Shown: positions 1 to 64,000 of the stretch, one piece after another
Numbering within the stretch: position 1 is the first letter of the stretch
How the letters are laid out: each line of letters starts with the position of its first letter
Origin: Granulicoccus phenolivorans DSM 17626 = NBRC 107789 = JCM 15570
Lineage (GTDB): Bacteria > Actinomycetota > Actinomycetes > Propionibacteriales > Propionibacteriaceae
DNA: 64,000 bases
Assembly (NCBI RefSeq): GCF_000423085.1
Contig: NZ_AUHH01000008.1
Coordinates: 1 to 64,000 of the forward strand
Reading direction: 5' to 3'
Translations under genes and position numbers: made by a program
The notes under the pieces: model-generated
What the model was told of the DNA's origin: nothing
The model's input: the letters and a program-made list of their open reading frames with translations, nothing else
Databases searched by the model: none

Positions 1-292
1 TGAGCACCTCGTTGGCCCGTCGAAGCTCCCGGTTCTCCTGCTCAAGCTCTCGCACCCGCTGCGCCTCCGCAGTGCTGATACCGGGCGTGACGCCGTCGTC
101 GATGTCGGCCTGCTTGACCCACATCCGCACGGACTCGACCCCGTATCCGAGCTGCGTCGCGACCCGCTGCACGGTCCCTTGCGTGAAGCCCAGCTCGGCG
201 CGCAGCGCCCTCACCATCCGCACCGCGGCGGCCTTCTCCTCGCTCGAGTAGCGACGCGTCGTCGGCTTCCCCGACGCCAGTTCCTTCGGCAT
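1..292 (-). CDS. IS3-family transposase OrfA (partial, cut by window edge)
   Basis: The complementary strand reads an open frame starting MPKELASGKPTTRRYSSEEK at 292 and running off the window after 97 residues. The start of the frame is a typical OrfA helix-turn-helix (GFTQGTVQRVATQLGYGVESVRMW), followed by a leucine-zipper-like heptad region ending QENRELRRANEVL. These are the marks of IS3-family OrfA, which binds the element ends and is joined to the OrfB integrase by programmed frameshifting. OrfB would lie left of the window. The gene is intact as far as it can be seen. Confidence 0.85.
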   Translation of the reverse strand, partial: MPKELASGKPTTRRYSSEEKAAAVRMVRALRAELGFTQGTVQRVATQLGYGVESVRMWVKQADIDDGVTPGISTAEAQRVRELEQENRELRRANEVL

Positions 293-316
293 AACTCCAT
301 CCTCGTTTCCAAGGTC

Positions 317-346
317 AGGAGCCTCCAACAATCTCAGGGCGCTTCA
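317..346 (-). repeat. Probable terminal inverted repeat of the left-edge IS3 element
   Basis: Read on the minus strand the stretch begins TGAAGCGCCCTGAGATTGTT at 346 and sits 25 bp upstream of the OrfA start. IS3 elements usually begin with TGA and keep this spacing to OrfA, so 346 is probably the element boundary. The matching end lies outside the window, so the repeat cannot be confirmed. Confidence 0.5.
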
Positions 347-1148
347 GCTACCTCTCCGACATCTCCATGTGCAAACTCATCCAGACCCTCCACGAAAACC
401 CCGAACCACACGATCCGAGCTCTACCTCACCGCCTGACCACCCACCAGGACACAGCCAAAGCCACCCCACAGGACTTGACCTCACGAGGCGAGCCGACGC
501 ACGCGGAGTTCTAGGAACCCATTCCCAGGAAGGACACCTGACTCGGCTTGGTCGACTTTCCATCCGAAAGAGCACGAACTCGAACACATGTCGTCCAAGA
601 CCGCCCGCAAATTACGGAACTGGGCCTCGGAGTCTGAATCTCGCACGGAGTCAGGCGTCGTCGACAGCGTCTTCAGTCCGCAGTTGCATCACCCGCCTCG
701 CTGCGGTCAAATGGGGTGGGTGAATCCGTTGCCGCGGCTCCACCCACCCCGGTGCCTACCTAGGTTCCAGCGTGATTGTGACTGACCCCTTAGTCCAAGC
801 GATTGTCAGTCGAAACCCTCGCCACTTCATCGGCACCACCTCCTCGATGCTGGTCGCCCCACACCGTCTCTCGGCGCTGGGGCCCAGCACCATCCACTAT
901 CGGGCACGCACGCCCCTTGCGCGACCCAATCACAACCCCGGTAACAGCGGATTGACAGCGAGGATTTCAGCGGAGCCTACAAAACGTAATCAGCGGAGTC
1001 GCCCCCACACCTGTGGCAGAATGACACTCGAGATATGAGCAGACTCTCTTTACAAGTACTACTAGGTACCTCGTGGACCCCTATGAATCCCATGGGACCT
1101 CTCCGGGATCCGCTCAAACCGTGAACGAGTTCCTTACTCAGGTAGGAG
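347..1148. other. Long intergenic stretch with no supported gene
   Basis: About 800 bp between the IS end and the next gene. Short open frames exist on both strands, but none has a plausible ribosome-binding site or a recognisable protein. The base composition is more mixed than in the housekeeping regions. I see no tRNA, CRISPR-like or convincing terminator structure. It is probably accessory or decayed DNA. Confidence 0.5.
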
Positions 1149-1154
1149 ATGACC

Positions 1155-1904
1155 ATGTCGCAGGCTTTACCCGCTGAGGCACTCAACAAGCTGCGCCGGT
1201 TTGTCGAACGTTCCAAACGCTCGTCGAGCGTCCGGTTTCCAGTCAGCTTCGTCCGATCCCAACTCGACTCCGCAACCCCACCGCTCGCCCGTCTCGTCAT
1301 ATCAGGCGGTGTCCGCCTCAACATGCATCTCTTGCTGGCATTGATGGCGACACGGGACCCGTTCGAAATCTCCGAGCCACCTCCAGCGAGCTACTTCGCC
1401 CAGGCCCTTGCCTTGCCGAACCCCGACACTGCCGGCGCCCGACGAGTGACGGATGCTCTGACCTGGCTGCATGATCACGAATACATCGTTCGCACACGGC
1501 GCCCCGGCAAGACTGCACACATCCGTCTCCTGCACCACGGATCTGCCAACACCGGCGCCGGCCGTTACGTGGCGGCCCCGCTGGCTCTCTGGAACCAGGG
1601 CTGGATCCTGACGCTCCCTGCTCGAGCCGTCGGCATCTACCTCGTACTCAAAGAGGCGACCGGTGGCAACGCGAACAAGGCGGCAACGCTACCCGGAACA
1701 CGAAAGGCTCAGTATGGCCTTTCACCTGACACTTGGACCCGAGCCACTCATGAGCTGGAGATGGCCGGGCTGCTGACCGTTAAGGAAGTCTTCGCAAAGG
1801 CCTCCCCCACGGACGAGTGGGAGCCAAAGCGACGGCGGCTCGAATACAGGCTCACAGATACCGTTCTGGATCTGGGCCCCAGCACCTTAAGCCGGGTCAG
1901 CTGA
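1155..1904 (+). CDS. Unrecognised protein, winged-helix-like DNA-binding character
   Basis: A protein of 249 residues with no family that I recognise. The ATG at 1155 is preferred over the one at 1149 because AGGAG at 1144-1148 is six bases upstream of it. Residues about 50-115 contain helices and the segment RRVTDALTWLHDHEYIVRTR followed by a basic strand, the pattern of a winged helix. A second such segment (DTWTRATHELEMAGLLTVKE) lies near residue 200. Two winged-helix-like modules are reminiscent of plasmid or phage replication or control proteins, but that is only an analogy. Its position between two IS remnants suggests acquired DNA. Confidence 0.55.
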   Translation: MSQALPAEALNKLRRFVERSKRSSSVRFPVSFVRSQLDSATPPLARLVISGGVRLNMHLLLALMATRDPFEISEPPPASYFAQALALPNPDTAGARRVTDALTWLHDHEYIVRTRRPGKTAHIRLLHHGSANTGAGRYVAAPLALWNQGWILTLPARAVGIYLVLKEATGGNANKAATLPGTRKAQYGLSPDTWTRATHELEMAGLLTVKEVFAKASPTDEWEPKRRRLEYRLTDTVLDLGPSTLSRVS

Positions 1905-2299
1905 GCACGCGACCAAGACGATTATCGGTCGAGTCTTGGCTCGCGGTCTTGCCGTGGCAGCTCTGGTGCCAGCTGGGCAGGGGTGGACTTCAGAGATGGC
2001 CTCGGCTCGGATCCCTTCTCCGCACGGTCACGTAGTGCTGCGGCTCGTGCCGCAGGGCATCAGTCGCGCTTGGCATCTTGGCCGCTCCTGTCGACGGCCC
2101 CGCCTGGGTCGGTGGCCGGTGTGTCGTTGGGGTCGGTTCGCGTAAGGGTCGCTGGTTGACGCCTTCAATGAGCATGGCCGGGGCCTAGTCGTCGTGGGTA
2201 GGTGGTTCGGTGTTGATGGTGGCGCCGAAGGCGAGCATGCGGCCCCTTTTGGCGGCTGGCGGCGACGTAGGGACAGGCGTTGTCCGGTGAGTAGCTCCC
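1905..2299. other. Intergenic stretch, nothing supported
   Basis: About 395 bp between the winged-helix-like gene and the IS3 remnant. Open frames here are short, lack ribosome-binding sites and resemble nothing I know. No strong hairpin or tRNA is visible. Confidence 0.45.
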
Positions 2300-2775
2300 T
2301 GAAGCGCCCTGAGCGCCCCAGGTTTGATGCCGTTCCTTTCTGAGTCACAACCAGGAAGGATGGGCTTGTGTCCACGAAGATTGATCCGGAGCTGAAGGCG
2401 CGGGCTGTGCGCTTGGTGTCCGACTACCTCGGGGCGTAGTCGTTGACCGCGGCCTCGGCCGCGGTTGCCAAACAGGTGGGTGTCAGGGGCGAGTCCGTGC
2501 GTTGCTGGGTGATCCAGTCCCAGGTCGACGAGGGATCCCGTCCCGGGGGGCACCACCGACGAGTCCGCCGAGATCAAGCGGCTCAAGGCCAAGAACAAGC
2601 GGATGCGTGAGGCCAACGAAATCTTGAAGGCGGCCTCGATCTTCTTCGCGGGGGAGCCCGACCCCGCAACCACTGATCGTGGGTTTCGTCGACCACATGA
2701 GGGCGAAGGGGCATGCCGCCGAGTCGGTCATGGCCGTGCTGCGTGAGCAGGGCGTCCCAGATCGCGGCACACACC
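2300..2775 (+). pseudogene. Decayed IS3-family element (OrfA and start of OrfB)
   Basis: From about 2368 a frame reads STKIDPELKARAVRLVSDYL, then an in-frame stop, then SLTAASAAVAKQVGVRGESV and CWVIQSQVDEGSR. After a frame change it continues GTTDESAEIKRLKAKNKRMR and EANEILKAASIFFAGE, which is the end of a classic IS3 OrfA. OrfB begins in another frame with IVGFVDHMRAKGHAAESVMA and stops matching near 2775. The internal stop, the frame changes and the missing body of OrfB make it non-functional. The left end near 2300-2313 shares 14 bases with the IS end at 346, though the true terminus could instead be TGAGCGCCCC at 2310. Confidence 0.75.
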
Positions 2776-2793
2776 CACAGTCACGCCTACTAT

Positions 2794-2819
2794 GTTTGTT
2801 TAGTCGTCGTTAAACAAAC
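2794..2819. promoter_or_regulatory. Inverted repeat, possible operator
   Basis: GTTTGTTTA (2794-2802) and TAAACAAAC (2811-2819) form a perfect 9-bp inverted repeat around an 8-bp spacer. It is AT-rich in a GC-rich region, as TetR- or GntR-type operators often are. It lies just right of the IS remnant and left of the AraC remnant, so it may be what remains of an original promoter region. No cognate regulator can be named. Confidence 0.35.
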
Positions 2820-2978
2820 GGCTAGACAATCTCGCCACCCGGTGGCCCGGGTTCGCCAGGAACAGCGTTCGGAGGTGGTGCGATCCGTGTCGTCACGAGG
2901 CTTCCACGACGCTTCGGTCCGGGTCCGGCCGGAGCGGGGTCGAGCAGCCCGGGCGCCAACTATCTGTCTCGGATCGGC

Positions 2979-3757
2979 TTGGACGATGTGCGACTGGTCG
3001 ACCTCGCCACCACTCGGTGTTCGGTCAAACGTCGTCCCGCCCTGCGTGCCTGCGACGTTGAGCCGCTGGCCCTGGTCATCGTGCAGCGCGGCCTGGAGAC
3101 GGTTACCGGCCCACGAGGCGAGCAGGTGAGCCTGAGAGCCGGGGACGCTGTGCTCTGGGATACCGGCCAATCAGCGGATTTCGCGGTGCCCGGTTCGTTG
3201 GCCAAGCAGAACATCCTGCTGCCGCGACGGGCTCTGGATTCGCTCAGCGTCGATCCGGCGAAGGCCAACCAATGGGTCGCCCGAGGCCCCTGGTGCACGC
3301 GCTCAGTGTGCTCACCACCCTGCTGGCCGAGCAGGCCGCGACGCTCCCGGCCCCGCAGGCGGTATCCGCCCGCAATGCGGTGGTGGAATTGGTTGCGGCG
3401 GTCGTCCGCGGGGAGCACGCGCCGCTGCGCAGCACCGATCTGCGTGCCACGATCGACCGGTGGGTCGAGGCGAATCTGCACGCTTCGGTGACCGCCGGGG
3501 AGGCTGCGGCGGCGCACGCGATTTCGGAGCGGACGCTGGCCCGGCTCTACCAACGCGACGGCGAGGGCTACGCCCGACACGTGCGCCGGCTTCGGCTGGC
3601 GCGCGCCCGCCGGGAATTGTTGGACGGCACCGAGTTGATCTCGGTGATCGCACACCGGTGGGGCTTTGCCGACGCCAGCCACTTCACCCGTCGCTTCGTC
3701 GAGGAGTACGGCGTAACCCCGAGCGAAGCCCGCGACCAGAACCGCGAGAGTCCCTGA
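2979..3757 (+). pseudogene. AraC-family regulator, frameshifted
   Basis: The first part, read from a TTG at 2979, resembles the AraC-binding-like sensor domain (RRPALRACDVEPLALVIVQR, then VSLRAGDAVLWDTGQSADFA). The second part, in another frame from about 3272, carries both helix-turn-helix motifs of the AraC DNA-binding domain (AAAAHAISERTLARLYQRDG and ISVIAHRWGFADASHFTRRF). The switch lies between roughly 3240 and 3300, so no single frame encodes both domains. A residue stretch compatible with more N-terminus continues upstream of 2979. Either the gene is inactive or the assembly has a one-base error. Confidence 0.7.
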
Positions 3758-3782
3758 GCGTCGCGGGCGGGCACCGATCCCG

Positions 3783-4562
3783 CTAACGTCCCCGGAAGAC
3801 CGGCGGACGCTTGTTCCGGTACGCCTCGGCGCCCTCGCCGAAGTCCTCGGTGCCGAACAACGCGACCTGTTCCTCGAGTTCGAGGTCCAGCATCTCCAGC
3901 GGCGTGGCCCCGGCGTGCGACCACAGCCGCTTCATCGCCGCCACCGCCAACGGCGGCAGCTGCGCGATGCGTTCGGCGTCCGCGCAGGCGGCCTCCAGCG
4001 TGGTCCCCGGTTCGACCAGGCGATCGACCAGGCCGAGTTGGTGGGCGTCGGGCGCCGGCAGCACCTCGGGCAGCAGCATCAGTTGCCGCGCCCGGGCGAC
4101 GCCGACCCGGTGCGCCAGCGTGGCGAAGATGCCCATATCGCCCGCCAGCCCCACCGCGGCGAAGGCGGTGCCGAAGCGGGCGTCCGCGGCGGCGACGACC
4201 CGGTCACCGGCCAGTGCCAGCGACAGCCCCGCGCCGAAGGCTGCCCCTTCGACCGCGGCGATGACCGGCTTGGTCCCGGTCCAGATGATCCGGGGAATCC
4301 GCTGGGCCGCCTCCGTCCGCGGTCGCGACTCGGACTCCGACATCCGGGTCATCGTGGAGATGTCCCCACCCGAACAGAATGTGCCGCCCGCGCCGGTCAG
4401 CACGATCCCGCGGACCGCATCCTCGGCCATCGCCGCCGCCAGCACCTCAGCCAGGGCGAGCCGCAACGGCAGGTCGATGGCGTTGCGCACCCGGGGCCGG
4501 TTCAGCGTGACGACGCGGATGCCGTTGCGGTCCTCGTACAGGACGACCTCGTCGGCCATCAT
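3783..4562 (-). CDS. Enoyl-CoA hydratase/isomerase family protein
   Basis: A crotonase-fold protein of 259 residues, the usual length. The CoA-binding and oxyanion-hole segments are clear (GAGGTFCSGGDIS and EGAAFGAGLSLALAGD). At the usual second catalytic position the motif is GLAGDMGIF, with Asp where classical hydratases have Glu, a pattern seen in isomerase-type members. It may therefore shift double bonds or act on an unusual enoyl-CoA. The ATG at 4562 overlaps the preceding stop as ATGA, and AAGGGGG just upstream serves as the binding site. Last gene of the leftward catabolic operon that starts at 13115. Confidence 0.85.
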   Translation of the reverse strand: MMADEVVLYEDRNGIRVVTLNRPRVRNAIDLPLRLALAEVLAAAMAEDAVRGIVLTGAGGTFCSGGDISTMTRMSESESRPRTEAAQRIPRIIWTGTKPVIAAVEGAAFGAGLSLALAGDRVVAAADARFGTAFAAVGLAGDMGIFATLAHRVGVARARQLMLLPEVLPAPDAHQLGLVDRLVEPGTTLEAACADAERIAQLPPLAVAAMKRLWSHAGATPLEMLDLELEEQVALFGTEDFGEGAEAYRNKRPPVFRGR

Positions 4563-5356
4563 GCCCCCTTGAACGACGGCGCCCGCTTGGCGACCACGGC
4601 CTGCAGACCCTCCAGGGAGTCGGCCGTGCCGGACAGTTCGGCCACGGTCCGGGCCTCCTCCGACAGCCGGGCCGCCACACTCGAGCCGAGGCCCTCCCAC
4701 AGCAGCCGCTTGATCCCGGCGATGGCCAGCGGCGGCGCAGCGGCGATCTCGGCGGCCAGCGCATCGACGGTCGGCACCAGGTCGTCCTCGGCCACCACGC
4801 GGGTGAGCAGGCCGTGGTCGAGCGCCTCGGCGGCGGTGAGCACCCGGTTGGTGAGCAGCATCTCCTGGGCCAGCCGCAGTCCGACCAGTTGGGCCAGGGT
4901 GACCGAGACGCCGGCGTCGGGAGCCATCCCGACCCGCGACACCCCGGACACGTAGCGGGAGCCCTCGGTGCCCACCACGATGTCACCGGAGCAGACCAGC
5001 CCCAGGCCGCCACCCCCGGCAGCGAACCCGTGCACGGCCACGATCACCGGCGCGGCGAGCCGGTGCAGCCCGGTCACCACCAGTTGCAGCCACGAGGTCG
5101 CCTCGCGCAGGTAATGCGGCAGGTTCTCCCCCTGGGCCAGGAAGTCCTTCACGTTGCCGCCACCGGAGAAGTTCTTTCCCTCGCCGCGCAGAATCACCGC
5201 GCGGACATCCGGATGCCGGTGGCAGGCCATGATCGCCTCGTGCAGGTCGCGCAGGAACGGCACGTCCAGGCCGTTGGAGGTGTCGGGCCGATTCATCACC
5301 AGCCGCGCCACTCCCGCGGAGATGTCGAGCAGGACGTTCGGGGCCGGGGTGCTCAT
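4559..5356 (-). CDS. Enoyl-CoA hydratase/isomerase family protein
   Basis: 265 residues, crotonase fold. Seen are the CoA pocket (RGEGKNFSGGGNVKDF), the oxyanion loop (HGFAAGGGGLGLVCSGD) and the motif GMAPDAGVSVTLAQLVG. The Asp in that last motif resembles PaaG-type isomerases more than classical hydratases. It overlaps both neighbours by ATGA, which implies translational coupling in the operon. The substrate is not evident; three crotonases side by side suggest successive double-bond or ring-modification steps. Confidence 0.85.
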   Translation of the reverse strand: MSTPAPNVLLDISAGVARLVMNRPDTSNGLDVPFLRDLHEAIMACHRHPDVRAVILRGEGKNFSGGGNVKDFLAQGENLPHYLREATSWLQLVVTGLHRLAAPVIVAVHGFAAGGGGLGLVCSGDIVVGTEGSRYVSGVSRVGMAPDAGVSVTLAQLVGLRLAQEMLLTNRVLTAAEALDHGLLTRVVAEDDLVPTVDALAAEIAAAPPLAIAGIKRLLWEGLGSSVAARLSEEARTVAELSGTADSLEGLQAVVAKRAPSFKGA

Positions 5357-6141
5357 GGGTTCCTCTTTCGGTTGACGAACTCGTCCATGCCGTCGGTGGC
5401 TCCGCCGGACAGGTGCTGCAGGACCGCCTCGCGCTCGGCGGCCAGGCCGTCGGCCAGCGGCCGTTCGGTGGCGCTGCGCAGCAGTCGTTTGGTCGTTGCC
5501 AGGGCGACCGGATCCTTCTGGGCGAGCGCGGCAGCCAGGGCGGCGACATCGTCCTCGAAGGTCTCGGCGGGAAAGGCCCGGTACGCCAGGCCCCAGGCGA
5601 CTGCCTCGGCGGCCGTCAGCCGGTCCCCGGTCAGGATGTGGGCGTACGCCCGCTGCGGACCCACAACCCGCGGCAGCCGTTGGGTCGAACCCCCGCCGGG
5701 CACCATCGCGTGGTTGCTGTGGGTGTCGGCGAGTTTGACGCCCTCGTGCACCACCACGATGTCGGCCACCTGGAGCAGTTCGAAGCCGCCGGCCATGGCG
5801 TACCCCTCGACGGCGCACACCACCGGCTTGGGCAGCTCGCCGATCAGGTCACAGGCTCGCCGGAAGTTGTCGAACATCGGCTCCATCGCGGTCCGCCCCC
5901 GGCGCTGCAGTTCCTGGAGCTGCTTGAAGTCGCCACCGACGGAGAAGTTGCCGCCGCGGCCCCGCAGCACCACCACCCGAACGCCCGGGTCGGCGGCCCC
6001 GGTCAGGGCAGCGATCAGCGCCTCCCCCTGCCCGATGGTGAAGGCGTTCATGGCGTCCGGTCGGTTCAGCCAGACGGTGAGAATCCCGTCGGCCAGGGTC
6101 GACTCGACCGAACCGTCGCCATGACTGGTCACGGTGCTCAC
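5353..6141 (-). CDS. Enoyl-CoA hydratase/isomerase family protein
   Basis: 262 residues, third crotonase of the run. Motifs are RGRGGNFSVGGDFKQL, EGYAMAGGFELLQVAD and NHAMVPGGGSTQRLPRVVG; the last is close to the classical hydratase motif, but the first catalytic Glu position appears to be Asn. The chosen start is the GTG at 6141, which overlaps the stop of the upstream SDR gene, in keeping with the coupled pattern of the whole operon. It could be a hydratase with altered chemistry or a racemase/isomerase-like crotonase. Confidence 0.82.
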   Translation of the reverse strand: MSTVTSHGDGSVESTLADGILTVWLNRPDAMNAFTIGQGEALIAALTGAADPGVRVVVLRGRGGNFSVGGDFKQLQELQRRGRTAMEPMFDNFRRACDLIGELPKPVVCAVEGYAMAGGFELLQVADIVVVHEGVKLADTHSNHAMVPGGGSTQRLPRVVGPQRAYAHILTGDRLTAAEAVAWGLAYRAFPAETFEDDVAALAAALAQKDPVALATTKRLLRSATERPLADGLAAEREAVLQHLSGGATDGMDEFVNRKRNP

Positions 6142-6887
6142 ATGTACCGCCCCCCGCCGACCTCGAGGACCGCACCGGTCATGTAGCTGGACAGCCCGGA
6201 CGCCAGGAAGAGCGCCACATTGGCCACTTCCGCCGGCTCCCCCGCGCGCTGCATCGGGATGTCGGCCTCGCGGGCGGCGAACACCTCCGGTTTCATCGCG
6301 TCGGTCATCGGCGTCCGGATCAGGCCCGGTTGAATGGCGTTGACCCGCACGCCCTTGTGGGCGAGTTCCTTGGCGGCCGCCTTGGTCAACCCGACAATGC
6401 CCGCCTTGGCCGCGGAGTAGTTGGTCTGGCCCTTGTTGCCCGACTTGCCCGACAGCGAGGACAGGTTGATGATCGACCCCGACCCCTGCTCCCGCATCAG
6501 GTCGGCGGCGGCGCGTACGCCCAGCCAGGTGCCACTCAGGTGGACGGTGGTCACCAGTTCGAAGTCGGCCAGGGTGAGGTTGCGCAGCGACGCGTCCCGG
6601 GTGATGCCGGCATTGTTGACCCAGGTGTCCAGCCGCCCCCAGCGCTCGCTGACCAGGGCCGCCACCGCCGCCACATCGGATTCTTTGGTGACATCGCAGG
6701 CCATCCCGACGATCTCCCCGCCGCCGTCGTCGGCCAGCCGGGCGGCGGCCGCGATCGCCGCGTCCCCGTTGATGTCCACCAGTACGACGTGCGCGCCCTG
6801 CTCCGCCAGCACCCGGGCGATCTCGTAGCCGATCCCCTGGGCCGCTCCGGTGACCACGGCCACGTGCCCCTTCTCCAGTAGTTCCAT
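6138..6887 (-). CDS. Short-chain dehydrogenase/reductase (FabG-like)
   Basis: 249 residues, classical SDR. The N-terminal cofactor motif TGAAQGIG, the NNAG motif, a catalytic serine region (INLSSLSGKSG) and the YxxxK pair in NYSAAKAG are all present, so it should be an active NAD(P)-dependent oxidoreductase. In a beta-oxidation-type operon its likely role is oxidising a 3-hydroxyacyl-CoA. It lies 8 bp downstream of the thiolase gene and overlaps the next crotonase. Confidence 0.88.
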   Translation of the reverse strand: MELLEKGHVAVVTGAAQGIGYEIARVLAEQGAHVVLVDINGDAAIAAAARLADDGGGEIVGMACDVTKESDVAAVAALVSERWGRLDTWVNNAGITRDASLRNLTLADFELVTTVHLSGTWLGVRAAADLMREQGSGSIINLSSLSGKSGNKGQTNYSAAKAGIVGLTKAAAKELAHKGVRVNAIQPGLIRTPMTDAMKPEVFAAREADIPMQRAGEPAEVANVALFLASGLSSYMTGAVLEVGGGRYM

Positions 6888-6895
6888 GTCGCTCC

Positions 6896-8101
6896 TCAGC
6901 TCGTGGTGAAACTGGCGGCCAGCCCCTGGCCGCCGCCGATGCACATCGTGACCAGGCCCCGGTGGGCATGGCGGCGCTGCAGTTCGTACAGCAGCGTGGT
7001 GACCATCCGGGCCCCGGTCGCGCCGACCGGATGTCCCAGCGAGATCCCGGAACCGTTCACGTTGAGCCGGTCCCAGTCGGCCCAGTCCAGTTCGGCCAGG
7101 ACGCCGAGCACCTGGGCGGCGAAGGCCTCGTTGAGCTCCACCAGGTCGTAGTCGGCCATCGTGCGCCCGGTCCGCTTCCCCAGCCGGGCGATCGCCGGGA
7201 CCGGCCCCAGGCCCATCAGTGCCGGGTCGGTGCCCGCGGCGGCCCAGCCCTCGAGGAAGCCGAGCGGCTCCAGCCCCAGCTCGGCCAGCCGGTCCTCGGC
7301 GACCACCAGCATCGCCGACGCCGCGTCGTTCTGCTGGCTGGCATTCCCGGCGGTGACCACCCCGTCCTGGACCGGACGCAGTTTCGCCAGACTCGCCACG
7401 GTGCTGTCGGGCCGGATCCCCTCGTCGGTCTCCACCAGTACGGTCGACCGGCCCCGGGCGTCCGGGGCCTCGATCGCGACCACCTCGTCGGCGAAGCGTC
7501 CCTCGGCCCAGGCCGCGGCGGCGCGCTGGTGACTGCGGGCGGCCAACTCGTCGCACGCTTCCCGGGTGATCCGGTGCTTCTTCGCGACGTTCTCGGCGGT
7601 TTCGATCATGCCGCTGATCACCCCGAAGCGCTCCACCGGCTGGGACCGTTCCCGGCCGCGATCCAGCCGGTCGTACATCGTCACCGCGCCGGAGCGGGTG
7701 CCCCAGCGGGCCCCGGTGGTGTAGTGCTCGATGTTGCTCATCGATTCGACGCCGCCGGCGACGACCACATCGGCCGCGCCGGTCTGGATCATCATCGACG
7801 CGGTGGCGATCGCCTGCAGTCCGGTGCCGCAGCGCCGGTCCAGCTGCATCCCGGGCACCGAGATCGGCAGTCCGGCGGCCAGTCCGGCCCAGCGCCCGAT
7901 GCAGGGTGCCTCGGAGTTGGCGTACGACTGGCCGAAGATCACGTCCTCGATCACCTCGGGATCGACCCCGGATCGGGCGACGGTCTCCTTGATCACCACG
8001 GTGGCCAGGTCGGCGGCGGTCAGGGTCCGCAGCGCGCCGCCGAACTTGCCGACAGGGGTACGCACCGGGGCGACCAGGGCTGCTCTGCGCAATTCGGTCA
8101 T
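6896..8101 (-). CDS. Acetyl-CoA acyltransferase (thiolase)
   Basis: 401 residues, the full thiolase length. The acyl-accepting cysteine is Cys91 in DRRCGTGLQAI, the histidine is His357 in GHPVGATGAR, and the second cysteine is Cys387 in CIGGGQG, so the catalytic set is complete. It would cleave a 3-ketoacyl-CoA with CoA, releasing acetyl- or propionyl-CoA. It sits between the acyl-CoA dehydrogenase and the SDR, supporting a degradative rather than biosynthetic role. Confidence 0.92.
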   Translation of the reverse strand: MTELRRAALVAPVRTPVGKFGGALRTLTAADLATVVIKETVARSGVDPEVIEDVIFGQSYANSEAPCIGRWAGLAAGLPISVPGMQLDRRCGTGLQAIATASMMIQTGAADVVVAGGVESMSNIEHYTTGARWGTRSGAVTMYDRLDRGRERSQPVERFGVISGMIETAENVAKKHRITREACDELAARSHQRAAAAWAEGRFADEVVAIEAPDARGRSTVLVETDEGIRPDSTVASLAKLRPVQDGVVTAGNASQQNDAASAMLVVAEDRLAELGLEPLGFLEGWAAAGTDPALMGLGPVPAIARLGKRTGRTMADYDLVELNEAFAAQVLGVLAELDWADWDRLNVNGSGISLGHPVGATGARMVTTLLYELQRRHAHRGLVTMCIGGGQGLAASFTTS

Positions 8102-8106
8102 GGCGA

Positions 8107-9261
8107 TCAGTCCAACCCGCTGCGGGCGACCAGTTGGCCGACGATGACGTTGCGCTGGATCTCGTTGGTGCCCTCACCCACGATCATCAACGGCGCGTCG
8201 CGGAAGTAGCGCTCCACGTCGAATTCGGTGGAGTAGCCCATCCCGCCGTGGATCCGGACCGCGTCCAGGGCCGCCTCCATGGCGATCTCGGAGGCGAACA
8301 GTTTGGCCATCCCCGCCTCCATGTCGCAGCGTTCCCCCGCGTCGTAGCGGTCGGCGGCGTAGTAGGTCAGCTGCCGGGCCGCGGTCAGCTTGGTGGCCAT
8401 GTCGGCGAGGTAGTTGCCCACCGACTGGTGCTTCCAGATCGGCTTGCCGAAACTCTCCCGCTCCTGCGCGTACTTCAGCGAGTCCTCCAGCGCGGCCGCC
8501 GCGACCCCGAGCGCCCGACAGGCGACCTGGATCCGGCCGGTCTCCAGGCCCTTCATCATCTGCGCGAACCCGTGCCCGGGGGTTGTGCCCAGGATCGCCG
8601 AGGCCGGGATCCGGTAGTTGTCGAAGATCAGCTCGCACGACTCGACGCCCTTGTAGCCCAGCTTGGGCAGGTCCCGGGACACCTCGAGGCCCTCCCCCGG
8701 GGTCGCCAGCACGATGGACATCCCCTTGTGCCGCGGCTGGGCGTCCGGATCGGTCTTGCACAGCAGGGCGATCAGCCCGGCCCGCCGCGCGTTGGTGATC
8801 CAGGTCTTCGACCCGCGGACCACCAGGTCGTCCCCGTCCCGGGTGGCGGTGGTCAGCATCGCCTGCAGGTCGGAACCGCCGCCGGGCTCGGTGAGCGCCA
8901 TCGTGGCGCGCACCTCACCGGTGGCCAGCTTCGGCAGCCACTGCGCCTTCTGCTCCTCGGTGCCGAACAGCGTGAGCAGCTTGACCACGACGGTGTGCCC
9001 GCCCATGGCGCCGGCCAGCGACATCCAGCCGCGGGCCAGTTCCTCGGTGATCCGGGCGTAGCAGCGCATCGAGACCGGGGTGCCGCCGTACGCCTCCGGA
9101 ACCGCCAGTCCGTAGATGCCGAGCTGCTTCATCTGCTCGATCCACGCCTCCGGGTACTCGTTGGCGTGCTCCTTGGCCTGCACCTCGGGCTTGACCTCGC
9201 GGTCGATGAAGCGCCGGACCAGGGCGACGAGCTCCTGCTCCTCTTCCAGCAGGTCGATCAT
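8107..9261 (-). CDS. Acyl-CoA dehydrogenase
   Basis: 384 residues with the acyl-CoA dehydrogenase layout: N-terminal helices, central beta domain with ALTEPGGGSDLQ and KTWITNA, and C-terminal helices with RIHGGMGYSTEFDVERYFRD. Glu363 in GEGTNEIQR fits the catalytic base. It introduces the alpha-beta double bond using FAD and passes electrons to ETF, whose genes are not in the window. Its start overlaps the CoA-transferase stop by ATGA. Confidence 0.92.
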   Translation of the reverse strand: MIDLLEEEQELVALVRRFIDREVKPEVQAKEHANEYPEAWIEQMKQLGIYGLAVPEAYGGTPVSMRCYARITEELARGWMSLAGAMGGHTVVVKLLTLFGTEEQKAQWLPKLATGEVRATMALTEPGGGSDLQAMLTTATRDGDDLVVRGSKTWITNARRAGLIALLCKTDPDAQPRHKGMSIVLATPGEGLEVSRDLPKLGYKGVESCELIFDNYRIPASAILGTTPGHGFAQMMKGLETGRIQVACRALGVAAAALEDSLKYAQERESFGKPIWKHQSVGNYLADMATKLTAARQLTYYAADRYDAGERCDMEAGMAKLFASEIAMEAALDAVRIHGGMGYSTEFDVERYFRDAPLMIVGEGTNEIQRNVIVGQLVARSGLD

Positions 9262-10466
9262 GGTTGTGACTCCTTGTCGCTGTCGGTCACGAGTCCCCAC
9301 TCGTCGACCAGGTGGGTGACTTCATCGGGGGTGAGTCCCGCCCGGGCCAGCACGTCGGGGGTGTCCTCGCCCAGGACCGGGGCCGGTCCGGCCTGCGGGT
9401 AGCTGCCGTCGATGTCCAGGGGGACGCCGGCGGCGAGGTAGGTGCCCAGGCCGACCTGGTCCAGGGCGCGGAACAGCGGGTTCTCGCCGAGCTGTCCGCC
9501 GGTCACGTACTGCTCGGTGGTCTGGAATCGCTCAGCCAGCACCGAGGTGTCCGCGAGCTCGGTCAGCACCGCAGCGGTGGGACGGGCGGCGAACCACGGG
9601 GCCATCAGGGCGATCAGCCGGGCGCGGTGCCGGAACCGGTTCGCCTCGGTGGTGAAGTCGACGCCCAGGTCGGCGGCGAGGGCGTCGACCGCGTCGGTGG
9701 TGCCGGTCACCGCCAGCAGGTCCCGCCAGTGCCGATTGCTCAGCGCAACCACCATCACCCGGCCGTCCGCGGTGGGGAAATCGTGCCCGAAGGTGCCGTA
9801 GACGTCGTTGCCGACGCGCTCGCGGCCCCGCCCGGTGAGCTGGACCTCGGCCAGATAGCCCAGCTGGCCCAGCAGGCCGGCCCCCACGTTCTCCAGTGGG
9901 ATCACGATGTTCGCGCCCGCGCCGGTGGCGTCGCGGCGGCGTACGGCCGAGACGACGGCCAGGGCGGCGTACAGACCACAGGAGATGTCCCACGCGGGCA
10001 GCGAGTGACTGACCGGGTCACTGCCGGGCGGTCCGGTGAGGTACGGAATGCCGAGCTTGGCGTTGACGGTGTAGTCGACCGCCGCCGCGCCGTCGTGGCG
10101 GCCGGTGATGCGGACCATGATCAGGTCCGGACGCACCGCCGACAGGGCTTCGTAGCTGTGCCAGGGGCGGGCCGAGTTGGTGACGAACACCCCGGTTCGC
10201 CGGACCAGTTCGGTGAGCACGTCCTGCCCCCGGGCCGAGCGCAGATCGAGGGTCGCCGACTGCTTGCCACGGTTCAGGCTGGACCAGTAGATGCTGCGGC
10301 CCGTGTCGGTGACCGGCCAGCGGTCCCGGTCCGCGGAGCCGCCGAGCGGATCGATCCGCAGCACGTCGGCGCCGAGGCCGGCCAGGGTGGTCCCGCACAG
10401 CGGCCCGGCCACGAAGGTGACCAGTTCGACCACCGACAGGCCGGCCAGGAGTCCCGCGGTCGTCAT
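9258..10466 (-). CDS. Class III CoA transferase, resembling 2-methylfumaryl-CoA isomerase
   Basis: 402 residues, CaiB/BaiF family. Family marks are LVTFVAGPLCGTTLAGLGAD, SLNRGKQSATLDLRS and PAWDI, the last carrying the likely active-site Asp. The segments RWPVTDTGRSIYW and VDYTVNAKLGIPYLTGP resemble, from memory, the intramolecular CoA transferase Mct (mesaconyl-C1-CoA to C4-CoA isomerase of the 3-hydroxypropionate bicycle). The following MaoC-type gene also looks like a mesaconyl-CoA enzyme, which supports the comparison. It could instead activate the pathway substrate using another CoA donor. Stop and start overlaps tie it tightly to both neighbours. Confidence 0.82.
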   Translation of the reverse strand: MTTAGLLAGLSVVELVTFVAGPLCGTTLAGLGADVLRIDPLGGSADRDRWPVTDTGRSIYWSSLNRGKQSATLDLRSARGQDVLTELVRRTGVFVTNSARPWHSYEALSAVRPDLIMVRITGRHDGAAAVDYTVNAKLGIPYLTGPPGSDPVSHSLPAWDISCGLYAALAVVSAVRRRDATGAGANIVIPLENVGAGLLGQLGYLAEVQLTGRGRERVGNDVYGTFGHDFPTADGRVMVVALSNRHWRDLLAVTGTTDAVDALAADLGVDFTTEANRFRHRARLIALMAPWFAARPTAAVLTELADTSVLAERFQTTEQYVTGGQLGENPLFRALDQVGLGTYLAAGVPLDIDGSYPQAGPAPVLGEDTPDVLARAGLTPDEVTHLVDEWGLVTDSDKESQP

Positions 10467-11434
10467 CGGACCACCGCCTGGAACACCCAGTCCAGGACCG
10501 GCCGGGCAGCGTCGGTGCCGGCGTTGACCAGGCTGCGGAAGGTGACCAGCTGGCCGCCGCTGGCCGGGTGGTCGGCAACGGCCTCGACGTGCAGCCGGCT
10601 GGTGAGCAGGTCGCCTTCGCGGACCGGCCCGGTGTGGTCACAGGATTCCCAGCCCAGCACCGCGAGCAGGCCCGGAACCGCGCGGGTGGCCTGGGCCAGG
10701 GCAATCCCGATGGTGTGGCCGCCGTAGACCAGCCGACCCTCGGGGCTGGTGCGTACGTCGTGGTGCGCGGCGGCGATGTTGAGCGTCAACCGTGCCAGTT
10801 CGGGGGCCGAGGAGACGACATCGCCGCTGCTGCGATAGACGTCGCCGGCCACCAGCGCCGGGCCGGGCGACCCCAGCGCCGCGAAGTTCCAGTCGGCGGT
10901 CGGGTCGCCGGGCGGGGTCTGTTCGGTCACCGCGTGGACGTCGTCGGCGGGTCCGGTGACCGCCCCCGGTTGCTCCCGATACGGGATCATGGGGCAGCGC
11001 CGGTAGTCCAGCACCGGGCGGCCCGCCTGGTCGGTGGTGGTGATCCGCAGTACGGCCAGTCCGGTCGCGGGCCGGCCGGGGCGTACGGTGTTCTGCTTCA
11101 GTGCCTCCACCTCGGTGCGGGTGGACAGGGTGTCGCCGAGCAACGGGAACCGGTGGAACCGCAGCCCCCGGTAGAACAGGTTCGCGCGGACGTGGTGGGT
11201 GGCCAGCGTCGACTGGCCGATGCTCACGTCGCACACGAGCCCCGGATGGGCCAGCGCCCCACCGGCCACCGCGGTCGCGCGGTGGTGGTCCAGGGGCAGG
11301 GCCATCCGGTCCCCGAGAATCGCCTGGTGGGTGGCGGCCAGTCCCTCGGTCAGCGTTACTGCCGGTGCCCCGTCGAACACCTGCCCGTGCGCCAGGTCCT
11401 CGAAATGGGGCCCGCCGACGTCATACTCGCTCAC
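10463..11434 (-). CDS. MaoC-family hydratase, mesaconyl-CoA hydratase-like
   Basis: 323 residues, long enough for two hot-dog modules. The first module contains GLAATHQAILGDR and VSIGQSTLATHHVRANLFYR, followed by FPLLGDTLSTRTEVEALKQN, which is typical of MaoC proteins and close in pattern to beta-methylmalyl-CoA dehydratases. The second module carries YGGHTIGIALAQATRA. GTG at 11434 is chosen because GAGGAG precedes it. It probably hydrates or dehydrates a branched enoyl-CoA and overlaps the CoA-transferase start. Confidence 0.8.
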   Translation of the reverse strand: MSEYDVGGPHFEDLAHGQVFDGAPAVTLTEGLAATHQAILGDRMALPLDHHRATAVAGGALAHPGLVCDVSIGQSTLATHHVRANLFYRGLRFHRFPLLGDTLSTRTEVEALKQNTVRPGRPATGLAVLRITTTDQAGRPVLDYRRCPMIPYREQPGAVTGPADDVHAVTEQTPPGDPTADWNFAALGSPGPALVAGDVYRSSGDVVSSAPELARLTLNIAAAHHDVRTSPEGRLVYGGHTIGIALAQATRAVPGLLAVLGWESCDHTGPVREGDLLTSRLHVEAVADHPASGGQLVTFRSLVNAGTDAARPVLDWVFQAVVR

Positions 11435-11552
11435 GCACTGTCTCCTCGTCCTCGCCCGGGGCCGTCGCCGGCACCGGTACCCGTTCATCTGTCGGTCCAA
11501 CTGCACCACTGCAACCCCCGACGGCGCAGCACCTGCCGCGCGCCCCCACGCC

Positions 11553-13115
11553 TCACGCCCGACCGACCCCTTTCTGGTCGGGTGCGAGGTCCTGGCGTAC
11601 GCGGCGGCGCAGGAGCTTGCCGACGCCCGACTTGGGCAGTTGATCGACGAAGACCACCGAGGTGACCTTCTTGATCGAGCCGACCAGGTCCCGGGTGTGT
11701 GCGATCAACTCGGCCTCGGTGACCTCGGCGCCGGGGTGCAGCACGACCACGGCGGTGGGGGTCTCGCCCCACTTCGGGTGATGGACGCCGACCACGCACA
11801 CTTCCCGGACCGCCGGGTGGGAGGCCAGCGCGTTCTCCAGTTCGGCCGGCCAGATGTTGTAGCCGCCGGAGACGATCATGTCCTCCTTGCGATCGGTCAC
11901 GAAGATGTAGCCCCGCTCGTCGACATAGCCCATGTCCCGGGTGAGCAGACTGCCGTCGGGCAGCAGCCGGGCAGCCGTGGCCGCCTCGTCCTTCCACAGG
12001 TAGTTCATCTGGCCGGGGGCGCGGGCGGCGATCTCGCCCACCTCACCGGCGGGCAGCGGGTTGCCCGCGTCGTCGACGACGGTCACCGTGACGTGCGGGG
12101 TCGGCCGCCCGCCGGAGCGCAACAATTGCCGCTGCTCGGCAGTGCCGTCGGGGACGTGCTCGTGCGGGAGCAGCATGCTGATGGTGATGGCTTCGCTCTG
12201 GGCGTACAGCTGGTAGAGCACGGGACCGAACCGCTGCACCGCGCGCGACAGGGTGTGCTCGGCGATCGGGGCCCCGGCGTAGTTGAAGCAGCGCAGGCTG
12301 GACAGATCGCGCTGGTCGATGTCGGGATGGTTCAGCAGGGCGGTGATCATCGTGGGTACGCCGAGGGTGACGGTGGCCCGCTGCTCCTCGATCAGCTGGA
12401 GCGCCCGGCCGGCCTCGAACTGGCGCATGATGATGATCTTGGCGCCGACGGTGAAAATGGGCCAGACCCACAGGGCCGCGGCATGGGTCAGCTGGCCGGC
12501 CGCAAGGTACCCGTCATTCTCGTCGAGCTGCGGGGTGACCCAGCGATACTCGTCGTCGTTGGCCCGCCACCGCTGGTTGGTGTGGACGATGCCCTTGGGG
12601 CGCCCGGTGGTGCCCGCGGAGAACCGGATCACGTGAATGTCGTCGGGCTGCCCGATCCGCATCGGGTCCGCCGCCGACGCTGCCGCCAGGACCTCCTCGT
12701 ACGCCAGGGTCCCCTCAGGCGCGTCCCCGGCGTAGACCAGGACGTGCTGCAGGCTCGCGACGGTCTTGAGTCGCTCGGCGATCACCGGGTACAGGCCCGC
12801 CTCGACGATCAGCACCTTGGCGTCGACCAGGTCGAGCAGGTAGCCATTCACGTCGGCGGTTTCATGGGCATACAGGCCGGCGCGGGCGAACCGGCCCAGG
12901 GCCAGCGCCGCGGTCTGCTCACCGGTCAGCAGGGAGTTGTAGCCCAACAGCGCGACCCGGTCGCCGATCTCGACCCCGAGGTCGATCAGCCCGTTGGCCA
13001 ACCGACTGGCCCGCTCGTACAGCGTGGTGTAGGTCTGCGACCGACCGTCGTCCCAGATGGCGATGTTGTCGCCGAAGCGCTGCGCCGAGTTCCTGATGAT
13101 CGATCCGAAATCCAT
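11553..13115 (-). CDS. AMP-forming acyl-CoA ligase
   Basis: 520 residues, ANL superfamily. The P-loop-like motif is FSAGTTGRPKG, followed by YAQSEA, a core region with LTRDMGYVDERGYIFVTDR and KEDMIVSGGYNIWP, and the C-terminal lysine motif PKSGVGKLLRRR. It activates a carboxylic acid to its CoA thioester through an acyl-adenylate, so it probably commits the pathway substrate. It is the first gene of the leftward operon; the promoter region immediately upstream holds the shared 21-bp operator. A 118-bp gap separates it from the MaoC gene. Confidence 0.9.
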   Translation of the reverse strand: MDFGSIIRNSAQRFGDNIAIWDDGRSQTYTTLYERASRLANGLIDLGVEIGDRVALLGYNSLLTGEQTAALALGRFARAGLYAHETADVNGYLLDLVDAKVLIVEAGLYPVIAERLKTVASLQHVLVYAGDAPEGTLAYEEVLAAASAADPMRIGQPDDIHVIRFSAGTTGRPKGIVHTNQRWRANDDEYRWVTPQLDENDGYLAAGQLTHAAALWVWPIFTVGAKIIIMRQFEAGRALQLIEEQRATVTLGVPTMITALLNHPDIDQRDLSSLRCFNYAGAPIAEHTLSRAVQRFGPVLYQLYAQSEAITISMLLPHEHVPDGTAEQRQLLRSGGRPTPHVTVTVVDDAGNPLPAGEVGEIAARAPGQMNYLWKDEAATAARLLPDGSLLTRDMGYVDERGYIFVTDRKEDMIVSGGYNIWPAELENALASHPAVREVCVVGVHHPKWGETPTAVVVLHPGAEVTEAELIAHTRDLVGSIKKVTSVVFVDQLPKSGVGKLLRRRVRQDLAPDQKGVGRA

Positions 13116-13143
13116 GAGGCTCCCTTGCCTGCCGGTCGAATAA

Positions 13144-13164
13144 TTTAATTGAAACTAGATTAAG
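13144..13164. promoter_or_regulatory. Putative TetR operator, site 1
   Basis: A 21-bp imperfect palindrome, left half TTTAATTGAA and right half CTAGATTAAG, starting 29 bp upstream of the acyl-CoA ligase ATG. The right half is shared almost base for base with sites at 14728 and 17925. It is conspicuously AT-rich. The likely ligand is the TetR protein encoded at 13206-13868. Confidence 0.75.
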
Positions 13165-13205
13165 TGGCTGGGTCGCGGCTGCGCAACCCCATGTTCAGGT
13201 TTGAC

Positions 13206-13868
13206 TCAGGCGCCCAGGGCCGCCGATTCGACGCCCACCGCGGCGGGCGGCGCCGCGTCCTCGGCGCACCCGACCATCCGCCGGACGGCCGTCTGGGCCG
13301 AGTGGATCAGCGCCTCCAGCGTTCCGCGTGCGGGCCGATACCAGTCGACCGCGGAGTTCAGCGCGCCGATCAGCAGCATCCGGGTCACCCGCACATCGAA
13401 CTCCGACCGGGGCTCCTCACCCGCCTCGCGCACCAGCTTGTCCCAGAAGTCCAGGTACTCCCGGCCCTTGGGCTCGAGATCCTTCTGGACCTCCGGCGGC
13501 GCGTGATTGGCGTTGCGCGCCACCGCGGTGGCAAATGCCGACAGGCGCAGCTGGGTGACCATGTGCACCCGCACCGCCGTGTCCAGGCGCTCGACCGCGG
13601 TCGAGTCGAGCGGCAGCTCGTCCACGGCATTGGTCACGTTCTCGATCAGCGCGCGCTGCCCCTGGCGCAGCACCTCGGCGATCAACTGCTCCCGGGATTC
13701 GAAGTAGTAGTAGAGCGCGGGCACCTGCACCCCGGCGATCTTGGCGACGTCGGACAGCCGGGTCCCGGCGTACCCCTTCTCGCTCAACACCTGCGCGGCC
13801 GCCTCCAGGAGCCGCTCGCGTGAGGCAGCGCCCTTGGCGCTGGGGGTCTTCTTGGCCATGGTCGACAT
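13206..13868 (-). CDS. TetR-family transcriptional regulator of the catabolic island
   Basis: 220 residues. The N-terminal helix-turn-helix is clear (RLSDVAKIAGVQVPALYYYF), and the C-terminal part is a helical ligand-binding domain. The ATG at 13868 is preferred over an upstream GTG at 13892 because GGGGAGG stands eight bases before it. Transcribed with the SDR gene upstream; both lie behind operator site 2, so the repressor probably controls itself. The inducer is likely an acyl-CoA intermediate of the pathway. Confidence 0.88.
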   Translation of the reverse strand: MSTMAKKTPSAKGAASRERLLEAAAQVLSEKGYAGTRLSDVAKIAGVQVPALYYYFESREQLIAEVLRQGQRALIENVTNAVDELPLDSTAVERLDTAVRVHMVTQLRLSAFATAVARNANHAPPEVQKDLEPKGREYLDFWDKLVREAGEEPRSEFDVRVTRMLLIGALNSAVDWYRPARGTLEALIHSAQTAVRRMVGCAEDAAPPAAVGVESAALGA

Positions 13869-13888
13869 GCTATCCGCCGCCTCCCCGA

Positions 13889-14686
13889 TCACGGCATCAC
13901 GAATCCGCCGCTGACCGACAGGATCTGCCCGGTCGTTTGCCGGCTGCGCAGCTCCGAGGACAGGAACACCACGGTGTCGGCGATGTCGGTGGCGCTGGTC
14001 AATCGGCGCAGCGGCAGGCTCTTTTCGATGGAGGCGACCTGCGCCTCATCGAAGATCTCCGCCCCCGACCACAGACTCTCCGCGCCGATCTCCTCGGCCG
14101 ATTCGGGCACCACCAGCCCCGGGCACACCACGTTGCAGCGGACGCCGTCGCGACCGAACTCCTTGGCCACCGTCCGCGCCAGCGCGACCTGCGCGGCCTT
14201 GGTCGCGCCGTACACCCCTTGGCGCAACTGACCGAACGCGGCATCGCTGGCAATCATCACGATCGAGCCCCGCCCCTGCCGCTGCATGAGCGGCAGCACC
14301 GCCTGGGTGCACTCGATGGTGGCGAAGAGGTTCACGTCCACCAGTCGCTGCCACCGGGAGCGATCGGTGTCCTTGAGCAGAAAGTTGGGCACGCTCCACC
14401 CGGCGTTGTTCACCAGGGCGTCGACCCCACCCCAGGCATCCTCCATCGCCGCCACGACCGCGACCGCCGCGCCGGGTTCGACCAGGTCGGCGTCGGACAG
14501 CAGGATCCGGTCCGTCGGTACGCCGGAGGCGTACAGGTCCTCGGCGGTGCGGTCCAACTGGTCCCGATCGCGATCGGCGATCATCACCCGAGCACCCTCG
14601 GCGACGAAGCCGCGGACGATGCCCCGACCGATGTTGGCCGCACCCCCGGTGACCATCACACGCGCACCGCTCAAACCCAGATCCAT
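13889..14686 (-). CDS. Short-chain dehydrogenase/reductase
   Basis: 265 residues. The motifs are TGGAANIGRG for cofactor binding, NNAG, the catalytic serine in MIASDAAFG, and YGATKAA with Tyr and Lys intact. The Asp in MIADRD after the second strand hints at NAD rather than NADP. The ATG at 14686 (MDLGLSG) places the fold start correctly; a GTG 21 bp upstream is possible. First gene of a two-gene unit with the TetR regulator, diverging from the racemase gene. Confidence 0.85.
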   Translation of the reverse strand: MDLGLSGARVMVTGGAANIGRGIVRGFVAEGARVMIADRDRDQLDRTAEDLYASGVPTDRILLSDADLVEPGAAVAVVAAMEDAWGGVDALVNNAGWSVPNFLLKDTDRSRWQRLVDVNLFATIECTQAVLPLMQRQGRGSIVMIASDAAFGQLRQGVYGATKAAQVALARTVAKEFGRDGVRCNVVCPGLVVPESAEEIGAESLWSGAEIFDEAQVASIEKSLPLRRLTSATDIADTVVFLSSELRSRQTTGQILSVSGGFVMP

Positions 14687-14727
14687 GTCACATCCCGTCA
14701 GTTCCACCGGCCCACTGGCACGTCAAT

Positions 14728-14748
14728 TTTAATCTAGTCTAGATTAAA
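14728..14748. promoter_or_regulatory. Putative TetR operator, site 2
   Basis: A near-perfect 21-bp palindrome, TTTAATCTAG and CTAGATTAAA around one central base. It lies in the divergent promoter region between the SDR/TetR unit (start 14686) and the racemase gene (start 14799). It is the most symmetrical of the three related sites and is best read as the autoregulatory operator. Confidence 0.8.
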
Positions 14749-14798
14749 TAGCGTGCGAGCGAAACCTGCCGCGCAGACCGCCGACCCGATGAGGTGCC

Positions 14799-15977
14799 AT
14801 GACCACACTGCCACTGCCCGGAACACCACTGCCCGGAAAACCACTGTCCGGAACGACCGTGATCGAGCTGGCCGGACTCGGCCCGGCCCCGTTCGCCGCC
14901 ATGCTGCTGGCCGAGCTCGGCGCCGACGTGATCCGCGTCGAGCGCCCGGCCGCCAACATCTTCTTCCGCGGCCGGGAGACCGACGATCTCACCAACCGGG
15001 GCAAACGCTCCTTCGCGGTCGATCTCAAGCAGCCGGGCGCGGTCGATCTGGTGCTGGAGCTGGTCGAGCGCGCCGACATCCTGATCGAGGGCAATCGTCC
15101 AGGGGTGGCCGAGCGGCTGGGCCTGGGTCCCGAGCAGTGCCATGCGCGCAACCCCCGGCTGGTGTACGGCCGGATGACCGGCTGGGGGCAGGACGGCCCA
15201 TTGAGTCAGAGTGCCGGGCACGACATCAACTACATCGCCCTGACCGGCGCGCTGCACGCCATCGGCACCCCGGCGGACCCGATCCCGCCGCTCAACCTGG
15301 TCGGCGACTTCGGCGGCGGATCGCTCTATCTGGTCGTCGGGCTGCTGGCCGCCCTGAACGCCGCGCGTACCGGCGTCGAACGGCAGGTCGTGGACGCCGC
15401 GATCGTCGACGGCACTGCCCATCTGCTCACCGCGATCCACGCCTTCCTGGCCGCCGACAGCTGGGTGGAGCGGCGGGGAGAGAACCTGCTCGACGGCGGC
15501 CGGCCGTACTACACCACCTATCGCACCAGCGATGGGCGGCACATGGCGGTCGGCTGCCTGGAACCGCAGTTCTACGCCGAGTTCGTTCGGCTGCTCGAGG
15601 TGGACCTCGATCCGGCCGACCAGATGAACGCGGACACCTGGCCGGCGGCTCGGGTGGCCATCGCGGCCCGCTTCGCCACCGCGACGATGGCGGAGTGGTC
15701 GGCCCGGTTCGACGGTACGGACGCCTGCGTCACCCCGGTGCTGTCGCTGACCGAGGCGGCCGCCTCCCCGCACCTGCGGGCCCGGGGCACCCTGCAGGAA
15801 TCCCCGCTCCAGGCCGCTCCCGCTCCCCGTTTCGCGGGAGTACGCCCGAGCGTACCCACGCCGCCGCCGGCGCCCGGGGCACACACCCTGGAAATCCTCG
15901 CCGAACTGGGCCATGCTCCGGAGCAGTTGGTCCGCGAGGGGGTCGTGTTCACCCCGCAGACCCGCGCCGGCCGCTGA
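14799..15977 (+). CDS. Alpha-methylacyl-CoA racemase-like CoA transferase III protein
   Basis: 392 residues, CaiB/BaiF superfamily. The segment GHDINYIALTGALHAIG and the segment LNLVGDFGGGSLYLVVG are hallmarks of alpha-methylacyl-CoA racemase (catalytic His and Asp), which inverts the 2-methyl stereocentre so that an S-specific dehydrogenase can act. This points to a 2-methyl-branched acyl-CoA in the pathway. The first dozen residues carry a short repeat (PLPG) matching repeated CTGCCCGGAA DNA. First gene of the rightward unit controlled from operator site 2. Confidence 0.88.
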   Translation: MTTLPLPGTPLPGKPLSGTTVIELAGLGPAPFAAMLLAELGADVIRVERPAANIFFRGRETDDLTNRGKRSFAVDLKQPGAVDLVLELVERADILIEGNRPGVAERLGLGPEQCHARNPRLVYGRMTGWGQDGPLSQSAGHDINYIALTGALHAIGTPADPIPPLNLVGDFGGGSLYLVVGLLAALNAARTGVERQVVDAAIVDGTAHLLTAIHAFLAADSWVERRGENLLDGGRPYYTTYRTSDGRHMAVGCLEPQFYAEFVRLLEVDLDPADQMNADTWPAARVAIAARFATATMAEWSARFDGTDACVTPVLSLTEAAASPHLRARGTLQESPLQAAPAPRFAGVRPSVPTPPPAPGAHTLEILAELGHAPEQLVREGVVFTPQTRAGR

Positions 15978-16044
15978 CCACCGACCCCTGACCACCGAAC
16001 CCTGCCCACCGAACCCTGACCACCGAACGCTGACCACCGAGGAG
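15975..16044 (+). repeat. Five tandem 14-bp repeats between two genes
   Basis: Units of about TGACCACCGAACCC start at 15975, 15989, 16003, 16017 and 16031. The first unit supplies the stop codon of the racemase gene, and the last runs into the ribosome-binding site of the next gene. The exact 14-bp period suggests slippage-prone DNA; a regulatory role is only possible. Confidence 0.85.
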
Positions 16045-16050
16045 ACCACG

Positions 16051-16827
16051 ATGAACGTCAAGAGTTACGCCGAGTCGACCGCCTTCATCATCGGCGGTTC
16101 CACCGGGATCGGGCTGGCCACCGCGTACCGGCTGGCCGAGTCGGGCGTACCCCGGATCGCCCTGGCCGGCCGCACCGCAGCCCGGGTCCGGTCGGCGGCC
16201 GAAACCCTCAGCACCACCTACGGGATCCCGGCGGAGGGCTTCGCCTTCGACGCCACCGACCTGGCCGCCACCCGGGCCGGGGTCGCGGCGGCCGAGGAGT
16301 TTCTCGGCGGGGTCGACATCATGGTGAGCTCGGTGACCGACGCCGCCACCCCCGAGTTGTTGGTCGACCAGCCCGTCGAGGGACTCGAGGGCGATCTCCG
16401 GGGGCTGCTGATCCCGCCGGTGACCCTCACCCGGCTCATCCTGCCGGGCATGTACGCCCGCGGCGGCGGCTCGATCGTCCTGGTCGCCTCCGACGCGGCG
16501 AAGACGGCCACCCCCGGCGAGACGGTGATCGGCGCGGCGATGGCGGGCATCGTGATGTTCGCCCGCACCGTCGCGATGGAGGCCAAACGGCAGGGGGTGC
16601 GGGTCAACGCGGTGACACCCTCGCTGGTGGCCGGCACCCCGACCAGTGAGCGGCTCATCCAGGAGGGCTTCAGCGCGAAACTGTTCGCCGCGGCCACCAA
16701 GCAGGCTGCCCTGGGGGTCACGGTTCCCGACGATGTGGCCGCACTGATCGCCTACCTCGCCGGGCCGGACGCCGCCCGGCTGACCGGGCAGGCGATCAGT
16801 GTCAACGGCGGCATCTCCGCCGCCTGA
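16051..16827 (+). CDS. SDR-fold protein lacking catalytic Tyr and Lys
   Basis: 258 residues. The cofactor motif GGSTGIG and the overall SDR layout, including a final SVNGGIS strand, are present. At the catalytic pair the sequence is VIGAAMAGIV, so Tyr is Ile160 and Lys is Met164. The NNAG motif is also replaced (VSSVTDAA near residue 95), while Ser147 remains. It therefore cannot work by classical SDR chemistry; it may be a structural partner, a ligand sensor or an enzyme of changed mechanism. ATG at 16051 has GAGGAG upstream. Confidence 0.82.
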   Translation: MNVKSYAESTAFIIGGSTGIGLATAYRLAESGVPRIALAGRTAARVRSAAETLSTTYGIPAEGFAFDATDLAATRAGVAAAEEFLGGVDIMVSSVTDAATPELLVDQPVEGLEGDLRGLLIPPVTLTRLILPGMYARGGGSIVLVASDAAKTATPGETVIGAAMAGIVMFARTVAMEAKRQGVRVNAVTPSLVAGTPTSERLIQEGFSAKLFAAATKQAALGVTVPDDVAALIAYLAGPDAARLTGQAISVNGGISAA

Positions 16828-16842
16828 CCGAGCCGGCCGGGG

Positions 16843-17889
16843 TTAGCGCGCCGGCACCCACCGCGGGAAGTCCCCGTCGGTCTGGGAGCGGACCCGGCCC
16901 TCGTCCTGGAGTACCAGCAGGTGCGCGACGACCTCCATCACCGCCGACATCTGGTGCACGACGTCCAGGTCGTCCAGCTTGCGCTCACGCTTGGTCCAGG
17001 GCAGGGCACGCGCCATCTCCAACGCAGTCCGGGAGCCGCCGGCGACCAGGTGTTCGATCTCGGTCAGCCGCTCGGCGTGATGCGCCAGGAGTTCTTCGGT
17101 ACGCGCGTGCACGCTGCCGCCGATCGGCCCGTGCGCCGGCAGCATCAGCGCATCCGGGTCGGCCCGCGTACGGCGCAGCGAATCCAGGTAGGTGCGCAGC
17201 GGATGTTCGTCGGGGACGAGTTCCATCGCCAGCGCCGGGGTGGCATTCGGCAGCACGTGATCCCCGGTGAACAGCATTCCGGCGGCGGGCCAGCGTACGG
17301 TCAGATGGCCCTTGGTGTGCCCCGGGGTCTCCTCGATCTGCAGGCTGCCGTCGGCCAGCGGGAGGCGGTCCCCCTCGGCCAGATAGCGGCTCGGCGCATC
17401 GAAGGGCACGTCCCGCTCATAGGCCTCGCGATCCTTGGCGTCCACGCGGTCGGCGATCTCGGCCGCGCCGTGCCGGCGCAGTTGCGCACTCTGGCCGCCG
17501 TGGATCCCGATCTCGGAGGTGTATCCCTCGATCGTCTCCCGCTCGCCGCGACCGACCACCAGCCCGACCTGCGGGTGGTCCTGCCGCACCCGGGACGCGA
17601 GGCTGTAGTGGTCCCAATGGGCATGGGTGATCACGAACGTGTCGATGTCGCCGAGCCGGTGCCCCAGTTCCGCCAGCCCCTGCCCCAGTCGGTCGTACGC
17701 CTCCTGCGAGGCCCAGCCCGCATCGATCAGGATCAGCCCGTCGGGACCTTCCAGGACGTACACATTCACCGCGGGCAGGCCGACCAGGGGCAGCGGCAGC
17801 GGCATCCGGTACAGGCCCGGGGCCACCGGAAACACCCCTCGTTCGGTCCAGTCCGCCGGCTGTTCGGCAACCGTGTGGGTCATCTTCAT
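16843..17889 (-). CDS. Metallo-beta-lactamase-fold hydrolase
   Basis: 348 residues. The zinc motif THAHWDHYSLA (His89, His91, Asp93, His94), the downstream histidine in ETPGHTKGH and the Asp in FTGDHVLP are present, so both metal sites look complete. A C-terminal extension of about 100 residues contains LPAHGPIGG and helical segments. In a CoA-based pathway it could hydrolyse a lactone, thioester or cyclic intermediate. It diverges from the NTF2-like gene across operator site 3. Confidence 0.85.
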   Translation of the reverse strand: MKMTHTVAEQPADWTERGVFPVAPGLYRMPLPLPLVGLPAVNVYVLEGPDGLILIDAGWASQEAYDRLGQGLAELGHRLGDIDTFVITHAHWDHYSLASRVRQDHPQVGLVVGRGERETIEGYTSEIGIHGGQSAQLRRHGAAEIADRVDAKDREAYERDVPFDAPSRYLAEGDRLPLADGSLQIEETPGHTKGHLTVRWPAAGMLFTGDHVLPNATPALAMELVPDEHPLRTYLDSLRRTRADPDALMLPAHGPIGGSVHARTEELLAHHAERLTEIEHLVAGGSRTALEMARALPWTKRERKLDDLDVVHQMSAVMEVVAHLLVLQDEGRVRSQTDGDFPRWVPAR

Positions 17890-17924
17890 GGCCGTCCCCG
17901 TCCTCTGTGCATCTTGACGCCTTA

Positions 17925-17945
17925 CTTAATTGAACCTAGATTAAA
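17925..17945. promoter_or_regulatory. Putative TetR operator, site 3
   Basis: A 21-bp imperfect palindrome with left half CTTAATTGAA and right half CTAGATTAAA, between the divergent starts of the metallo-hydrolase (17889) and NTF2-like (17971) genes. The right half matches sites 1 and 2, and the left half matches site 1. It places both divergent units in the same TetR regulon. Confidence 0.75.
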
Positions 17946-17970
17946 TACTTGTCCGAGGCAAGGAGGCTGC

Positions 17971-18420
17971 GTGACAAGCCAGCACATCGATCTGATCCGA
18001 CGCCTGTACCCCGCACTGGCCACCGGCGACCGGGAACAGCTGACCACAATCCTGTCCCCCGACCTGGTCGGCATCACCACCCCCGGGCTGCCGCTGGACC
18101 TGGGCGGACGCTACGAGGGTCGCAGCACGATGCTGAAGCAGTTCTACGGCCGGATCGCCCGCCACTTCCGGGCGCAGGCCGACCCCGAGACCTTCACCGA
18201 ACTCGCCGACGGACGCCTGCTCGTCGAGGGCCGGTACACCGGGCATGCCTTGCACGGCGGAACCGAACTCGACGCCACGTTCTTCCACATCTTCACCTTC
18301 GCAGACGGACAAGTCGTTCGCCTGCAGCAACTGACCGACAGCGGACGATGGCGCGACGCCCTCCCCCACACTGATCACCCGGCAACTACTGATCACCCGG
18401 CAATTGGAGACGATTCATGA
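17971..18420 (+). CDS. NTF2-like (SnoaL/ketosteroid-isomerase fold) protein
   Basis: 149 residues starting at GTG 17971 with a strong AGGAGG at 17961-17966. The pattern of an N-terminal helix (IRRLYPALATGDREQLTTIL), RYEGRSTMLKQFYGRI, and later strands with GRYTGHALHGGTELDA and FHIFTFADGQVVRLQQLTDS fits the SnoaL-like fold. Members isomerise, hydrate or bind cyclic substrates. Its stop overlaps the FAD-protein start as ATGA, suggesting that the two act together. Confidence 0.8.
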   Translation: MTSQHIDLIRRLYPALATGDREQLTTILSPDLVGITTPGLPLDLGGRYEGRSTMLKQFYGRIARHFRAQADPETFTELADGRLLVEGRYTGHALHGGTELDATFFHIFTFADGQVVRLQQLTDSGRWRDALPHTDHPATTDHPAIGDDS

Positions 18421-19745
18421 GCGACACCCCCCTCGAGTACGACGCACTGGTCATCGGCGCCGGCGCCGGTGGCCTGTTCACCGCCGCCCGCCTGGTGCAG
18501 GCCGGCTACCGCACCCTGGTCACCGAGCGACTCGATCGCGTCGGCGGCCGCGCCTCCACCCACGACATCGACGGCTTCAAGGTGAACAACGGCGCCATCG
18601 TGATCGAGATCGGGGGCATCACCGAGCAGACCTTCACCGAGTTGGGCATTCCGTTCCCGGTCCGCGAACCGAAGCCGCCGATCCTCTACCGGATCAAGAA
18701 CAAGGACGTCGACGTGACCGGCGGCGGCTGGGGCATGCTGATCGGGCAGCTCACCCGCCAGGGCGCCAAGCTGGTCTCCGGGCTGGGCGCGGCGCGCAAC
18801 GACTCCGGCCTGCCCGAGGACGAGATCTCCACCGCCGACTGGGTGCGCAAGTTCACCAAGAACGAAGCGGTGCACGGCATCTTCCACAACATGTGCGGCT
18901 CCATCTTCGCCGTGGGCTCCGAAGACCTGCCGGCCCGGGTCTTCCTCACCTACTTCACTCGCAAGAGTGCCTTCAAGCGGTTCGGCTTCTGCCCCGACGG
19001 CACGATCGGGGTGTGGCAGGCCCTGGCCGACTACATCACCGGCAACGGCAGCGATGTCTGGTTGAACACCGAGGTCACCGGACTTCAGGTCACCGAGAAC
19101 CGGGTCACCTCCGCGACCGTACGCCGCGACGGCACCGACACCCGGGTCAACGTCCGGGTCGCGGTCAGCGATGCCGGCCCGTCGGCCACCGTCGGCCTGC
19201 TCGGCGCCGACACGCTGCCCGCGGACTACGTCGCCGAGGTCGCGCGCAAGGACCGGCCCTGCGCCATGATCGCGGTCACCTTCGCCAGCCGGACCCCGTT
19301 GATCAAGGCCTCGGGCATGCTGTCCTTCGCCACCACCCAGCGGTTGTGCTACATCGCCAACTTCACCGATCTGTGCCCGGAGATGGCGCCCGAGGGGTGG
19401 CATCTGTACGTCGGCACGGCGGTCCCGAAGCCGGCCATCGGCGACTTCGACGAGGCGGCCGAGACCGAACTGCTGATGGCCGACCTGCGCGAGCAGGTCC
19501 CCGGCTTCGAGCAGGCCCGCATCCTGTCGACCACCATCACCCGGGACGGGTGGCCACCCCAGCGCGCGGTCGCCGGGTTCGATCTGCCGCACGACACCCC
19601 GCTGGACAACCTGTGGAACGTGGGTGACGCGGTCAAGGAGTACGCCAACGGCGGCACCACCGCCTGTGCGGAGACCGCCCAGCTCGTGGTGGAAAAGATC
19701 CGCGCGGCCGTGCCGGTTGCGACCGGAGCGGGAGACCCCGCATGA
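18417..19745 (+). CDS. FAD-dependent oxidoreductase, phytoene-desaturase-like
   Basis: 442 residues. The dinucleotide-binding motif VIGAGAGGLFTAARL is at the N-terminus, followed by VGGRASTHDIDGF as in the amine-oxidase/phytoene-desaturase superfamily; the C-terminus has NLWNVGDAVKEYANGG for FAD. Members desaturate or saturate isoprenoid-like or ring compounds. With the NTF2-like protein and a crotonase in one operon it may desaturate a cyclic intermediate. The substrate cannot be read from sequence. Confidence 0.82.
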   Translation: MSDTPLEYDALVIGAGAGGLFTAARLVQAGYRTLVTERLDRVGGRASTHDIDGFKVNNGAIVIEIGGITEQTFTELGIPFPVREPKPPILYRIKNKDVDVTGGGWGMLIGQLTRQGAKLVSGLGAARNDSGLPEDEISTADWVRKFTKNEAVHGIFHNMCGSIFAVGSEDLPARVFLTYFTRKSAFKRFGFCPDGTIGVWQALADYITGNGSDVWLNTEVTGLQVTENRVTSATVRRDGTDTRVNVRVAVSDAGPSATVGLLGADTLPADYVAEVARKDRPCAMIAVTFASRTPLIKASGMLSFATTQRLCYIANFTDLCPEMAPEGWHLYVGTAVPKPAIGDFDEAAETELLMADLREQVPGFEQARILSTTITRDGWPPQRAVAGFDLPHDTPLDNLWNVGDAVKEYANGGTTACAETAQLVVEKIRAAVPVATGAGDPA

Positions 19746-20524
19746 GCGTCATCCGGACCACCGGCCATGACGGCTGGATCCACGTCGAGCTGAGCAGCCC
19801 CGCCAACCGGAACGCACTGGGTACGCAGTTCGTCGAGGCTCTGATCGCCACCGCCGAGCACCTGCACCGGGAAATGCCGCGGGCGGTACTGGTGACTGCG
19901 GAGGGGCCGACGTTCACCGTCGGCGGTGACCTGAAGCTGTTCGCCGGGCTGTCGGCCGAGGAGCTGCCCGCCACCATGGACTGGATGGTGTCGGGATACC
20001 ACGGGGCCCTGCTGCGGTGGCTGGAGTTGCCGATGCCGGTGGTGGCGGCGGTGCACGGCGCGGTGGCCGGTGGCGGCCTGGGCCTGTTGGGGGTGGCCGA
20101 CACCGTGCTCGCCGCCGAGGGGACGGTGTTCGCGTCCGGCTTCGCGGCGCTCGGGCTGTCCGGAGATGGCCTGTGGTCCTGGTTCCTGCCGCGGATGATC
20201 GGCCAGCGGCGTACCGTCGAGTTCGTCTTCGAGCAGCGCAACCTCGAGGCCGCCGAGGCCGCCGACTGGGGGTTGGTGACCCGGGTCGTGCCCGGCGCGG
20301 ACCTGCTCGCCGAGGGCACCCGGGTCGTGCAGCGGTACGCCGCCGGCCCGAGCGGGTCCTTGGCCCGGATGAAGGATCTGCTGGTGGGGCCGACCCGCGA
20401 GGCGCTGCGGCAGCAGGCGGCCCGGGAGACCGCGGCGATGCACGACACGGTTCGCTCGCCGGACGCCGTGACCGGCATTCGGGCGTTCGTGGCGAAACAG
20501 CAGCCCCGCTTCCAGGGCTCCTGA
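19742..20524 (+). CDS. Enoyl-CoA hydratase/isomerase family protein
   Basis: 260 residues, crotonase fold. Visible are TFTVGGDLKLFAG, HGAVAGGGLGLLGVADTVL and LGLSGDGLWSWFLPRMIG. As in the other crotonases of the island, the Asp in GLSGDG replaces a classical Glu. It overlaps the FAD-protein gene by ATGA and ends the rightward operon; a strong hairpin follows at 20537. Confidence 0.85.
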   Translation: MSVIRTTGHDGWIHVELSSPANRNALGTQFVEALIATAEHLHREMPRAVLVTAEGPTFTVGGDLKLFAGLSAEELPATMDWMVSGYHGALLRWLELPMPVVAAVHGAVAGGGLGLLGVADTVLAAEGTVFASGFAALGLSGDGLWSWFLPRMIGQRRTVEFVFEQRNLEAAEAADWGLVTRVVPGADLLAEGTRVVQRYAAGPSGSLARMKDLLVGPTREALRQQAARETAAMHDTVRSPDAVTGIRAFVAKQQPRFQGS

Positions 20525-20536
20525 CTGCCGGGGTGG

Positions 20537-20562
20537 CTCGGGGCGTCCCGGAACGCCCCGAG
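20537..20562. terminator. Hairpin between convergent genes
   Basis: CTCGGGGCGT (20537-20546) and ACGCCCCGAG (20553-20562) make a perfect 10-bp stem with a 6-base loop. It lies between convergent stops at 20524 and 20565, fitting a bidirectional terminator, although neither side has a U-tract. Confidence 0.65.
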
Positions 20563-20564
20563 CA

Positions 20565-21158
20565 TCACCCGAGCACGGGCACGTCGGCCGGTTTCAGGAT
20601 CTGCCAGACGGTGTGGGCGACCCGCTCGGCCGGCACGTTGTCGGTGGTGCGGGCCCACCAGACCAGGGCCGCGGTGAGGACGGCCCCGTGCAGGTGCGCC
20701 ATCAGGTCCGCCGACGCCGCCGCCGCACGCGATCCGGCTCGGGGCGCCCGCGCCTTCAACTGTTGAACGAGCTCGCGGGTCAGGCGTTGGGTGGAGGCGG
20801 GTGACAGGTCCGCGTCGGCGAGCAGGAGGAACAGGGTCGGATCCGCCCGCATCCGGTCCAGAAACCCGGCCAGCCGCTCGACCGGCTGCCCGGGCGCCGG
20901 CACCAGGTGACCGGCGGGCAGGCCCGTTGCGGTGAGCACCTCGTTGATCCGGTCGCTCAGCAGGTCGTCGAACAGCGCTTCCTTGTCGGCGTAGTGCTTG
21001 TAGAACGTGGTCCGGTGGACCAGCGCGGCCGCGCACAGCTGGGTCACGGTGATCTCCCGGAACTGATGCTGCCCGAGCAGCTCGGCCAGGGCGCGGCGCA
21101 GGTGGGCCCGCGTACGCCGCACCCGCAGGTCCTCGGCTTCGTCGTGCCTGATCGACAT
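20565..21158 (-). CDS. TetR-family regulator
   Basis: 197 residues. Helix-turn-helix ITVTQLCAAALVHRTTFYKH with the following YADKEALFDDLL is typical of TetR. The C-terminal half is helical and resembles the TetR_C_33-like group. It diverges from a small membrane-protein operon, and a palindrome lies 12 bp upstream of its start. It is not obviously linked to the catabolic island, whose operators differ. Confidence 0.85.
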   Translation of the reverse strand: MSIRHDEAEDLRVRRTRAHLRRALAELLGQHQFREITVTQLCAAALVHRTTFYKHYADKEALFDDLLSDRINEVLTATGLPAGHLVPAPGQPVERLAGFLDRMRADPTLFLLLADADLSPASTQRLTRELVQQLKARAPRAGSRAAAASADLMAHLHGAVLTAALVWWARTTDNVPAERVAHTVWQILKPADVPVLG

Positions 21159-21169
21159 TTCGCTCCCCC

Positions 21170-21186
21170 TGTCGAGTTACCCGACA
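21170..21186. promoter_or_regulatory. Candidate operator of the adjacent TetR regulator
   Basis: TGTCGAGTTACCCGACA is a 17-bp palindrome with one imperfect pair. It sits between the regulator start (21158) and the divergent membrane-protein start (21281), the usual place for a TetR operator. Confidence 0.5.
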
Positions 21187-21280
21187 CCCGGCGCCGCGCG
21201 GGTGGTCCGTCGGCGGCGACGCACCTACCGTCAAATCTACATCCGTCGCCTAACTGGGCGATCGTAGAAAGGGAGCTCAG

Positions 21281-21787
21281 ATGTCCGATCTGGAACGAAC
21301 CCGCCTGGCGAACCGGGCGCTCGCGGCGGTCGGGGCCGCGTACGCGCTGACGACGATCCACCATGTCTACGGTGGTCTGGTCGACGGCTCGACCGGTCGG
21401 TTGCTGGTTCCGCTGATCCTCGCACCGCCGGTCCTGGTCGGGGTCGGCGCGCTGCTGCGGTACCGACGCTCCGGGCGCCGCCCCCTGCTGATCGGGTACG
21501 CCGCGATCACCGGAGTCGTCTTCGTCGGCCTGCTCGGGATCTTCCACGGTGGGTACGCGCACGTGTACAAGGACCTGATCTTCCTCCTGGGCGCCCCGAG
21601 CCAGTGGTACGCGGCACTCAATCCCGACGAGCACTTCCCACCCGATGATGTGTTCTTCGAGGTCACCGGCGTGTTGGAGGTCGCCGCCTCGGCCCTGGTC
21701 GCCCTGACCACCGTACGCCTGCTCCGAGCCGACGCAGCCCGACCGGAACAGACCGCCGGCATCCCCGTCGCAGGTGGGCACCGGTGA
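21281..21787 (+). CDS. Small integral membrane protein, unknown function
   Basis: 168 residues with four hydrophobic segments, near residues 10-30, 43-60, 70-90 and 125-145. GGGAG lies just upstream of the ATG. I recognise no catalytic motif. Its stop overlaps the GTG start of the next gene, so the two are co-translated, and the unit diverges from the TetR gene that may control it. Confidence 0.7.
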   Translation: MSDLERTRLANRALAAVGAAYALTTIHHVYGGLVDGSTGRLLVPLILAPPVLVGVGALLRYRRSGRRPLLIGYAAITGVVFVGLLGIFHGGYAHVYKDLIFLLGAPSQWYAALNPDEHFPPDDVFFEVTGVLEVAASALVALTTVRLLRADAARPEQTAGIPVAGGHR

Positions 21788-22170
21788 CCGCGGCCGCGCT
21801 CGCCCGGGAGTTGTACGCCGCGCTCGACACCGGACAGGACGCGACGATCGCCCGGCTGCTGCACCCCCGGGCCCGGCTACGGGTGCCCGGCGACAACCCG
21901 CTCTCGGGGACCTACACCGGCACCGCCGGGCTGCAGGAATTCAGCACCCTCGCCCGGACGATCGCCCCCGGCGGAGCACACACCACCGTGCTGGAGATCC
22001 TGGCCGGCCCCACCCACGCCGCCGTCCTGGGCGTCTCGCACGCTCGCCGCGCGGGCCGACCGGATCTGGCGAACCGGACCCTGCACCTGCTCGAGGTCTC
22101 CGGTGGTCAGGTGATCGGGGTCGAGATCTTCAATGCCGAGCAGGCGGCGGTCGACCGATTCTGGTCCTGA
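21784..22170 (+). CDS. NTF2-like (SnoaL-fold) protein
   Basis: 128 residues. The helix ALARELYAALDTGQDATIARLL, the short strands around GDNPLSGTYTGTAGLQEFS and the final strand GQVIGVEIFNAEQAAVDRFW fit a SnoaL-like fold. GTG at 21784 overlaps the upstream stop. Members are small-molecule binding proteins or isomerases; no substrate can be inferred. Confidence 0.75.
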   Translation: MTAAALARELYAALDTGQDATIARLLHPRARLRVPGDNPLSGTYTGTAGLQEFSTLARTIAPGGAHTTVLEILAGPTHAAVLGVSHARRAGRPDLANRTLHLLEVSGGQVIGVEIFNAEQAAVDRFWS

Positions 22171-22183
22171 GCACGTCCGGTCA

Positions 22184-24889
22184 TCAGCGGGAGCGGCGCA
22201 CCAGGCGCCACACCAATCCGGCAGCGCCGGCGGCCAGGACGGCCGCAGCGATCCACCTGCCCCGCCCGGCGGCCCCGGTCCGTTGCGGCGCGGCCGGGGT
22301 CGGCGCGGCCGGGGTCGGCGTGGCGGCCTCGTCCAGCAGGGTGACCGTCCCGGCCTCCCCGTCGACGGTGATCCGGTCCCCGGTGGCGATCCGCGTGGTG
22401 GCGACCGTGGTCCCGAGGACCGCCGGAATCCGGTACTCGCGGGCCACGATGGAGGAATGGCTCAACGGCCCGCCGATATCGGTCACCACCGCGGCCGCCA
22501 GCCCGAACAGCGGGGTCCACGCCGGGGTGGTGATCTGCGCGACCAGAATCTCCCCGGGTTGCATCCCGCCGAAGTCCTCCTGGCCGCGCACCACGCGCGC
22601 GATCCCGGTGACCCGGCCACCGCTGGCGCCGGTCCCGGTGAGCACCGGTCCGCTCTGGTCGGTCATCACGTTCGGCATCACCGAGTCGAACGCGTGCCAG
22701 ATCGAGTTCAGCGGCAGGATCGCCGGGGGTGTGGCGCGACGCCGGCCGCGCCAGTCGGCCTGCCGGCCGGCCACGAGGTCCGTCATGGGCTCCGGCGGGT
22801 CGGCCCGGTCCAGCCGTCGGGCGGCTTCGGCGAGTTCCTCGCGGTGCAGCCAGTACACGTCATCGGGCCCGGACAGAGTCCCGGCGTCGGTGAGCCGCCG
22901 CCCCAGCTCCTGGGCGTACGCCCGGGCGACCGGCCAGCCCAGCCCGACATCGGCCAGCGCGTCCTCCCGGACGGGGCCCAGGGCGTTCGCGAAGTCGAGC
23001 AGCCGGACGAACAACTCCCGCCGCGGCCCCCGGAGCCGACCGAGGACGGCCTCGCGCGCGGCCACCCGCCGGTCGGCGAGCCCCTGGCGACGCTCCGCCG
23101 GCGACACCGCCTCGGGCCGCAGGTAGTAGCGCAGCGCATCGAGCACCGGGGCCGGATCGTCGGCGGCCACGGGGTTGACGAGGTCGAGATTGTAGGTGGC
23201 GTGACCGAACCGGGCCAGGTGGTCGTGGAAGCGGCCCCGGAACTCCTGCCACAACTCCGCCGGCACGTCCGCGGGTACCCGGTCCGACATCCCCTCCCCC
23301 GCCTCGAGGGCCCGGGCGAGGGCGGGCCGGCGGCGTACCCACTGCGCGAGCTCGAAGACCGACTGGTCGGCCCGCAGCGGCGCGGAGTCGAACCCGAGCA
23401 GGAAATCCTCCGACCGCGGGTCCGCCGGTCGCCGCACGAGCCGGTCGTAGAACGTGGTGAACAGCGATTCGCTGGTGACCGCTTCGGGGATGATCGCCTG
23501 CACCGAGGTGTAGTACGCGAACGCCTCCCCCACCACCTCGACGATCCCGTCGAGCAATTCGGTGGCGGTCAACGAGTGCGGTTCCTGTGCCTGCCGGCGC
23601 CGCACGACCTCGGCGTACCGGGGCCGGAAGTCAGCCCGCCACCGATCCCGGCCGAGCGTGCTGAACACCAGGCGCAGCGCGGCCGGGAGGTACAGCCCGA
23701 CCTTGAGCATCAGCGAGTTGCGGTAGCCGTAGTAGGCATACCCATTGATCGTCACGAAGGACAGATCCGCCGGCCCGAACCAGGGGAGCTTGCGGCCGAG
23801 GAAGCGCTCCAGGGTCCGCAGCAGGCCCGGGACCACGAGTTCGGTGGACAGGTCCGCGAACAGCGGGGAGAGCGGGTCGGGCAGTTGTTCGATCAGACTG
23901 CCCCGGATGTACACATCCGCGCCGGCGGGGACGGGCCACTGCGTCGGGACCGGCCCGACCGGCTCGGGCAGCGCCGTGATCGGCCGCGACTGGACCAGCC
24001 AGAACCGTCCGTCGGCGTCGCGGGCCCATTCGAGATCCTGCGGTACGCCGAAGTGCGCCGCGGCCCGGGAGCCCAGAGCGGCCAGTTCGAGCGCATCGGC
24101 ATCGGTCAGCACCGCGGCGGTGCGCTGCTCATCGGTGGTGGGGAGGTTGCGTACGCCCTGTTCGGTCAGCACGGTCCGGGTCTGCTTGGCCGCCGTGGTC
24201 CGGGAGGTGACCCGGCCCCCGCGAACCACCACGTCATCGGTGGTCACGGCTCCGGAGACGACCGCCTCACCCAGTCCCCAGGCGGCGGAGACGATGATCT
24301 CGTCGGTCCGCCCGGTGGTCGGATTCGCGGTGAACATGACCCCGGACGCGGTCGCGGCCACCAGCCGTTGCACCACCACCGCCAGCGCCAGCTGTCCCGA
24401 ATCGACCCCGCGGGCCGCGCGATAGTCGATCGCCCGGGCACTCCACAGCGAGGCCCAGCAGCGGCGTACGGCTGCCTCGAGGGCGGCCCCGCCGCGGACA
24501 TTGAGAATGGTTTCCTGCTGCCCGGCGAAAAAGGCCTCGGCCAGGTCCTCCGCGGTCGCCGAGGACCGGACCGCGACGGCGACGTCGGTGCCCAGCCGGG
24601 CGTACGCCTCCCGCAGCGCGGCCGCTATCGGGGGCGGGAGCGCCCCCGCGGCAAACAGCTCGGCAATCGCCGCCGAGCCCGCCGCGAGGTCACCCCCGGC
24701 GAGCAGGCCCTCGATGCGGGGCTGCAGGTCGTTGTCGGCCACGAAGGCGCGATAGGCGTCGGTGGTGAGCACGAAACCGTCGGGCACCGGCAGGTCGGCC
24801 GCCAGCAACTCGCCCAGATTCGCACCCTTTCCACCGGCCAGCGCCAGATCGTCGCGCCGCAGGACTGTGAGATCGCATGTGCTTGGCAC
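22184..24889 (-). CDS. PEP-synthase/rifampicin phosphotransferase-like enzyme with C-terminal membrane anchor
   Basis: 901 residues. The N-terminal ATP-grasp domain starts GGKGANLGELLAADLPVPDG and contains RSSATAEDLAEAFFAGQQET and QDLEWARDADGRFWLVQSRP. A long middle domain has no signature I know. The C-terminal swivelling domain carries His811 in GGPLSHSSIVAREY, the phosphohistidine that shuttles phosphate. This order (ATP domain, middle, His domain) is that of rifampicin phosphotransferases rather than PEP synthase, which has a C-terminal PEP barrel. After residue 855 there is a Pro/Ala linker and a hydrophobic helix (about 879-896) ending in Arg residues, an anchor that I do not know from the family. 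The phosphate acceptor is unknown. Confidence 0.82.
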   Translation of the reverse strand: MPSTCDLTVLRRDDLALAGGKGANLGELLAADLPVPDGFVLTTDAYRAFVADNDLQPRIEGLLAGGDLAAGSAAIAELFAAGALPPPIAAALREAYARLGTDVAVAVRSSATAEDLAEAFFAGQQETILNVRGGAALEAAVRRCWASLWSARAIDYRAARGVDSGQLALAVVVQRLVAATASGVMFTANPTTGRTDEIIVSAAWGLGEAVVSGAVTTDDVVVRGGRVTSRTTAAKQTRTVLTEQGVRNLPTTDEQRTAAVLTDADALELAALGSRAAAHFGVPQDLEWARDADGRFWLVQSRPITALPEPVGPVPTQWPVPAGADVYIRGSLIEQLPDPLSPLFADLSTELVVPGLLRTLERFLGRKLPWFGPADLSFVTINGYAYYGYRNSLMLKVGLYLPAALRLVFSTLGRDRWRADFRPRYAEVVRRRQAQEPHSLTATELLDGIVEVVGEAFAYYTSVQAIIPEAVTSESLFTTFYDRLVRRPADPRSEDFLLGFDSAPLRADQSVFELAQWVRRRPALARALEAGEGMSDRVPADVPAELWQEFRGRFHDHLARFGHATYNLDLVNPVAADDPAPVLDALRYYLRPEAVSPAERRQGLADRRVAAREAVLGRLRGPRRELFVRLLDFANALGPVREDALADVGLGWPVARAYAQELGRRLTDAGTLSGPDDVYWLHREELAEAARRLDRADPPEPMTDLVAGRQADWRGRRRATPPAILPLNSIWHAFDSVMPNVMTDQSGPVLTGTGASGGRVTGIARVVRGQEDFGGMQPGEILVAQITTPAWTPLFGLAAAVVTDIGGPLSHSSIVAREYRIPAVLGTTVATTRIATGDRITVDGEAGTVTLLDEAATPTPAAPTPAAPQRTGAAGRGRWIAAAVLAAGAAGLVWRLVRRSR

Positions 24890-24965
24890 CCACCCAGCCT
24901 AGGCACGCATTCGCCCGGCGGAGCGGGTGGGCGGCGAAGTTCCCGGTCCTGCGGCGCCCGGGCCG

Positions 24966-25286
24966 TCAGTCGGCGTACACCTCCTGGGCCAGTCGGAACG
25001 CGGCCCAGGCCTTCGGCCAGCCGGCGTAGAAGGCGGCATGGGTGAGCACCTCAGCCATCTCCTGCCGGGTGACCCCGTTGGCCCTGGCCCGCTCGATGTG
25101 CCCCTTCAGGGAGCTGTCGAGCACGCCGGAGGCGATCAGGGCGGTCACCGTCACGATGCTGCGGTCGCGCAGCGGCAACTCCTCCTCGCGGCTCCAGACC
25201 TCACCGAACAGCACGTCGTCGTTCAGCCGGGCGAAGGTGGGAGCGAACTCGCCCAGCACGTCCCGACCGGCGGTTACCTTGTCCAT
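24966..25286 (-). CDS. Carboxymuconolactone decarboxylase family protein
   Basis: 106 residues, the length of the family. The core SIVTVTALIASGVLDSSLKG and the following HIERARANGVTRQEMAEVLT match the pattern, but the CxxC of the AhpD-like branch is absent. Last gene of a three-gene leftward operon with an aldo-keto reductase and a cupin, a grouping common in bacteria and probably concerned with small carbonyl or lactone metabolism. Confidence 0.85.
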   Translation of the reverse strand: MDKVTAGRDVLGEFAPTFARLNDDVLFGEVWSREEELPLRDRSIVTVTALIASGVLDSSLKGHIERARANGVTRQEMAEVLTHAAFYAGWPKAWAAFRLAQEVYAD

Positions 25287-25296
25287 CTGCTGCTCC

Positions 25297-26154
25297 TCAC
25301 TTGCCCGCGAAGACCGGGAAGGCGCTGTAGTCGCCGTAGTCGGCGGCCTTCATCCCCTCCAGGGTTGCCATGTCGGCAGCCGAGATCTCGAAATCGACCT
25401 GGGCGTTGGACCGCATGTGGTCGGGGTTCGCGGTCTTCGGCAGCGACACCGTGCCCAGCTGCAGGGTGTAGCGGATGCACAGTTGCGGCACGCTCACCCC
25501 ATAGGTGTCGGCCAGCGCGGCCACCTCGGGGTTCTTCAGCATCGCGCCGTGCGCGATCGGCGAGTACGCCTCGACCAGGATTCCCTGCTCGGCGCAATGG
25601 GCGATGAGCTCACTGGGGGTGTTGCCGACGTGGGCCAGCACCTGATTGACGTGCGGGACGACGCCGGCCCCCTCGGCGATGTTGGCCAGGTCGGCCTCGC
25701 GGAAGTTGGACACCCCGATCGAGCGCAGCTTGCCCGCCCGGTACGCCTCCTCCAGTGCCCGCCAGGCGGCCCGGTTGCCGTCGGCGTAGTCGCCGCCGCG
25801 GAAGTCGTCCCAAGGCTGCGGGCTGTGGATCAGCATCAGGTCGATGTAGTCCAGACCCAGCGTGGCCAGCGACCCGTCGATCGCGGCGACCGCGGCGTCG
25901 TAGTCCTTGATCTCGGCGGCCAGCTTGGTCGACACGAACAGGTCCCCGCGCGCGACTCCGCTGGTGCGTACGCCCTCTCCCACGCCGTGCTCATTGCCGT
26001 ACGCCTGGGCGGTGTCGATATTGCGGTAGCCGATCTCGATGGCGTCCCGGACCGCCTGGGCAGCCAGCGCGTCGTCGATGAACCAGGTGCCGAGGCCGAG
26101 CTTGGGGATCTCGATGCCGTTGGCCAGGGTGTAGGTCTCGTTCAGAATGCTCAT
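25297..26154 (-). CDS. Aldo-keto reductase
   Basis: 285 residues. The tetrad Asp47, Tyr52, Lys77 and His110 is complete (NIDTAQAYGNE, STKL, LIHSPQPW), and the NADPH-binding end has LPKTANPDHMRSN. It reduces aldehydes or ketones with NADPH. It starts by ATGA overlap with the cupin gene and precedes the carboxymuconolactone-decarboxylase gene by 10 bp. Confidence 0.92.
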   Translation of the reverse strand: MSILNETYTLANGIEIPKLGLGTWFIDDALAAQAVRDAIEIGYRNIDTAQAYGNEHGVGEGVRTSGVARGDLFVSTKLAAEIKDYDAAVAAIDGSLATLGLDYIDLMLIHSPQPWDDFRGGDYADGNRAAWRALEEAYRAGKLRSIGVSNFREADLANIAEGAGVVPHVNQVLAHVGNTPSELIAHCAEQGILVEAYSPIAHGAMLKNPEVAALADTYGVSVPQLCIRYTLQLGTVSLPKTANPDHMRSNAQVDFEISAADMATLEGMKAADYGDYSAFPVFAGK

Positions 26155-26579
26155 GCGTTGTCCTTCGTGCTCAGCTTGTTGTAGACCTCGTCGGTGACCG
26201 GCTCCAGCCATTCGTTGTGGGCGTCGATGCCGGGGACCTCGATCGCGATGTGGGTGAACCACGAATCGGCCTTGGCGCCGTGCCAGTGCTTGACCCCGGC
26301 CGGGACCTGGATCACGGTGCCGGGCACCATGTCGTCGGGTTCCTGGCCCTCGATCTGGTGCCAGCCGCTGCCCGCGGTGCACAGCAGGATCTGCCCACCG
26401 CCGGAACTCGCGTGATGGATGTGCCAGTTGTTGCGGCAGGCCGGCTCGAACGTCACGTTGCCGATGACGACACCCTCAGTGGTGAGCATGTTCAGGTAGC
26501 TCTGCCCGATGAAGTTCGCGGCGTACGCGTCATTCTTGTCACCGCGCGGAAAGATCGGATCGATGTCCATCTCGCTCAT
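26151..26579 (-). CDS. Cupin-domain protein
   Basis: 142 residues. The metal motif is visible as NWHIHHASSGGGQILLCTAG and, downstream, PAGVKHWHGAKADSWFTHIA. ATG at 26579 is chosen for its AAGGAG; a longer start exists but lacks a binding site. Such single-cupin proteins are often isomerases, dioxygenases or binding proteins; the operon with an aldo-keto reductase does not fix which. Confidence 0.88.
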   Translation of the reverse strand: MSEMDIDPIFPRGDKNDAYAANFIGQSYLNMLTTEGVVIGNVTFEPACRNNWHIHHASSGGGQILLCTAGSGWHQIEGQEPDDMVPGTVIQVPAGVKHWHGAKADSWFTHIAIEVPGIDAHNEWLEPVTDEVYNKLSTKDNA

Positions 26580-26692
26580 AGCGACTCCTTCTGGATCCGG
26601 GCGCACCGACTCGGGTACGCCCATCTCGATCATGGCGCGCGGCACCGCGGCACAGAAGTGGAAGGAATCATCCGGGGAGAGATTTATCCCCC

Positions 26693-27505
26693 TCAGGCGC
26701 CCCGCCGGTCGGCGTGGAACTCCCAGGGTGCCTGCGGCAGCACGGCGCCGGTCTCGAGCAGGGTCTTGAGATTGGCGAACACCGCCGGCCAGCCCAGGCC
26801 GATGTTGTCGAGTTCCTCGGCGCTGGACAGCTTGGTGTGGGTGACGGTGAGCTTCACGATATCTGCGCCGGCCTCGATGTCGAAGGCGACCTCGCTCGGC
26901 TCGCGGGTCGGGTCGTCGTAGAACTGCGGATCACCGAACCCGAAGACCAGCCGGCGGGGTCGGTCGGTTTCGATCACCCGGCCGGAGACATCGGGGATTC
27001 CCGATCCGTCGGTTCGGACGTGATCGACCCGGCTGCCGACCTGCCAGTCGGAGACCTGGGCGTGCCCCCAGAACCGGGCGGTCAGGTCGGCGTCGGTCAG
27101 CGCGTCCCAGACCTGCTCGGCGGTGGCGCGGATGTAGGTGGTGTAGACGTAGTCGGGCACGGTGTTGGTGGTGGTTGCTGAGGTCGACATGGCGGACTCC
27201 TCTGCTCGTTGTTTGATGCCTTCGAGCGCCGCCAGGCGCGGCTGCTCGAACTTGCGGATCCAGCGGCGCTGGATCTCGTGGATGGGGACCGGGTTCAGGT
27301 AGTGCAGTTTGCGCCGCCCGGAGCGGACGGAGGTCACCAGGCCGGCGGACTCCAGCAGGTCCAGATGCTGGCTGACCGACTGTCGGCGCAGGTCCAGGCC
27401 CTCGCACAACTCACCCAGGGTCAACCCGGATCGGGCGTACAGCATGTCCAGCAGGCGTCGCCGGCCCGGGTCGGCCAGCGCCCGGAACACGGTGTCCTCA
27501 TCCAT
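26693..27505 (-). CDS. ArsR helix-turn-helix fused to SRPBCC (AHSA1-like) domain
   Basis: 270 residues in two parts. Residues 1-100 form an ArsR winged helix (MDEDTVFRALADPGRRRLLD, LRRQSVSQHLDLLESAGLVT). Residues 110-260 form an SRPBCC ligand pocket (YIRATAEQVWDALTDADLTA, FWGHAQVSDWQVGSRV). In many actinobacteria these are two adjacent genes, as in this window at 31966-32801, so this is a fused version of the same pair. A perfect palindrome stands immediately upstream at 27517. Confidence 0.87.
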   Translation of the reverse strand: MDEDTVFRALADPGRRRLLDMLYARSGLTLGELCEGLDLRRQSVSQHLDLLESAGLVTSVRSGRRKLHYLNPVPIHEIQRRWIRKFEQPRLAALEGIKQRAEESAMSTSATTTNTVPDYVYTTYIRATAEQVWDALTDADLTARFWGHAQVSDWQVGSRVDHVRTDGSGIPDVSGRVIETDRPRRLVFGFGDPQFYDDPTREPSEVAFDIEAGADIVKLTVTHTKLSSAEELDNIGLGWPAVFANLKTLLETGAVLPQAPWEFHADRRGA

Positions 27506-27516
27506 GCCCCCATTAT

Positions 27517-27532
27517 GCAGGTAAATACCTGC
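27517..27532. promoter_or_regulatory. Candidate autoregulatory operator of the ArsR-SRPBCC gene
   Basis: GCAGGTAAATACCTGC: two perfect 7-base arms around AA, 11 bp upstream of the fusion gene's ATG. The position and symmetry fit an ArsR operator. Confidence 0.55.
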
Positions 27533-27620
27533 CTATTTCCAGACCGGCCGCTGTCCGATTCGACCGATGCGGTTCGTAACAGGGGTGAGCGGCCCACCGC
27601 GGGCCGCGGAAGGGAACATC

Positions 27621-28199
27621 ATGTCCACCAGCTACACCTGGGACGTCTTCTCCAGCATCGACGGGTTCGGCTCCCACCACGGGGACTGGGGCGGGTACTG
27701 GGGCAAACAGGGCCCCCAACTGCTGGCCCGTCGCCTCGAGATCGCCGAGCAACCGCAGCGGATGATCTTCGGCGCAACCACCTACCGCACCCACGTGCAG
27801 ATGCTGGCCGCCGACAGCGATCCGGAGGCCTACGACCCGTGGGTCACCCGGATGTGGAATCTGCCGATGACGGTCATCTCCTCGACCCTGCACGACCTCG
27901 ATCGCGCAAACGCCACGGTGGTCAGCGGTGACGGGGTGGAGATCGTCGGCGGACTCAAACGCGAGTCGCCGGTGCCGCTGCGCTCCCACGGCAGTCTGTC
28001 GCTGAACCGTACGCTGCTGGCCGCCGGCCTGATCGACTTTCTGCACCTGACGATCTTCCCGGTGCTCACGGGCCGGACCGGGGACGGGCGGATTCTCGAC
28101 CTCGCCGAGGACTTCGACCTCGAGCTGGTCGAGCAACGCACCCTGGATGGGCGTACGCAGGAACTCATCTATCGACCCGCGCGCCACGATCGGCGATGA
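27621..28199 (+). CDS. Dihydrofolate-reductase-like (RibD C-terminal domain) protein
   Basis: 192 residues starting at ATG 27621 behind GAAGGGA; a longer upstream start lacks a binding site. DVFSSIDGFG, RMIFGATTY and LIDFLHLTIFPVLTGR are the familiar pattern of the RibD C-terminal/DHFR-like family, whose members bind NADPH. It directly precedes a YCII protein and an ECF sigma factor, a frequent trio in actinobacteria. Confidence 0.85.
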   Translation: MSTSYTWDVFSSIDGFGSHHGDWGGYWGKQGPQLLARRLEIAEQPQRMIFGATTYRTHVQMLAADSDPEAYDPWVTRMWNLPMTVISSTLHDLDRANATVVSGDGVEIVGGLKRESPVPLRSHGSLSLNRTLLAAGLIDFLHLTIFPVLTGRTGDGRILDLAEDFDLELVEQRTLDGRTQELIYRPARHDRR

Positions 28200-28206
28200 T
28201 CGCTAG

Positions 28207-28530
28207 ATGCAGTACCTGATCTCAGTGATCGACGACCTGAGCAAGCCCGGCAGCACCGATCGACAGCCGGCGATCGACGTCTTCAACCAGCGGCTGATCG
28301 CCGAGGGCTACTGGGTCTTCGCCGGCGGCCTGGCCGATCCCGACACTGCCACCGTGGTCGACAACCGGGGCGACCAGCCACTGCTCACTGACGGGCCGTT
28401 CATGGAGTCGAAGGAGTACCTGGCCGGGTTCTGGGTCTTGGACGTCCCGGATCTGGATGTGGCGCTGCGGCTGGCGAACGACGCGTCGCGGGCCTGCGAC
28501 CGCAAGATCGAGGTGCGGCCGTTCCGGTGA
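28207..28530 (+). CDS. YCII/DGPF-domain protein
   Basis: 107 residues. LLTDGPFMESKEYLAGFWVL carries the DGPF motif that names the group, and the end AVRPFR-like EVRPFR is also typical. Small alpha/beta-barrel proteins of this type regularly accompany ECF42-type sigma factors, as here, where its stop overlaps the sigma-factor GTG. Its role may be to sense or modulate the sigma factor. Confidence 0.88.
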   Translation: MQYLISVIDDLSKPGSTDRQPAIDVFNQRLIAEGYWVFAGGLADPDTATVVDNRGDQPLLTDGPFMESKEYLAGFWVLDVPDLDVALRLANDASRACDRKIEVRPFR

Positions 28531-29768
28531 TCGGGGTCGAGCAGGCCCTGGTCGGCGCCCACCGCGCGCAGTGGGTCCGGATCGTCGCCACGCTGGCCCG
28601 GCGTTTCGGCGACCTCGACCTTGCCGAGGAATCCGCCGCCGAGGCCTTTGCGGCCGCGGTCAAGCGGTGGCCGCGCGACGGCGTACCGCCGAATCCCGCA
28701 GGGTGGCTGACCACGACGGCGAACCGGCGGGCGATCGATCGGCTCCGCCGGGACCACCTGCGCAACGACAAGTATCGACAGGCCCTGATGCTCTCGGCGG
28801 ACCCCGAACCGGAACCGGCCGAGTCGATCGAGGACGATCGACTCCGGCTGATCTTCACCTGCTGCCACCCCGCCCTGGCCCCACAGGCGCGGGTGGCGCT
28901 GACCCTGCGTCTGGTCGGCGGCCTGACCATGCCCGAGATCGCCCGGGCCTTCCTGGTCGGTGAGAGCACCATGGGCCGCCGGATCAGCCGGGCGAAGGCG
29001 AAGATCCGGGCGGCGGCAATCCCCTACCGGGTGCCGTCGGCCGAGGACCTGCCCGGCCGGCTGACCGGGGTCCTGACGGTGCTGTATCTGGTGTTCAACG
29101 AGGGCTACCTGGCGACTGGCCCGCAGGCGGATCCGATCCGGCCCGCGCTGACCGGGGAGGCGATTCGGCTTGCGCGGCTGCTGCGGGAGTTGTTGCCCGA
29201 CGACGGGGAGGTTGCGGGCCTGCTGGCGCTGATGCTGCTGACCGAGGCCCGGCGGAACGCCCGCCTCTCGACCGAGGGCGAATTGATTCCGCTGGCCGAG
29301 CAGGATCGGGACCGGTGGGATGCCGAGCTGATCGGCGAGGGCCATCGGCTGGTCCGGGAATGCCTGGTCGCCGCCGCCGGGGGTGGCCAGGCGCCGGGGC
29401 GATTCCAGATCCTCGCGGCGATCGGGGCGGTGCACACCTCGGCACCGAGCATCGCCGAGACCGACTGGGCCCAACTGCGGGCGCTCTACGATCAGCTGAT
29501 CCGCCTCGACCCGTCGCCGGTGGTCGCGCTCAATCGGGCGATCACCGTGGCCGAACTGGAGGGGCCGCAGGCCGGTCTGACTCTCCTCGACCCGCTTGCC
29601 GCGGCGTTGGCCGACTATCACGCGTACCACGCCACCCGGGCCGACTTGTTGCGCCGGCTGGATCGGAACTCGGAGTCGCGGGCGGCGTACGACCGCGCGA
29701 TCGAGCTGGCCGGCAACACCGCAGAGATCGCCCACCTGACGCGCCGCCGCGCAGAATTGCCGGACTGA
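28527..29768 (+). CDS. ECF sigma factor with long C-terminal extension (ECF42-like)
   Basis: 413 residues. Region 2 is near residues 10-75 (DLDLAEESAAEAFAAAVKRW), region 4 near 125-170 (MPEIARAFLVGESTMGRRIS). The rest is a helical, TPR-like C-terminal extension (ALNRAITVAELEGPQAGLTL), which defines the ECF42 group. No anti-sigma factor is encoded nearby, which fits ECF42 biology, where control is thought to involve the C-terminal extension and DGPF partners. GTG at 28527 overlaps the YCII gene. Confidence 0.88.
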   Translation: MIGVEQALVGAHRAQWVRIVATLARRFGDLDLAEESAAEAFAAAVKRWPRDGVPPNPAGWLTTTANRRAIDRLRRDHLRNDKYRQALMLSADPEPEPAESIEDDRLRLIFTCCHPALAPQARVALTLRLVGGLTMPEIARAFLVGESTMGRRISRAKAKIRAAAIPYRVPSAEDLPGRLTGVLTVLYLVFNEGYLATGPQADPIRPALTGEAIRLARLLRELLPDDGEVAGLLALMLLTEARRNARLSTEGELIPLAEQDRDRWDAELIGEGHRLVRECLVAAAGGGQAPGRFQILAAIGAVHTSAPSIAETDWAQLRALYDQLIRLDPSPVVALNRAITVAELEGPQAGLTLLDPLAAALADYHAYHATRADLLRRLDRNSESRAAYDRAIELAGNTAEIAHLTRRRAELPD

Positions 29769-29818
29769 CGCGGTTCGTCAGCCGACCCGGAGCGCCGGCT
29801 TGCCGCCGGAGTACTGCG

Positions 29819-29957
29819 CCAAGGGCCGCGAACCCCGGGGGCGCAACCGCAGCGTGGGCGGATCCTGCCACTACTCGGCGCCCAACCGACGGAATCGGCC
29901 GGAACGACCCGACTGGTGGCAGGATCGGCCCACCGGATCAGTGCAACCCGGCCCGGA
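29819..29957 (+). repeat. Structured direct repeat, copy 1
   Basis: 139 bp, nearly identical to 30144-30280. It contains 17-base inverted arms at 29855-29871 (TGGGCGGATCCTGCCAC) and 29916-29932 (GTGGCAGGATCGGCCCA), with one mismatch, so a long hairpin can form. It encodes no supported protein. It may be a small palindromic mobile element or a non-coding RNA. Confidence 0.8.
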
Positions 29958-30143
29958 CACCCGGTCGCTGTCATCGGGTCAGCGCTACCGGTCCAGCTGC
30001 CACCGGTCGTGTTCCCCAGGGCGCCCGCCACGGGCGACACCACTTACAGGACCGCGGGCCTTCACAGGACCTCGCGGGCCCTCAAGGGGTTCGCGGCCCC
30101 TGCAGGACCCGCGCACCCCACCGACCGGGCCCCGCGAACCGCA

Positions 30144-30280
30144 CCAAGGGCCGCGAACCCGGGGCACAACCGCAGCGTGGGCGGATCCTGCCACTACTCG
30201 GCGCCCAACCGACGGAATCGGCCGAAACGACCCGACTGGTGGCAGGATCGGCCCACCGGATCAGTGCAACCCGGCCCGGA
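30144..30280 (+). repeat. Structured direct repeat, copy 2
   Basis: 137 bp, differing from copy 1 by a few substitutions and two missing bases near the left end. The inverted arms are at 30178-30194 and 30239-30255. The copy ends 2 bp before the start of an antitoxin-like gene, so it could form part of that gene's 5-prime region. The 186 bp between the copies contain smaller GC-rich repeats and no gene. Confidence 0.8.
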
Positions 30281-30282
30281 GC

Positions 30283-30525
30283 ATGGCCGTTCAACAGTTG
30301 TCGAACACCAGATGGAATGGCGCCGTGGCCGCACCTATCGGCTTCCGCCCCACACCGGACGACGAGCGCATCCTCCACGAGGCGGCGCAACCCGGCGCGA
30401 CCACCTCGGACACATTGCGCCACGCACTGCGACTACTGGATCGCCAGCGCTGGCTGGAACAGTTCCGCACCGACGCAGAGACACTCACGTGTGAAGATCT
30501 CACGACGGAGCCGGAGGCCTGGTGA
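30283..30525 (+). CDS. Antitoxin-like protein (partner of a decayed MazF)
   Basis: 80 residues from ATG 30283. The core reads PIGFRPTPDDERILHEAAQP and TTSDTLRHALRLLDRQRWLE, a ribbon-helix-helix-like start followed by a helix and an acidic tail (TCEDLTTEPEAW). The next frame begins with GTG overlapping its stop as GTGA, exactly as in the intact pair at 31306-31874. This supports a type II antitoxin whose toxin has been lost. No good ribosome-binding site is visible because the repeat ends right before the gene. Confidence 0.6.
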   Translation: MAVQQLSNTRWNGAVAAPIGFRPTPDDERILHEAAQPGATTSDTLRHALRLLDRQRWLEQFRTDAETLTCEDLTTEPEAW

Positions 30526-30680
30526 TCCGAGGGGCCGAATACCGGACCTGGGGCGCCTCGTCGACCAAGTTCGCTCCATCGATGTCGACCATGTCGTCGG
30601 CGACCCGGTCGACTACCTCACTCGAGACCAGCTCGCGCAGGTCGAATACGCAGTGGCCCCCTACCTCGGAGTCCAGGACG
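30522..30680 (+). pseudogene. MazF-type toxin remnant, internally deleted
   Basis: The GTG at 30522 starts VIRGAEYRTWG, the usual opening of an actinobacterial MazF. In another frame the sequence goes directly to GRLVDQVRSIDVDHVVGDPV and YLTRDQLAQVEYAVAPYLGV, the usual MazF C-terminus. The whole middle of the toxin (about 50 residues, with the RNA-binding loop) is missing and the frame is shifted. The toxin is therefore dead. Confidence 0.65.
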
Positions 30681-30780
30681 CACCACCCGCGCGGCCCCAG
30701 CCCCAGGTCCCCTGGGCTCGGCGCCGCTGCTCTGAGCAGAAATCTGCGTGCCGGGTTGGTCTGCGGACGTACGGTGGAGC

Positions 30781-31146
30781 ATGACCGAACAGACCGCTCC
30801 CGCCCGCGCCGAGACGCCCCAGCCGGTACGCCCGACCACACCGCCGCGGTCGCCCCGGGAACCCGAACCGTTGTGGCGGCACCTGTTGGGAAACCACCTG
30901 CGGGCCCGACGCGCCGAGCGCGGCGACACGCTGGGTGAGGTGGCCGCGCGAGCCGGGATCTCGCCGCAGTATCTCTCCGAGATCGAGCGGGGCCGCAAGG
31001 AACCCTCCAGCGAAATGATCGCCGCGGTCAGCGAGGCGCTGGACACCACACTGCTTGACCTCACCCTCGACGTTGCCCGGTCGCTGACCGTCAGCAGTCC
31101 GGTGCCCGCCGGCGCCACCCGGGCCGACTTCACCCTGGCCGCCTGA
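30781..31146 (+). CDS. XRE-family regulator, ClgR-like
   Basis: 121 residues. After a proline-rich head, residues 38-95 form a helix-turn-helix: HLRARRAERGDTLGEVAARA, then GISPQYLSEIERGRKEPSSE. The segment YLSEIERGRKEPSSE is very close to ClgR, the activator of clp genes in actinobacteria. Two clpP paralogues lie 1.7 kb away on the other strand, which makes a regulatory link attractive but unproved. The ATG is favoured for its position just upstream of the conserved domain. Confidence 0.8.
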   Translation: MTEQTAPARAETPQPVRPTTPPRSPREPEPLWRHLLGNHLRARRAERGDTLGEVAARAGISPQYLSEIERGRKEPSSEMIAAVSEALDTTLLDLTLDVARSLTVSSPVPAGATRADFTLAA

Positions 31147-31305
31147 CCCGCTGAGGCGAGCTGAGCCGGAGCAGCGGCACTTCACTCCATGGCAGCGAAG
31201 GTTCGTCGCGGGCAGCGACGACTGGTGCGCTCGCTCCCCGGGGTTATGCTTCGCTGCCTGCCCCAGCGGGGAGATCACCCTCTACAATTCGTCCACAATG
31301 GGCTC

Positions 31306-31542
31306 ATGAGTTCCTCGGATACGACCACCGTTCGGGTCCGGCGTCCGGACTCCGAGCGACTGAATTCCCTCGCCAAAGCCCGGCAGACCTCGGTCATCGA
31401 CGTGGTGCACGCGGCCATTGATGCCCTGGAGCGGCAGGAGTTCCTGCGCGGTCTGGCCCAGGACTACGAGCGACTCCGCGCCGACCCTGAACTCTGGGAG
31501 CAGTACCTGGCCGAACGCCAGGAATGGGACACGCTGGCGTGA
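31306..31542 (+). CDS. Ribbon-helix-helix antitoxin (MazE-type)
   Basis: 78 residues. TTTVRVRRPDSERLNSLAKA gives the N-terminal beta strand and first helix of a ribbon-helix-helix fold; the C-terminal half (LAQDYERLRADPELWEQYLA) is an acidic helix that would clasp the toxin. Its stop overlaps the toxin GTG as GTGA, the usual coupling. Confidence 0.82.
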   Translation: MSSSDTTTVRVRRPDSERLNSLAKARQTSVIDVVHAAIDALERQEFLRGLAQDYERLRADPELWEQYLAERQEWDTLA

Positions 31543-31874
31543 TCTGGCGAGGCGAGGTCTACGACGTCGACCTGGGTCAGCCCGTCGGTCACGAGTCAGC
31601 GTACCGGCGGCCGGCGGTCGTGGCATCGGTCGACATTCTGAACAACAGCCCCGGCCAATTTGTCATGATCGTACCGATCGGCTCCACCCCGTACGGCCTG
31701 CGCAGTCATGTAGAGGTGGAGCCAGGCAGCAGCGGATTGAGCCACACGTCGTACGCTCGCTGTGATCAACTCCGGGTCATCTCGACCGTGCGACTATCCT
31801 CTCGCCGCGGAGTCGTCGCGCCCGACCAGATGCGTGCGATCGACCAAGCGCTGCGGTTCGTGCTCGACCTGTGA
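31539..31874 (+). CDS. MazF/PemK-type endoribonuclease toxin
   Basis: 111 residues from GTG 31539. The opening IWRGEVYDVDLGQPVGHESA and the following YRRPAVVASVDILNNS are typical MazF, as are the middle IVPIGSTPYGLRSHVEVEPG and the end DQMRAIDQALRFVLDL. It is complete in length and probably an active mRNA-cleaving toxin held by the upstream antitoxin. Confidence 0.88.
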   Translation: MIWRGEVYDVDLGQPVGHESAYRRPAVVASVDILNNSPGQFVMIVPIGSTPYGLRSHVEVEPGSSGLSHTSYARCDQLRVISTVRLSSRRGVVAPDQMRAIDQALRFVLDL

Positions 31875-31965
31875 GAGCCGGACCCAGGTACTGCCCGACC
31901 TCGTGAGGCAACAGTCCTCGGTCAGCTGTGGCAGGTGCTCCAGACACCCGATTTCCGCGCCGACC

Positions 31966-32463
31966 TCAGGCACGGGCCGCACTGCGCTCGGCGGCGGCCC
32001 GGAAACGCTGCAGGTACAGCGGCCAGCCATTGCCGGTATCGAGCCCGGACAGGGCCTGCCAGCCCTCCCCGTGCCGATCCAGGTGGCGATGTTCCAGGTC
32101 CACCCGCGTACGCTCCGGCGCCTCGGCGACGAATCGGATCTCCACTTCGCTGGTGCGGTTCGGATCGGACTCGATCTGCCACTGCGGGCCGATGTCCCAG
32201 CTGAACACCAGCCGATGCGGCGGATCGTAGGCGAGCACCCGGGCCCAGGTGCAGATGCTGCCATCCACCCCGACGTCGTAGATGGTGCCGCCGACCCGCG
32301 GCTCGAGCACTGTGCGTGCGATCGGGACGGCGAGCAGGTTGTGTTCGTGCGGCTTGATCTCATCGAAGCGCTCGGTGAAGACGCCGAAGGCATGTTCGAT
32401 GGGGGTCTCGACGGTCACCGAGACGTGCAGGCTGGTCTGTTCCTGCGGATTTGCACTGGTCAT
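31966..32463 (-). CDS. SRPBCC (AHSA1-like) domain protein
   Basis: 165 residues. The start SVTVETPIEHAFGVFTERFD, then RVGGTIYDVGVDGSICTWAR and the hydrophobic strand HRLVFSWDIGPQW fit the START-like SRPBCC pocket. It overlaps the ArsR gene upstream by ATGA. The pair probably senses or binds a hydrophobic ligand; the same two domains are fused at 26693. Confidence 0.87.
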   Translation of the reverse strand: MTSANPQEQTSLHVSVTVETPIEHAFGVFTERFDEIKPHEHNLLAVPIARTVLEPRVGGTIYDVGVDGSICTWARVLAYDPPHRLVFSWDIGPQWQIESDPNRTSEVEIRFVAEAPERTRVDLEHRHLDRHGEGWQALSGLDTGNGWPLYLQRFRAAAERSAARA

Positions 32464-32801
32464 GGCGTGGTTCCTTCCGATGGATTGTTCGCCCGATAGC
32501 TCTCTTCGGCCAGGTTCTTGAAGGCGTCCAGGGTCTGCACCCAGTAGGACTCGAGCTCCTGGCGAAGCTCGGCCAGCCCCTCACGGCGAGGCCGGTAGCG
32601 CCGCTCCCGCCCCTGGCGATCGACATCGACGAGGCCGGCGTCCAGCAGCACTTTCAGGTGTTGCGAGACCGCGGGCCGACTGACCGGCAGTTCGTCGGCG
32701 ATCTCGGTCACCGAGCGGGGCCGGGCCACCACCTTGCCGAACACCAGTCGTCGGGTCGGATCCGCCAGGGCGTACCACGGATCGCGGATTGCAACACTCA
32801 C
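32460..32801 (-). CDS. ArsR-family regulator
   Basis: 113 residues from GTG 32801. ALADPTRRLVFGKVVARPRS and LPVSRPAVSQHLKVLLDAGL are the winged-helix core. No cysteine metal motif is present, so it is not a metal sensor of the classical kind. A palindrome lies immediately upstream at 32806. Confidence 0.87.
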   Translation of the reverse strand: MSVAIRDPWYALADPTRRLVFGKVVARPRSVTEIADELPVSRPAVSQHLKVLLDAGLVDVDRQGRERRYRPRREGLAELRQELESYWVQTLDAFKNLAEESYRANNPSEGTTP

Positions 32802-32805
32802 AATC

Positions 32806-32823
32806 CGTAAGCTATCACTTACG
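32806..32823. promoter_or_regulatory. Candidate autoregulatory ArsR operator
   Basis: CGTAAG (32806-32811) and CTTACG (32818-32823) form a perfect 6-base inverted repeat around 6 bp, 4 bp upstream of the regulator's GTG. It also lies just beyond the 3-prime end of the ClpP-like gene at 32852. Confidence 0.5.
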
Positions 32824-32851
32824 CTTTGGAAGGACCAGACCCCGCCCGGCC

Positions 32852-33439
32852 TCACCGCTCGGCGATCACGTGATCCAGCAGGCCGTAGTCCCGGGCCGTC
32901 GCGGCGGTGAAGACCCGATCGTGATCGGTGTCGGCGCGCAGCCGCTCGACGCTCTGCCCGGTGTGCTCGGCCAGCACGCTCTCGATGTCGGAGCGCAACC
33001 GGATGACTTCGTCGGCCTGGAGAATCAGGTCCGGAATACTCCCCCGGCCCTGCCCCGCGGGCTGGTGCAGCACGATCCGCGCATGCGGCAGCGCGGCCCG
33101 CTTGCCGGATGCCCCGGCGGCAAGCAGCACGGCGCCGACCGCGACGGCCTGGCCGACGCAGGTGGTCGCCACCCGGGGCTTGATGAAGCGCATCGTGTCG
33201 TAGATCGCCAGCATCGCGCTCGGGTCACCTCCGTCGCAGTTGATGTAGAGCTGGATGTCGCGGCTGTCGCTGTCTGCCTCGAGGTACAGCAACTGCGCGA
33301 TCAGGGCATTCGCGACCCCGGCGTCGATGCTGGTGCCGAGGTAGACCACCCGCTCGGTGAGCAGGTGGGAGTAGACATCCATCACCCGTTCCCCGCGCGG
33401 ATGCTGGGCGATCACGTTCGGAATGGTGTAGCTGCTCAT
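32852..33439 (-). CDS. ClpP-like subunit lacking the catalytic serine
   Basis: 195 residues, ClpP fold. The nucleophile position, normally GQAASMG, reads GQAVAVG, so the serine is Ala100; His125 (VLHQP) and Asp174 (TDHDRVFTA) remain. The oxyanion-strand motif INSPGG is also changed to INCDGG. The subunit cannot cleave peptides by the usual mechanism. Its start overlaps the stop of the active paralogue by ATGA, so the two are made together and probably form a mixed barrel, like ClpR in plants and cyanobacteria. Confidence 0.88.
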   Translation of the reverse strand: MSSYTIPNVIAQHPRGERVMDVYSHLLTERVVYLGTSIDAGVANALIAQLLYLEADSDSRDIQLYINCDGGDPSAMLAIYDTMRFIKPRVATTCVGQAVAVGAVLLAAGASGKRAALPHARIVLHQPAGQGRGSIPDLILQADEVIRLRSDIESVLAEHTGQSVERLRADTDHDRVFTAATARDYGLLDHVIAER

Positions 33440-34065
33440 CGGACCGCTCCCTCCGGCGCGCTCCGGAAGCCGACCGTGCTGCGGTCCTGCGGGCGATAGT
33501 CCTGGAAGGACGTCACGATCGTGTCGATGAAGCCGTACGCCCGGGCCTGCTCCGCGGTGTACCAGTGGTCGTGCAGCGAGTCCTCGAAGACCCGCTCCAG
33601 CGGCTGGCCGGTATCCGCGGCGATCAGGCCGAGCACGGTGTCGCGGGTGTGCCGCAGATCATCGGCCTGCAGCGCGATGTCGACGGCGGTGCCACCGATC
33701 CCGGCGGAGCCCTGGTGCATCAGGACGCGGGCGTTGGGCAGGGCCTTGCGTTTGCCCCGGGTACCGGCCGAGAGCAGGAACTGCCCGGCGCTGTAGGCAA
33801 TGCCGAGCACCAGGGTGGACACGTCGTTGGGGATGGTCCGCATCACGTCGCGGATCGCCAGCATGGCGGGCACCGAGCCGCCGGGCGAATGGATCCACAG
33901 GGCGATGTCGGCGTACGGATCATCGCCGGCCAGGGCGATCAGTTGGGTCGCGAGCAGGGTGCCGTTGTCGTCGTCGAGGGCGCCGTCCAGCACCAGGACG
34001 CGGCGCTCGTACAGTTCGCGTCGGACGAAGTCGGAGAACTGCGGGTTTGTGGTTTCGTCACTCAT
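33436..34065 (-). CDS. ClpP-like serine protease subunit
   Basis: 209 residues. Ser92 in GIAYSAG, His117 in VLMHQGS and Asp166 in LHDHWYTA give a complete triad, and IHSPGGSV is the normal oxyanion motif. A C-terminal tail of about 25 residues follows the fold. This is not the main chromosomal clpP pair, since no clpX is adjacent. ATG at 34065 is followed immediately by SDETTNPQFS, a ClpP-like flexible N-terminus. Confidence 0.88.
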   Translation of the reverse strand: MSDETTNPQFSDFVRRELYERRVLVLDGALDDDNGTLLATQLIALAGDDPYADIALWIHSPGGSVPAMLAIRDVMRTIPNDVSTLVLGIAYSAGQFLLSAGTRGKRKALPNARVLMHQGSAGIGGTAVDIALQADDLRHTRDTVLGLIAADTGQPLERVFEDSLHDHWYTAEQARAYGFIDTIVTSFQDYRPQDRSTVGFRSAPEGAVR

Positions 34066-34150
34066 GTTTCCATGGTTGTGCCGCACGCGGCCGGATCCCC
34101 CGATCTCCGCCGTCGGCAGATCTGCCCGCAGCAGCGAGGAAGGAACCGTC

Positions 34151-34516
34151 ATGGCTGAATGGTCCGAGCGGGAACTGCGCGCCCTCGGGAGTGCGTACGA
34201 GATCCGCGTCGCCGGTCGACGCAAGGACGGGTCGATCCGGACCCTGACCCCGGTGTGGCACGTGGTCGTTGCCGGGGCGCCCTACATCCGGTCGATGTAC
34301 GGCGCCGAGGGGCAGTGGTACAAGGGCATCGTGCACCACTTCGAGGGTGCCATCGAGTGGGACGGGACCGTGCACGAGGTCACCTTCGTCCGCGACGGCG
34401 CCCATGACGACGACATCGACACCGCGCTGTACGCCAAGTACGGCACCGGGTCCGCGACCCACGGCATCACCAACGCGACGGCCCGGTCCACGACACTGCG
34501 GATCGAGCCCCGCTGA
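34151..34516 (+). CDS. DUF2255-like protein
   Basis: 121 residues behind GAGGAAGGAACC. The pattern RRKDGSIRTLTPVWHVVVAG, YIRSMYGAEGQWYKGI and DIDTALYAKYG resembles the DUF2255 family, a small split-barrel-like fold possibly binding flavin or F420. The biochemical role is unknown. It diverges from the clpP pair. Confidence 0.75.
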   Translation: MAEWSERELRALGSAYEIRVAGRRKDGSIRTLTPVWHVVVAGAPYIRSMYGAEGQWYKGIVHHFEGAIEWDGTVHEVTFVRDGAHDDDIDTALYAKYGTGSATHGITNATARSTTLRIEPR

Positions 34517-34544
34517 GGTCGGATCGATGTGAGAAGCTGCGTCG

Positions 34545-35420
34545 GTGCTGACCGACGACATGATTCCCGACTGGTTGCAACGCCTCGGCGTCCCGGGGAT
34601 CGTTGATCTCCATGTCCATTTCATGCCGGACCGGGTGCAACAGAAGGTGTGGGGATTCTTCGATCGCGTCGCCGAGACCGGCGCCGCGCCCTGGCCGGTG
34701 ACCTACCGGTTCAGCGATCAGGAACGGGTGGAGATCCTGCGTCGCCTCGGGGTCCGGGCGTTCACGACGCTGAACTATGCCCATCGCGCGGGCATGGCCG
34801 GGTGGCTGAACGACTATTCCCGCGAGCTGGCCGCCACCTACCCCGCCGTGATCAGCTCGGGCACGTTCTTCCCCGAGCCGGAGGTCGAACAGGTGGTCGC
34901 CGACGCGCTGGCCGGCGGCGTACGCGTGTTCAAGGTGCACATCCAGGTCGGCAACTTCTCCCCCGTCGACGACCGACTCACCCCCGCGTGGCAGCAGATC
35001 GCGGCGGCCGGGACGCCGGTGGTGATCCATTGCGGGAACGGGCCGCATCGCGGCGAGCACACCGGGATCGGCCCGATCCGGGAACTGGTCGAGCGGTATC
35101 CCGAGCTCGTGCTGGTGATCGCGCACGGCGGGCTGCCCGACTACGCCGAGTTCGCCGAGCTCGCCCAGCAGCATCCGAACGTCTATCTGGACACCACCAT
35201 GGTGGGCACCAGCTACATGGAGCAGCTCGCGCCGATCCCGCCGGACTACCCCGAGACGATGGCGCGGTTGGCGGGCAAGGTCGTCCTGGGCACCGATTTT
35301 CCGACGATCCCGTACGCCTACGCCCACCAGCTCGAGGTCCTGGCCAACTGGGGACTCGGCGACGCCTGGCTGGCCGACGTGCTCTGGCACACGCCGCGGC
35401 GACTGCTCGGGGACGCGTGA
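34545..35420 (+). CDS. Amidohydrolase-family metal-dependent hydrolase
   Basis: 291 residues from GTG 34545. DLHVHFMPDR gives the first two metal histidines (His23, His25); VVIHCGNGPHRG, LVIAHGGLPDYAEF and VLGTDFPTIPY supply the rest of the site. The layout is that of the ACMSD/gamma-resorcylate-decarboxylase group, so it could be a decarboxylase as well as a hydrolase. It stands alone. Confidence 0.85.
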   Translation: MLTDDMIPDWLQRLGVPGIVDLHVHFMPDRVQQKVWGFFDRVAETGAAPWPVTYRFSDQERVEILRRLGVRAFTTLNYAHRAGMAGWLNDYSRELAATYPAVISSGTFFPEPEVEQVVADALAGGVRVFKVHIQVGNFSPVDDRLTPAWQQIAAAGTPVVIHCGNGPHRGEHTGIGPIRELVERYPELVLVIAHGGLPDYAEFAELAQQHPNVYLDTTMVGTSYMEQLAPIPPDYPETMARLAGKVVLGTDFPTIPYAYAHQLEVLANWGLGDAWLADVLWHTPRRLLGDA

Positions 35421-35550
35421 CCTTTTCCGGTGCCCAATGAGGAACCCGAAAGTCTGAGCAGCCACCCGTTCCCCTGATCTTTCGCACAGCTGCATACTGA
35501 TCAGTAGCGTCGAGGGGATTCGGCGTCCACGGCGATCAAACGGAGATCCG

Positions 35551-37299
35551 ATGAGCACTGTCACCCCCGTTCCCACACCGTCGGATCGGCCGGGCCCGGC
35601 CGGCTCCGGCTTCCCGACCCTGGACTCCGCAATTCAGGTGGTGCGTGCCGGATCGGCCGCGTGGGGCGCGCTGTCGGCCGCGGAGCGGGCCGCCGTGCTC
35701 GCCGAGGTGCATCAGTCGATGGTCGAGGTGGCCGACAGTTGGGCCCGGACCGCGTGCGAGATCAAGGGCATCCCGTTCGCCGGCCCGTACGCAGGGGAGG
35801 AATGGATGTCCGGCCCGTACGCCGCGCTCGCCGGCACGGGCGCGCTGGCCGCAACTCTCGCCGACCTCGCCGCCGGACGGAGCCCGTTGCACGACGCGAC
35901 GATCACCCCCGCCCCCGGCGACCGCTCCCGGATTCGGGTTCTCCCCCACGATCGGCGAGAAGCGATCCTGATGCACGGGTTCTCCGCCGAGGTGTGGACC
36001 CTGCCGCACGTCACCGCGGAGCAGGCGCGGGAGCGGGCCGGGCTCGGGATCGCCGCCGGCTACCCGCAACCCGGGGTCGGGATCGTGCTCGGCGCGGGAA
36101 ACATCACCTCCATCGCTCCGCTGGATGTGCTGTACGAGCTGGTCGCGTACGGGCGTGGCGTTGTGCTGAAGGTCAATCCGATTCTCGCCGGGATGATGAC
36201 CGTGCTCAGCCAGGCACTGTCGCCGCTGATCCGCGACGGCTATCTTCGGATCGTGCAGGGCGGTGCCGCGGAGGGTGCGTACCTGACCTCGCATCCGGAC
36301 ATCGATCACGTGCACATCACCGGCAGCGCGGCCACCCACGACGCGATCGTGTGGGGCACCGGGGCGGACGCCGCCCGACGCAGGGCGGCCGGGACGCCGC
36401 GACTGACCGTGCCGATCTCCAGCGAACTGGGCGGGGTGTCCCCGGTCATCGTGGTCCCGGGCCGCTGGTCCCCGGCCGATCTGCGCTTCCAGGCCGAACA
36501 CATCGCGACCATGCGGCTGCACAACGCCGGCCACAACTGCATCGCCGGACAGGTGGTGATCCTCAGCTCCGACTGGGAGCAGCGCGACGCGTTCCTCACC
36601 GAGCTGCGCGACGTGCTGCGCCGCGTCCCCGCCCGGGCGTCCTGGTATCCCGGGAGCGCCGCGCGGGTCACCGCGGCCGGCGAACGGCCCAGCGCCGAGA
36701 GCTTCGGTGACGGCCGGCGGGTGCTGGTGACACCCGAGACAGCCGAGGAGCAGGACTGGCTGGAGAACACCGAACTGTTCGCCGCCGTGCTCGGCGTGGT
36801 CGAACTCCCCGGCACCGGCGACGCGTTCGTGCAGACCGCGATCGACCACGCGAACGAGCATCTGGCCGGCACCCTCGGCGCGAACATCCTCATCGACCCG
36901 CAGACCCAACGCAGCATCGGGCCGGCCCGGTTCGACGACCTGCTCGCCGACCTGCGCTACGGCACGATCGGGGTGAACGTGTGGACCGGGTTCGGGTTCC
37001 TCGCCGCCCGGGCCCCGTGGGGCGCGTTCCCCGGCCACACCCTGACCGATGTCGGCAGCGGCACCGGGGTGGTGCACAACGCGCTGCTGATCGACGACGT
37101 GGAACGCAGCGTGGTGCGCGGACCGTTCCGCCCCTTCCCGCGCTCGGTGCTGGGCGGGGAGTTCTCGCTGTTCCCGAAGCCGCCGTGGTTCATGACCGTG
37201 CGTACCGCCCCGGTGACCAGCCGTCGCCTGACCGGGTTCGCCGCGCACCCCTCGTGGGGGAAGCTGCCCGCCATTTTCGCCTCGGCCTTCCGTGGCTGA
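35551..37299 (+). CDS. Aldehyde-dehydrogenase-superfamily protein, long form
   Basis: 582 residues, about 80-100 longer than classical members. Lys207 in VVLKVNP, the ITGSA motif at 256, Glu292 in ISSELGGVSPV and Cys330 in NAGHNCIAGQV are in the positions of the catalytic and NAD-binding residues, so it is probably active. The head (about 40 residues) and a tail with a basic, proline-rich segment are extra. I cannot name the aldehyde. No close partner gene is adjacent. Confidence 0.82.
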   Translation: MSTVTPVPTPSDRPGPAGSGFPTLDSAIQVVRAGSAAWGALSAAERAAVLAEVHQSMVEVADSWARTACEIKGIPFAGPYAGEEWMSGPYAALAGTGALAATLADLAAGRSPLHDATITPAPGDRSRIRVLPHDRREAILMHGFSAEVWTLPHVTAEQARERAGLGIAAGYPQPGVGIVLGAGNITSIAPLDVLYELVAYGRGVVLKVNPILAGMMTVLSQALSPLIRDGYLRIVQGGAAEGAYLTSHPDIDHVHITGSAATHDAIVWGTGADAARRRAAGTPRLTVPISSELGGVSPVIVVPGRWSPADLRFQAEHIATMRLHNAGHNCIAGQVVILSSDWEQRDAFLTELRDVLRRVPARASWYPGSAARVTAAGERPSAESFGDGRRVLVTPETAEEQDWLENTELFAAVLGVVELPGTGDAFVQTAIDHANEHLAGTLGANILIDPQTQRSIGPARFDDLLADLRYGTIGVNVWTGFGFLAARAPWGAFPGHTLTDVGSGTGVVHNALLIDDVERSVVRGPFRPFPRSVLGGEFSLFPKPPWFMTVRTAPVTSRRLTGFAAHPSWGKLPAIFASAFRG

Positions 37300-37490
37300 C
37301 CACTTCCCTCAACCTGCGCTCGGGGTGAACCAGATCGGTGGACTCAGCCCTGGCGCCGATGTGGAACGCGACCATCCCCCGGCTCCGAGCCCGAGCCACC
37401 GTCCGATCACGCCTGCGCGGTGGATGCGGCGATCACCGACTGGCTGACCCTAAGGCCGACAGCGTCCTGACCGTACCTTGCGGTTGGCGG

Positions 37491-37793
37491 TCATTGGGGT
37501 CGAGGAGCATCCAGCGCCAGATCGCCGGACCAGTAGACCGCCGGGGCCGGACCCAGTTCTCGTGCCAATCGGCGAGCCAGGACCCAGCCCTGAAGGACGT
37601 AGTCTCGGGGGATCCGGTCCCCTCTGATCGGGTTGTAGTCAAGATGGAGGAAGGCGTCCTCCCAATCGTGCATGGCCGCCTTCAACTCCGGACTTACCGG
37701 AAGCTCCTCGGGATCGACCTCGCCCCTGCCGTGTTCACTGGTCCACGTGAAGGGCGAGTATCCCCAGCGCACCCATATGCGGATCGATTCCAT
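37491..37793 (-). CDS. Hypothetical protein, actinobacterial
   Basis: 100 residues with a well-formed soluble composition (SIRIWVRWGYSPFTWTSEHG, then DPEELPVSPELKAAMHDWED). I recognise no domain. ATG at 37793 has a GGGGGACAGG stretch upstream. An upstream continuation of the frame runs through the tRNA and is not real. Confidence 0.55.
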   Translation of the reverse strand: MESIRIWVRWGYSPFTWTSEHGRGEVDPEELPVSPELKAAMHDWEDAFLHLDYNPIRGDRIPRDYVLQGWVLARRLARELGPAPAVYWSGDLALDAPRPQ

Positions 37794-37909
37794 GCCTGTC
37801 CCCCGCTCGCCCACCGGCAACTGACAGCATTGTGTAGCAGTTTGTGTAGACGCGGGGCCGACGCCCTGCTGGCCTCCGCATGCATGTGCGGCCTGGCCAG
37901 GGGTTTTAG

Positions 37910-37985
37910 TGGTGGAGCATAGGGGATTCGAACCCCTGACCTCTTCCATGCCATGGAAGCGCGCTACCAACTGCGCCAATGCCCC
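37910..37985 (-). tRNA. tRNA-Ala (anticodon GGC), CCA encoded
   Basis: Read on the minus strand, the acceptor stem is GGGGCAT paired with ATGCTCC (including G3-U70, the alanine identity pair), the D-arm is GCGC AGTTGGTA GCGC, the anticodon arm CTTCC ATGGCAT GGAAG with anticodon GGC, and the T-arm AGGGG TTCGAAT CCCCT. The end ACCA is encoded. Confidence 0.95.
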
Positions 37986-38083
37986 GAGTGGGAGTGCCTC
38001 GGGCGTTTCCGACCCGTTCAGGCAACTAGAGAACCATAGCGCGGATTCCGCGCCGGTGCCAAATCGAGCCGCCCCGGCGTGTC

Positions 38084-38695
38084 TCAGGCGTCCGCGCCGA
38101 GGTTGTACGCCGTGATCCGCCACCCCTTCGCCAGGTCACGGTCGAGCACCAACCACTTGCAATTCTCCAACGGGCCGAGCCAGCCGGCCGGGTGCAACGG
38201 CGCTCCGACCAACTGGAAGGCCCCGATCCGGGCCGCCGCACCGTGCATCACCACCGCGACCACCGCCCCCTCGGACGCCTGCTCGGCAATGTCGGTCAGC
38301 GCCTGCGCGACCCGCTCGGCGGTCTGCAGCAACGACTCCCCGTTCCCACCGCGGATCTGATCGATCGATTCGGGATTCAGGTGGTGCGGATACTTCGCCA
38401 GGATCTCGGCCTTGGTCAGGCCCTCCCAGTCCCCCATCGAGATTTCCCGCAGCCGCGGGTCGGTGCGTACGCCCAACCCGGTCAGGCCGGTCAACTCCGC
38501 CGCGGTCCGGGTGGCCCGTTTCAGGTCCGAGGACCAGATCTCGTTCGGCTTGTACTCCGCCACCCCGGGCGCGGCCGCGATCGCCTGGGAGATCCCGGTC
38601 TCGTTCAGTTCGACATCGGTCTGCCCCTGCCAGCGGCCCTGCAGATTCCAGTCGGTCTGCCCGTGCCGCCACACAACCAGCCGGCCGGCGGTCAT
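38084..38695 (-). CDS. Histidine phosphatase (phosphoglycerate-mutase-like)
   Basis: 203 residues. The phosphohistidine motif is VWRHGQTDWN, the second histidine lies in VMHGAAARI, and SSDLKRATRTAA and GDWEGLTKAEI are typical of the branch that often follows rsfS in actinobacteria, some of which are glucosyl-3-phosphoglycerate phosphatases. Its ATG overlaps the rsfS stop by ATGA. Confidence 0.88.
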   Translation of the reverse strand: MTAGRLVVWRHGQTDWNLQGRWQGQTDVELNETGISQAIAAAPGVAEYKPNEIWSSDLKRATRTAAELTGLTGLGVRTDPRLREISMGDWEGLTKAEILAKYPHHLNPESIDQIRGGNGESLLQTAERVAQALTDIAEQASEGAVVAVVMHGAAARIGAFQLVGAPLHPAGWLGPLENCKWLVLDRDLAKGWRITAYNLGADA

Positions 38696-39114
38696 GCCCC
38701 GGCCCTGCCCTCGAGCTCTGCCGCGGGGGCGTGCTCGGGCATCGGGACCTCCTCGGTCATCCCCAGCTCGATCCGCGGAGTGTCCTTCCACAGCCGCTCC
38801 AGGGCGTAGAAGCCGCGCTCCTCCTCGTGCTGGATGTGCACCACGAGGTCGATGTAGTCCAGCAGCACCCACCGATTCTCCCGGTCGCCCTCGCGACGTA
38901 CCGGCTTGACCTGGCACTGCTCGCGCAGCTGGAGCTCGATCTCATCCACGATCGCCGAGACCTGGCGCTCATTGCTCGCCGAGACCAGCAGGAACACGTC
39001 GGTGATCGCCAGTTGCTCGGATACATCGTGCGCGATCAGCTTCTTGCCCAGCTTGTTCTCGGCGGCCTCGGCCGCCACCTTGGTCAGGGTGATCGCTTGT
39101 TCAGTTGCCGCCAT
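38692..39114 (-). CDS. rsfS: Ribosome silencing factor RsfS
   Basis: 140 residues. The Iojap-family core is clear: KLIAHDVSEQLAITDVFLLV, ASNERQVSAIVDEIE and RWVLLDYIDLVVHIQHEEER. It binds L14 and blocks subunit joining in nutrient-poor conditions. A Glu/Ala-rich C-terminal tail of about 20 residues is extra. It lies downstream of nadD in the usual actinobacterial order. Confidence 0.95.
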   Translation of the reverse strand: MAATEQAITLTKVAAEAAENKLGKKLIAHDVSEQLAITDVFLLVSASNERQVSAIVDEIELQLREQCQVKPVRREGDRENRWVLLDYIDLVVHIQHEEERGFYALERLWKDTPRIELGMTEEVPMPEHAPAAELEGRAGA

Positions 39115-39156
39115 GGAGTCCTCTCGAGGGGTTCGCCCGTACTGTGGTCATCGCCG

Positions 39157-39810
39157 TCATTCACCGTCCTGATAGAGCCCGCGTTTGGCGATGTACTGCA
39201 CGATGCCATCGGGCACCAGATACCAGATCGGCTCCCCGACGTGCACCCGCTGCCGACAGTCGGTCGAGGAGATCGCCATCGCCGGAATCTCCAGCAGGGT
39301 CACCTTGTCCGCGGGCAGATGATCGACCGCGGGCGACTCCAACTCCACCCCGGGCCGGGACACCCCGACGAAGTGCGCCAGGTCGAACAGTTCGTCGGCC
39401 CCGCGCCAGGTGAGGATCTGCGCCAGGGCGTCGGCGCCGGTGATGAAGTACAGGTCCACATCCGGGCCCCGCTGGGCCTGCAGGTCCTTCAGGGTATCCA
39501 CGGTGAAGGTGTCCCCGGGGCGCACGATATCGACCCGGGACGTGGTGAACCGGGGATTCGAGGCGGTCGCAATGACCGTCATCAGATACCGGTCCTCCGC
39601 TCCGGAGACCTCGCGGTTCTTCTTCTGCCACGGTACGCCGGTGGGCACGAACACGACCTCGTCCAGGGCGAACTTCGAGGCCACCTCGGAGGCGGCCACC
39701 AAGTGCCCATGATGGATCGGATCGAACGTGCCGCCCATCACCCCGAGGCGATACCGTCGGTTCTCGCCCTTGGGTCGGGCAAGACCCAGTTCACTCACGC
39801 GCGGTGTCAC
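39157..39810 (-). CDS. nadD: Nicotinate-nucleotide adenylyltransferase
   Basis: 217 residues. [15 protein letters not shown] gives the GxFxPxHxGH nucleotidyltransferase motif, and ISSTDCRQR is the ISSTxIR-like signature (Ile to Cys). It makes deamido-NAD from nicotinate mononucleotide and ATP. The GTG at 39810 gives a 20-residue head before the fold; a shorter start is possible. Confidence 0.93.
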
Positions 39811-39828
39811 TCACCGTCGCCGCACCGT

Positions 39829-39981
39829 TCAGTTGCGCGGCCGGCTGTGGCCGGCGGCCCGGGTGATCCCGAGCGCGATCAACAGGCCCAGCAGGGCGAT
39901 CACGAAGAAGCCCCAGTTCGGGATCGGCAACGGATTCACGATCTCGTGGCCGGCCGCGAGGGTCACCAGAAAAGCAGACAT
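39829..39981 (-). CDS. Small single-span membrane protein
   Basis: 50 residues: a short head (MSAFLVTLAAGHEIVNPLPI), then one hydrophobic helix (FFVIALLGLLIALGI) and a basic tail (HSRPRN). It fills the gap between proA and nadD on the same strand; GGTGCC rather than a strong binding site precedes it. Short proteins of this form are common next to nadD in actinobacteria. The function is unknown. Confidence 0.65.
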   Translation of the reverse strand: MSAFLVTLAAGHEIVNPLPIPNWGFFVIALLGLLIALGITRAAGHSRPRN

Positions 39982-39999
39982 AGCAGGCACCTTATCGGG

Positions 40000-41247
40000 T
40001 CAGGCCCGGGTCTGCCCTGTTCCGACCACAACGTATTTCGTCGAAGTCATCTCCGGCAGGCCCATCGGTCCGCGCGCATGCAATTTCTGGGTCGAAATCC
40101 CGATCTCGGCCCCGAATCCGAACTCCCCGCCGTCGACGAATCGGCTGGACGCGTTGACCAGCACCGCCGCGGCGTCCACCTCGTGCACCCAGCGATGCTG
40201 CGCGGTCGCATCATTGCTGACGATCATCTCCGAATGCCCCGTGCTGTACCGCCGCACATGGGCCAGCGCCTCGTCGATCGAGCCGACCACCTTCGCCGAC
40301 AGGTCCAGCGACAACCACTCCGCCTCGAAGTCGGCCTCGGTCGCCGCCACCGCACCCGGCGACAGCTCCAGCACCCGGGCGTCCCCGTGCAGTTGTACGC
40401 CGGCCCCGCCCAGCACCTCGCCCGCCCGGGCGAAGAACGCCTCGGCCACCTGCTCGTGCACCAGCAGCGTCTCGACCGCGTTGCACACCGACGGCCGCTG
40501 CGTCTTGGCATTCAACGCGATCGTCACCGCCATGTCGAGGTCGGCGGCCGCATCGACGTACAGGTGACAGTTCCCGGTCCCGGTCTCGATCACCGGCACC
40601 TTGGAGTTCTCCACCACGGCATTGATCAGGCCGGCGCCGCCACGCGGGATCAGCACATCGACCTGCCCGCGCGCCCCCATCAGTTCGGTGGTGACCTCCC
40701 GGCCCCCTTCGACCAGTTGCACCGACTCCCGCGGCAGCCCCGCCGCGGCCAGCCCGTCCTGCAGCGCCGCGGTGATCGCCCGATTCGAGTTCACCGCCGA
40801 GGAGGACCCGCGCAGCAGTACCGCGTTGCCCGCCTTCAGGCAGATCCCGGCGGCATCGGCGGTGACGTTGGGTCGGGCCTCGTAGATCATCCCGATCACG
40901 CCGAAGGGGACCCGCACCTGGCGTACCTCCACGCCGTTGGGATTGGTCCACCCCCGGACCACGTCCCCGACCGGATCGGGCAGCCCGGCCAGGTCCCGCA
41001 GCCCGGTCGCCATCTGGCCCAGCCGGACCGGCGACAGCCGCAGCCGGTCCAGCAGGGACGCCGGGGTCCCGGCCCCCTCGGCGGTCGCGATATCGGCCCC
41101 GTTCGCGGCCAGAATCGGTTCCTCGGCGGCGAGCAGCGCATCGGCCATCGCGTGCAGTGCCGCATCCTTGGCGGCGCGGTGGGTCACCGCGAGAACGCGC
41201 GCGGCCTCCCGCGCGGACAGGCACTGGGCGGCAAGCTGATCATTCAT
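40000..41247 (-). CDS. proA: Gamma-glutamyl phosphate reductase
   Basis: 415 residues. The ALDH-like fold has IYEARPNVTADAAGICLKAG, RGGAGLINAVVENSKVPVIE and the catalytic cysteine in TQRPSVCNAVETLLVH. It reduces gamma-glutamyl phosphate in proline synthesis, downstream of proB. ATG at 41247 gives the normal family length. A divergently transcribed hydrolase gene separates it from proB. Confidence 0.96.
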   Translation of the reverse strand: MNDQLAAQCLSAREAARVLAVTHRAAKDAALHAMADALLAAEEPILAANGADIATAEGAGTPASLLDRLRLSPVRLGQMATGLRDLAGLPDPVGDVVRGWTNPNGVEVRQVRVPFGVIGMIYEARPNVTADAAGICLKAGNAVLLRGSSSAVNSNRAITAALQDGLAAAGLPRESVQLVEGGREVTTELMGARGQVDVLIPRGGAGLINAVVENSKVPVIETGTGNCHLYVDAAADLDMAVTIALNAKTQRPSVCNAVETLLVHEQVAEAFFARAGEVLGGAGVQLHGDARVLELSPGAVAATEADFEAEWLSLDLSAKVVGSIDEALAHVRRYSTGHSEMIVSNDATAQHRWVHEVDAAAVLVNASSRFVDGGEFGFGAEIGISTQKLHARGPMGLPEMTSTKYVVVGTGQTRA

Positions 41248-41354
41248 GCCCCACAGATTACCGGGGAGCGCCTGACACGCTTTGCCCCCGGGGAGACAAT
41301 GGAACAGAGGTCGGCACGAAGGACAGCCACACCGCAGAGGAGGACGCACCGACG

Positions 41355-42239
41355 ATGAGCACACTGATTCAGCAGTATCCAGGACCGGACACGCTTCCGG
41401 TCCGGATGACCGAGACGGTCATCGACCACACCCGACTGCACGTGGCCGTGATCGAACCCGACGGACCCCGCTCCGGTGCCCCACCGCTGATCGCCACCCT
41501 CGGCATCATGGCCGAACTCAATGACTTCGAGGTCGCCCGCTATCGCTACCTCGCCTCGCTGCAGCGCCGCCCGGTCCTGGTCCTCGACACCCCCGGCTGG
41601 CTCGCGTCCCAGGGCCAGTCCACTCGGTCCTGGTCCAGCCTGCGCCGCGGTTCCTTCGCCAAGGTCGCCGACGACATGTACGCCGCGCTGAAGCAGGCGG
41701 CCCCGGAGTTCCTCGACGAGCCGGTCAGCGTGATCGGCTATTCGATGGGCTGTTCCTCCGGCTCCGCCCTCGCCTGGCGGCTGGCCAAGGCCGCGATCCC
41801 GGTCCGCGCGGTCACCCTGGTCGAGCCGGTGGCGATCGAGAAGACCGATGTGATCCGGCTGGGCGTACGCAACGGCCGGGAGAATCTGCGTCTGGGCCGA
41901 CACCTGGCCGACAACGCCGACCTGGTCGACGTGCCCCGGTCCGAGCCGACCGTGGTCAGCGATCCCGCCGCCTGGACGACCCTGGCGCACCTGGTCTGGG
42001 CACTGTCGCGGGCGGAGATGCCGCACGTGCTGGGCAAGTTGACCGCACTGAACCACCCGGCGTACACCCTGATCCACGGCGGTTCCTCCCGCCTCGCGCC
42101 GGCCGGTGCGGTGACCCGGCTCGCCGAGCATCTGCGCAAGGGCGGCAGCCCGGTCCAGGTGGTCACGGTGCCGAAGGGCCGGCACGGGCTGTGGCAGTCG
42201 TTCCCGGTGGTGGAGACGCTGAGCCCGTTCATCGGCTGA
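41355..42239 (+). CDS. Alpha/beta-hydrolase
   Basis: 294 residues. The nucleophile elbow GYSMGCSSGS, an early LGIMAELNDFEVARYRYLAS segment and a C-terminal histidine in PKGRHGLWQSFP support a serine hydrolase. No signal peptide or lid helix is evident. It lies on the plus strand between the minus-strand genes proA and proB, so it is an insertion in the otherwise standard block. The substrate is unknown. Confidence 0.82.
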   Translation: MSTLIQQYPGPDTLPVRMTETVIDHTRLHVAVIEPDGPRSGAPPLIATLGIMAELNDFEVARYRYLASLQRRPVLVLDTPGWLASQGQSTRSWSSLRRGSFAKVADDMYAALKQAAPEFLDEPVSVIGYSMGCSSGSALAWRLAKAAIPVRAVTLVEPVAIEKTDVIRLGVRNGRENLRLGRHLADNADLVDVPRSEPTVVSDPAAWTTLAHLVWALSRAEMPHVLGKLTALNHPAYTLIHGGSSRLAPAGAVTRLAEHLRKGGSPVQVVTVPKGRHGLWQSFPVVETLSPFIG

Positions 42240-42246
42240 GGGCCGA

Positions 42247-43404
42247 TCAGAGCGGGCGGGCCCGGGGCAGCACGACCAGGGCGTCCTTGTGGACGGCGGT
42301 ACCGCCGAAGTCCGGCCCGAGCGTGTCCAGCAGCCGGGCGGTGGTCAGCCCCTTCATCCGGCGCAGATCGTCGGCATCGAAGCCGGCCAGGCCGCGGGCG
42401 ATCACCAGATTGTCCGGATCGACGATGTTGACCGGATCGCCCTCGTGGAAGTCGCCGCGGACCTCGGTGATCCCCACCGGCAACAGGCTGGCGTCGCGTT
42501 CGGTGAGCGCCCGGGCGGCCCCGGCGTCGATCACCAGGTCCCCCTCGGCCCGGGTGGCGTGCGCCACCCACAGTTGCCGGGCCCCACGCCGGCGTCCGGT
42601 GACATGGAAGCAGGTGCCGACATCTCCCCCGGCCAGCGCCTCGACGCACTGGTCGGCGTTGGTCAGCAGCACCGGAATCCCCGCCGAGGTGGCGATCTGG
42701 GCGGCCTCGACCTTGGTGGTCATCCCGCCGGTGCCCACCCGCGACCCGATCCGGGAGGTGTCGACCCCGAGCAGATCCTGCGGGTCGCGTACCTCCGCGA
42801 TCCGTCGGGCCCCGGGGTTGGCCGGATGATCGGTGTAGAGCGCATCGACATCCGACAGCAGGATCAGCGCATCCGCGCGGACCAGATGGGCGACCAGGGC
42901 GGCCAGCCGGTCGTTGTCGCCGAAGCGGATCTCCTGGCTGGCGACGGTGTCGTTCTCGTTGATGATCGGCACCACCCCGAGCTCCAGCAGTCGGGTCAGG
43001 GTCCGATTCGCGTTGCGGTACTGCCCGCGGCGGACCACATCGTCCTCGGTCAGCAGTACCTGTCCGACGGTGTAGCCACGCTCCAGGAAGCGCCGGGTGT
43101 AGTGCGCGACCAGCAGCCCCTGCCCGACCGACGCGGCGGCCTGCTGCGTCGCCAGGTCCCGCGGGCGCTCCTGCAGTCCCAGCGGCATCAGGCCGGTGGC
43201 GATCGCGCCGGAGGAGACCAGGACGACCTCGCGGTTGCGGTCCCGGGCATCGGCGAGCGCGTCCACCAGCCGCTGCAGTCGGGACGGCGCCAGCCCACCC
43301 TCGGGCGTGGTCAGCGAGGACGATCCGACCTTGACCACCACCCGGTGCGCGGCGCCGATCCGGCTGCGGACCGACTCCTCGGCCGCGACCGCCGGCTCAG
43401 GCAT
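42247..43404 (-). CDS. proB: Glutamate 5-kinase
   Basis: 385 residues. The kinase domain begins [11 protein letters not shown] and includes [25 protein letters not shown] and [15 protein letters not shown]; the last 80 residues form the PUA domain ([31 protein letters not shown]). It phosphorylates glutamate for proline synthesis. ATG at 43404 overlaps the obgE stop by eight bases, so it is coupled to obgE. Confidence 0.95.
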
Positions 43405-44857
43405 CGTCGCCATCGCCGTCCCCGGCCGCCTTGCGGGCGTGGTAGTCGGCGTCCTTCTCCCGTCGGCGGACCGCCGCCGGGCGTTCGTGCTCCAGGCGTA
43501 CGTCCTCACCGCGGCGGCCCAGAATCTCCGCGCCGCCCTCGATCTGGGGCGCGAAGTCGAACACGACCGCATCCTCGCCACCGATCGCGACCGCATCGCC
43601 GGCGTGGGCGCCCAGCCGCAACAGTTCGTCCTCGATCCCGATCCGGTTCAGCCGGTCGGCCAGGTAGCCCACCGCTTCGGCATTGGTGAAATCGGTCTGC
43701 CGGACCCAGCGTTCGGGCTTGTCGCCGCGTACGCGCCAGATGAAGCCGCCCTCGCCGTCGCCCATCTGCCGGATGGTGAAGCTGTCGCCGCCGTCGACCG
43801 GCTTGGGCCGGATCACGATCCGCGGCGCTTCCGGCTCCGGTGCGTTGGCCCGGCGCTGTTCGACCAGGTCGGCCATGGCGTACGTCAGCGCGCGCAGACC
43901 CTCGCCGGTCTTGGTCGAGATCACGAACGTACGCATGCCCCGGGCCTTGACGTCCTCCAGCACCAGGTCGACCAGATCATGGCCGTCGGGCACGTCGACC
44001 TTGTTCAGCGCCACCAGTCGGGGCCGGTCCTCCAGTCCCCCGTGCGCGGCGAGTTCGGCCTCGATCACGTCCAGGTCGCTCAGCGGATCGCGGCCCGGCT
44101 CGAAGGTCGCGGTGTCGATGACATGCACCAGCGCGGCGCAGCGTTCGATGTGCCGCAGGAAGTCCAGGCCCAGCCCCTTGCCCAGCGAGGCCCCCTCGAT
44201 CAGACCCGGGACGTCGGCGACGGTGAACGTCGTGTCCCCGGCCACGACCACCCCGAGGTTCGGCACCAGGGTGGTGAACGGGTAGTCCGCGATCTTCGGC
44301 CGGGCCCGGGAGATCGCGGCGATCAGCGAGGACTTGCCGGCGCTGGGAAATCCGACCAGGCCGACGTCGGCGACGACCTTGAGTTCCAGGGTGACCGTAC
44401 GCGCCTCCCCCTCCTCCCCGAGCAGGGCGAACCCGGGTGCCTTGCGGGCGGAGGTGGCCAGCGCGGCATTGCCCAGCCCGCCGCGCCCGCCGGCGGCCAC
44501 GACGAACTCGGTTCCCGGCCCGGTCAGGTCGGCCAGCACCTCGCCGGTCTCGGCGTCGCTGACCACGGTGCCCTCGGGCACCTTCAACACGATGTCGTCA
44601 CCGTTGGCGCCGTTCTGGTGGTCGCCCTTGCCGGGCTGCCCGTTGGTGGCGCGGCGCTTGTTGCTGCGGTGGTAGTCGACCAGGGTGGTCAGGCCGGAAT
44701 CGACGCGCAGAATGACCGAGCCGCCGTGGCCGCCGTTCCCGCCGTCGGGTCCGCCCAGCGGCTTGAACTTCTCCCGGTGCACCGAGGCGCAACCGTGTCC
44801 GCCGTTACCCCCGGCGACCTCGAGGGTCACCTGATCGACGAAGGAGGGGATGGCCAT
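43397..44857 (-). CDS. obgE: GTPase Obg
   Basis: 486 residues. The glycine-rich Obg domain ([20 protein letters not shown]) is N-terminal, followed by the G domain ([29 protein letters not shown]) and the OCT domain near 350-430 ([20 protein letters not shown]), with a basic tail. It acts in ribosome assembly and stress control. It lies downstream of rplU-rpmA as usual. Confidence 0.96.
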
Positions 44858-44921
44858 GTTGTTGCCCGTTCTTGCTGGTTCGGTTCTCGCGCGGCGTCCC
44901 GCGGTTGTGGGGAATGCGCGA

Positions 44922-44951
44922 AGGGCGGCCCAGGAATCTCCGGACCGCCCT
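44922..44951 (-). terminator. Hairpin between rpmA and obgE
   Basis: On the minus strand AGGGCGGTCC and GGGCCGCCCT form a 10-bp stem (one G-U pair) around a 10-base loop. It sits between the rpmA stop and the obgE start, without a U-tract, so it may partly terminate or attenuate transcription into obgE. Confidence 0.5.
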
Positions 44952-44985
44952 CAAAGCGTATGCGCTCAGCTGTGGTGCTGTGGCC

Positions 44986-45255
44986 TCACTGGGCCGCGGC
45001 CACCTCGACCGGCTTGATGTTGATCACGTTGCGGCCGCGGCGGGTGCCGAACTCGACGTGGCCCTCGCGCAGCGCGAACAGGGTGTCGTCGCTGCCCCGA
45101 CCGACCCCGTCACCGGGGTGGAAGTGGGTGCCCCGCTGGCGGACGATGATCTCGCCGGCGTTGACCAGCTGACCACCGAACCGCTTCACTCCGAGGCGCT
45201 GTGCCTTGGAATCGCGACCGTTCTTGGACGAGGATGCGCCCTTCTTATGTGCCAT
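44986..45255 (-). CDS. rpmA: Ribosomal protein L27
   Basis: 89 residues. The start [20 protein letters not shown] and the core [20 protein letters not shown] are diagnostic. It directly follows rplU, 9 bp apart, and no Firmicutes-type cleavable N-terminal extension is present. Confidence 0.98.
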
Positions 45256-45264
45256 GGTTCCGCC

Positions 45265-45573
45265 TCAGCTCTCGATGCCGGTGACTTTGACCTGGGTGTA
45301 GCGCTGGCGATGGCCCTGACGCTTCTTGTACCCGGTCTTGTTCTTGTACTTCAGGATCCGAACCTTCGGGCCCTTGGTCTCGGCCAGCACCTCAGCGGTC
45401 ACCGACACCTTGTCCAGGGCACCCTTGTCGGAGGTGACGGAATCGCCGTCCACCACCAGCAGCGGCTGCAGCGACACGCTGGAGCCCACCTCTTCGGCGA
45501 CCTTGTCGATCTCGACAATGTCGCCCACGGCCACCTTGTGCTGGCGGCCGCCACTGCGCACGATCGCGTACAC
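45265..45573 (-). CDS. rplU: Ribosomal protein L21
   Basis: 102 residues from GTG 45573 ([20 protein letters not shown]), the usual start of actinobacterial L21. The end [20 protein letters not shown] is typical. A longer frame to 45639 has no binding site or family support. Confidence 0.96.
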
Positions 45574-45710
45574 GGCGAACCTACTCTCTGTTGCTGTCTC
45601 AAGACTTGTGCACCGCTGCGGTCCCAGGCCCATGGCCAACGGAACTGCGCGCCGTCAAGGCGTACCGGCACCGAGGATTAAGACTACGTGTCCGGGCCCG
45701 GACGGTCAAA

Positions 45711-45745
45711 CCGGGGCGCGCACGCCTGTTGCGCCCACGCCCCGG
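45711..45745 (-). terminator. Hairpin downstream of the P450 gene
   Basis: CCGGGGCG (45711-45718) and CGCCCCGG (45738-45745) can pair around a 19-base loop, just past the 3-prime end of the P450 gene at 45754. A separate GTCCGGGCCCGGAC palindrome is at 45690-45703. No U-tract is visible. Confidence 0.4.
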
Positions 45746-45753
45746 GACCTTTT

Positions 45754-46974
45754 CTACACGCCCCAGGTGACGTGAAGTTCTTTCGGCCCCTGGGACACCC
45801 AGTCCCAGAAGCACCCGTCGGCCGGAGCCTGCGACTGCAGCGCCGGCAGGGCCCGCAGCAACTCCTCCAGCCCGATCCGGCAGACCGCGGTGGCGAAGTA
45901 GCCGCCGGGGCAGGCCCGGCGTCCGGTCCCGAAGGCCAGATGCTGGTCGGCGGCCCGCCACAGGTTGAATGTGGTCGGGGTGTCCCAGTGGGTCTCGTCG
46001 TGGTTGGCCGACCCGTAGGACTGGATGATCACCGTGTGCTTGGGCACATGGAATCCGGCGATCTCGGTATCGGCGATGGCGACCCGGGGCGTGGAGCACC
46101 AGGCGGGGGCGACCCAGCGCATTCCCTCGGCCACCGCGCGCGGGATCAGCGTCGGATCGGCGACCACCGCCGCCAACTGGTCGGGGTCACTGAACAGTCC
46201 GACCAGCGTCGCGAACATCGCGCTGCCCGGCTGCTGCATTGCGCACAGCAGGAAGGCGTAGATCGTGGGGTAGATGTGACCCCAGTCCCGGGTCTCGCCG
46301 GCGGGCATTCCGTCATGCAGCCAGTGCGAGAGCCACACGTCCTCCGGCGAATCGGTCCAGGTGTCCAGCAGCGGATCGACCGCTTCGCGGATCGCCGTCT
46401 TGGCCCGGTCCCCGACCTCGAACCGCCCCTGGTCGAGGAAGCGGCCGTCGTCGTCGACGGCGACGTTGGTATAGGACACGCTCAGCTCATCGGACCAGGT
46501 CAGCAGCCGCTCGCAGCTGATGCTGTACAGCCCCATCGCATCGCCCAGCACCCGCACGCTCAGCGGCATGAAGTACTGGCGGACCAGTTCGGCACGGCCG
46601 TCCTCGAGGAACCGGGCCAGGCAGTCCCGGGCGATCGGTCGCACCAGGTCATCGACCCAGCGGTCCACCTCGGCCGGTTGCAGACACGGATCCACCATCG
46701 CGCGCAGCTCGGCATGGATCGGGCCGTTGGCCCCGAACACCGCCGGGTGCCCGAGCGTACGCCCGCCGGCCGGGGTCGCGACCGCCCCGAAGTCCGGGCT
46801 GCCGGCCACCTCACGGCAGACCTCGTGGGAGGTCCCGACCACCGCTCCCAGGTGCGGCAGATGGGCCAGCGGAGCCTCCTTGCGCAGCCGCGCCCAGGCC
46901 GGGTACGGATTGCGGTCCCACTGCTCCGCGGTCAGGTCATCGGCCCACGACAGGGTCGGAATCTGAATCTTCAT
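45754..46974 (-). CDS. Cytochrome P450, divergent paralogue of GcoA
   Basis: 406 residues, aligning without gaps to the GcoA-like protein at 49198. The heme cysteine is Cys355 in FGTGRRACPGG; the ExxR motif is EGMR. Relative to the partner, pocket residues change: Phe74 to Leu, Phe168 to Tyr, Val240 to Ala, Gly244 to Cys, Ile291 to Ala and Phe394 to Ser, and the I-helix acid in MQEPG becomes MQQPG (Gln248). It therefore probably has a different, perhaps larger, substrate. No reductase gene accompanies it, so it likely shares the one at 48166. It diverges from its own AraC gene. Confidence 0.87.
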   Translation of the reverse strand: MKIQIPTLSWADDLTAEQWDRNPYPAWARLRKEAPLAHLPHLGAVVGTSHEVCREVAGSPDFGAVATPAGGRTLGHPAVFGANGPIHAELRAMVDPCLQPAEVDRWVDDLVRPIARDCLARFLEDGRAELVRQYFMPLSVRVLGDAMGLYSISCERLLTWSDELSVSYTNVAVDDDGRFLDQGRFEVGDRAKTAIREAVDPLLDTWTDSPEDVWLSHWLHDGMPAGETRDWGHIYPTIYAFLLCAMQQPGSAMFATLVGLFSDPDQLAAVVADPTLIPRAVAEGMRWVAPAWCSTPRVAIADTEIAGFHVPKHTVIIQSYGSANHDETHWDTPTTFNLWRAADQHLAFGTGRRACPGGYFATAVCRIGLEELLRALPALQSQAPADGCFWDWVSQGPKELHVTWGV

Positions 46975-47057
46975 GGAGACTCCTTCCTCCGCGCTAGGGG
47001 GTATGACGCAGATCACATAGGCTGGCTGTGCATTCAAGCTACGGAGAACCGCGGAAC

Positions 47058-47096
47058 CGGGAAATACTGAAAGCGCGGGCTGTACGAAAAGCGCGG
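47058..47096. promoter_or_regulatory. Conserved promoter motif of the P450 paralogue
   Basis: Contains AAATACTGAAAGCGCGG (47062-47078) and CTGTACGAAAAGCGCGG (47080-47096), that is, two direct copies ending GAAAGCGCGG and GAAAAGCGCGG about 18 bp apart. It is almost identical to 50504-50537 in the promoter of the other P450/AraC pair. Direct repeats are the usual AraC binding arrangement. Confidence 0.7.
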
Positions 47097-47181
47097 CGCC
47101 GATCGGGGGGAATCAGGCGTCACCAGTCCGCGGAAGCGGATCCGGGGGATCCCGCGGCGTCGCCTGATTGGGGGGATTCCA

Positions 47182-48147
47182 GTGCACCGCAGTCGTACCC
47201 AGAGTTGGGACGGGGCCACCGAACTCACCAGCGCGGCCTATTTCCCCCACCGCCTGGTGCCCAAGGGACACGCCGCGCCCGACTTCCGGATCGCGGCCGT
47301 GGACTACGGACCGGTCACGATCGGCCGGGTCAGTTTCGGGGCCGAACTCGCGATCGAATGTGAATATCCCGGCGCGATCGAGATCAACTTTCCGCTCGTG
47401 GGCGCGGTGGAGTCCCGGTTGGGGTCGGCGGAGTTCGGTGCGGCGCGGGGGCAGGCGACCATCTTCGACGCCGACCAGCGTCACGACATCACCCGCTGGA
47501 CGACCGATTGTGAAGTGATTGCGGTCAAGTTCGATGCGGCCTGGCTGCGCGAGCAGGCCGCCCGGGGCTTCGACGCCGGCCCCGGCCTGCAGCTGCCGCA
47601 TCAACTCGATCTGCGGCGGGCCTCGACCGCGGATTGGTTCCGGTTGCTGCGGGGACTGCACAGCAGCGGGGTGTCCGGCGGGCCGGTGGCGCCGATGCTG
47701 GCCGATGCGGTCGCGACCTCGTTCCTGTTGGCTTCGCTGCCGGACCCCGATCACGGCCGGGGCGTCAACGATCGCACCGCGGCCACCGTGGTCCGCCCGG
47801 TGCTGGAGGCGCTGGCCGCCGACCCGGGCCGGAACTGGACCGCGCTGGAGATGGCCGAGATCGGTCAGGTGAGCATCCGACGGCTGCAGGAGGCCTTCCG
47901 CAAAACGCTCGGCCAAACGCCCCGGCAGAAGCTCCTCGAGCTACGGCTGGAGCACGCCCGGGCCCAATTGCGCGCGGGCCGAGGCAGCGTCACCGAAATC
48001 TCGGCCGATCTCGGCTTCAGCAACCCCGGCCGCTTCGCCGCCGCCTATCGCCGGCGGTGGGGCGTCCTGCCCAGCGAGGACGTGCCCCGCTGGGCGCTGC
48101 AGCATCCGCCGGGGCGCCAGCGCCTGCTCACGCTGCAACCCGCCTGA
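47182..48147 (+). CDS. AraC-family regulator (paired with the P450 paralogue)
   Basis: 321 residues from GTG 47182. The sensor half resembles the AraC-binding-like domain (YFPHRLVPKGHAAPDFRIAA, GAIEINFPLVGAVESRLGSA), and the C-terminal half has both helix-turn-helix motifs ([40 protein letters not shown]). It is a close paralogue of the AraC at 50612. It diverges from the P450 at 45754 across the shared motif and likely activates it. Confidence 0.9.
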   Translation: MHRSRTQSWDGATELTSAAYFPHRLVPKGHAAPDFRIAAVDYGPVTIGRVSFGAELAIECEYPGAIEINFPLVGAVESRLGSAEFGAARGQATIFDADQRHDITRWTTDCEVIAVKFDAAWLREQAARGFDAGPGLQLPHQLDLRRASTADWFRLLRGLHSSGVSGGPVAPMLADAVATSFLLASLPDPDHGRGVNDRTAATVVRPVLEALAADPGRNWTALEMAEIGQVSIRRLQEAFRKTLGQTPRQKLLELRLEHARAQLRAGRGSVTEISADLGFSNPGRFAAAYRRRWGVLPSEDVPRWALQHPPGRQRLLTLQPA

Positions 48148-48165
48148 GCCGCCGCCGGCGCCGGG

Positions 48166-49194
48166 TCAGCCGGCGACCAGGTCGCGGGTGCGAGCCGGGG
48201 TGAAGCGTTCCCGGAACGTACGCCGGGGCGCCAGCCGCCGCCGTTTCGCCGCGGCCGCGACCCCGTCGACGAACCGGTCCGAACCACACAGGTAGCCGGT
48301 CATCCCGCGACAGGTCGACAGATCCTCCAGCAGCCGGTCGGAGACGTACCCCATGCAGCCCTCGTGATGCTCCCGGCTGACCGCCGGGCGGAAGGTGAAG
48401 TTCGGGTGCGCCGCGGCGAGGTCGGCCCAGAACTGCTGATCGTAGAGGTACGCGCAGGTGCGTACCCCGTGATAGACGATGACTTCCCGCTCGGGGTTGT
48501 CAGCCAGGGCGGCGCGGGCGATCCCCTTCAGCGGGGCGATTCCGGTGCCGCCACCGAGCAGCAACAGTCCCCCGTCGGTGTCGCTGGGATCGTAGACGAA
48601 GTCGCCGAGCGGACCGCTCAGTTCGACGCTCTCCCCCACCCGGATCGTCCCGTTGGCCCACTGATCGGAGGCCACGCCCCCGGCTTCGCGACGGATGTGC
48701 AGTTCGATCTCGGGGTCGGTGGGTAGGCTGGCGATCGAGTACTGCCGGCGCTCCCCCGGCGCTCCGGGGACGTGCAGCGACACCGACTGCCCGGCGCTGA
48801 ACTCGAACTCCCGATCCGGGCGCAGGTACACGATGCGGGTGTCCTGGGCGACATCGTCGACCCGGGTCACGATGGCGGTGAAGTCGATCAGCGGATGGTG
48901 CACCGCATCGGTGCCGCCGTCGGCGGCCTCGACGGTGACGTCACTGGTGGCGACGGCCTGACAGGTCAGCGTGTAGCCGTCGGCGCGGTCCTGGTCGGTC
49001 AGGGTGCTCAGCGGGGAGTCCCGGTGGTCGACCTCCCCGCAGAGCACCTTGAGCTTGCAGGTGCCGCAGGTGCCCTGGTTGCAGGAGTTGGGCATCCAGA
49101 CCCCGGCGCGCAGCATCGCGTCCAGCATGGTCTGATCGGCGGCGGCGGTGACGGTGTCGTCGCGTCCGGCGATGGTGATGGTGTGCTCGGTCAT
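48166..49194 (-). CDS. gcoB: P450 reductase, ferredoxin-FAD-NAD fusion (GcoB-like)
   Basis: 342 residues in three parts. A plant-type 2Fe-2S ferredoxin (Cys38, Cys43, Cys46 and Cys78 in CNQGTCGTC and LTC), an FAD domain with RQYS at 150-153, and an NAD domain with GGGTGIAP at 214-221. This order is that of GcoB, the single-protein reductase of guaiacol O-demethylase. It starts 3 bp after the P450 stop and should pass NADH electrons to that P450 and probably also to the paralogue. Confidence 0.9.
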   Translation of the reverse strand: MTEHTITIAGRDDTVTAAADQTMLDAMLRAGVWMPNSCNQGTCGTCKLKVLCGEVDHRDSPLSTLTDQDRADGYTLTCQAVATSDVTVEAADGGTDAVHHPLIDFTAIVTRVDDVAQDTRIVYLRPDREFEFSAGQSVSLHVPGAPGERRQYSIASLPTDPEIELHIRREAGGVASDQWANGTIRVGESVELSGPLGDFVYDPSDTDGGLLLLGGGTGIAPLKGIARAALADNPEREVIVYHGVRTCAYLYDQQFWADLAAAHPNFTFRPAVSREHHEGCMGYVSDRLLEDLSTCRGMTGYLCGSDRFVDGVAAAAKRRRLAPRRTFRERFTPARTRDLVAG

Positions 49195-49197
49195 GGC

Positions 49198-50418
49198 TCA
49201 GACCTCCCAGGTGACGTGCAGTTCCTTGGGGCCACGGAAGCCCCAGCCCCAGAACTCGACATCGGAGTCGGTGTCCCGCTCGAGGTTCGGGATGGATTCG
49301 AACAGTTCCTCCAGGCCGATCCGGCAGACCTGATTGGCGAAGTAGATGCCGGCGCAGGCATGGTTGCCGAAGCCGAAGGCCAGGTGCGGCAACGGTTTGC
49401 GACGCAGATCGTAGGTCGAGGGGGCATCCCAGCCGGCCTCGTCGTGGTTGGCCGAACCGTAGGACTGGATGATCACGGTGTCCTTGGGGATGTGGAAGCC
49501 GCTGACCTCGGTGTCGGTGAGCGCGACCCGGGCCGAGGCGGACCAGATCGGGGAGGTCCAGCGCATCCCTTCGGCAATGGCTTGCGGGATCAGGCCCGGC
49601 TCGTCGACGACCGCGTCCAACTGCTCCTGATCGGTGAACAGGCCGACCATCGTGGAGGCCATCCCGTGGCCCGGCTCCTGCATCGCGCCCAGCAGGAACA
49701 CGTAGATCGTCGGGTAGATGTAGTCGCGGTCCCGGGTCTGGCCCTCGGGCATGCCGTCGTGCAGCCAGTGGGAGATCCACACGTCCTCGGGATCGGTGGT
49801 CCACTTGTCCAGCAGCGGGTCCACCGCGGCGCGGATCTCGGCCTTGGCGCGGTCGCCGATCTCGAACCGGGTGTGATCGAGGAACTCGCCGTTCTCATCG
49901 ACGCCGGCGTTGGTGAACGAGACGCTGAGGGCGTGGAACCATTCGCGGAGTTTGTCCGAGCTGATGCTCTGCAGGCCCATCGAGTCGCCCAGGGCGCGTA
50001 CGCTCACCGGCTCGAAGTACTGCGAGACCAACTCCGCCGCGCCGTCGTCCTCGAACTTCTCCAGGTAGCTGCGGGCGATCGGGCGGACCAGGTCCTCGAT
50101 CCAGCGGTCGACCTCCGAGGGCTGCAGGGCCGGGTCGACCATGGACCGCAGGTCGGCGTGCACCTCGCCGTTCACGCCGATCACCGCCGGGTGACCGAAG
50201 GTACGCCCACCCGCCGGGGTGATGATGCCGCCGAAGTCCGGGCTCGCGCCGACCGCGCGGCAGGTCTCCAGCGACGTCGCGACCGCGGCGCCGAGAATCG
50301 GCAGATGCGCCAGCGGTGCTTCCTTGCGCAGCCGCTCGTAGGTCGGGTACGGATTGCGCTCCAACTGCTCCATGGTGACCTCGCGGGTCCACTCCAGGGT
50401 CGGAATCTGCATCGTCAT
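49198..50418 (-). CDS. gcoA: Cytochrome P450 aryl-O-demethylase (GcoA-like, CYP255-type)
   Basis: 406 residues. Phe74, Phe168 and Phe394, together with Val240, Leu243, Gly244 and Ile291, match the known guaiacol pocket of GcoA once one residue of offset is allowed; Thr296 of GcoA is Ser295 here. The I-helix carries [15 protein letters not shown], and the heme cysteine is Cys355 ([10 protein letters not shown]). GcoA removes the O-methyl group of guaiacol and related lignin aromatics, giving catechols and formaldehyde. It is cotranscribed with the gcoB-like gene and diverges from an AraC regulator. Confidence 0.9.
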
Positions 50419-50503
50419 AGGGACTCCCTCGTCCGGACCGGTCTTGTGACCTGAGCCACAATGGGTTACAAGCGAGTACGCTACGAACACCGCGCTGCCC
50501 GGT

Positions 50504-50537
50504 AAATACCGAAAGCGCGGCTGTACGAATAGCGCGG
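50504..50537. promoter_or_regulatory. Conserved promoter motif of the gcoA-like gene
   Basis: AAATACCGAAAGCGCGG (50504-50520) and CTGTACGAATAGCGCGG (50521-50537): two direct copies ending GAAAGCGCGG and GAATAGCGCGG. It repeats the motif at 47062-47096 nearly base for base. It lies between gcoA (start 50418) and the AraC gene (start 50612). Confidence 0.7.
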
Positions 50538-50611
50538 GCCGCCGTCGGCGAAGGAGCCGGCCGGAAGCAAGGGAGCTTCCCGACATCCGCACTGGCACGA
50601 GGAGGGCGCCG

Positions 50612-51514
50612 ATGGACCGGAAGGGCAGGACCCGGACCTGGGATGCGGCCCACGAGTTGGCTACCCAGACCTACTTTCCGCATCGGCTGCGTCCGCTGGA
50701 CCGGCAGGCACCCGACTTTCGGCTGAACGCCATCGACTACGGGCCGGTCACCATCGGCCGGATCACCTTCGGCCGGGATGTCGCGATCCAGTGCGAGTAC
50801 CCCGGCGCGATCGAGGTGAACTTTCCGCTCACCGGTGGGTTGGAGTCGCGGATCGGTTCGACCGAGGTGTTGTCCGGCGCCGGTCGGGCCACCGTGTTTG
50901 CCGCCGGGGAGCGGCACGACATCACCCGGTGGAGTCATGACTGCGATGTCCTGGGCGTCAAGTTCGACGAGGCCTGGCTGCGCGACCGGGCCGCTCGGGG
51001 GTTCGGGGTGCACGGTGCGCTCGCGCTGCCCCGCCAGCTCGATCTGCGGCAGGCGCCGACCGCGGACTGGTTCCGCCTGCTGCAGGGATTGCACAGCAGC
51101 GGGGCCTCCGGCGGTCCGGTCGCGCTGACCCTGGCCGATGCGCTGGCCACCTCGTTCCTGCTCAGTGTGCTCCCCGAGACCGGGCCGAATCCGGTCGCCG
51201 GCGGTCCGGCGGTGGCGGTGGTGCTGGAGGCCCTGGCCGCTGACCCCGGCCGGGACTGGACCGCCCTGGCGATGGCCGAGGTTGCCGGGGTGAGCGTACG
51301 CCGGCTGCAGGAGTCCTTTGCGAAGGAGCTGGGGAAGACACCGCGGCAGAAGCTCACCGAGTTGCGCCTGGACCGGGCCCGCACGGATCTGCGCGCGGGT
51401 ACGGGAACCGTCGCCGAGGTGGCGGCGAACCTCGGCTTCGGGAACCCCGGCCGGTTCGCCGCGGCGTACCGGGAGCGGTGGGGTGTGCTGCCCAAGGAGG
51501 ACCTGCCCCGCTGA
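50612..51514 (+). CDS. AraC-family regulator (GcoR-like)
   Basis: 300 residues. The sensor half ([40 protein letters not shown]) and the two helix-turn-helix motifs ([40 protein letters not shown]) match its paralogue at 47182. It probably activates gcoAB in response to a methoxy-aromatic compound. ATG is preceded by GAGGAGGG. Confidence 0.9.
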
Positions 51515-51572
51515 GCCCGGCGGCCACCCGCCTACGCTGAGGGGACCCTCTCACCAACGAAGCGGAGAACCC

Positions 51573-51887
51573 ATGTATCGCCTGCACGTCATCTACGGCC
51601 GGCCGACCGACCCGGCTGCCTTCGACGAGTACTACTCGACCACCCACGCGCCGCTGGCCCGGGCCATTCCCGGCCTGCGCGATCTCACCGTGGCCAAGAC
51701 CGAGTCCCTCGACGGGTCCACGCCCACCACCTACCTGATCGCGACCCTCGACTTTGACTCGCAAGAGGCCCTCGGGGCAGGGCTCAGCTCGGCGGAGGGC
51801 CAGGCTGCCGCCGCCGATGTGCCCAACTTCGCCACCGGCGGGGTGACCATGCTCGGTGCCGAGCTGGACAAGCAGCAGCTCGGCTGA
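51573..51887 (+). CDS. EthD-family protein
   Basis: 104 residues. MYRLHVIYGRPTDPAAFDEY and YSTTHAPLARAIPGLRDLTV are the diagnostic EthD start, a dimeric alpha/beta barrel. EthD is required together with a P450 in ether degradation systems, role unclear, so a supporting role for the gcoAB system is plausible. It follows the AraC gene by 58 bp on the same strand, and a palindromic element follows. Confidence 0.85.
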   Translation: MYRLHVIYGRPTDPAAFDEYYSTTHAPLARAIPGLRDLTVAKTESLDGSTPTTYLIATLDFDSQEALGAGLSSAEGQAAAADVPNFATGGVTMLGAELDKQQLG

Positions 51888-51898
51888 GCAACCGACCG

Positions 51899-51982
51899 TC
51901 GTTTTCGGTGCAGCAAAAACTTCCAACTGCCCGCTGACTGGAGCGGAATCGCGTTTTTGGAAATCTGCTGCACCGAAAACGA
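51899..51982. repeat. 84-bp palindromic element between convergent genes
   Basis: Perfect 17-base inverted ends, TCGTTTTCGGTGCAGCA at 51899-51915 and its complement at 51966-51982, with 50 bp inside that also pair in part (AAAAACTTCC with GGAAATTTT-like). It lies between ethD and rne stops. It could act as a terminator for both or be a small non-autonomous mobile element. Confidence 0.65.
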
Positions 51983-52005
51983 TGATCCCGCCCGGGCGGC
52001 GGAAC

Positions 52006-54720
52006 TCAGTCCTGCTGCTCTCCCGCGTCCGCAGCCGACTCGGCCGGGGAATCCTCGGGCTTGGGCTCCTCGGACTTCGAGTCGTTGTGCTCCTCGGAGT
52101 CGTCGCCATGATCGTGCCGGTGGCTGCGCCCGCGTCCACTGTCGGACTTGCCGTTCCCGTCGGACTTGCCACCGCGCCCGCGGCGGCCACCTCGGCGGTT
52201 GCCCCGATCCCCGCCGTCGGCGGGAGCCTGGGAGTCCACCGGCATGTCATGGATGATGAAGCCACGGCCGTTGCAGCATTCGCACTCTTCGGTGAACGCC
52301 TCGGCCAGGCCGGTCCCGATCTTCTTGCGGGTCAGCTGGACCAGGCCCAGGCTGGTCACCTCCGACACCTGGTGCCGGGTCCGGTCGCGGCCCAGGCATT
52401 CCACCAGCCGACGCAGCAGCAACTCGCGGTTGGCCGGCAGCACCATGTCGATGAAGTCGATCACGATGATGCCGCCGATGTCGCGCAGCCGCAGCTGACG
52501 GACGACCTCCTCGGCCGCCTCCAGGTTGTTGCTGGTGACGGTGGCCTCGAGATTGCCGCCGGCCCCGGTGAACTTGCCGGTGTTGACGTCGATGACGGTC
52601 ATCGCCTCGGTCCGGTCGATCACCAGCGACCCGCCCGAGGGCAGGAACACCTTGCGCTCCAGGGCCTTGGCGATCTGCTCGTCGATCCGGTACACGGCGA
52701 AGGCGTCGCGGGTGTGCCCGTCGGCGTCGGTGCGTTCCCAGTGCTCGATGCGATCACTCAGATGCGGGGCGACGTGCCCGACGTAGGCGGTGATCGTGTC
52801 GTAGGCGTCGTTCTGGGTCCCGTTGCCGTCGATGATCAGCTTGCTGAAGTCCTCGGTGAACAGGTCCCGCACGATCCGGACGGTCGCGTCGGGCTCGCTG
52901 TACAGCTGCTGCGGCACCGGGCCCGACTTCGACTTCTTCTCGATGACCTCCCACTGGGCCTTCAACCGGTTCACGTCGCGGACCAGTTCCTCCTCGGTGG
53001 CCCCCTCTGCGGCGGTACGGACGATCACGCTCGCGTCGGCGGAGATGAGCTCGCCCAGGATCCCCTTGAGCCGCTTGCGCTCGGGCTCGGGCAGCTTCCG
53101 GGAGATCCCGGAGAGGTGACCGCCCGGGGAGTAGACGATGTAGCGCCCGGGCAGTGAGATGTGGGTGGTCAGTCGGGCACCCTTCTGCCCGACCGGGTCC
53201 TTGGTCACCTGGACCAGGATCTGCTGCCCGGACTTGAGCACCTTCTCGATCTGCTTGGGCTGCCCGCTGCCCCCGAAGGCGTCCCAGTCGAGTTCGCCGG
53301 CGTACAGCACCGCGTTGCGGCCCCGGCCGATGTCGATGAAGGCCGCCTCCATCGACGGCAGGACGTTCTGGATCCGGCCCAGGTAGACGTTGCCGATCAG
53401 CGAGGTCGCCGACGCCCGGTCGACGTAGTGCTCGACCAGGATGTTGTCCTCCAGCACCGCGATCTGGGACAGCTCCTCGTTCTGTCGGATCACCATGGTC
53501 CGCTCGACGGCCTCCCGGCGGGCCAGGAACTCGGCCTCGCTCAGGATGGGCGTACGCCGGCGCCCGGCGGCCCGACCCTCGCGCCGGCGCTGCCGCTTCG
53601 CCTCCATCCGGGTCGAGCCGTCGATCCCGGTGACCTCGTCATTGGCCGAAGTGCGGCGCGGCTCCCGGACCCGCACGACGGTGTCGGACGGATCGTCGTC
53701 GGAACCGGAGGTGTCCTCACCCCGACGCCGGCGCCGCCGACGCCGCCGCCGACCCTCACCGGAGGAGTCGGAATCACTGTCGGCGTCCTGCTCGTCGGAG
53801 TCGGAATCCTCGGCATCGGAATCCTCGGACTCATCCCCGGCGGAGTCCTCGGCGTCGGAATCCTCCGCGCCGTTACCCCCGCGGCGACGCCGGCGACCGC
53901 CGCGACGCCGGCGCCGACGCCGCGGCTGGTTGTCGGAGTCCTCCGAGTCCGCCGGCTCATCCTCGGCATCCTCGCCGTCGTCCTCGGTGTCCTCGGACTC
54001 GGCGGCATCCTCGTCGCGGCGGGCCGGCGTACGCCGACGCGAACGGGTACGCCCGGACTCGGCGTCGGCATCTTCGTCGGTCTCGGCCGAGTCCGGCTCG
54101 CCGGCGTCCTCGGTGGTGTCGCTGTCCGCCTTCGGGGTGGCCGGCACCTGGACGATGCTGAACGGATCGGTGAGGACCCGACGCGTACGCCGGCGCCGCC
54201 CCTGGGGCTCGGCCTGCTCTTCGGGCTCGGTCTCGACGCTCGGCGCGTCGAGGTCGTCCTCGGCGGTCATGCCGGCCGCCAGGTCGACCGCGACCGGCTG
54301 CGGCTCGCCCTCGGTTTCCTCGGTGGCAGCCTCCTCGGCGACCTGCTCCTCAGCGTCCTGTTCCTCGGCGACCTGTTCCTCGGCGACCGGCTCCTCGACG
54401 GGCTGCTCCTCGGCAACCGGCTCGTCGGTCGCCTGCTGCTCGGGGATCTGCTCCTCGGCAGCTTGCTCCGCGGCAACCGGCTGCTCCGCCGCGGCCGGCT
54501 TGCGCCGGGGGCGCCGCACCACGGTCCGGGCCTCGGTGGCGACCGCTACCGACTCGTCGGGCATCTGCACGGTGGGCTGCTCGGAAACGGGAATCTCGGG
54601 GACATCCACCGGCGGACCGGCCGGTCGGCTCGCCGCCCGGCGGCGTCGCCGCGGGGCGGGCTGGGTGCTCTCGGGGCTGTCCCCCTCGGCAGGGGTGTTC
54701 GGCGTTTCGTTGTCGAGCAT
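52006..54720 (-). CDS. rne: Ribonuclease E/G, actinobacterial type
   Basis: 904 residues. The first 400 are low-complexity: a Glu/Ala-rich acidic stretch and Arg-rich blocks, likely disordered protein- and RNA-binding regions. The catalytic half starts with the S1-like region (GNVYLGRIQNVLPSMEAAFI) and contains DVNTGKFTG and IVIDFIDM for metal binding. The CECCNGRG zinc-link motif lies near residue 812, followed by a Gly/Arg/Ser-rich tail. It begins mRNA decay and rRNA processing. Confidence 0.93.
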   Translation of the reverse strand: MLDNETPNTPAEGDSPESTQPAPRRRRRAASRPAGPPVDVPEIPVSEQPTVQMPDESVAVATEARTVVRRPRRKPAAAEQPVAAEQAAEEQIPEQQATDEPVAEEQPVEEPVAEEQVAEEQDAEEQVAEEAATEETEGEPQPVAVDLAAGMTAEDDLDAPSVETEPEEQAEPQGRRRRTRRVLTDPFSIVQVPATPKADSDTTEDAGEPDSAETDEDADAESGRTRSRRRTPARRDEDAAESEDTEDDGEDAEDEPADSEDSDNQPRRRRRRRGGRRRRRGGNGAEDSDAEDSAGDESEDSDAEDSDSDEQDADSDSDSSGEGRRRRRRRRRRGEDTSGSDDDPSDTVVRVREPRRTSANDEVTGIDGSTRMEAKRQRRREGRAAGRRRTPILSEAEFLARREAVERTMVIRQNEELSQIAVLEDNILVEHYVDRASATSLIGNVYLGRIQNVLPSMEAAFIDIGRGRNAVLYAGELDWDAFGGSGQPKQIEKVLKSGQQILVQVTKDPVGQKGARLTTHISLPGRYIVYSPGGHLSGISRKLPEPERKRLKGILGELISADASVIVRTAAEGATEEELVRDVNRLKAQWEVIEKKSKSGPVPQQLYSEPDATVRIVRDLFTEDFSKLIIDGNGTQNDAYDTITAYVGHVAPHLSDRIEHWERTDADGHTRDAFAVYRIDEQIAKALERKVFLPSGGSLVIDRTEAMTVIDVNTGKFTGAGGNLEATVTSNNLEAAEEVVRQLRLRDIGGIIVIDFIDMVLPANRELLLRRLVECLGRDRTRHQVSEVTSLGLVQLTRKKIGTGLAEAFTEECECCNGRGFIIHDMPVDSQAPADGGDRGNRRGGRRGRGGKSDGNGKSDSGRGRSHRHDHGDDSEEHNDSKSEEPKPEDSPAESAADAGEQQD

Positions 54721-54969
54721 GTGGCTCCTTCAACCGGCCGGGACCGGTTCGTACGCTGCGCGCGTGCGCAGAAAGCTGGCGGCTCTCGATGTGCGCCGGG
54801 CTGGCCGCGGTCGTCATGCGTCGCGGCGGGCTCGCACAGATCTCGGGTTCCTCGAGTGAGGTTCCCGACATCGAAGGGGCACCGGCGGCGCCCCGAAACC
54901 TGATGCCAGTGTGCCACAGAAAACCCCGAATGCGGGATCACCGCGGCGTCCCCAGACAGGGGGACGCGC

Positions 54970-55677
54970 TCAGGCGTCGGCCAACGGGTCCCGCAATTCA
55001 CCCTCCACCAGGGTTCCCTGAGCCAGTCGATTCACCAGCAATCCGGTCGGCAGCGACCACTGCGGCGCCACCACCGTCAGGGCCTTCAGCACATCATCGG
55101 GGCGCACCAGCGGCACCTCGTGGCGAATCAACAGGCGCAGCCGATCCGGTGTTGCCTCCGCCGACAGGACCGGTCCGCGGGCATCGAACTCGCGCAGGCC
55201 GTTCTTGGTCATCCGCTCCACCAGCACCTCGCTGCGGCCCAGGAACTCCCGCAGCGGCTCGGTCAGCTCGAGTTCGCGGCCGGGCCAGGTCACTTCCCAC
55301 AGCGAACCGGTCAACCGGTCGGCCAGCGAGGCACCGCCCCCCTCGGTCACCCGCTCGATCGACAGCCCCGCCGGCAGCGCCTGATCCAGCGCCACGCGGA
55401 CCCGCTCCGGATCGCACACCTTCGCCAGGCCGATCTCGAGGTACTCCGCCTCGCTGGCCGCCCCGGTCGGCGACGCATTCGCGAACGAGATCCGGGGATG
55501 CGGATTGAACCCCGAGGAGAACGCCATCGGAATTCCCGCCCGGCGCAGGGCGCGCTCGAAGGCCCGCCCGAAATCCCGGTGGCTGGAGAATCGGGCCGGG
55601 CCGCGCTTGGCGTACTGCACCCGCAATTTCTGGACCGGTGGGGCCTGCTGCTGCGGCGGTTGCTTCTGGGGGGCCAT
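54970..55677 (-). CDS. DUF2344 (TIGR03936) radical-SAM-linked protein
   Basis: 235 residues. VQKLRVQYAKRGPARFSSHR, GIPMAFSSGFNPHPRISFA and LIRHEVPLVRPDDVL match the family that usually stands next to the TIGR03960 radical SAM gene, here at 58454. The ATG at 55677 follows a Gln/Pro-rich head. The molecular role is unknown; tRNA or rRNA modification has been suggested for the pair. Confidence 0.87.
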   Translation of the reverse strand: MAPQKQPPQQQAPPVQKLRVQYAKRGPARFSSHRDFGRAFERALRRAGIPMAFSSGFNPHPRISFANASPTGAASEAEYLEIGLAKVCDPERVRVALDQALPAGLSIERVTEGGGASLADRLTGSLWEVTWPGRELELTEPLREFLGRSEVLVERMTKNGLREFDARGPVLSAEATPDRLRLLIRHEVPLVRPDDVLKALTVVAPQWSLPTGLLVNRLAQGTLVEGELRDPLADA

Positions 55678-55722
55678 AGCCCGCAAGGATAGCGGCGCCG
55701 CACGAGCAGCGTCGGGTCCGGT

Positions 55723-56493
55723 TCAGAGCGGTTGGACCAAGAGGGCCTGCAGCGAGTTGCCGATCCGACCGTGGGTGTCGAACAGAGTGCCCACGGTCGT
55801 GCCCACACCGTCGGGGCCGATCGAGGCCTGCGCGCTCACCCCGATCCACTCGCCCTGCGGACGCCGCTGCAGGTGCACCACCAGGTCGGTGTTCATGAAC
55901 TGCCACTCCCGCGGATCCAGGACGGCCCCCACACCATTGGCGATGTCGGCGATCATCATCACCCGTTCGGCCGGGGTCGGTTCCTCGCCGGCCACCAGGG
56001 GCATCCGCGTCCGCGCCCAGACTGTGCCGTCGGTGTCCTCGCGGCAGTCCAGGGAATCCACGAAACCGCTGGCTCCCCAGGTGTTGGCGAACCACGTCCG
56101 GTCGCTCTGCTCGGGAAGCTGTCGCGCCGGGGTGGTGGTCTGGGCGACCGCGGCGGTGTCGCCGATCGCCATCCGCCAGGCCGAGGCCCGCGCCACGACC
56201 CGATCGCCGGCGGCCAGTTCCGCCTCCACCAACTGGATCCGGCGCCCGGGCCGGCTGATCCAGGCGCGGGTACGCACCTCACCCAGCGGAACCGCGCCGA
56301 GCAGATCGACGGTGATCCGGGCGATCCGGGTGCTCTCACTGCGCTCGTGGCGATCCATCGCCCGGGTCAGGATCGCCGCCGGCGGCGCACCGTGCTGGAA
56401 GTCGGGTCCCCACGCGGTTTCGGTGTGCTTGGTGGCGTTGAAAATTTCCCACTCACCGGCAGTGCCGCGTGGCTCGAAATATGCCTCCGACAT
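55723..56493 (-). CDS. Acyl-CoA thioesterase-like protein
   Basis: 256 residues, long enough for two hot-dog modules. HGAPPAAILTRAMDRHERSE, the strand IARITVDLLGAVPLGEVRTR and WQFMNTDLVVHLQRRPQGEW fit a TesB-like thioesterase. It may hydrolyse medium- or long-chain acyl-CoA. It diverges from the malic enzyme gene and, like it, separates the two radical-SAM-linked genes. Confidence 0.78.
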   Translation of the reverse strand: MSEAYFEPRGTAGEWEIFNATKHTETAWGPDFQHGAPPAAILTRAMDRHERSESTRIARITVDLLGAVPLGEVRTRAWISRPGRRIQLVEAELAAGDRVVARASAWRMAIGDTAAVAQTTTPARQLPEQSDRTWFANTWGASGFVDSLDCREDTDGTVWARTRMPLVAGEEPTPAERVMMIADIANGVGAVLDPREWQFMNTDLVVHLQRRPQGEWIGVSAQASIGPDGVGTTVGTLFDTHGRIGNSLQALLVQPL

Positions 56494-56612
56494 GGTGACC
56501 TCCGCATTTCTTGGACTTACCCCTCGGTAGCGCCCGGGGCACGGGCAGTCTAGTCACCAAACTTGGATTTCCCGGTCCCGCAGGCCAAGGCCGCTCCGCT
56601 AGGCTCGCCCCT

Positions 56613-58355
56613 ATGGCCCGACAGTTCCAGTTTCTGAACACCCCCGAGGGGGAGGTCGTGGAGATCGCCGTACGCGGTCGCCAGATCACCACTCGTCCCA
56701 TGATCAACTTCGGCACTGGGTATACCCGCGAAGAACGCCACGCTCTCGGGCTCAACGGCGTACTGCCGCCCGCGGTGACCCCGATCGAGACGCAGGAGAA
56801 GGTCGCCTACTCCCAGTATCAGAAGCAGCCGGACAACCTGTCCCGTTACACCTTCCTGATGTCCCTGCAGGACCGCAACGAGGTCCTGTTCTACCGAGTC
56901 CTGGCCGAACATCTCGACGAGATGCTCCCGATCATCTACACCCCGACCATCGGGCAGGCGATCCAGGAGTTCAGCAGCTGGTTCAACGTGCCCCGCGGCG
57001 CCTTCTGCTCCATCGACGACATCGACAACCTGGACGAGGCGCTGCGCAGCTCCAACCAGGGCCCCGATGACATCGACCTGATCGTGGTCACCGACTCCGA
57101 GGGCATCCTGGGCATCGGCGACCAGGGTGTCGGCGGCATCCGGATCGCGGTCGGCAAGCTGTCGGTCTACACCGCCGCCGCGGGGATCCATCCGCTGCGG
57201 GTGCTGCCGGTGGTGCTCGACGTGGGCACCGACAACCTGTCGCTGCTGCATGATCCGACCTACCTGGGGGCCCGGCATGCGCGGGTACGCGGGGAGCGCT
57301 ACGACGAGTTCGTGGCGGCGTTCGTGGAATCCGCGACCCGGCTCTACCCGAAGGCGATGCTGCACTGGGAGGACTTCGGCGCCTCCAACGCGCACCGGAT
57401 CCTGGAGACCTACCGGGACCAGCACTGCACCTTCAACGACGACATCCAGGGCACCGCCGCCGTGGTCGCCGCCGCCGTCCTCTCCGCGGTTCGCGCGAAC
57501 GGGGAACGCCTCAGCGATCAGCGGGTGATCATCCACGGCGCCGGCACCGCCGGGGTCGGCATCGCCGACCTGCTGCGGGAGGAGATGGTCCGCGAGGGCA
57601 CCGATCCGGCCGAGGCGTACCGCAAGTTCTGGGGCATGGGCAGCCGCGGCCTGATCCACACCGGCGGCAAGATGCGCCCGTTCCAGGAGCCGTACGCCCG
57701 CCCCGCCGAGGAACTGCGCGACTGGCAGGTCGCGGTGCCGGGTGAATACCGCCTGCTGGACGTGGTGCAGAACGTCCGGCCGACCATCCTGATCGGCACC
57801 TCGGCCCAGCCGGGTTCGTTCACCGAACAGGTGGTCCGGGAGATGGCCGCGCACACCGAGCGCCCGATCATCCTGCCGCTGTCGAACCCGACCAGTCTCG
57901 CGGAGGCCAATCCGACCGACCTGCTCGAGTGGACCGACGGCCGGGCCCGGATCGCGACCGGTTCGCCGTTCCCGAAGGTGGAGTACAACGGGGTCACCCA
58001 CACCATCGCGCAGGCGAACAACGCCCTGGTCTTCCCCGGCCTCGGGCTGGGTGTGATCGCCTGCCGGGCGACCCGGATCAACGACGAGATGATCGCCGCC
58101 GCGGCACGAGTGGTGGCCGAGAACACCGATGCCTCGAAGCCGGGCTCCGGCCTGCTGCCGAGCATGGATACCGTCCGGGCGGTTTCGGCGATGGTCGCGG
58201 TCGCGGTGGTCGAGGCCGCAGAGAAGACCGGGGTCGCCACGGTGCACCTGGCGAACCCGATCCAGGACGTGTTCCAGTTGATGTGGAACCCGGTCTACCC
58301 GAAGGTGAAGGCCGTGGTGAACGAGTTCACCCCGAAGCCCAAGAACCCCAACTGA
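56613..58355 (+). CDS. Malic enzyme, large NAD-type
   Basis: 580 residues. YTPTIGQAIQEFSSWF, DSEGILGIGDQGVGGIRIAV, HWEDFGASNAHRILETYRDQ (metal site) and the Rossmann motif IIHGAGTAGVGIADLLREE are all typical of the large eukaryote-like family. It decarboxylates malate to pyruvate. ATG at 56613 gives the normal start, MARQFQFLNTPEGEV. Confidence 0.93.
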   Translation: MARQFQFLNTPEGEVVEIAVRGRQITTRPMINFGTGYTREERHALGLNGVLPPAVTPIETQEKVAYSQYQKQPDNLSRYTFLMSLQDRNEVLFYRVLAEHLDEMLPIIYTPTIGQAIQEFSSWFNVPRGAFCSIDDIDNLDEALRSSNQGPDDIDLIVVTDSEGILGIGDQGVGGIRIAVGKLSVYTAAAGIHPLRVLPVVLDVGTDNLSLLHDPTYLGARHARVRGERYDEFVAAFVESATRLYPKAMLHWEDFGASNAHRILETYRDQHCTFNDDIQGTAAVVAAAVLSAVRANGERLSDQRVIIHGAGTAGVGIADLLREEMVREGTDPAEAYRKFWGMGSRGLIHTGGKMRPFQEPYARPAEELRDWQVAVPGEYRLLDVVQNVRPTILIGTSAQPGSFTEQVVREMAAHTERPIILPLSNPTSLAEANPTDLLEWTDGRARIATGSPFPKVEYNGVTHTIAQANNALVFPGLGLGVIACRATRINDEMIAAAARVVAENTDASKPGSGLLPSMDTVRAVSAMVAVAVVEAAEKTGVATVHLANPIQDVFQLMWNPVYPKVKAVVNEFTPKPKNPN

Positions 58356-58395
58356 TCGACATCCACCTGATCGACAGCGCACCTGATCGACAGCA

Positions 58396-58427
58396 CACCG
58401 GCCGGCCCCGAACGGGGCCGGCCGGTG
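58396..58427 (+). terminator. Strong hairpin after the malic enzyme gene
   Basis: A perfect 14-bp stem (CACCGGCCGGCCCC and its complement) around GAAC. It lies 41 bp past the stop and 27 bp before the convergent radical SAM gene's end. Three CTGATCGACA repeats start at 58352, 58367 and 58383 just before it. There is no U-tract, as is usual in actinobacteria. Confidence 0.8.
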
Positions 58428-58453
58428 GCGTTGCGAGCAGGTGCGGGCCGGGG

Positions 58454-60400
58454 TCAGCCCAGATCCGGCCGGACCTGCGGAATCGGCAGCAGCGTCTTTC
58501 CGGTCGGACCGATCTGGATCTCGGTGTCGAGCTGCTGGCACACGCCGCAGTCGAAACAGGGCGTCCAGCGGCAGTCGTCGACCTCGATCTCATCGAGGGC
58601 GTCCTGCCAGTCCTCCCACAGCCACTCCCGGTCCAGTCCGGAGTCGAGGTGGTCCCAGGGCAGCACCTCGTCGTAGTCGCGCTCGCGGGTGGTGTACCAG
58701 TCGGTGTCGATCCCGAATTCGGCCAGTTCCCGGGTCGCGCAGGTGATCCAGCGGTCGAAGGAGAAGTGCTCGGACCAGCCGTCGAAGCGGCCGCCGTCGC
58801 GCCAGACCGCCTCGATCACCCGGCCGACCCGGCGATCGCCCCGGGACAGCAGGCCCTCGATCAGGCCCGGTTTGCCGTCGTGGTAGCGGAAGCCGATCGC
58901 CCGGGCGTACTTCTTGTCCGCGCGGATCGCGTCCTTCAACTTCTGCAGCCGGGCGTCGGTGGTCTCCACATCGAGCTGGCCGGCCCACTGGAACGGGGTG
59001 TGCGGCTTGGGCACGAAGCCGCCGATCGACACGGTGCAGCGGATGTCGCGGGTCCCGGTCTCGGCGCGGCCGGTGTCGATGACCCGCTTGGCCAGATCGG
59101 CGATCGCCAGCACGTCCTCGTCGGTCTCGGTCGGCAGGCCGCACATGAAGTACAGCTTCACCTGCCGCCAGCCCGATTTGTACGCCGTGGCGACGGTCCG
59201 GATCAGGTCGTCCTCGTCGACGGTCTTGTTGATCACCCGGCGCATCCGCTCCGACCCGCCCTCGGGCGCGAACGTCAACCCGCTGCGCCGCCCGTTGCGG
59301 GACAGCTCATTGGCCAGGTCGATGTTGAACGCATCCACCCGGGTACTGGGCAGCGACAGTGAGACGAACTCGTCCTCGTAGCGGTCGGCGAGCTGCTTGG
59401 CGACCTCCCCGATCTCGGTGTGATCGGCACTGGACAGACTGAGCAGGCCGACCTCCTCCAGGCCGGTGGCGCGCAGGCCCTGCTCGACCATGGACCCGAT
59501 CGTCTCGATCGACCGCTCCCGCACCGGGCGGGTGATCATCCCGGCCTGGCAGAACCGGCAGCCCCGGGTGCAGCCGCGGAAGATCTCCACCGAGTACCGC
59601 TCGTGCACCGTCTCGGCCAGCGGCACCAACGGCTGCTTCGGGTAGGGCCAGGCGTTCAGATCCATCAGCGTGTGCTTGGTGACCCGGAACGGTACGCCGG
59701 AGCGATTCGGCGCGACCCGGCGGATCCGGCCGTCCTCGAGGTAGTCCACGTCGTAGAACCGCGGCACATAGACCCCACCGGTCGCCGCCAGCCGCAGCAG
59801 CACCTCGTCGCGGCCGCCCGGGCGTCCCTCGGCCTTCCACTCGCGGACGATGTCGGCGATCCGCAGTGAGGCCTCCTCGCCGTCACCGAGCACCGCGGCA
59901 TCGATGAAGTCGGCCAGCGGCTCGGGGTTGAACGCGGCGTGTCCGCCGACCAGCACGATCGGATGCTCCTCGGTCCGCTCGGCGCTGTGCAGCGGAATCC
60001 CGGCCAGATCGAGCGCGTTCAGCAGGTTGGTGTAGCCGAGTTCGGTCGACAGGGAGAAGCCGAGCAGGTCGAAGGCGCCGACCGGGCGATGGGTCTCCAG
60101 GGTGAACTGGGGGATGCCGTGTTCACGCAGTTTGGCCTCGAGGTCGGGCCACACGGCGTACGAGCGCTCGGCCAGGATCCAGTCGATCTCGTTGAGCACC
60201 TCGTACAGGATCGCCACGCCCTGATTGGGCTGGCCGATCTCGTACGCGTCGGGGTACATCAGGCACCAGCGGACCTGGACGGCGTCCCAGTCCTTCACCA
60301 CGGCGTTCTGCTCACCGCCGATGTACTGCACGGGCTTGCTCACCTCGGACAGCAGCGGTTCCAGGCGCGGGAACAGGGATTCAACAGCGTGGGTCGTCAT
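58454..60400 (-). CDS. TIGR03960-type radical SAM protein
   Basis: 648 residues. An N-terminal B12-binding-like region (FDLLGFSLSTELGYTNLLNA, LVGGHAAFNPEPLADFIDA) precedes the radical SAM domain with Cys277, Cys281 and Cys284 in FRGCTRGCRFCQAG, and the end carries a CFDCGVCQQ cysteine cluster. Members work with the DUF2344 protein, which here lies 2.8 kb away, separated by two other genes. The substrate is unknown. Confidence 0.88.
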   Translation of the reverse strand: MTTHAVESLFPRLEPLLSEVSKPVQYIGGEQNAVVKDWDAVQVRWCLMYPDAYEIGQPNQGVAILYEVLNEIDWILAERSYAVWPDLEAKLREHGIPQFTLETHRPVGAFDLLGFSLSTELGYTNLLNALDLAGIPLHSAERTEEHPIVLVGGHAAFNPEPLADFIDAAVLGDGEEASLRIADIVREWKAEGRPGGRDEVLLRLAATGGVYVPRFYDVDYLEDGRIRRVAPNRSGVPFRVTKHTLMDLNAWPYPKQPLVPLAETVHERYSVEIFRGCTRGCRFCQAGMITRPVRERSIETIGSMVEQGLRATGLEEVGLLSLSSADHTEIGEVAKQLADRYEDEFVSLSLPSTRVDAFNIDLANELSRNGRRSGLTFAPEGGSERMRRVINKTVDEDDLIRTVATAYKSGWRQVKLYFMCGLPTETDEDVLAIADLAKRVIDTGRAETGTRDIRCTVSIGGFVPKPHTPFQWAGQLDVETTDARLQKLKDAIRADKKYARAIGFRYHDGKPGLIEGLLSRGDRRVGRVIEAVWRDGGRFDGWSEHFSFDRWITCATRELAEFGIDTDWYTTRERDYDEVLPWDHLDSGLDREWLWEDWQDALDEIEVDDCRWTPCFDCGVCQQLDTEIQIGPTGKTLLPIPQVRPDLG

Positions 60401-60450
60401 AGGGGACCAAGCCTACGACGTCTCCCCCGAAACGGGTACGCCCGCGGCGC

Positions 60451-60864
60451 TCAGCCGGCGAGTTCGGGGAACCAGATCGGGATCTCCCGCTCGGCGGATT
60501 CGGCCGAGTCGGAGCCGTGGACCAGGTTCTCCCGGTTCGACAGCGACCAGTCCCCGCGGATGGTGCCGGGCGCGGCGACCCGGCCGTCGGTCTTGCCGTT
60601 GAGCAGGCGGACCGCCTCGATCGCCGAGTCCCCGGTGAAGATCGCCGCGATCACCGGACCGGAGGTGATGAACTCCCGCAGGGCCGGGTAGAAGTCCCGC
60701 TCCAGGTGTTCGGCGTAATGGGTATCGGCCAGTTCACCGGTGGGGGTCACCAGCTTCAGCGCGGCCAGCTCCAGGCCCTTGGCTTCGTAGCGGCTCAGCA
60801 CCTGTCCGGCGAGACCTCGGCGGACGGCATCGGGCTTGATCAGGACCAGGGTGCGCTCAGTCAT
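60451..60864 (-). CDS. ndk: Nucleoside diphosphate kinase
   Basis: 137 residues. [20 protein letters not shown] and the active-site [16 protein letters not shown] (His116) are diagnostic. It equilibrates nucleoside triphosphates through a phosphohistidine. It is the last gene of the leftward folC-DUF4233-ndk run. Confidence 0.98.
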
Positions 60865-60919
60865 GGCCCACACTGTATCGGCTTCCGCGACCGCTCCCGG
60901 CCACGCGGAGAGCGCCGGC

Positions 60920-61279
60920 TCAGTGCGCGGTTCCCTGGCCGGCGCGGCGCTGGTCCAACCGGCGGCCGAGGACGAAGGAGATCACCCACAGTGCGGCGAA
61001 CATCACACCCATGATGATCATCCCGTAGGTGAGGAAGCCCAACAGCAGGACCCCGATCTGGGTGATCCAGCCCAGCAGGTAGTGATCCTTGCGCAGCCGG
61101 CCGGCCGCGACCAGCGCGAGCAGTGCGACCACTCCGCCGGCGACGCCGGCGACCGGCGCCGAGACGTGGGCGACCATAATCATCACCGGGATCGCCAGCC
61201 CCACCACCAGCACCTCGCTGAACAGGACCGTCGACAGCGGGGTACGCATCGGGTTCGCGGGCTCGAGATTGAGGTTCAT
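60920..61279 (-). CDS. DUF4233 membrane protein
   Basis: 119 residues with four hydrophobic spans (about 17-37, 40-60, 66-84 and 86-104) and a basic tail. Proteins of this type regularly lie between folC and ndk in actinobacteria. ATG overlaps the folC stop by ATGA. The function is unknown. Confidence 0.82.
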
Positions 61280-62733
61280 CGCAGGTCTTCCTCGGTCGGT
61301 TCGTCGAAGCCGTCGGCGCCGAAGCTGGACACTCCGAAGGCGGTCAGGGGATCCGCCGGAGCGGGGTCGTCGTCGGGGTCGGGCTCGACCTCTTCGAACT
61401 GGCGCGGGCCGCCGCTGACCAGCAGGGCGCGGGCCTCTCCGGCCGCGATCACCGATCCGGTCACCAGGATGCCGGGCTGCCCGTCCGGCACCAGGTCGGC
61501 GAGCATCGAGGCGACCTCGAGTGCGGTGCCCAGGCTCGGTTCGGTACGCACGCGCTGGACTCCGAAGATGCCGGTGGCGATGTCGGCGAGATCCTCGGCC
61601 GGCAGCGCCCGCGAGGTGGAGGAGACCTGCGTACACACCACCTGGGACATCACCGGCTCCCAGATCCGCAGCACCTCCTCGGCGTCCTTGTCGGCCATCA
61701 TCGCCACCACCCCGATCAGCGGGGCGAAGCCGTACGCCTCCTCGACCGCCTCGGCGGCGGCCCGGGCGGCATGCGGGTTGTGGGCCCCGTCGAGCACGAT
61801 CGACGGGTCGGTGCGGACCAGTTCGAGCCGGCCGGGCGCGGTGACCTCGGCGAATCCGTCCGCGATCACCTCCGCCGACAGCGGCTTGTTGCCCAGGAAG
61901 GCCTCGACCGCCGCCAGGGCGACGGCGGCATTGCGGGCCATGTGGGCCCCGTACACCGGCAGTGTCAGGTCCCCCAGCGGCCCGTCGGCGGTCTGCAGCC
62001 GGATCACCTGTCCGCCCACCCCGGGCTGGCGGTCGAGCAGCCCGAAGTCGCGGCCCTCCAGGCGTACATCCGCACCGACCTCGGCGGCCCGGGCCAGCAG
62101 CACCGCCGCGGCCTCGGGTTGCTGGCCGGCGAGCACCGCGTGGGAGCCGGGTTTGATGATGCCGGCCTTCTCCTTGGCGATGTCGGCGATGGTCGGACCG
62201 AGGATGTGCATGTGATCCAGGTCGATCGGCAACACCACCGCGACGGCGGCGTCGGCCACCGAGGTGGCGTCCCAGGTGCCCCCCAGGCCCACCTCGACGA
62301 CGGCGACATCGACCGGGGCATCCGCGAAGGCCGCGTACGCCATCGCCGTGATCACCTCGAAGAACGTCATCGCGATGCCGTCGATGGCCATCTCGTCGAC
62401 CATCTTCACGTACGGCTCGATATCGCTCCACAGTTCGGCGAAGCGCTGCTGGGAGATGTCCTGACCGTCGATGCTGATCCGCTCGGTGACATCGATCAGG
62501 TGCGGGGAGGAGAGCCGGCCGGTGCGCAGCCCGACCGAGCGGAGCAGGGACTCGATCATCGTCGCGGTCGAGCCCTTGCCGTTGGTGCCGGTGATCTGGA
62601 TGACCGGGTAGGCGGTCTGCGGGTCTCCGAGCAGTTGCAGCAGCGCGCGCTCCCGCTCGAGGCCGGGGCCGATCCGGTGTTCGGGCCAGCGGGCAGTGAG
62701 GGCGGCGACGAGCTCAGCGTGGGACATTGTCAT
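61276..62733 (-). CDS. folC: Folylpolyglutamate/dihydrofolate synthase
   Basis: 485 residues. The Mur-ligase-type P-loop is ITGTNGKGSTATMIESLL (49-55), followed by VVEVGLGGTWDATS and LDGAHNPHAARAAAEAVEEA. It adds glutamate to folates. The last 50 residues are acidic and not part of the usual fold. The nearby second ATG (MSHAEL) could also be the start. Confidence 0.94.
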   Translation of the reverse strand: MTMSHAELVAALTARWPEHRIGPGLERERALLQLLGDPQTAYPVIQITGTNGKGSTATMIESLLRSVGLRTGRLSSPHLIDVTERISIDGQDISQQRFAELWSDIEPYVKMVDEMAIDGIAMTFFEVITAMAYAAFADAPVDVAVVEVGLGGTWDATSVADAAVAVVLPIDLDHMHILGPTIADIAKEKAGIIKPGSHAVLAGQQPEAAAVLLARAAEVGADVRLEGRDFGLLDRQPGVGGQVIRLQTADGPLGDLTLPVYGAHMARNAAVALAAVEAFLGNKPLSAEVIADGFAEVTAPGRLELVRTDPSIVLDGAHNPHAARAAAEAVEEAYGFAPLIGVVAMMADKDAEEVLRIWEPVMSQVVCTQVSSTSRALPAEDLADIATGIFGVQRVRTEPSLGTALEVASMLADLVPDGQPGILVTGSVIAAGEARALLVSGGPRQFEEVEPDPDDDPAPADPLTAFGVSSFGADGFDEPTEEDLR

Positions 62734-62816
62734 GGCCGGGCCAGTCTAGTGTGCCGCGGCCGTCCATCCAGTCGGCGGACGTGCTTCGGATTCGTCCGCT
62801 TCCGTAAGATGCCGCC

Positions 62817-64000
62817 ATGACGACTGCGCCTGCTGCCGATTCCCGCGTGCCCGACAAGCCCAAACTCGAGGGCCTGGAGGACAAGTGGGCGACGAATTGG
62901 GCCGCCGACCGGACGTACGCGTTCGTCCGGCCGCAGTCGCGCGAGCAGGTCTTCTCGATCGACACTCCCCCGCCGACGGTGTCCGGGTCGTTGCACGTGG
63001 GGCACGTGTTCTCCTACACCCATGCCGACCTGGTCGCTCGCTATCAGCGGATGACCGGCAAGCAGGTGTTCTACCCGATGGGCTGGGACGACAACGGCCT
63101 GCCGACCGAGCGCCGGGTGCAGAACTACTTCGGGGTCCGGTGTGATCCGTCGATCCCCTACGACCCCGATTTCCAGCCGCCGGCCAAGCCGGACCCGAAG
63201 CGGCAGGTGCCGATCAGCCGCCGCAACTTCGTGGCGCTGTGCCTGGAGTTGACCGCGGTCGACGAGCAGGCCTTCGAGGATCTGTGGCGCCATGTCGGCC
63301 TGTCGGTCGACTGGGACCACCTGTACACCACGATCTCCCCGGACACCCAGGCGGTCACCCAGCGCGCATTTCTGCGGAACCGGGCCCGGGGCGAGGCGTA
63401 CCTGTCCGAGGCGCCGACGATGTGGGACGTGACCTTCCAGACCGCGGTCGCCCAGGCCGAGCTGGAGGCTCGGGACTACCCGGGCTTCTACCACAAGCTG
63501 GCCTTCGCGCTGACCGAGCCGGTCGATGCCGGCGGCGCCGACGTGCCGTGGGCCGACGGGAACGTGGTCATCGAGACCACCCGTCCCGAACTGCTGGCCG
63601 CCTGTGGCGCCCTGATCGCGCACCCCGACGATGAGCGCTACCGGGCGCTGATCGGCAAGACCGTCACCACGCCGGTGTTCGGGGTCGAGGTGCCCGTGCT
63701 GGCCCACCCGAACGCCGAGATGGACAAGGGCTCGGGGATCGCCATGTGCTGTACCTTCGGCGACCTCACCGACGTCACCTGGTGGCGCGAGCTGCAGTTG
63801 CCGATGCGGACGATCATCCAGCGCAACGGCCGGATCGTGCAGGACACCCCGGACTGGATTCCGAACGCCGCCGCCTTCACCGAGATCGCCGGCAAGACGA
63901 CCTTCTCCGCCCGGGAGACGATGGTCGAACTGCTCCGCGACGCCGGCGCCCTGCTGGCCGAACCGGAGGCCACCCAGCGCAAGGCGAACTTCTACGAAAA
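62817..64000 (+). CDS. valS: Valyl-tRNA synthetase (N-terminal part, cut by window edge)
   Basis: 394 codons are visible. The class I signature is PPPTVSGSLHVGHVFSYTHA with HVGH at 60-63; VFYPMGWDDNGLPTERRVQN and the start of the editing domain (ETTRPELLAACGALIAHP, CCTFGDLTDVTWWRELQLPM) follow. The KMSKS end lies outside the window. No T-box leader is visible in the 83 bp before the start. It diverges from folC. Confidence 0.95.
   Translation, partial: MTTAPAADSRVPDKPKLEGLEDKWATNWAADRTYAFVRPQSREQVFSIDTPPPTVSGSLHVGHVFSYTHADLVARYQRMTGKQVFYPMGWDDNGLPTERRVQNYFGVRCDPSIPYDPDFQPPAKPDPKRQVPISRRNFVALCLELTAVDEQAFEDLWRHVGLSVDWDHLYTTISPDTQAVTQRAFLRNRARGEAYLSEAPTMWDVTFQTAVAQAELEARDYPGFYHKLAFALTEPVDAGGADVPWADGNVVIETTRPELLAACGALIAHPDDERYRALIGKTVTTPVFGVEVPVLAHPNAEMDKGSGIAMCCTFGDLTDVTWWRELQLPMRTIIQRNGRIVQDTPDWIPNAAAFTEIAGKTTFSARETMVELLRDAGALLAEPEATQRKANFYE

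Follow-up and report, generated by a model that had tools for sequence, protein, structure and literature searches.

On balance, we favour the view that the second P450 gene (B) in the window, i.e., the whole 64,000-nucleotide stretch of Granulicoccus phenolivorans DNA that was analysed, is a paralogue of GcoA, the guaiacol O-demethylase, and became neofunctionalised by the steps proposed below, taken as a whole. The neighbouring gene (A) is of the orthodox GcoA type (CYP255A). Methoxy groups keep microbes from using lignin aromatics, and CYP255A enzymes strip them off. The residues exchanged between A and B argue strongly for a new specificity of B, which would probably act on something other than guaiacol.

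Features of the two-P450 locus, with positions and strands in the window
Feature	Position	Strand	Details
B, the second CYP255A-like P450, its pocket rebuilt	45754..46974	-	406 aa, ATG start, TAG stop, GGAGGAAGGAG ahead
Part of the I-helix of B, AFLLCAMQQPGSAM (residues 240-253)	46216..46257	-	
Spacer B-R1	46975..47181	.	Direct repeat GAAAGCGCGG / AAAAGCGCGG, common to spacer A-R2
R1, AraC-family regulator	47182..48147	+	Divergent from B and a duplicate of R2, at 65% identity
GcoB-like reductase	48166..49194	-	2Fe-2S, FAD and NAD domains
A, canonical GcoA-like P450	49198..50418	-	406 aa; 71% identity to 5ncb (structure alignment)
Spacer A-R2	50419..50611	.	Direct-repeat element as in spacer B-R1
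R2, AraC-family regulator	50612..51514	+	Divergent from A, the usual position of the gco regulator
EthD-family protein	51570..51887	+	

The GcoB-like reductase is the only one in the cluster and adjoins A, with its ATG three bases past the stop of A, while none lies directly downstream of B. Across 90 related loci (a count that retains L090 and L085), a divergent regulator was found in 77 and a reductase just downstream in 88, while two such P450s occurred in none. In 18 of these 90 loci, an EthD gene lies no more than 2.5 kb from the P450. In the genome, two catechol 2,3-dioxygenase genes score above the family cut-off, a point in favour of neofunctionalisation, and the search for an intradiol catechol dioxygenase returned one weak PF00775 match only.

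The gapless alignment of two 406-residue proteins that had been predicted originally was recovered, with 263 of 406 positions identical (65%) and 0 gaps. The residues listed for A and B could likewise be read in the window at positions 74 (F/L), 168 (F/Y), 240 (V/A), 244 (G/C), 248 (E/Q), 291 (I/A), and 394 (F/S). Further changes from A to B that had gone unlisted are I80F, A294S, S295T, H251S, H353R, and A356P (window numbering), and A itself carries a natural Ser295 where GcoA has Thr296, equivalent to GcoA T296S, which had not been listed either. GcoA numbering, used below unless stated otherwise, is the window position plus one, following the structure alignment to 407-residue GcoA chains. 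B has changed much faster than A, with 98 unique changes compared to 19. The heme cysteine (Cys355) and the ExxR motif (EGMR) are retained in B.

Replacements in B are concentrated at residues that touch guaiacol, as had been proposed. With the pocket list (75, 81, 169, 241, 244, 245, 292, 295, 296, and 395) drawn from papers and not from B, changes were seen at 9 of 10 pocket sites and at 134 of the remaining 396 (Fisher p = 4.9e-4). When per-site conservation was modelled, 2.2 pocket changes were expected against the 9 seen, and 9 were reached in 1 of 200,000 simulations. All five of Phe75, Val241, Gly245, Ile292, and Phe395 of the guaiacol pocket are replaced. V241, G245, E249, H252, H354, and F395 are constant in all 95 homologues examined and are all exchanged in B; with residues invariant in 94 or 95 of the 95 counted, those replaced number seven. 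These homologues represent 91 distinct aligned rows after removal of L090 (the Enemella contig that is also L009) and L085 (of the species of L084), and the rebuilt pocket has no sequence-level parallel among them. Conserved sites were also changed outside the named pocket (L19W, E136M, and E194A), which counts against neofunctionalisation.

The suggested bulkier substrate would fit the loss of a net side-chain volume of about 151 cubic angstroms over the ten named residues, but G245C and I81F add bulk, so that the shape and polarity of the pocket would be altered as well as its size. An enlarged and more polar pocket is the best reading of these exchanges.

The I-helix of B reads QQPGS where QEPGH (window positions 247-251) is found in 95 of 95 homologues, all of which also have Val and Gly at window positions 240 and 244; QEPGH is taken here as a criterion by its constancy in the homologues examined and not as a published definition of CYP255A. 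Ordinary P450s carry an acid/alcohol pair at these I-helix positions, and two other aligned P450s of the genome have E-T there, while all 95 homologues have Q-E and B has Q-Q. Given the exchange of Gln-Glu for Gln-Gln and of His252 for Ser, a changed oxygen activation in B is possible. E249 and H252 are constant elsewhere, and B without them may have lost its activity, a point against neofunctionalisation.

Duplication, also part of the original prediction, is supported by both gene trees, from which L090 and L085 were left out. The P450 tree, of which SyoA and GcoA themselves are not rows, groups A with B (99/93) and places Enemella next (100/100); the regulator tree agrees, joining R1 with R2 at 0.996 and both with the regulator of Enemella at 0.999. 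Local alignment of the two spacers scored 43, compared to 27 for the best of 500 shuffles. The repeat unit GAAAGCGCGG, allowing up to 2 mismatches, occurred at two or more sites in 9 of 90 upstream regions, and the motif itself is thus not family-wide. By the two trees, B is a lineage-specific duplicate whose AraC regulator was duplicated too. Assignment of B to a SyoA- or AgcA-type branch of CYP255A was rejected, since B groups with A and since SyoA and chain 9ia1 retain the QEPGH helix that B lacks. Recombination with another P450 of the genome was rejected as well: in 25-residue windows (step 5), none of seven other P450 loci matched any window better than A, and one window (from residue 371) tied with A at 8 of 25 each.

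Structures of both proteins were predicted with AF2, as had been proposed, with a mean pLDDT of 79.6 for B and 83.6 for A. The lower confidence of the B model, with weak stretches near the heme loop and at residues 381-400, counts against neofunctionalisation. The fold of B is that of GcoA, the best PDB match at 54-55% identity and equal length. With VIA-align, B matched GcoA F169H at Z 48.0 (rmsd 2.4 over 398 residues) and wild-type GcoA 5ncb at 47.6. At basic positions conserved in the family, B has K or R in 14 of 17. It is plausible from these sequences that one reductase serves both A and B, although the genome encodes two more reductases with 41 and 37% identity to GcoB over nearly the full length.

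In the explanation that we favour, the regulator-P450 module (gcoR-gcoA) was duplicated beside an existing gcoA-gcoB after the split from Enemella, which trees and gene order support. Copy A would have remained a GcoA. In the sequence of B, the P450 scaffold and heme ligand are still in place, as are the ribosome-binding site and the operator-like repeat, while nearly the whole substrate pocket and two constant I-helix residues (E249Q and H252S) have been swapped. Most likely, B would still be an O2/NADH monooxygenase that draws its electrons from the shared GcoB, and its substrate would be a methoxy-aromatic larger or more polar than guaiacol, oxidised probably by O-dealkylation. The neutral Gln249 may position the ether or phenol of the substrate and not serve proton delivery, comparable to Asn242 of P450cin, and B with R1 may respond to a different inducer via the same operator type.

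An unlikely alternative is that B is under relaxed selection and heading for loss, with A sufficing and the frame held open by lingering weak selection or the short time elapsed. The very long branch of B in the P450 tree (1.19 compared to 0.064 for A) and the missing E249 and H252 are in line with this, as is the acceleration of R1 (41 unique changes compared to 13 in R2), which is what general relaxation would give and is counted against neofunctionalisation. So is the singleton status of B, as no second lineage keeping its residues was present among the sequences examined. The best 80 of 115 relatives searched by contig were all nearer to A than to B, and no orthologue of B was among the matches found in genomes of the family (3 of 198), order (8 of 391), phylum (3 of 396), and class (5 of 394), overlapping groups that include the present genome; the match nearest to B reached 60%, below the 65% of A. 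The best of 27 plasmid records (4 of 27 retrieved) reached 54%. The genus consists of a single genome, the present one, and metagenome collections may hold an orthologue; such a paralogue was not named in the titles and abstract openings covered by the literature search, to which most subscription papers do not belong. Against relaxation, the 406 codons of B contain no stop or indel, whereas none of 300 sequences simulated neutrally down to 65% identity remained free of stops. NG86 distances, used because maximum likelihood gave dS >2, yield branch-wide dN/dS values below 1, at about 0.58 for B and 0.16 for A, although the higher value of B is counted against neofunctionalisation. The pocket changed far beyond what site conservation predicts. 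The retention of the heme Cys, ExxR, ribosome-binding site, candidate operator in the spacer, and open frame argues against simple decay, and a partial relaxation of selection on B is possible.

It is quite unlikely that B has left the usual oxygen-activation route with its neutral Gln-Gln pair, being driven by H2O2 or catalysing another reaction such as acetal ring closure or ring hydroxylation. The departure from the Q-E of the homologues and the lack of an adjacent downstream reductase would fit, as would the description of its relative SyoA as a heme peroxygenase in the title of a paper; SyoA, however, has Q-E, so Q-Q is not its signature, and the conserved basic residues, a possible reductase dock, are mostly retained in B. 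DFT and docking predictions on GcoA variants, in the part of PMC7590115 consulted, point both ways: Ala295Ser was predicted to turn syringol towards acetal products and B has Ser at 295, while Gly245Ser, at a position where B carries Cys, was predicted to favour O-demethylation. That B is instead a GcoA isoenzyme with a merely looser pocket, still demethylating guaiacol or syringol, is improbable. The fold is unchanged and position 169 is known to vary, with F169A GcoA taking syringol and guaiacol according to an excerpt of PMC6628648. The same excerpt reports pocket residues other than 169, 295, and 296 as highly conserved, as they are here, and B has a Tyr at 169 and not a small residue and lacks both Phe395 and Ile292.

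Solved GcoA variants among the PDB matches have one or two pocket residues changed (F169X, T296X, and F169A/T296S). A and B form a larger natural experiment, in which nearly the whole pocket and two constant I-helix residues are exchanged within one genome, under the same operator type and without gaps. Assays of the pair would reveal the residues that determine substrate range, and whether oxygen activation depends on Glu249 and His252. We consider it unlikely that B is a CYP255A descendant that discarded QEPGH for a neutral Gln-Gln, works without an ionisable acid/alcohol pair, and acts on a new aromatic ether by a new reaction or a new route of oxygen activation; if true, A and B would be a natural before-and-after pair in one gene cluster.

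Compared to GcoA of Amycolatopsis sp. ATCC 39116 (CYP255A, 5ncb), B shares the fold, length, heme ligand, and ExxR, as well as Leu244, Gln248, Pro250, Gly251, and Thr296, while F75, I81, F169, V241, G245, E249, H252, I292, A295, H354, and F395 are absent. In P450cin (CYP176A1), the amide Asn242 replaces the usual I-helix threonine and is reported to steer the substrate (excerpt of PMC8398027); this is a different P450 with other redox partners, likened to B by description and not by sequence. The 4-alkylguaiacol O-demethylase AgcA of Rhodococcus likewise belongs to CYP255A, and a small pocket change in it, Ala at the 296 position, accompanies changed specificity according to the part of PMC13101465 consulted, while B has Thr there and is altered elsewhere. 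The syringol O-demethylase SyoA (8u09, 8u19, and 8u1i) has the same fold as B (VIA-align Z 43.6 to 8u19) and carries QEPGH and the C-terminal Phe, of which B has neither, and B is closer to GcoA.

The canonical GcoA-like P450 (A) and its paralogue with a rebuilt pocket (B) align without gaps at equal length, with 263 identical positions. Direct reading of the window confirmed the equal length and gapless alignment given in the original prediction, as well as the gene positions and the residues at positions 74, 168, 240, 244, 248, 291, and 394, which read FFVGEIF in A and LYACQAS in B. GcoA, the guaiacol O-demethylase, was the best solved relative of both; its numbering equals the window residue position plus one.

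Features of the gco cluster, in window coordinates
Feature	Position	Strand	Description
B, second P450	45754-46974	-	406 codons
B-R1 spacer	46975-47181		direct repeat of the AraC-site kind
R1, AraC-family regulator	47182-48147		divergent from B
GcoB-like reductase	48166-49194		2Fe-2S, FAD, and NAD domains; starts three bases past the stop of A
A, canonical P450	49198-50418	-	406 codons
A-R2 spacer	50419-50611		same direct repeat as B-R1 spacer
R2, AraC-family regulator	50612-51514		divergent from A; EthD protein gene follows

Ten GcoA pocket residues were taken from published work: Phe75, Ile81, Phe169, Val241, Leu244, Ile292, and Phe395 (PMC9219061), Gly245 (PMC6021390), and Ala295 and Thr296 (PMC6628648). 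A and B differ at nine of them vs 134 of the 396 remaining sites (Fisher p = 4.9e-4), so the predicted concentration of changes at guaiacol-contact residues held. A conservation model expected 2.2 pocket changes, and nine were reached in 1 of 200,000 simulations. Among 95 homologues (37 to 80% identity to A, 91 distinct rows), Val241, Leu244, Gly245, Gln248, Glu249, Pro250, Gly251, His252, His354, Cys356, and Phe395 were invariant and Ile292 had one exception; Val241, Gly245, Glu249, His252, His354, Phe395, and Ile292 are nevertheless replaced in B. At the ten pocket positions B departs from the column majority eight times, followed by a 37% identical plasmid protein with six, while 68 of 97 rows show none. 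The picture of focused change is weakened by L19W, E136M, E194A, and G391D, conserved sites altered in B beyond the named pocket. It is also weakened by the 11 and 17 otherwise invariant sites altered in two rows (37-40% identity to A) vs 11 in B, although these rows are far more divergent overall. The net side-chain volume change is -151 cubic angstroms, a ledger of residue volumes and not a pocket volume from coordinates.

In a maximum-likelihood tree of 90 rows, A and B paired as sisters with support of 99/93, and Enemella dayhoffiae joined them at 100/100. Branch lengths were 0.064 for A and 1.19 for B, and the tree tool warned that the placement of long rows is uncertain; long-branch error would be expected to pull B off A, not onto it. 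R1 and R2 (65% identity) were likewise sisters (0.996), joined by Enemella's regulator (0.999). Both trees thus bear out the proposed duplication and place it after the divergence from Enemella, with the P450 and its regulator copied as a unit; either the reductase was left out or its second copy was lost. With Enemella as reference, 98 sites changed only in B vs 19 only in A (chi-square 53), and 41 in R1 vs 13 in R2. The genus is represented by one genome in the set searched, the Enemella genome belonging to the same family, and no orthologue of B was found among the relatives searched (best 80 of 115 examined).

The two P450-regulator spacers align across about 130 bases (local score 43 vs a maximum of 27 over 500 shuffles), a similarity that may partly be inherited from one ancestral spacer. 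The strongest block holds the direct repeat GAAAGCGCGG / AA(A/T)AGCGCGG with a 17-18 bp period. In Enemella, a 12-bp sequence, ACGCTGAACGCG, is directly repeated without mismatch at an 18-bp period in the same place (by eye).

Across 90 related loci, a divergent regulator occurred in 77, a reductase directly downstream in 88, an EthD gene within 2.5 kb in 18, and a second such P450 in none, although contig ends interrupt some loci. Unlike A, B has no reductase gene behind it. The cluster is embedded in a housekeeping block (45268-45570 to 52009-54720), with an RNase E-type gene on one side and rplU-obgE-proB-proA on the other, whereas in Enemella it lies across the RNase E gene, past a TIGR03936 gene. 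A Dietzia kunjamensis plasmid carries a complete regulator, P450, reductase, EthD, and catA cluster, which suggests that gco modules move between replicons.

The branch to B had a dN/dS of about 0.58, compared with 0.16 for A and 0.30 for Enemella, rough values from three-point arithmetic on NG86 distances. The frame of B runs through all its codons without stop or indel, while none of 300 neutral simulations run to 65% identity stayed stop-free. ExxR and Cys355 are retained, and GGAGGAAGGAG precedes the start. AF2 models had a mean pLDDT of 83.6 (A) and 79.6 (B), and GcoA F169H was the top VIA-align match for both (Z 50.2 and 48.0). From sequence and models, B is best read as a functional P450 that has taken on a new role, although selection on it may be partly relaxed. 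Its heme loop (residues 348-358, FGTGRRACPGG) differs from that of A and is similar to the plant P450 consensus, FGxGRRxCPG.

By position, the GcoB-like reductase is the nearest candidate partner for B; other reductases in the genome are 41 and 37% identical to it. Of 17 positions that carry a basic residue in 90% or more of the homologues, 14 are K/R in B, a count taken over all such positions, whether or not they face a reductase. Two catechol 2,3-dioxygenases exceed the family cut-off in the genome, so catechol-type products could be usable by the organism.

Ser occupies GcoA position 296 in A (its residue 295) but occurs there in 0 of 95 homologues, vs Thr in 75. Engineered GcoA T296S gained p-vanillin activity (PMC10811788); by analogy, A may act on 4-substituted guaiacols, and substrates may therefore be divided between the two genes.

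In the I-helix, the syringol O-demethylase SyoA and chain 9ia1 retain QEPGH, unlike B. The acid-alcohol pair (E-T) of two other P450s from the same genome aligns onto Gln248-Glu249 in a profile alignment, so the pair is Gln-Glu in the family and Gln-Gln in B. In a DFT study, the Glu249 carboxylate bonds the substrate methoxy group in a reaction intermediate, and docking predicted that Gly245Ser shifts syringol towards O-demethylation and Ala295Ser towards acetal formation (PMC7590115); B has Cys245 and Ser295 at these positions. P450cin shows that an amide at the alcohol position can accompany well-coupled oxidation and determine the regiochemistry (PMC8398027).
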